From: an uncultured Prevotella sp.
GTDB lineage: Bacteria > Bacteroidota > Bacteroidia > Bacteroidales > Bacteroidaceae
NCBI GenBank assembly: GCA_934219025.1
Contig: CAKQDG010000064.1
Span: forward strand, 1 to 12,780
Reading direction: 5' to 3'
DNA: 12,780 nt
The notes under the pieces are model-generated. The model did not search any database. It worked only from the letters and a program-made list of their open reading frames with translations, and had not been told where the DNA came from. Of this stretch, positions 1 through 12,780 are shown one piece after another (positions within the stretch are counted from its first letter, which is position 1; every line of letters starts with the position of its first letter). The position numbers and the translations under genes are program-made.

Positions 1-398
1 GTCCGAAGGCGTCTGCCGCAATCGCAGAGGCTGCTGACAAGGGCGATTTGAGTGAGAATTCGGAGTATGATGCCGCTAAGGAGGCTCAGGCTCATCTTGA
101 AGATAAGATTAACCAGCTGAAGCGCTCCATCTCGGAGGCTAAAATCGTGGACGTTTCGCGATTGAGCACCGATGCCGTGCAGATTCTCTCGAAGGTGGAG
201 ATGACCAACCTTACCACTAAGGCTAAGATGACTTACACCATCGTGAGCGAGAGCGAGGCTAACCTGAAGGAGGGTAAGATTTCTATCAAGACTCCTATCG
301 CTCAGGGACTGCTCAACAAGAAGGTGGGCGACGAGGTGGAGATTAAGATTCCACGCGGTGTTATCAAACTGAGAATTGACAAGATTACGGTAGAGTAA
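1..398 (+). CDS. greA: Transcription elongation factor GreA, 5'-truncated by window edge
   Basis: GreA rescues backtracked RNA polymerase by reaching into the secondary channel and stimulating cleavage of the transcript 3' end. The reading frame is open from base 3, so the first visible residues are PKASAAIAEAADKGDLSENS; about 131 residues are present of a usual 155-160, and the real start lies upstream of the window. A TTG at 48 is internal and should not be taken as the start. The coiled-coil tip carries the conserved GDLSEN motif, whose Asp (codon 45-47) and Glu match the two acidic residues that place Mg2+ at the polymerase active site. The C-terminal FKBP-like domain ends in a typical GDEVEIKIPRG stretch. 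The HIT gene follows 116 nt downstream on the same strand, across a hairpin-forming repeat. Identification is firm. Confidence 0.95.
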   Translation, partial: PKASAAIAEAADKGDLSENSEYDAAKEAQAHLEDKINQLKRSISEAKIVDVSRLSTDAVQILSKVEMTNLTTKAKMTYTIVSESEANLKEGKISIKTPIAQGLLNKKVGDEVEIKIPRGVIKLRIDKITVE

Positions 399-406
399 AT
401 CAACTC

Positions 407-488
407 GGACGGCTCGGACGGCTCAGACAGCTCCGAGTTGTCCGGAAATTCAGAGCCGTCCGAGCCGTCTGAGCCGTCCGAGCCGTCC
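407..488. repeat. 9-nt tandem repeat arranged as a long perfect hairpin
   Basis: The greA-HIT spacer is built from a 9-nt unit (CTCGGACGG and variants) repeated on the left and its reverse complement (GAGCCGTCC) repeated on the right. Bases 407-428 pair perfectly with 467-488 (22 bp). The stem can continue inward to about 436/459 with three mismatches. A competing hairpin pairs 402-409 with 432-439 (AACTCGGA/TCCGAGTT). No T-run follows on the plus strand, so this does not look like a standard intrinsic terminator. It may partly separate greA from the HIT gene, protect the transcript 3' end, or be a small repetitive element. The pairing is read directly from sequence; the role is unknown. Confidence 0.85.
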
Positions 489-514
489 AAATTGTCCAAT
501 AAAAAATAATCACT

Positions 515-913
515 ATGGATATTTTTTCAAAGATTGCAGCCGGCGAGATTCCAAGTTGGAAATGCGCCGAAAACGAGAAATTCTATGCTTTTCTCGACAT
601 CAACCCTTTGGTGAAGGGCCACACTCTGGTTATTCCGCGCCGCGAGGTGGACTACTATTTCGACATGACCGACGAGGAGATTGCCGAAATGGCGGTGTTT
701 GCAAAGAAAGTTGCAGTGGCTATCAAGAATGCCTATCCTTGCCGCAAGGTCGGCATGGCAGTGTTGGGCCTTGAGGTGGCTCATGCCCACGTTCACCTCG
801 TTCCGATGCAGAACGAGAAGGACATGCTCTTCTCCAATCCTAAGCTGAAGCTCTCTGACGAGGAGTTTAAGGAGATTTCGGAGAAGATTTACGGGGAGTT
901 CAAGAAACTGTAA
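515..913 (+). CDS. HIT family (histidine triad) nucleotide hydrolase
   Basis: This is a 132-residue cytosolic protein of the HIT superfamily, the usual length for an Hint/HinT-like enzyme. These enzymes act on nucleoside phosphoramidates or related AMP conjugates through a nucleotidylated histidine. The N-terminal IFSKIAAGEIPSWK block, the FLDINPLVKGHTLVIPRR nucleotide-pocket region (residues 26-43) and the triad H90-A-H92-V-H94 followed by LVP are all present; the middle histidine is normally the nucleophile. No zinc-binding cysteine pairs of the Hint type are seen. The ATG at 515 follows a purine-rich stretch, as is usual in Bacteroidota where Shine-Dalgarno sites are weak. No clear TAnnTTTG promoter lies in the spacer, so co-transcription with greA is likely. 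The exact substrate cannot be told from sequence. Confidence 0.93.
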   Translation: MDIFSKIAAGEIPSWKCAENEKFYAFLDINPLVKGHTLVIPRREVDYYFDMTDEEIAEMAVFAKKVAVAIKNAYPCRKVGMAVLGLEVAHAHVHLVPMQNEKDMLFSNPKLKLSDEEFKEISEKIYGEFKKL

Positions 914-1006
914 ATGACATAACTCATAAACTTGAGTTTCGATTTTAGCGTATTTAGGCTTTTAGCCCGTTTTACATAAATTCAAAACTTGAACTCATAA
1001 AATATA

Positions 1007-1045
1007 AAAATCGGGGATGCGACAAATTGTGGCATCCCCGATTTT
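1007..1045. terminator. Bidirectional intrinsic terminator between convergent genes
   Basis: A perfect 14-bp stem (1007-1020 with 1032-1045) encloses an 11-nt loop. The GC-rich core GGGGATGC is bounded by AAAA on the left and TTTT on the right, so a U-tract forms at the end of the stem on either strand. It sits between the plus-strand HIT gene and the minus-strand PL11 lyase and probably ends both transcripts. A weaker hairpin followed by TTTT lies at about 958-972 (GGC/GCC stem). Confidence 0.85.
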
Positions 1046-1108
1046 GTCTTCGGTAAATATATATTCAAGTTTCGGCTTTAAACGAAACCTAAATATATTA
1101 TTATTCTT

Positions 1109-3727
1109 TTACTTCACAAACTTCTTGCCGTTCATGATATACACGTTGTTCTTTGCGGCATTGCTTATCTGCTGACCGTTAAGATTATACATCTTGCCGT
1201 TCTTTACGGCAACAGTGGTCGTGGCAATACGCTCTATACCGTCGGTGAGCTTCTTGTATTTGAACGTTACGTTGGCAAGAATCTGCTTGTTCTTTCCCTT
1301 TGAGTCTACATCAGAGGTTGTGATGTTAGAGTTGTCAAAGGTTAGCTTGATACTCTTCTTTGCCTCGAAGCCTTCGAGTTTCTTCGTCACGGCATTCTGT
1401 CCTGCCGTTCCTCCAGGGAAGACAACATTCGCATCAAGGATTGAACTTTCGCTCTCGTCGATATAAGCCCCGTTCATGATGATAGAGCGGTCGGCGGTGG
1501 TAGAGGCATTGTTGCTGTAGCCCTCGATGGTCAGTCCGATAATCTCATAGCCCTCGTTCACAGAGAAGGTAAGACTCTCGCCGTTGTTGTTCGTGCGGAT
1601 TTTGATATATCCGTTTGACGTGCTGGCGGTTATCTCGCCATGTTCGCCGGCAGTGTAACTGGTGCCAGACACGATACCCTTGTCCTCAGTAGGGAGCTTC
1701 AGTCCCTCTTCGCCCTCGTCGGCAGGTTCCGGTTTTGCCGATGGCTCCGGGGCATGGTTCACGGTCTGCGTCTGGTATGTAGTACCGTCCACGCCGAGAT
1801 AGTCGGGCAGATAGTAGCCAAGGTGTGGCGGCTGGTTGTAAGATGAGTTCTGCCATACGATGCCCATACGATATACATGGTCTTGCATCAGGCAAGGCAC
1901 CTTATACTTTGTAGGTTCCGGTGTGGAATATACAAGAATCTTGCAGGTAGGCGAAACATAGTCGTCTTCGTGCTGGAACATTATCAGTTCCTCGCGCCAG
2001 TCGCCGAGTAGGTCGGCCTGCAGACATGGTGTAGCCTTTGTGGTGTTGCACGACTGTGGCTGTCCGTAATCGCTGAATTCCTGGAACGTGGCTATATTGC
2101 CGCTCGCGGTGTTGAAGTTTCTGATGCGCGGTGCGCTCTTGCCTGTGGCAGAGTCATAACGTCCGTCGAAAGTCTGGTCATAAGGGTCGCCTGTCCAATA
2201 AATGCGGAAGTTGGTGTCCGCTTTCTTTGCGAGCACCTGCTTACCCGTGGCACAGTCGTAGGTATTGCCGTCGGCACTCGACCAGAATTCGAATCCGCGG
2301 TTTGCCGGGATAAAGTCGGCAGCCAGTCCACGCCCGTTATCGCCGGAGCTTGTAGCCGAAACGAGCAGTTCGCCTGTTGTTGCATCGTGCACGTCATATC
2401 CATACTGTCCCTCCTCGTGAGGCATCATCACCTCCAGTCCGGGGCGGTCAGGACAAAGGTCTGTAAGATGAATAGCATCGCCGTGTCCTTTTCCTGTAGA
2501 ACAGAGCAACTGTCCGTCGTGGGCGATGGTGGCTGCACCGATACAAATCTCGTCGTAGCCGTCGGTATTAACATCTCCAACGGATATGCCATGCACTCCC
2601 TGTCCGAAACTTGAAGAGCCGGTGCCGGAGTGTAACACATTCCCGGCAGCATCGAGAGTCTCCCATTTGCCGCTGAGCCCCTTGTGTAGCCAACGTGTAG
2701 AGAGTTGTTTGCCGTTCCAGTCTACAGCCCACAGAAAACAGTTCTTGTAATATCCTCGCTGGAAGATAGCAGTAGGCAATTTGTCGAGTCCGTCGAGATA
2801 AGCCACACAAGCATTGAAACGCTCCGAGCGGTTGCAGTTGGCGTCGCCGAAGAACGAGTTGGCATCCGTTGCGGCAGTAGGGAAATCCACTCCCGAACGG
2901 CTGGGCGAATACCAGATGGTGTTCATCGCCGCACCCGTTTCGCCGTTGAACACGGTGAGGAACTCCTCGCCGCCGGTAACGAGCCCGTTGCCGTTTACAT
3001 ATGTCTTCGAGTTATCCACAGCCTTTATCTTCTCGTCGCCAGCCTCGGTAACGTAGTTGCCGTTGCCGTCGGTAGAACCGGGAGCCGTCTTGCAAACGAG
3101 TTCCGCCTTGCCGTCGCCGTCGAGATCATATACCACCATCTGTATGGTGTGGTTGCCTGAACGAACGTTAAATCCAATGTTTATGTCCTTCTTCCATAGC
3201 GGCGTACCGTCCATCTTGTATGCGCTGATGATACAAGGCGAAGAATATCCGTTCTTCGCTCCGCTGTCGCGCTGGTTGTCGGGCATCCACTTGAGGATAA
3301 GCTCGTAGTTGCCGTCGCCGTCAACATCGCCCACTGCCATATCGTCGGGACGATAGCGACCGGTGGTGTTGCCGCTCTTTATGGCAGCCGGACGCTTCAC
3401 GTCGAAGCTCGTGAACATATTGTCCCAAGCCTTAGCCTCGCTCGTTTCGCCGGCAGAGGTTACCACTTTATACGTATCTCCCGGCTTTCCTTCCTTGTCG
3501 AGCCAGTTGGTAACGTCGGTGATGTTGCTTGCCACCTTAGTGCCGTTGCGGTAGACATCAAATGTCAGTTCCTTTGGATCGCTCGTAAGCGAGCGCCACG
3601 ACACAAGGATTCCCTCACTTGTCTTAACCGCCACCGGAGCGCGGTTAAGCTTTTCATTCACTTGTTGTGCAGAAGCCGACAGGGTGAGTCCTGCCAATGC
3701 TGCGGCAAAGAGTAGTCTTTTCTTCAT
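1109..3727 (-). CDS. Secreted rhamnogalacturonan lyase, PL11 family, with C-terminal sorting domain
   Basis: The protein has 872 residues from ATG 3727. Family PL11 enzymes cleave rhamnogalacturonan I, the rhamnose-galacturonic acid backbone of pectin, by beta-elimination in a calcium-dependent way. Residues 1-21 form a signal peptide (MKKRLLFAAALAGLTLSASA, then QQ). Residues 28-110 look like the fibronectin-type N-terminal sandwich (GILVSWRSL, FDVYRNG). Residues 125-650 are the beta-propeller, with acidic calcium loops VGDVDGDG (132-139), YDLDGDG (200-206) and VGDVNTDG (383-390), and the GDWREELI block (575-582). After a Pro/Glu linker (658-675), residues 678-826 look like an extra beta-sandwich of unknown role. 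Residues 830-872 end in MYNLNGQQ and VYIMNGKKFVK, resembling T9SS-type C-terminal signals. The frame stays open to 3877, but the promoter at 3792-3827 lies inside that extension, so MKK is the right start. PL11 enzymes are usually about 600 residues; the excess is the C-terminal part. Confidence 0.88.
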   Translation of the reverse strand: MKKRLLFAAALAGLTLSASAQQVNEKLNRAPVAVKTSEGILVSWRSLTSDPKELTFDVYRNGTKVASNITDVTNWLDKEGKPGDTYKVVTSAGETSEAKAWDNMFTSFDVKRPAAIKSGNTTGRYRPDDMAVGDVDGDGNYELILKWMPDNQRDSGAKNGYSSPCIISAYKMDGTPLWKKDINIGFNVRSGNHTIQMVVYDLDGDGKAELVCKTAPGSTDGNGNYVTEAGDEKIKAVDNSKTYVNGNGLVTGGEEFLTVFNGETGAAMNTIWYSPSRSGVDFPTAATDANSFFGDANCNRSERFNACVAYLDGLDKLPTAIFQRGYYKNCFLWAVDWNGKQLSTRWLHKGLSGKWETLDAAGNVLHSGTGSSSFGQGVHGISVGDVNTDGYDEICIGAATIAHDGQLLCSTGKGHGDAIHLTDLCPDRPGLEVMMPHEEGQYGYDVHDATTGELLVSATSSGDNGRGLAADFIPANRGFEFWSSADGNTYDCATGKQVLAKKADTNFRIYWTGDPYDQTFDGRYDSATGKSAPRIRNFNTASGNIATFQEFSDYGQPQSCNTTKATPCLQADLLGDWREELIMFQHEDDYVSPTCKILVYSTPEPTKYKVPCLMQDHVYRMGIVWQNSSYNQPPHLGYYLPDYLGVDGTTYQTQTVNHAPEPSAKPEPADEGEEGLKLPTEDKGIVSGTSYTAGEHGEITASTSNGYIKIRTNNNGESLTFSVNEGYEIIGLTIEGYSNNASTTADRSIIMNGAYIDESESSILDANVVFPGGTAGQNAVTKKLEGFEAKKSIKLTFDNSNITTSDVDSKGKNKQILANVTFKYKKLTDGIERIATTTVAVKNGKMYNLNGQQISNAAKNNVYIMNGKKFVK

Positions 3728-3791
3728 TATATATAGCTTTGTTTTAGTTTGATAGAATATCACGCCATACAAGGCATTTCTTTTGTACTTG

Positions 3792-3827
3792 CAAATGTAC
3801 ATCTTTTCTTCAAGAAAAAGAAACAAA
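3792..3827 (-). promoter_or_regulatory. Bacteroidota-type promoter for the PL11 lyase
   Basis: On the minus strand TACATTTG (3792-3799) fits the -7 form TAnnTTTG, and a TTTG (3824-3827) lies upstream with a 24-nt gap, longer than the usual 19-21. Transcription would start near 3785, giving a leader of about 58 nt before ATG 3727. The upstream box overlaps the T-rich tail of the RNase H terminator. Confidence 0.6.
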
Positions 3828-3866
3828 AGAGGAAAGTCTGATAAATGAAAACAGACTTTCCCCTTT
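3826..3866 (-). terminator. Intrinsic terminator after the RNase H gene
   Basis: A perfect 10-bp stem (3831-3840 with 3852-3861) extends by four more pairs across one mismatch, to 3826/3866, around an 11-nt loop. On the minus strand it is followed by a T-rich run (TCTTTTGTTTCTTTTTC). It begins about 12 nt after the RNase H stop codon and separates that gene from the lyase promoter. Confidence 0.8.
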
Positions 3867-3878
3867 ATTTGGAACATC

Positions 3879-4352
3879 TTACCCCTTTCTCCCGAAATCG
3901 GCAGGCACCTCGCCCCACCTTCTGGTTTCCCATTTCTCTATAGGCACACGAAAGGAGTGAGTCTTTAGCCACATCTCGGCGCGGGCTATCACGTTGTATA
4001 GTTGTGCCGTGCGCGGTGTGCGCTCCAGCTTTGTCTTGCATTGTTTCTTCTGCACCCACAGGATAGCATTTCGGCTGTCGGAATATATCGTTTTCTGTAT
4101 CCCCTGCTTCTCCATCAGGGCGAGGGCATGCACGATGGCGAGAAACTCACCGATGTTGTTCGTGCCGTGAACGGGTCCGAAGTGGAACACCTCTGCTCCC
4201 GTGGCAAGGTCAATGCCGCGGTATTCCATAGGTCCGGGGTTGCCGGAACAGGCGGCATCCACAGCCCAAGCCTGAGCGTCTACCTCAATGGGGAGAGGGA
4301 GAACTGTGTCGTTCCTGTAGTCGGGGGGATTGGTCATTGTATATTTTTCCAT
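3879..4352 (-). CDS. Ribonuclease H family protein
   Basis: The 157-residue protein has the RNase H fold, which cuts the RNA strand of RNA-DNA hybrids with two metal ions. The active-site acids are visible: D32 in VDAACSGNPGP, E69 in GTNNIGEF, D92 in YSDSRNA and D152 in WGEVPADFGRK. The basic-protrusion region and the His-bearing loop of E. coli RNase HI (GHxG) are not recognisable; the helix around 113-131 runs directly into the WETRRWGEVPADFGRK ending. An ATG five codons in (MTNPP) is an alternative start. The gene is monocistronic: a candidate promoter lies upstream at 4396-4403 and a terminator follows the stop. It probably helps remove primers or R-loops in the cytosol. Confidence 0.88.
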   Translation of the reverse strand: MEKYTMTNPPDYRNDTVLPLPIEVDAQAWAVDAACSGNPGPMEYRGIDLATGAEVFHFGPVHGTNNIGEFLAIVHALALMEKQGIQKTIYSDSRNAILWVQKKQCKTKLERTPRTAQLYNVIARAEMWLKTHSFRVPIEKWETRRWGEVPADFGRKG

Positions 4353-4395
4353 GATTTGTTTTGGTGTTATGCTGATTATTCTGTGTACGACAATG

Positions 4396-4403
4396 CAAAC
4401 TTA
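4396..4403 (-). promoter_or_regulatory. Candidate -7 element for the RNase H gene
   Basis: TAAGTTTG on the minus strand matches TAnnTTTG and lies about 44 nt before ATG 4352. No TTTG was found at the expected distance upstream, so the call rests on the -7 box and position only. Confidence 0.4.
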
Positions 4404-4498
4404 CATAAAATATGTGGATTATCCGCCATAATCACGGAAAAAGCTATTTTGCGAGTTCCAAATTCTGTTGAATGATTAGGAAAGGCAGAAACGAAAAA

Positions 4499-4542
4499 TC
4501 CCTGTCGGGTATCAACATGTTTATGTCTGTACCCGACAGGGA
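4499..4542 (-). terminator. Intrinsic terminator after the propeller-repeat secreted protein
   Basis: A 13-bp stem with core CCCTGTCGGGTA (4499-4511 with 4530-4542) encloses an 18-nt loop. On the minus strand it is followed by ATTTTTCGTTT. It lies 27 nt beyond the stop codon of the upstream gene. The rest of the 4353-4569 gap holds the RNase H promoter and nothing else recognisable. Confidence 0.85.
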
Positions 4543-4569
4543 AATTTGTATGATTAGCAATCAGCTTTT

Positions 4570-7500
4570 TTATTTTGCAATCTGAATTTTCTTTGTCACG
4601 ACATTGCCGCCGACCACTGTCCTTACGACATATACGCCAGAGGCCACACCATTGAGCGAAACGATATTGTTGCTGCTTGATGCAACGACGGCACCCGATG
4701 CAGAAACGAGCTCAACAGAAGATACGTTGTTGCCTGTAACAGTAAGTTCGTTGTCGCCCTGACGCACCTCGATGCGCTCAATCGTGTTCTCGCCGATGCC
4801 GGCAGCACCGATATAGAAACGGGTTGCGCCGCCCTTCACGCTTTCTGCCTTCACCGTGTAATACACATCAACGCTTATCTGATGCTCCTTGCTGTCTTCT
4901 GCAGCGAAGTCGTAGTCATAAGAATTTTCGGTAAGCATATCTGCGTTTTTCTTCTCGCCATCGATATTCACGTCGTATCCGGCAACAGGAAGTTCCATAG
5001 CCGTAGGGCTTTCGATATTCAGGCCAATGAGCCAGTTTCCGGTGATGCTGCTCTGCGAAGAATACAGCGTGCTCCATGTTTCATTGTCAAGTGAATAGAG
5101 ATTAGAGAATCCCTCCACATACGGATCGTTGTCTACAGCAAGCGGTGCAGTGTTAGGAGTTACATCATAGCAGTCTACCACAAGCTTGTATGATGATCTG
5201 GAATTAACTACAATAGGCTTGTTGAATTTCACTGTGTTCCATGTCTTGAGACTGTAGTTCTCCACTTCCACCTCGTCAGCGAGCTTGTCGTCTTTGTAAA
5301 GGCGAACTGTGAACAGAGCGTCAGACAAAGGATAGAAGCGTGCGGAACTGATTACGTATCCGTCGTGTCTCTTCAACATTGAAGAAGAATATAGCGCTCC
5401 AGCCATCAGATTGTAGTTGTTTGCAGCAGGGCCCTTCACAGCTTTTGTCGATGCCACCTCAGATGAATACTGCAACTTCTGTGCATCGTTGTCGGCAGGC
5501 ACGGCCCATGTTGCGTGTACGGCAGTCTTTCCATTTGCCGAAACTGCCACGTCGTTTACCGGCTTCAGCATCTCGTCGTTAGGACTAACCACAATACTTG
5601 CAGTCTTCACGTCCGACTCCTTGCCGTTGGCATACACAGCCTTGACGCCGAGAGCATGTTCGCCCTCAGCCATGGCAGGTACGACGAAAGAAAGGTCTTT
5701 TGTCGTTCCAACGCTTGCTCCGTCGCTATACACCACGTAGTGGTCGATGTTGTCCTGTGTCATGTCAGAACCTTCTGGAGCAACAGTGGCATCGATAGCC
5801 CAAGTTACAGGATACAGATAGCTGTTGCCTCTGAAATATTCGCCAATAGAATAGAAGTCAGCCTCATCGGTCTTGCGGAGCAAGTCGGTAGTTCTTTCTG
5901 TGGCCTGGCCGAAGTTCTCGCCAATGATGTTCTGTGCGGCAGTCGTTACGTTCACCTCAACGGCAACAAGCAGTTCGCCGTCAGGCATATTCTGCGGCTC
6001 GGCAAGTTTCACGTCGTTGCGCTCGCCGTAAACAAGCTGCTGGCTAACCGGCTGTGAATAGATCAGCTGCAGTTTGCCTTCTGTATTGCGGGTATAGAGA
6101 TTAATCTTCCATGAGCCCTGCTCAGACAAAGGATAGAAGCCAACAGAACGGATTTTCTGTCCCTTGTATGCCGAAGTCGTTACAGCATCAAACTTCACAG
6201 CTGTTTCAAATGCCGAACCGGAAGAACTCAGTCCGAAGCCTTGCATGTCAGCCTCTTCCGGATTGAAGTAGGTCAATGAAGAATAATTTGTTGCCGGTGC
6301 TGTCCAGTTCATATAGGCATTGTTATAACCGCGTTGCTGCGTGAAGATAGCAGAAGGGGCTGCCAACTTCCATTCTGCGACGTTGAGTGCGGCAGCCTCG
6401 CTCTTTGCCGACTCCGCTCCGCCATATACGGCAGTCACGGTATATGAGTGCTCGCCGTCAGCAGGAGTGGCATCAACAAACGACTTGCTTGTTACGAGTG
6501 CCGTATTGATTTTGTTGTTGTCGCGATAAATGTTATATCCGCTGATGCCCTGTGCAGCAACATTGTCGGTCCACGAAAGCATAACGGATTTCATTCCAGA
6601 CATCTGTGTAGCCTTCAGGCCAAGCGGACTGAGACCTGTGGTCTGCTCGTTGAACTTCACGATCATAGACTGCTGGCCGGCCTGCAGATTACCGCTCTCG
6701 TCTGTGTCATCGTTGTAGTACAGGAATCCCATAACGTTTTCGTCTGCCGAAATGGAAGAAGCTCTGTAGATGCACGGATAATCCGTGTTAGGCATTGTTA
6801 CCACATGCTCTGCTGCCAAATCCACGCCTTTCTCCTTGAGATACGCGTCGGCCCACATTGCCTTGCCGTCTTTCCACATATATCCTCTGTCGGCGTTAGA
6901 GCCAACAACAGTTCCGTTGTCGCTGATGTCGAAGAGCAAGAACTGTCCTTCGGAACTTAAATCGAAGATTGGGGTCTTTGTCTTTGTTGCCACGTCGTAG
7001 ATGGCTCTTACTCCCACGGTGCCGTTTATCTCTTCAGGTCCGCCGTAATACAGAGCCTTGGAGCCGTCGTGAGAGAAAGCCTTTACGAAGCTCCACGGAC
7101 TAACCTGGTCTGTCAGCCATGTAACATCTCCGTTTTCCTCCCATATACAAGCTCTTCGGTTGCTCTTTGTGCTGTACATCCATCCGCCGGCCAACTTGCC
7201 GTCGGGTGATATGGCATAAGGGAAGCAGGCAGTTGATGTAAGCGTGAGTTGCTTTTTTATCTTACCGTTTTCCCAAATATATCCGTAGTATTTCCCGTTC
7301 TTTGTCACGGCACCCGTGATATATTTTCCGTCGGGCGAGATGTCAGCTGCACGCCCGTAAGTTATCGTTCCAGAAGGCAGCTCCAGCCTGTTCCACTTAT
7401 GGTTTGCCCAATATCCGGCAAGCGACACGCCTGCTCCGTTGGCATTATAGTTCTCGTCGGTGTATTCGCCCACCACAACTCCGTCGTCGGAAACGCTGTA

Positions 7501-7740
7501 TGCGATTGATGTTACAGTAGGGTTGAGCAGTTCGATGTCGTTAGTTTCAAGGTTCCACAAGAAGCCATACGTGTTCTGCGAATTGTCAACATAAGCTCCG
7601 CACGCCCATTTGCCGTTGCCCGACGTGTGTAGAAGCTGATAATCACACGGAGTCTTTATGATGACAGGCTTCGGTGAAGAAGTTTGTGCCAGCATAGCCT
7701 GACTTACAAGGAATGCAGCACAGAGTGTTTGTAGTTTCAT
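4570..7740 (-). CDS. Large secreted protein: HAF-like beta-propeller, fibronectin-like modules and T9SS C-terminal domain
   Basis: This 1056-residue protein is not one I recognise as a characterised family. Residues 1-18 are a signal peptide ending LAQ. Residues 35-345 hold seven spaced units of the type 'A.SISPDGK..GG....YIWENGK' (near 38, 80, 131, 174, 219, 269 and 327), resembling HAF repeats and fitting a seven-bladed propeller. Residues 370-455 are a fibronectin type III-like domain (VMLSWTDN, GYNIYRDNNKI, HSYTVTAVYGG). Two related modules follow, around 460-650 and 770-915; they share FYPLSEQGSWKINLY (535-549) and FYPLSDALFTVRLY (802-815). Each is preceded or followed by fibronectin-like strands (HALGVKAVY, 695-703). 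Residues 985-1056 form a classical T9SS type A sorting domain with LNGVASGVYVVRT and a KKIQIAK end. It is probably a surface or exported adhesin or binding protein. No catalytic motif was seen. The gene follows the YD-repeat gene in the same direction, after a terminator, with no convincing promoter of its own. Confidence 0.85.
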   Translation of the reverse strand: MKLQTLCAAFLVSQAMLAQTSSPKPVIIKTPCDYQLLHTSGNGKWACGAYVDNSQNTYGFLWNLETNDIELLNPTVTSIAYSVSDDGVVVGEYTDENYNANGAGVSLAGYWANHKWNRLELPSGTITYGRAADISPDGKYITGAVTKNGKYYGYIWENGKIKKQLTLTSTACFPYAISPDGKLAGGWMYSTKSNRRACIWEENGDVTWLTDQVSPWSFVKAFSHDGSKALYYGGPEEINGTVGVRAIYDVATKTKTPIFDLSSEGQFLLFDISDNGTVVGSNADRGYMWKDGKAMWADAYLKEKGVDLAAEHVVTMPNTDYPCIYRASSISADENVMGFLYYNDDTDESGNLQAGQQSMIVKFNEQTTGLSPLGLKATQMSGMKSVMLSWTDNVAAQGISGYNIYRDNNKINTALVTSKSFVDATPADGEHSYTVTAVYGGAESAKSEAAALNVAEWKLAAPSAIFTQQRGYNNAYMNWTAPATNYSSLTYFNPEEADMQGFGLSSSGSAFETAVKFDAVTTSAYKGQKIRSVGFYPLSEQGSWKINLYTRNTEGKLQLIYSQPVSQQLVYGERNDVKLAEPQNMPDGELLVAVEVNVTTAAQNIIGENFGQATERTTDLLRKTDEADFYSIGEYFRGNSYLYPVTWAIDATVAPEGSDMTQDNIDHYVVYSDGASVGTTKDLSFVVPAMAEGEHALGVKAVYANGKESDVKTASIVVSPNDEMLKPVNDVAVSANGKTAVHATWAVPADNDAQKLQYSSEVASTKAVKGPAANNYNLMAGALYSSSMLKRHDGYVISSARFYPLSDALFTVRLYKDDKLADEVEVENYSLKTWNTVKFNKPIVVNSRSSYKLVVDCYDVTPNTAPLAVDNDPYVEGFSNLYSLDNETWSTLYSSQSSITGNWLIGLNIESPTAMELPVAGYDVNIDGEKKNADMLTENSYDYDFAAEDSKEHQISVDVYYTVKAESVKGGATRFYIGAAGIGENTIERIEVRQGDNELTVTGNNVSSVELVSASGAVVASSSNNIVSLNGVASGVYVVRTVVGGNVVTKKIQIAK

Positions 7741-7771
7741 AATTGAGTGTGTTAAAAATATTTCATTTCAA

Positions 7772-7812
7772 AAAATGTATGGCAACACGCCATTGCAGCT
7801 GCCATACATTTT
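7772..7812 (-). terminator. Intrinsic terminator between the two secreted-protein genes
   Basis: A 13-bp perfect stem (7772-7784 with 7800-7812, core AATGTATGGCA) encloses a 15-nt loop, and the stem plus tail ends in a run of T on the minus strand. It follows the stop of the YD-repeat gene by 12 nt and lies 32 nt before the next ATG. That leaves no room for a promoter in between, so the downstream gene may depend on partial readthrough or on a promoter inside the end of the upstream gene. Confidence 0.8.
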
Positions 7813-7824
7813 ATTTCAGTCAAA

Positions 7825-9702
7825 TTATTTTGCTGATTTTACTGTTTTCACAATCTTTCCGTCCTTCTCAACGCTTACGATATATGCGCCCTTCACATTG
7901 CCTGTAGAAACGCTGCTTGCGTTCTTCGCGCTGTTAAGGAGTTTGCCGTCGAGCGAAAGTATGCGGATATTAGCCTTGCCGCTGAGGGTTACAGCATCGT
8001 TACCCACTTTCACATCCATTGCGCTTTCAGCATTTGTGTTGGCAATTCTCGTTGCCAAAGCGTCAAGCTGATCCCTTGTAATGTGTAGGAGTTCAGACTT
8101 CACGGTGCCGAACTTGTAGTGTGAAACCACCAAAACGTCGATTTCGTCTGAAGCATTAGGATAAGCAGCCTCCATAGAAGTCTTGGTGGCATCTTCTGTA
8201 TAGTCAAACAGAGTGTATGACACCATGTTGAAGCTATTGACATATCTGTACAGTTCGTTCTTCACGAAGCCGGAGTTCTCGTTGATTTCAGGAAGGGTGT
8301 AAGAGATAGTTGCAGTACGCTCGATTTTTGTTGTTCCGTCCTCTTCATCCTTCACGACTTCCTTCTTAGAGTCTGTCATTCTGAGGTCGGTCACCGGCTT
8401 GAATCCATAATCCACATCAACACTTGCCGTGTTTGTGATGTTGTAAGGAGTCCAGGTCAGCTCGTCGGGCTTTGAAAGTTCCTCGCCGCGGCCCACTGCC
8501 GTCTGAACGAAATAGTCATGATGTCCGGCAAGCACATCAGTGTCCTTAATGGTAATCTTGCCTGTTGAGGTGTCGAGTTCTTCAGGCGCATTTCCGGCAA
8601 TGGTTATAGTCTTTACGATATGTCCGTCGCGAAGCAACGTTATCTTTGTAGGCTTTGAGAACGCAACGCGCGGAGCTGTGAACGACACCGTTGTGGTGTA
8701 TGTGCTCTTGTCTGCCTCGGCGCTGATTTCCGTGCCATACAGCATTGCTGCCGTTTCCGGGTCAGAGAAGTCGGCATACTCCGTAACTGTTGGGTTTCCG
8801 CTCAGGTTCCACGACTGGCTCGACTTGCTGTAAGTGTAAGATGTCATGAGCGTCTGGTTGCTGTTGCCGTTATACACTTCGTAGGTTTTTCTTGTGTTAG
8901 GTGTAGGCTCTGTTGCCTCGGCGCCCTCTGATGCCGGAGCCTTGCCGCCGGTGTATTTGATATATTCGGTCAGCACGCCGTCGGTATATTTCCATTCCTC
9001 GCGCTGCGAGATATATTCCGTGGTTTCGTCGCTTGCAGTCTTGCGCTTCCACTGAACGCAAGTTGTTTTGTTTCCTGCTTCATCATACTCATATATGTTC
9101 TTGTATTTGAACACGTCCTTGCTGTCTGTTGCCGTCTCGCCTACAACCTTGCCGTCGCTGTATGCGTATGTGCAGATTTCAGAGACGTTTCCGCTGGTGG
9201 TGAGCGACTTTGTCATCTTCTCCACCTTGCCCTCGCTGTCGTACACGTATTCGTATGTATAGCTTGCCTGAACGTCTTTAAGCAGTTTGCCGTCCTTGTC
9301 GTATACCTGCGAAACGGTGCCGCTCGGCTGAGACTTCTTCATTGCCATGTCGCCGAAATTATACTGTCCCCACTGATAGTAGGTTGCGTCATGGAATATG
9401 CTGTCGTTTCTCTCGTATGTGTCGTATTTCACGAGTTTCGTAAGCGTGAAAGTCTTGTCGGCATTAACTCCGTAATAGGCGGTGTAGGCAAGATTGTTGT
9501 CAAGTCCGTAGTAGTTCACTTCCTTTTTGCTTACTTCGTCGTCTGCTCCTGCCCCCTCCAACAGGTGTCCGAGTGTGTAGGTGCAGACGAGCTTGCGCAG
9601 GGAAGCGTCTGTGGCATTTGCCTTACTGATGTTCTGGGCACTCACTGCTGCCGTTGCTGCCAGGCAACATGTCAATGCCGAAATGCGTAATGTTTTTTTC
9701 AT
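7825..9702 (-). CDS. Secreted protein with YD-like repeats, fibronectin-like region and C-terminal sorting signal
   Basis: This 625-residue protein has no characterised function that I recognise. Residues 1-22 are a signal peptide (ending AVSAQ). Residues 100-250 contain spaced aromatic-rich units similar to RHS/YD repeats: VYDKDGKLLKD (133), YVYDSEGKVEKM (152), YAYSDGKVVGET (179), YEYDEAGNKTT (204), WKYTDGVLTEYIKY (237). Residues 328-420 and 430-545 look like two fibronectin-type sandwiches (TTTVSFTAPRV, KITLLRDGHIVKT, TATISYTLPEI). Residues 560-625 resemble a T9SS sorting domain (IRILSLDGKLL, GAYIVSVEKDGKIVKT). A leader of roughly 100 nt is likely, because a TAnnTTTG box lies at 9812-9819. 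The two adjacent secreted-protein genes may be used together, but nothing in the sequence proves it. Confidence 0.8.
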   Translation of the reverse strand: MKKTLRISALTCCLAATAAVSAQNISKANATDASLRKLVCTYTLGHLLEGAGADDEVSKKEVNYYGLDNNLAYTAYYGVNADKTFTLTKLVKYDTYERNDSIFHDATYYQWGQYNFGDMAMKKSQPSGTVSQVYDKDGKLLKDVQASYTYEYVYDSEGKVEKMTKSLTTSGNVSEICTYAYSDGKVVGETATDSKDVFKYKNIYEYDEAGNKTTCVQWKRKTASDETTEYISQREEWKYTDGVLTEYIKYTGGKAPASEGAEATEPTPNTRKTYEVYNGNSNQTLMTSYTYSKSSQSWNLSGNPTVTEYADFSDPETAAMLYGTEISAEADKSTYTTTVSFTAPRVAFSKPTKITLLRDGHIVKTITIAGNAPEELDTSTGKITIKDTDVLAGHHDYFVQTAVGRGEELSKPDELTWTPYNITNTASVDVDYGFKPVTDLRMTDSKKEVVKDEEDGTTKIERTATISYTLPEINENSGFVKNELYRYVNSFNMVSYTLFDYTEDATKTSMEAAYPNASDEIDVLVVSHYKFGTVKSELLHITRDQLDALATRIANTNAESAMDVKVGNDAVTLSGKANIRILSLDGKLLNSAKNASSVSTGNVKGAYIVSVEKDGKIVKTVKSAK

Positions 9703-9811
9703 AAGTATAATATTTTTATGAGTGAATAATTTCGTTGTGATAGCGTATGTGAAGCACTTTGCACTCTTTCATTTTGAAAGTATTTTGTTCTCCATTTCCA
9801 TGTATTGACTG

Positions 9812-9819
9812 CAAAAGTA
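9812..9819 (-). promoter_or_regulatory. Candidate -7 element for the YD-repeat secreted protein
   Basis: TACTTTTG on the minus strand fits TAnnTTTG and lies about 110 nt before ATG 9702. No good TTTG lies 19-21 nt further upstream. It is the only such box in the 9703-9890 spacer. Confidence 0.4.
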
Positions 9820-9890
9820 TGTAAAATAAGTCATATTGTAAAATATTCCCGTGTTTTTCTTCCCCCCCCTAAAAAATAATGGAAAAATGC

Positions 9891-9940
9891 AAAAAAAATG
9901 CAACACTGGCGTTGAAAAATATCAACATCAGTGTTGCATT
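9891..9940 (-). terminator. Intrinsic terminator after argS
   Basis: A 12-bp perfect stem (9897-9908 with 9929-9940, AATGCAACACTG) contains an inner 5-bp stem (9911-9915/9922-9926). On the minus strand it runs straight into a run of eight T, two of which belong to the stem. It lies 32 nt past the argS stop. Confidence 0.9.
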
Positions 9941-9972
9941 ATATATATTAAGGTAACTAAACTTTCGGTTGA

Positions 9973-11790
9973 TTACATTCTCTCCGGCACTTCGATTCCG
10001 AGCAGCGCCATACCGTTCTTTATTGTCTTTGCCACGTTTTTGGCGATGACGAGGCGCACAAGTTTCTCCTTGTCGTCCTCGGCATTGAGGATGCTGTAGT
10101 CGTGGTAGAACTGGTTGAAGTCCTTGGTCAGCTCATAGCAGTAGTTGGCAATGCCGCTCGGCGAATAGTCTTTGCCGGCCTGACGCACGGCAGCGCCAAA
10201 CTCGTCCATTTTCTGTATCAGCTCCGTCTCCTTCTGGTTCAGCGGCATGTCGTCGGCAAGTGTCTCCGGGATAGCGATGCCCTGGTCGGCAGCCTTGCGC
10301 AGGATGCTGCGGATGCGGGCGTAGGTGTACTGGATAAACGGACCCGTATTGCCGTTGAAGTCGATACTCTCAGCCGGGTTGAAGAGCATGTTCTTGCGGG
10401 CATCCACCTTGAGGATAAAGTATTTCAGAGCTCCCATACCCACGATGCGGGCAATCTCAGAGCGCTCCTCTTCGGTCATGTCGGCAAACTTGCCCAGTTC
10501 TTCGCTCGTCTTCTTGGCGTCGGCCACCATGGTGGCAATAAGGTCGTCGGCATCAACCACGGTTCCCTCGCGGCTCTTCATCTTTCCGTTTGGCAGTTCC
10601 ACCATGCCGTAAGAGAAGTGTACCAGTTCCTTGCCCCACTTGAAGCCGAGGCGGTCGAGCAGGATTGACAAAACCTGGAAGTGGTAGTTCTGCTCGTTGC
10701 CCACCACGTAAATCATCTTGTCGATAGGATAATCCTTGAAGCGCATCTCTGCCGTACCGATATCCTGAGTCATATACACCGAGGTGCCGTCGGAACGGAG
10801 CAAGAGTTTCTGGTCGAGTCCCTCGTTGGTGAGGTCTGCCCACACACTGTTGTCGTCGTGGCGCTCAAAGAGTCCTTTCTCCAAGCCTTCCTCCACCTTA
10901 GCCTTACCCTTGAGGTAAGTCTGCGACTCATAGTAGATCTTGTCGAAGCCAACGCCGAGGTTCTTGTAAGTCTCGTCGAAACCGGCATACACCCACGAGT
11001 TCATCTTTTCCCAGAGCGCGCGCACTTCCTTGTCGCCCTGCTCCCATTTCACGAGCATCTCGTGAGCCTCCTTGATGAGCGGAGCCTCATCCTTTGCCTT
11101 CTTCTCGGCAGCCTCTTCGTCCATGCCTTCGGCAACGAAGCGAGCCTTCAGCTCCTTCACCTCCTCGCGGTAGTGCTTGTCGAAAGCCACATAGAAGTCG
11201 CCAATCAAGTGGTCGCCCTTCATGCCGCTGGTCTCCGGCGTAACGCCGTTGCCCCATTTGAGCCATGCCAGCATGGACTTGCAGATGTGGATACCGCGGT
11301 CGTTCACGATGTTCGTCTTCACCACCTTGTTGCCGTTTGCCGCCATAATCTGTGCCAGCGACCATCCGAGCAGGTTGTTGCGCACGTGTCCCAGGTGGAG
11401 CGGCTTGTTGGTGTTAGGCGAAGAATATTCTATCATCACGAGTGGAGAATCGTCTGTTGCCTTCACTTCGCCGTAGTGCTCATCCATGTTGATATCGTTA
11501 AGCATCGAGAGCCAAGCCGACTTAGCTACGACGATGTTCAGAAATCCCTTCACCACGTTGAAGTCGGCCACTGCCTTGCAGTTTTCTTTCATCCACTGGC
11601 CTATCTCCTGTGCCGTGTCCTCCGGTTTCTTTTTCGACATTTTGAGGAACGGGAACACTACGAGGGTGAGACTTCCCTCAAACTCCTTCTTTGTTTTCTG
11701 CACCTGCACCATCTTCTCCGGAACGTCCTGTCCGTAGAGTGCTTTCACTGCAGCTTTTGCCGCACTGTTTATTTCGTTTAGTATATTCAT
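9973..11790 (-). CDS. argS: Arginyl-tRNA synthetase
   Basis: This 605-residue class I synthetase charges tRNA-Arg with arginine using ATP in the cytosol; it is essential for translation. The N-terminal tRNA D-loop-binding (Arg_tRNA_synt_N) domain spans about 1-105. The Rossmann catalytic domain has the HIGH-type motif as HLGH at 132-135, within NKPLHLGHVRNN. The KMSKS-type loop is degenerate (GKMKSREG, 402-409), a common form in bacterial ArgRS where the last lysine is not conserved. The helical DALR anticodon-binding domain runs from about 485 (GPFIQYTYARIRSIL) to the end VPERM. A charged insertion (about 205-260, rich in E/K) lies within the catalytic domain. Length is slightly above the common 550-590. 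The gene has its own promoter and terminator, so it is monocistronic. Confidence 0.97.
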   Translation of the reverse strand: MNILNEINSAAKAAVKALYGQDVPEKMVQVQKTKKEFEGSLTLVVFPFLKMSKKKPEDTAQEIGQWMKENCKAVADFNVVKGFLNIVVAKSAWLSMLNDINMDEHYGEVKATDDSPLVMIEYSSPNTNKPLHLGHVRNNLLGWSLAQIMAANGNKVVKTNIVNDRGIHICKSMLAWLKWGNGVTPETSGMKGDHLIGDFYVAFDKHYREEVKELKARFVAEGMDEEAAEKKAKDEAPLIKEAHEMLVKWEQGDKEVRALWEKMNSWVYAGFDETYKNLGVGFDKIYYESQTYLKGKAKVEEGLEKGLFERHDDNSVWADLTNEGLDQKLLLRSDGTSVYMTQDIGTAEMRFKDYPIDKMIYVVGNEQNYHFQVLSILLDRLGFKWGKELVHFSYGMVELPNGKMKSREGTVVDADDLIATMVADAKKTSEELGKFADMTEEERSEIARIVGMGALKYFILKVDARKNMLFNPAESIDFNGNTGPFIQYTYARIRSILRKAADQGIAIPETLADDMPLNQKETELIQKMDEFGAAVRQAGKDYSPSGIANYCYELTKDFNQFYHDYSILNAEDDKEKLVRLVIAKNVAKTIKNGMALLGIEVPERM

Positions 11791-11813
11791 ATTCCGTTTG
11801 CTTTAATTTTCTG

Positions 11814-11844
11814 CAAAATTACAAAAAAATATCACACTGTCAAA
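11814..11844 (-). promoter_or_regulatory. Bacteroidota sigma-A promoter of argS
   Basis: On the minus strand TTTG (11841-11844) and TAATTTTG (11814-11821) are separated by 19 nt, the textbook Bacteroidota -33/-7 arrangement. Transcription would begin near 11807, giving a leader of about 17 nt. The -33 box overlaps the stop codon of the upstream ATPase remnant. Confidence 0.8.
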
Positions 11845-11956
11845 TCTTTATGCCATTCTCAAAGTCCATTGTTATTCTTTTCGTTTCCTTTATCCGGTCG
11901 GTAAAGTTGTTGCCCTCAACCGCCATTCCATATACAAAAGCCTTTTCCATATCCAT
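11840..11956 (-). pseudogene. N-terminal remnant of an AAA-type ATP-binding protein
   Basis: A 38-codon frame from ATG 11954-11956 to TGA 11840-11842 encodes MDMEKAFVYGMAVEGN, then NFTDRIKETKRITMDFENG, then IKI and stop. This matches the start of the archaeal-ATPase/AAA-like 'FVYG..V.G.NF..R..E...L...F..G' proteins common in Prevotella and Bacteroides, which normally continue at once into an ISPRR.GKTSL Walker A. That part is absent in every frame downstream, where the argS promoter begins. I infer a gene cut off by deletion after codon 38. The promoter at 11974-12004 remains, so the stub may still be transcribed. The alternative, a free-standing small protein, is less likely. The family assignment is from memory. 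Confidence 0.65.
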
Positions 11957-11973
11957 AATCTCTTGATATGGTG

Positions 11974-12004
11974 CAAATTTACAGAAAATAATTGAGGTTC
12001 ACAA
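11974..12004 (-). promoter_or_regulatory. Promoter of the ATPase remnant
   Basis: TAAATTTG (11974-11981) fits TAnnTTTG and TTG (12002-12004) lies 20 nt upstream on the minus strand. The -7 box is about 18 nt before the remnant's ATG. The upstream box lies in one arm of the palindrome at 11996-12030. Confidence 0.55.
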
Positions 12005-12030
12005 GCCAGTGGTCCACTAACTTGTGAACC
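11996..12030. repeat. 35-bp palindrome overlapping the remnant's promoter
   Basis: GGTTCACAAG (11996-12005) pairs perfectly with CTTGTGAACC (12021-12030), and the centre holds a second palindrome, AGTGG-T-CCACT (12008-12018). It may be an operator for a dimeric regulator or a small foldback remnant. Its outermost six bases, GGTTCA, equal the first six bases of the mobile element that starts 11 bp further on. Confidence 0.75.
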
Positions 12031-12033
12031 TTA

Positions 12034-12041
12034 TAAAGTTT
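12034..12041. repeat. Left copy of 8-bp target-site duplication
   Basis: TAAAGTTT abuts the left end GGTTCATCC of the foldback element and recurs exactly at 12624-12631 directly after its right end. An exact 8-bp direct repeat abutting perfect inverted ends is the mark of transposition. Confidence 0.75.
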
Positions 12042-12118
12042 GGTTCATCCGATATTTGGAGTGATAGTATTTATTATCGGAAGTGAGAGGGATTTTTTAG
12101 ACAAAAACAATAAAAACC

Positions 12119-12248
12119 CCCGAAACAAGTAAAACCCTCGTTCCTCGGGTTAGCCGTTGTATTGTCATATTTCCTTACGAGAACAAGTTCTCGCCGGAAA
12201 TATGCCAATCCATCGCTAATGCCTTCGGCATTTTTACTTGTTTCCGGG
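12119..12248. repeat. Hairpin A of the foldback element
   Basis: The basal stem is GAAACAAGTAAAA (12122-12134 with 12232-12244), extended below by CCC/GGG (12119-12121/12246-12248) across a one-base bulge. Inside are AACCC/GGGTT (12133-12137/12147-12151), a long composite arm (CATATTTCC 12166-12174/12196-12204, capped by CGAGAAC/GTTCTCG 12178-12184/12187-12193, with TTAGC/GCTAA below), and AATGCC/GGCATT with a TTC triloop (12218-12232). The shape is a cloverleaf. Confidence 0.75.
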
Positions 12249-12410
12249 CGATAAACATAAAAAACAAAGGGAATCAAAACCTTGTGGCATACAAATAAAA
12301 CAGTGTGTGAAAATACTGCAATACTTGTTTCTAGCAAGACTGACAAATCTTGGTGTTATACTGTTCTACAGATTGCAAATGATTCTCTTTGTTTTTTATG
12401 TTTATCGCCC
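12246..12410. repeat. Hairpin B of the foldback element
   Basis: A 30-bp stem (12246-12275 with 12381-12410) is perfect except for one G-T pair (12270/12386). The 105-nt loop is AT-rich, with only short internal hairpins (for instance CAAGA/TCTTG near 12334-12353 and CAGT/ACTG at 12301-12318). The stem is conserved in an exact way that the loop is not. Confidence 0.8.
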
Positions 12411-12540
12411 GATGTCGTTTTGCATGGAGACACGAAGTGGCTCTTTGTATAAAGCAAGGTATGGACGGAAGAGAGCTTGCTCTCTAAAGTACATACCTTG
12501 CTTTATACAATAAGCCGAAGGCTTGCAAAACGACATCGGG
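12408..12540. repeat. Hairpin C of the foldback element
   Basis: The basal stem is 17 bp and perfect (12408-12424 with 12524-12540). It opens into a short CAC-GAA-GTG hairpin (12431-12439), a long arm with a perfect 19-bp stem (12445-12463 with 12492-12510) capped by AGAGAGC/GCTCTCT (12470-12476/12479-12485), and an AGCC-GAA-GGCT hairpin (12513-12523). The plan is the same as hairpin A: short hairpin, long arm, triloop hairpin. Confidence 0.8.
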
Positions 12541-12623
12541 GGTTTTATGGGTTTTTGTCTAAAAAGTTGGCAAGGAGATTTCTTCCGATAATAAATATTA
12601 TCACTCCATATCCCGGATGAACC

Positions 12624-12631
12624 TAAAGTTT
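12624..12631. repeat. Right copy of 8-bp target-site duplication
   Basis: TAAAGTTT directly follows the right end GGATGAACC and is identical to 12034-12041. The inferred empty site would read a single TAAAGTTT between the left flank (AACCTTA) and the right flank (TTCCGCTT). Confidence 0.75.
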
Positions 12632-12672
12632 TTCCGCTTAAACTAAAAAACGGGCGTATCGGCGCTAAAAAC

Positions 12673-12706
12673 AAAAAAAAAAGGAACTACCGAAGTAATT
12701 CCTTTT
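12673..12706 (-). terminator. Intrinsic terminator of the tRNA-Asn transcript
   Basis: An 8-bp stem AAAAGGAA/TTCCTTTT (12679-12686/12699-12706), one mismatch, then TAC/GTA around a four-base loop. On the minus strand it ends in ten consecutive T followed by GTTTTT. It starts three bases after the tRNA discriminator base. Confidence 0.88.
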
Positions 12707-12709
12707 CAG

Positions 12710-12780
12710 CGCTTCAAGATGGGCTTGAACCAACGACCCCCTGATTAACAGTCAGGTGCTCTAACCAACTGAGCTATTGA
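12710..12780 (-). tRNA. tRNA-Asn (anticodon GTT), 5' end cut by window edge
   Basis: Read on the minus strand, the window starts within the 5' acceptor strand (TCAA), then gives a D-arm (GCTC...GAGC), the anticodon arm CCTGA-CTGTTAA-TCAGG with anticodon GTT, a GGGTC variable loop, a T-arm with loop TTCAAGC, and the 3' acceptor strand TTGAAGC with discriminator G at 12710. About three 5' bases (expected GCT, from pairing) lie outside the window. No CCA is encoded. The T-stem GTTGG/CCATC has one U-U mismatch. The remaining stems are perfectly paired. Confidence 0.93.

Follow-up and report, generated by a model that had tools for sequence, protein, structure and literature searches.

Two described kinds of system come closest to the DNA element reported here. 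In REPIN-RAYT systems, non-coding pairs of inverted hairpin units are present in many copies together with few copies of a nuclease gene, and the RAYT protein is an HUH transposase; in HEARO/IscB systems a structured element is linked to a nuclease gene, and the omega/HEARO RNAs serve IscB. The family that we describe below resembles the former in having two inverted folded units, many copies and few nuclease genes, and resembles the latter in the linkage of a structured element to a nuclease gene. It departs from HEARO/IscB in having no Rfam match inside the elements searched, a nuclease of predicted PD-(D/E)XK fold, and two inverted arms rather than one RNA. REPs are palindromes of 20–40 bp according to one report (PMC3733652), whereas the family described here has cloverleaf arms of about 125 nt and a PD-(D/E)XK nuclease. 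In the open-access literature we found no description of such a family.

The locus is probably a composite, in which a shell of the ISL3 MITE type surrounds a gene-less copy of a second, arm-paired family that is linked to a GxxExxY nuclease gene, has exchangeable arms, and would be driven by that nuclease.

The element and its parts

The window, by which we mean the whole stretch of 12,780 nucleotides that was analysed, contains an element of 582 bp at positions 12042–12623. It had been described in an initial annotation as a non-coding transposed element with an intact 8-bp target duplication, and its coordinates, the TAAAGTTT repeats outside it and its 9-bp matching ends (GGTTCATCC starting at 12042 and GGATGAACC ending at 12623) can all be read directly. 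No transposase gene had been seen, in agreement with our finding that the longest of the ORFs touching the element (three of at least 80 aa) are only 90–91 aa and give no Pfam match at E 0.1. The "~80-bp arms" of that annotation are indeed long imperfect inverted repeats, but each is not one arm; there is a block of 42 bp just inside the ends (12042–12083/12582–12623) and a separate block of 30 bp deeper in (12094–12123/12536–12565), with unpaired spacers between the two. The parts that we recognise are as follows.

12034..12041, no strand: left copy of the 8-bp target duplication TAAAGTTT, read directly
12042..12083, plus strand: left terminal inverted repeat of the ISL3-type shell (GGTTCATCCGATATTTGGAGTGAT...), from inverted-repeat pairing and motif matches in related genomes
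12094..12120, plus strand: left end of the inner element (TTTTTAGACAAAAACAATAAAAACCCC), with the end motif at 12101–12120, from matches in other genomes and a motif scan
12121..12248, no strand: left cloverleaf arm of the inner element, 128 nt, predicted closing stem and three branches, from the fold
12249..12276, no strand: left side of the middle stem (CGATAAACATAAAAAACAAAG...), compare CGATAAACCGGAAATAAACC at L230, from stem pairing and that comparison
12277..12379, no strand: centre, the position of the GxxExxY gene in some copies elsewhere, with no remnant here (best tblastn E 0.12)
12380..12407, no strand: right side of the middle stem, from stem pairing
12408..12538, no strand: right cloverleaf arm of the inner element, 131 nt, from the fold
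12539..12565, minus strand: right end of the inner element, with the end motif at 12539–12558, from stem pairing and a motif scan
12582..12623, minus strand: right terminal inverted repeat of the ISL3-type shell, from inverted-repeat pairing and a motif scan
12624..12631, no strand: right copy of the 8-bp target duplication TAAAGTTT, read directly

Three long internal hairpin stems that the initial annotation had left out, 12118–12134/12232–12248, 12245–12276/12380–12411 and 12408–12424/12524–12540, are 94%, 97% and 100% complementary respectively. Folded as DNA, the element has a predicted energy of -166 kcal/mol, compared with -58.3 +/- 4.7 for 100 dinucleotide shuffles, none of which is equally low (z -22.9). 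A search of Rfam with the element gave nothing at the gathering score, and the hits below it were just microRNA hairpin models (best 36.8 of 245 bits, E 4.6e-6).

A dispersed inner family

Comparison of the interior (12084–12581) with 398 genomes (the genus of G001) gave matches in eight of them at nine places, all of which lie within the inner stem TTTTTAGACAAAAACAATAAAAACCCC, the few bases beside it, or its partner; the arms of the window element are matched nowhere else in these genomes. Most of the loci with interior matches (for example L141, L145, L146 and L147; not L143) hold multi-hairpin elements of their own, and no ISL3 end pair flanks any of these loci. Both inner ends in the window match ACAAAAACMATAAAAACCCC with no more than four mismatches and in inverted orientation. 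The pattern TTTAGACAAAAACMATAAAAACCCC, with up to two mismatches, is present in 10 of 299 genomes, while the control gave zero in every row; when three mismatches are permitted these ten genomes have 27, 26, 21, 15, 14, 12, 9, 6, 3 and 3 ends, and the reversed controls 0 to 3, the three ends of G251 being no more than its control (3).

The copies are strongly folded, with z values of -5.1 to -12.7 for 11 paired examples and -18.6 for the window interior (20 shuffles each). They are also predominantly short, in that 32 of the 35 paired copies are under 600 bp and thus too short for two arms and a 444-bp gene. We see no clear target duplication: a repeat of at least 5 bp flanks 3 of the 35 paired elements against 7.6% in re-paired controls, and the longest flanking repeat averages 2.4 bp against 1.9 bp in the controls. 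The case for mobility therefore rests on copy number and scatter, from which we infer that the family is mobile; the lack of a clear duplication, in contrast to the shell, supports there being two separate layers. No precise empty site was found for the inner family, the pairs G135/G124 and G215/G147 being too divergent between genes, and there was no match to plasmids and phages for the one inner-family element searched, nor any exact inner end in viral contigs. Within six inner-family elements Rfam has no match at gathering score; the sole such match in the six loci is a Bacteroidales-1 (6S-like) RNA at L160 (806–985), outside the nearby inner-family element. We note also that end motifs (GGTTTTTGT) occur with no adjoining arm near position 2123 of L236 and at 603–622 of L257, a picture that would fit arms that have disappeared or are still to be acquired.

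A nuclease gene in some copies

The inner-family copy at L206 (genome G215) has an ORF of 147 aa in its centre, the product of which is a GxxExxY protein (TIGR04256 E 1.2e-27, PF13366 E 1.1e-27, above both cut-offs). TIGR04256 has 35 matches among the ten genomes with inner ends and occurs in every one of them, and a search with the L206 protein itself finds 39 of the 299 genomes at E <= 1e-25, including all ten; there is no match at 1e-30 in 394 other genomes of the phylum. Two of the ten, G147 and G251, are matched through distant GxxExxY relatives alone, and in G135 the close clade is represented by fragments only. The number of ends in these genomes is as high as 27, and that of close GxxExxY genes is one or two.

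We identified 14 close matches (at least 173 bits) and read 13 of them. Arm-bearing half-units lie within about 600 bp on both sides of 12 of these 13 genes, and the remaining one, G124:C1, has arms on one side only. Nor does the gene always lie within a single element: the flanking arms in G022 belong to two complete gene-less copies, and in G097 a complete copy lies on one side and a fused series of arms on the other. In a tree of 27 proteins (leaving out L228 and L243, which have no ORF by the motif rule, and the fragments L232 and L238) the seven arm-linked proteins form one clade with support of 100/100, apart from the 20 others, and in all seven an F replaces the first G of the GxxExxY motif. 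Although the L206 gene scores above both family cut-offs, the arm-linked proteins are a separate clade. The predicted structure of the nuclease (pLDDT 92.9) is nearest to SSO0001, a Cas4 nuclease, and to alkaline/lambda exonucleases (best E 1.4e-4, TM 0.49), and the modelled fold of the arm-linked protein is that of a PD-(D/E)XK nuclease. No role is given for GxxExxY in those parts of the open-access literature that we consulted, where the family is mentioned in passing.

At L230 (G122) the inner stem around the GxxExxY gene is CGATAAACCGGAAATAAACC, close to the CGATAAACATAAAAAAC of the window. In the centre of the window element there is no trace of the gene in tblastn searches with up to 60 GxxExxY proteins. 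The 18 weaker matches (L274–L291) were checked for the exact end ACAAAAAC, and two of them by eye as well; in those two, L274 and L282, distant GxxExxY genes are flanked by AAAAC-rich sequence with no cloverleaf arms, and at L283–L285 one end motif each lies beside a distant gene. The distant loci with AAAAC-rich flanks may represent a relative of the inner family that has no arms.

Arms conserved in shape

Each half-unit begins with an AAAAAC-rich end, which is followed by the arm and then a second AAAAAC motif, often with a small hairpin after it. Measured with no length preference, 67 of 81 arms are 115–135 nt long, with a median of 125. In a set of 73 arms, from which identical copies were excluded and in which the inner motif nearest 124 nt was chosen where several fitted equally, the lowest-energy fold consists of a closing stem and exactly three branches in 60, as compared with 41 of 1460 shuffled arms; both arms in the window (128 and 131 nt) follow this rule.

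An alignment of 22 half-units was poor, with six pairs predicted, and arms were therefore compared within types. For two arm types, 94.9 and 96.8% of cells are paired, and 43 and 41 cells are changed on both sides. The covariation scores of 0.374 and 0.347 each exceed those of all 500 shuffles and all slid versions, though these controls are lenient, since each structure was derived from the alignment on which it is scored and the arm sequences share ancestry. Two further measures are weaker: for the two types, 2 and 50 of the 500 shuffles had at least as many pairs changed on both sides, and further pair types were no more numerous than in the shuffles. The consensus fold of the 15-arm type has no closing stem.

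Single mismatches in the stems show which strand is folded. Read on the inward strand, A.C outnumbers G.T by 25 to 4 (16 to 4 in 34 less similar arms, p 0.012), and the commonest mismatch is the pyrimidine pair C.T (81); it follows that the outward strand carries G.T and G.A pairs and is the folded one. Where the covariation tables show a change on one side only, it usually creates or removes a wobble pair. At its side of the element the outward strand reaches the 3′ terminus, which would fit either a transferred strand or an outward transcript.

The second of these options raises the possibility that the arms act as RNA, with the half-units transcribed outward from the centre and the structured RNA serving the GxxExxY nuclease by analogy with omega/HEARO and IscB. 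Both the mismatch asymmetry and the preponderance of wobble changes are as such a reading would predict, but the folding strand differs between the two halves, which means that no single transcript could include both arms, and many of the short arm stems have three-base loops of GAA, GTA or AAA on the outward strand, which are typical of DNA. Taken with the six elements that have no internal Rfam match, these features lead us to consider an RNA role unlikely.

Exchange of arms

Comparison of G215 and G124 at an orthologous site supports our preferred reading, in which the arms are separable units of a nuclease-linked element. At this site identity is 93.6 and 92.6% in the flanks and 98.7% in the gene-bearing centre, but falls to 58.9% for the left arms and 55.0% for the right arms, compared with a median of 54.0% (5–95%: 46.6–76.0) for random pairs of arms. 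The breaks in identity coincide with AAAAAC motifs, and G215 has, at a different site, an arm that shares 92% identity with the right arm of G124 here. At a second G215/G124 site one arm differs, with 55.8% identity, and at a third G124 has an arm where G215 has only an end motif. Arms are thus exchangeable as blocks, as judged from alignments of one pair of genomes at a few sites. Here entire arms have been replaced between orthologous loci while the gene and flanks are nearly unchanged, an unusual form of variation in which structure is kept and sequence is swapped as a block.

Such a pattern might also arise if the GxxExxY gene were cargo only, the arms being dispersed repeats that are copied or exchanged by host recombination or replication slippage, and the two travelling together by chance. 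The exchange junctions do fall at short conserved motifs that recombination could use, there are up to 27 ends per genome for one or two close genes, 21 of the 30 GxxExxY loci examined have no inner ends, and in G022 the gene lies between complete gene-less copies and not inside one. Chance association does not, however, readily account for the single, fully supported clade of arm-linked genes or for the arms within about 600 bp on both sides of 12 of the 13 close genes, and we regard the cargo explanation as doubtful.

The outer shell

Of 28 related genomes compared with the window element, four gave matches, over the terminal 25–47 bp only, and two of the matching loci, read by eye, are entire short elements with the 8-bp duplications AAAAATAT and TTGAGTTT. 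Among 299 genomes from the genus of G028, 44 contain the end motif GGTTCATCCGAYATTTSGAGTGAT (up to two mismatches), the reversed-pattern control being zero in every row. We retrieved 20 stretches with this motif, which contain 18 pairs of inverted ends; eight of the 18 paired elements have exact 8-bp duplications, three of them about 1.3 kb (L121, L122 and L124) and five of 297–711 bp (L128–L131 and L139), and the other ten have no exact duplication. The shell ends in related genomes bound both an IS of about 1.3 kb and shorter elements lacking a transposase. Both of the transposases tested (L121 and L126) are of the ISL3 family (PF01610 E about 2e-67; NF033550). The initial annotation had suggested looking for these ends with different 8-bp flanks and for an IS that uses them, and each has been found; its view that this is a single element of no assignable family is not supported, as the ends are those of ISL3 and the foldback interior belongs to a second family that occurs without ISL3 ends.

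Given ends shared with an ISL3 IS in inverted orientation, an 8-bp target duplication, the absence of a transposase and a length shorter than that of the IS, the window shell is, by sequence, a non-coding MITE of the ISL3 family. Unlike other ISL3 MITEs it holds a second, strongly folded element. In the 13 other short ISL3-ended elements no ATG-started ORF exceeds 97 aa; they have only the terminal ~40 bp in common with the window, and the eight for which we have fold values are weakly folded (z -2.6 to -6.2). That the locus is one ordinary ISL3 MITE with internal palindromes gained by mutation, as its ends and duplication alone would permit, is very improbable in view of these 13 elements, the weak folds of the eight, and the ends and arms of a second family in the window interior.

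The composite is present only in the window among 261 sequences scanned, two others having an unpaired weak match 0.9–1.4 kb away. A scan with a long exact pattern taken from the ends in the initial annotation gave no match in genome contigs, probably because the pattern is too long, and we judged its two matches in viral contigs to be chance. The window element has no match in a plasmid search, and one viral contig has an ISL3 end.

A probable composite element

We suggest that the composite was moved in trans by an ISL3 transposase from elsewhere, which would have produced the 8-bp TAAAGTTT duplication. The inner layer that it carried consists of two inverted half-units, each an AAAAAC-rich end with a cloverleaf arm of about 125 nt, around a variable centre. 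The nuclease may recognise the folded arms, and cutting at them could drive copying of the element or exchange of arms between copies; gene-less copies, that in the window included, would then depend on the nuclease. More tentatively, with the balance somewhat against it, the inner layer may represent an undescribed class of mobile element, in which a GxxExxY PD-(D/E)XK nuclease is combined with interchangeable cloverleaf arms that are recognised by shape and swapped as cassettes, with many gene-less copies living off it and one of them carried by an ISL3 transposon. The association of one GxxExxY clade with dispersed elements conserved in shape offers a first testable role for this nuclease family, and the composite suggests that a foldback family can travel by means of another family's transposase.

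The surrounding sequence has several features of its own. The ArgS encoded in the window is most similar to that of Leyella stercorea (84% identity), followed by those of other Prevotellaceae; we inspected 80 related ArgS loci for an empty site, and none of the 80 has the window flanks and none has the tRNA-Asn. This tRNA-Asn gene (12709–12780) lies a short way to the right of the element and is truncated by the end of the window. On the other side a 37-bp palindrome, AGGTTCACAAG...CTTGTGAACCT, occupies 11995–12031, stopping two bases short of the left TAAAGTTT, and has GGTTCA/TGAACC termini similar to the ISL3 ends.
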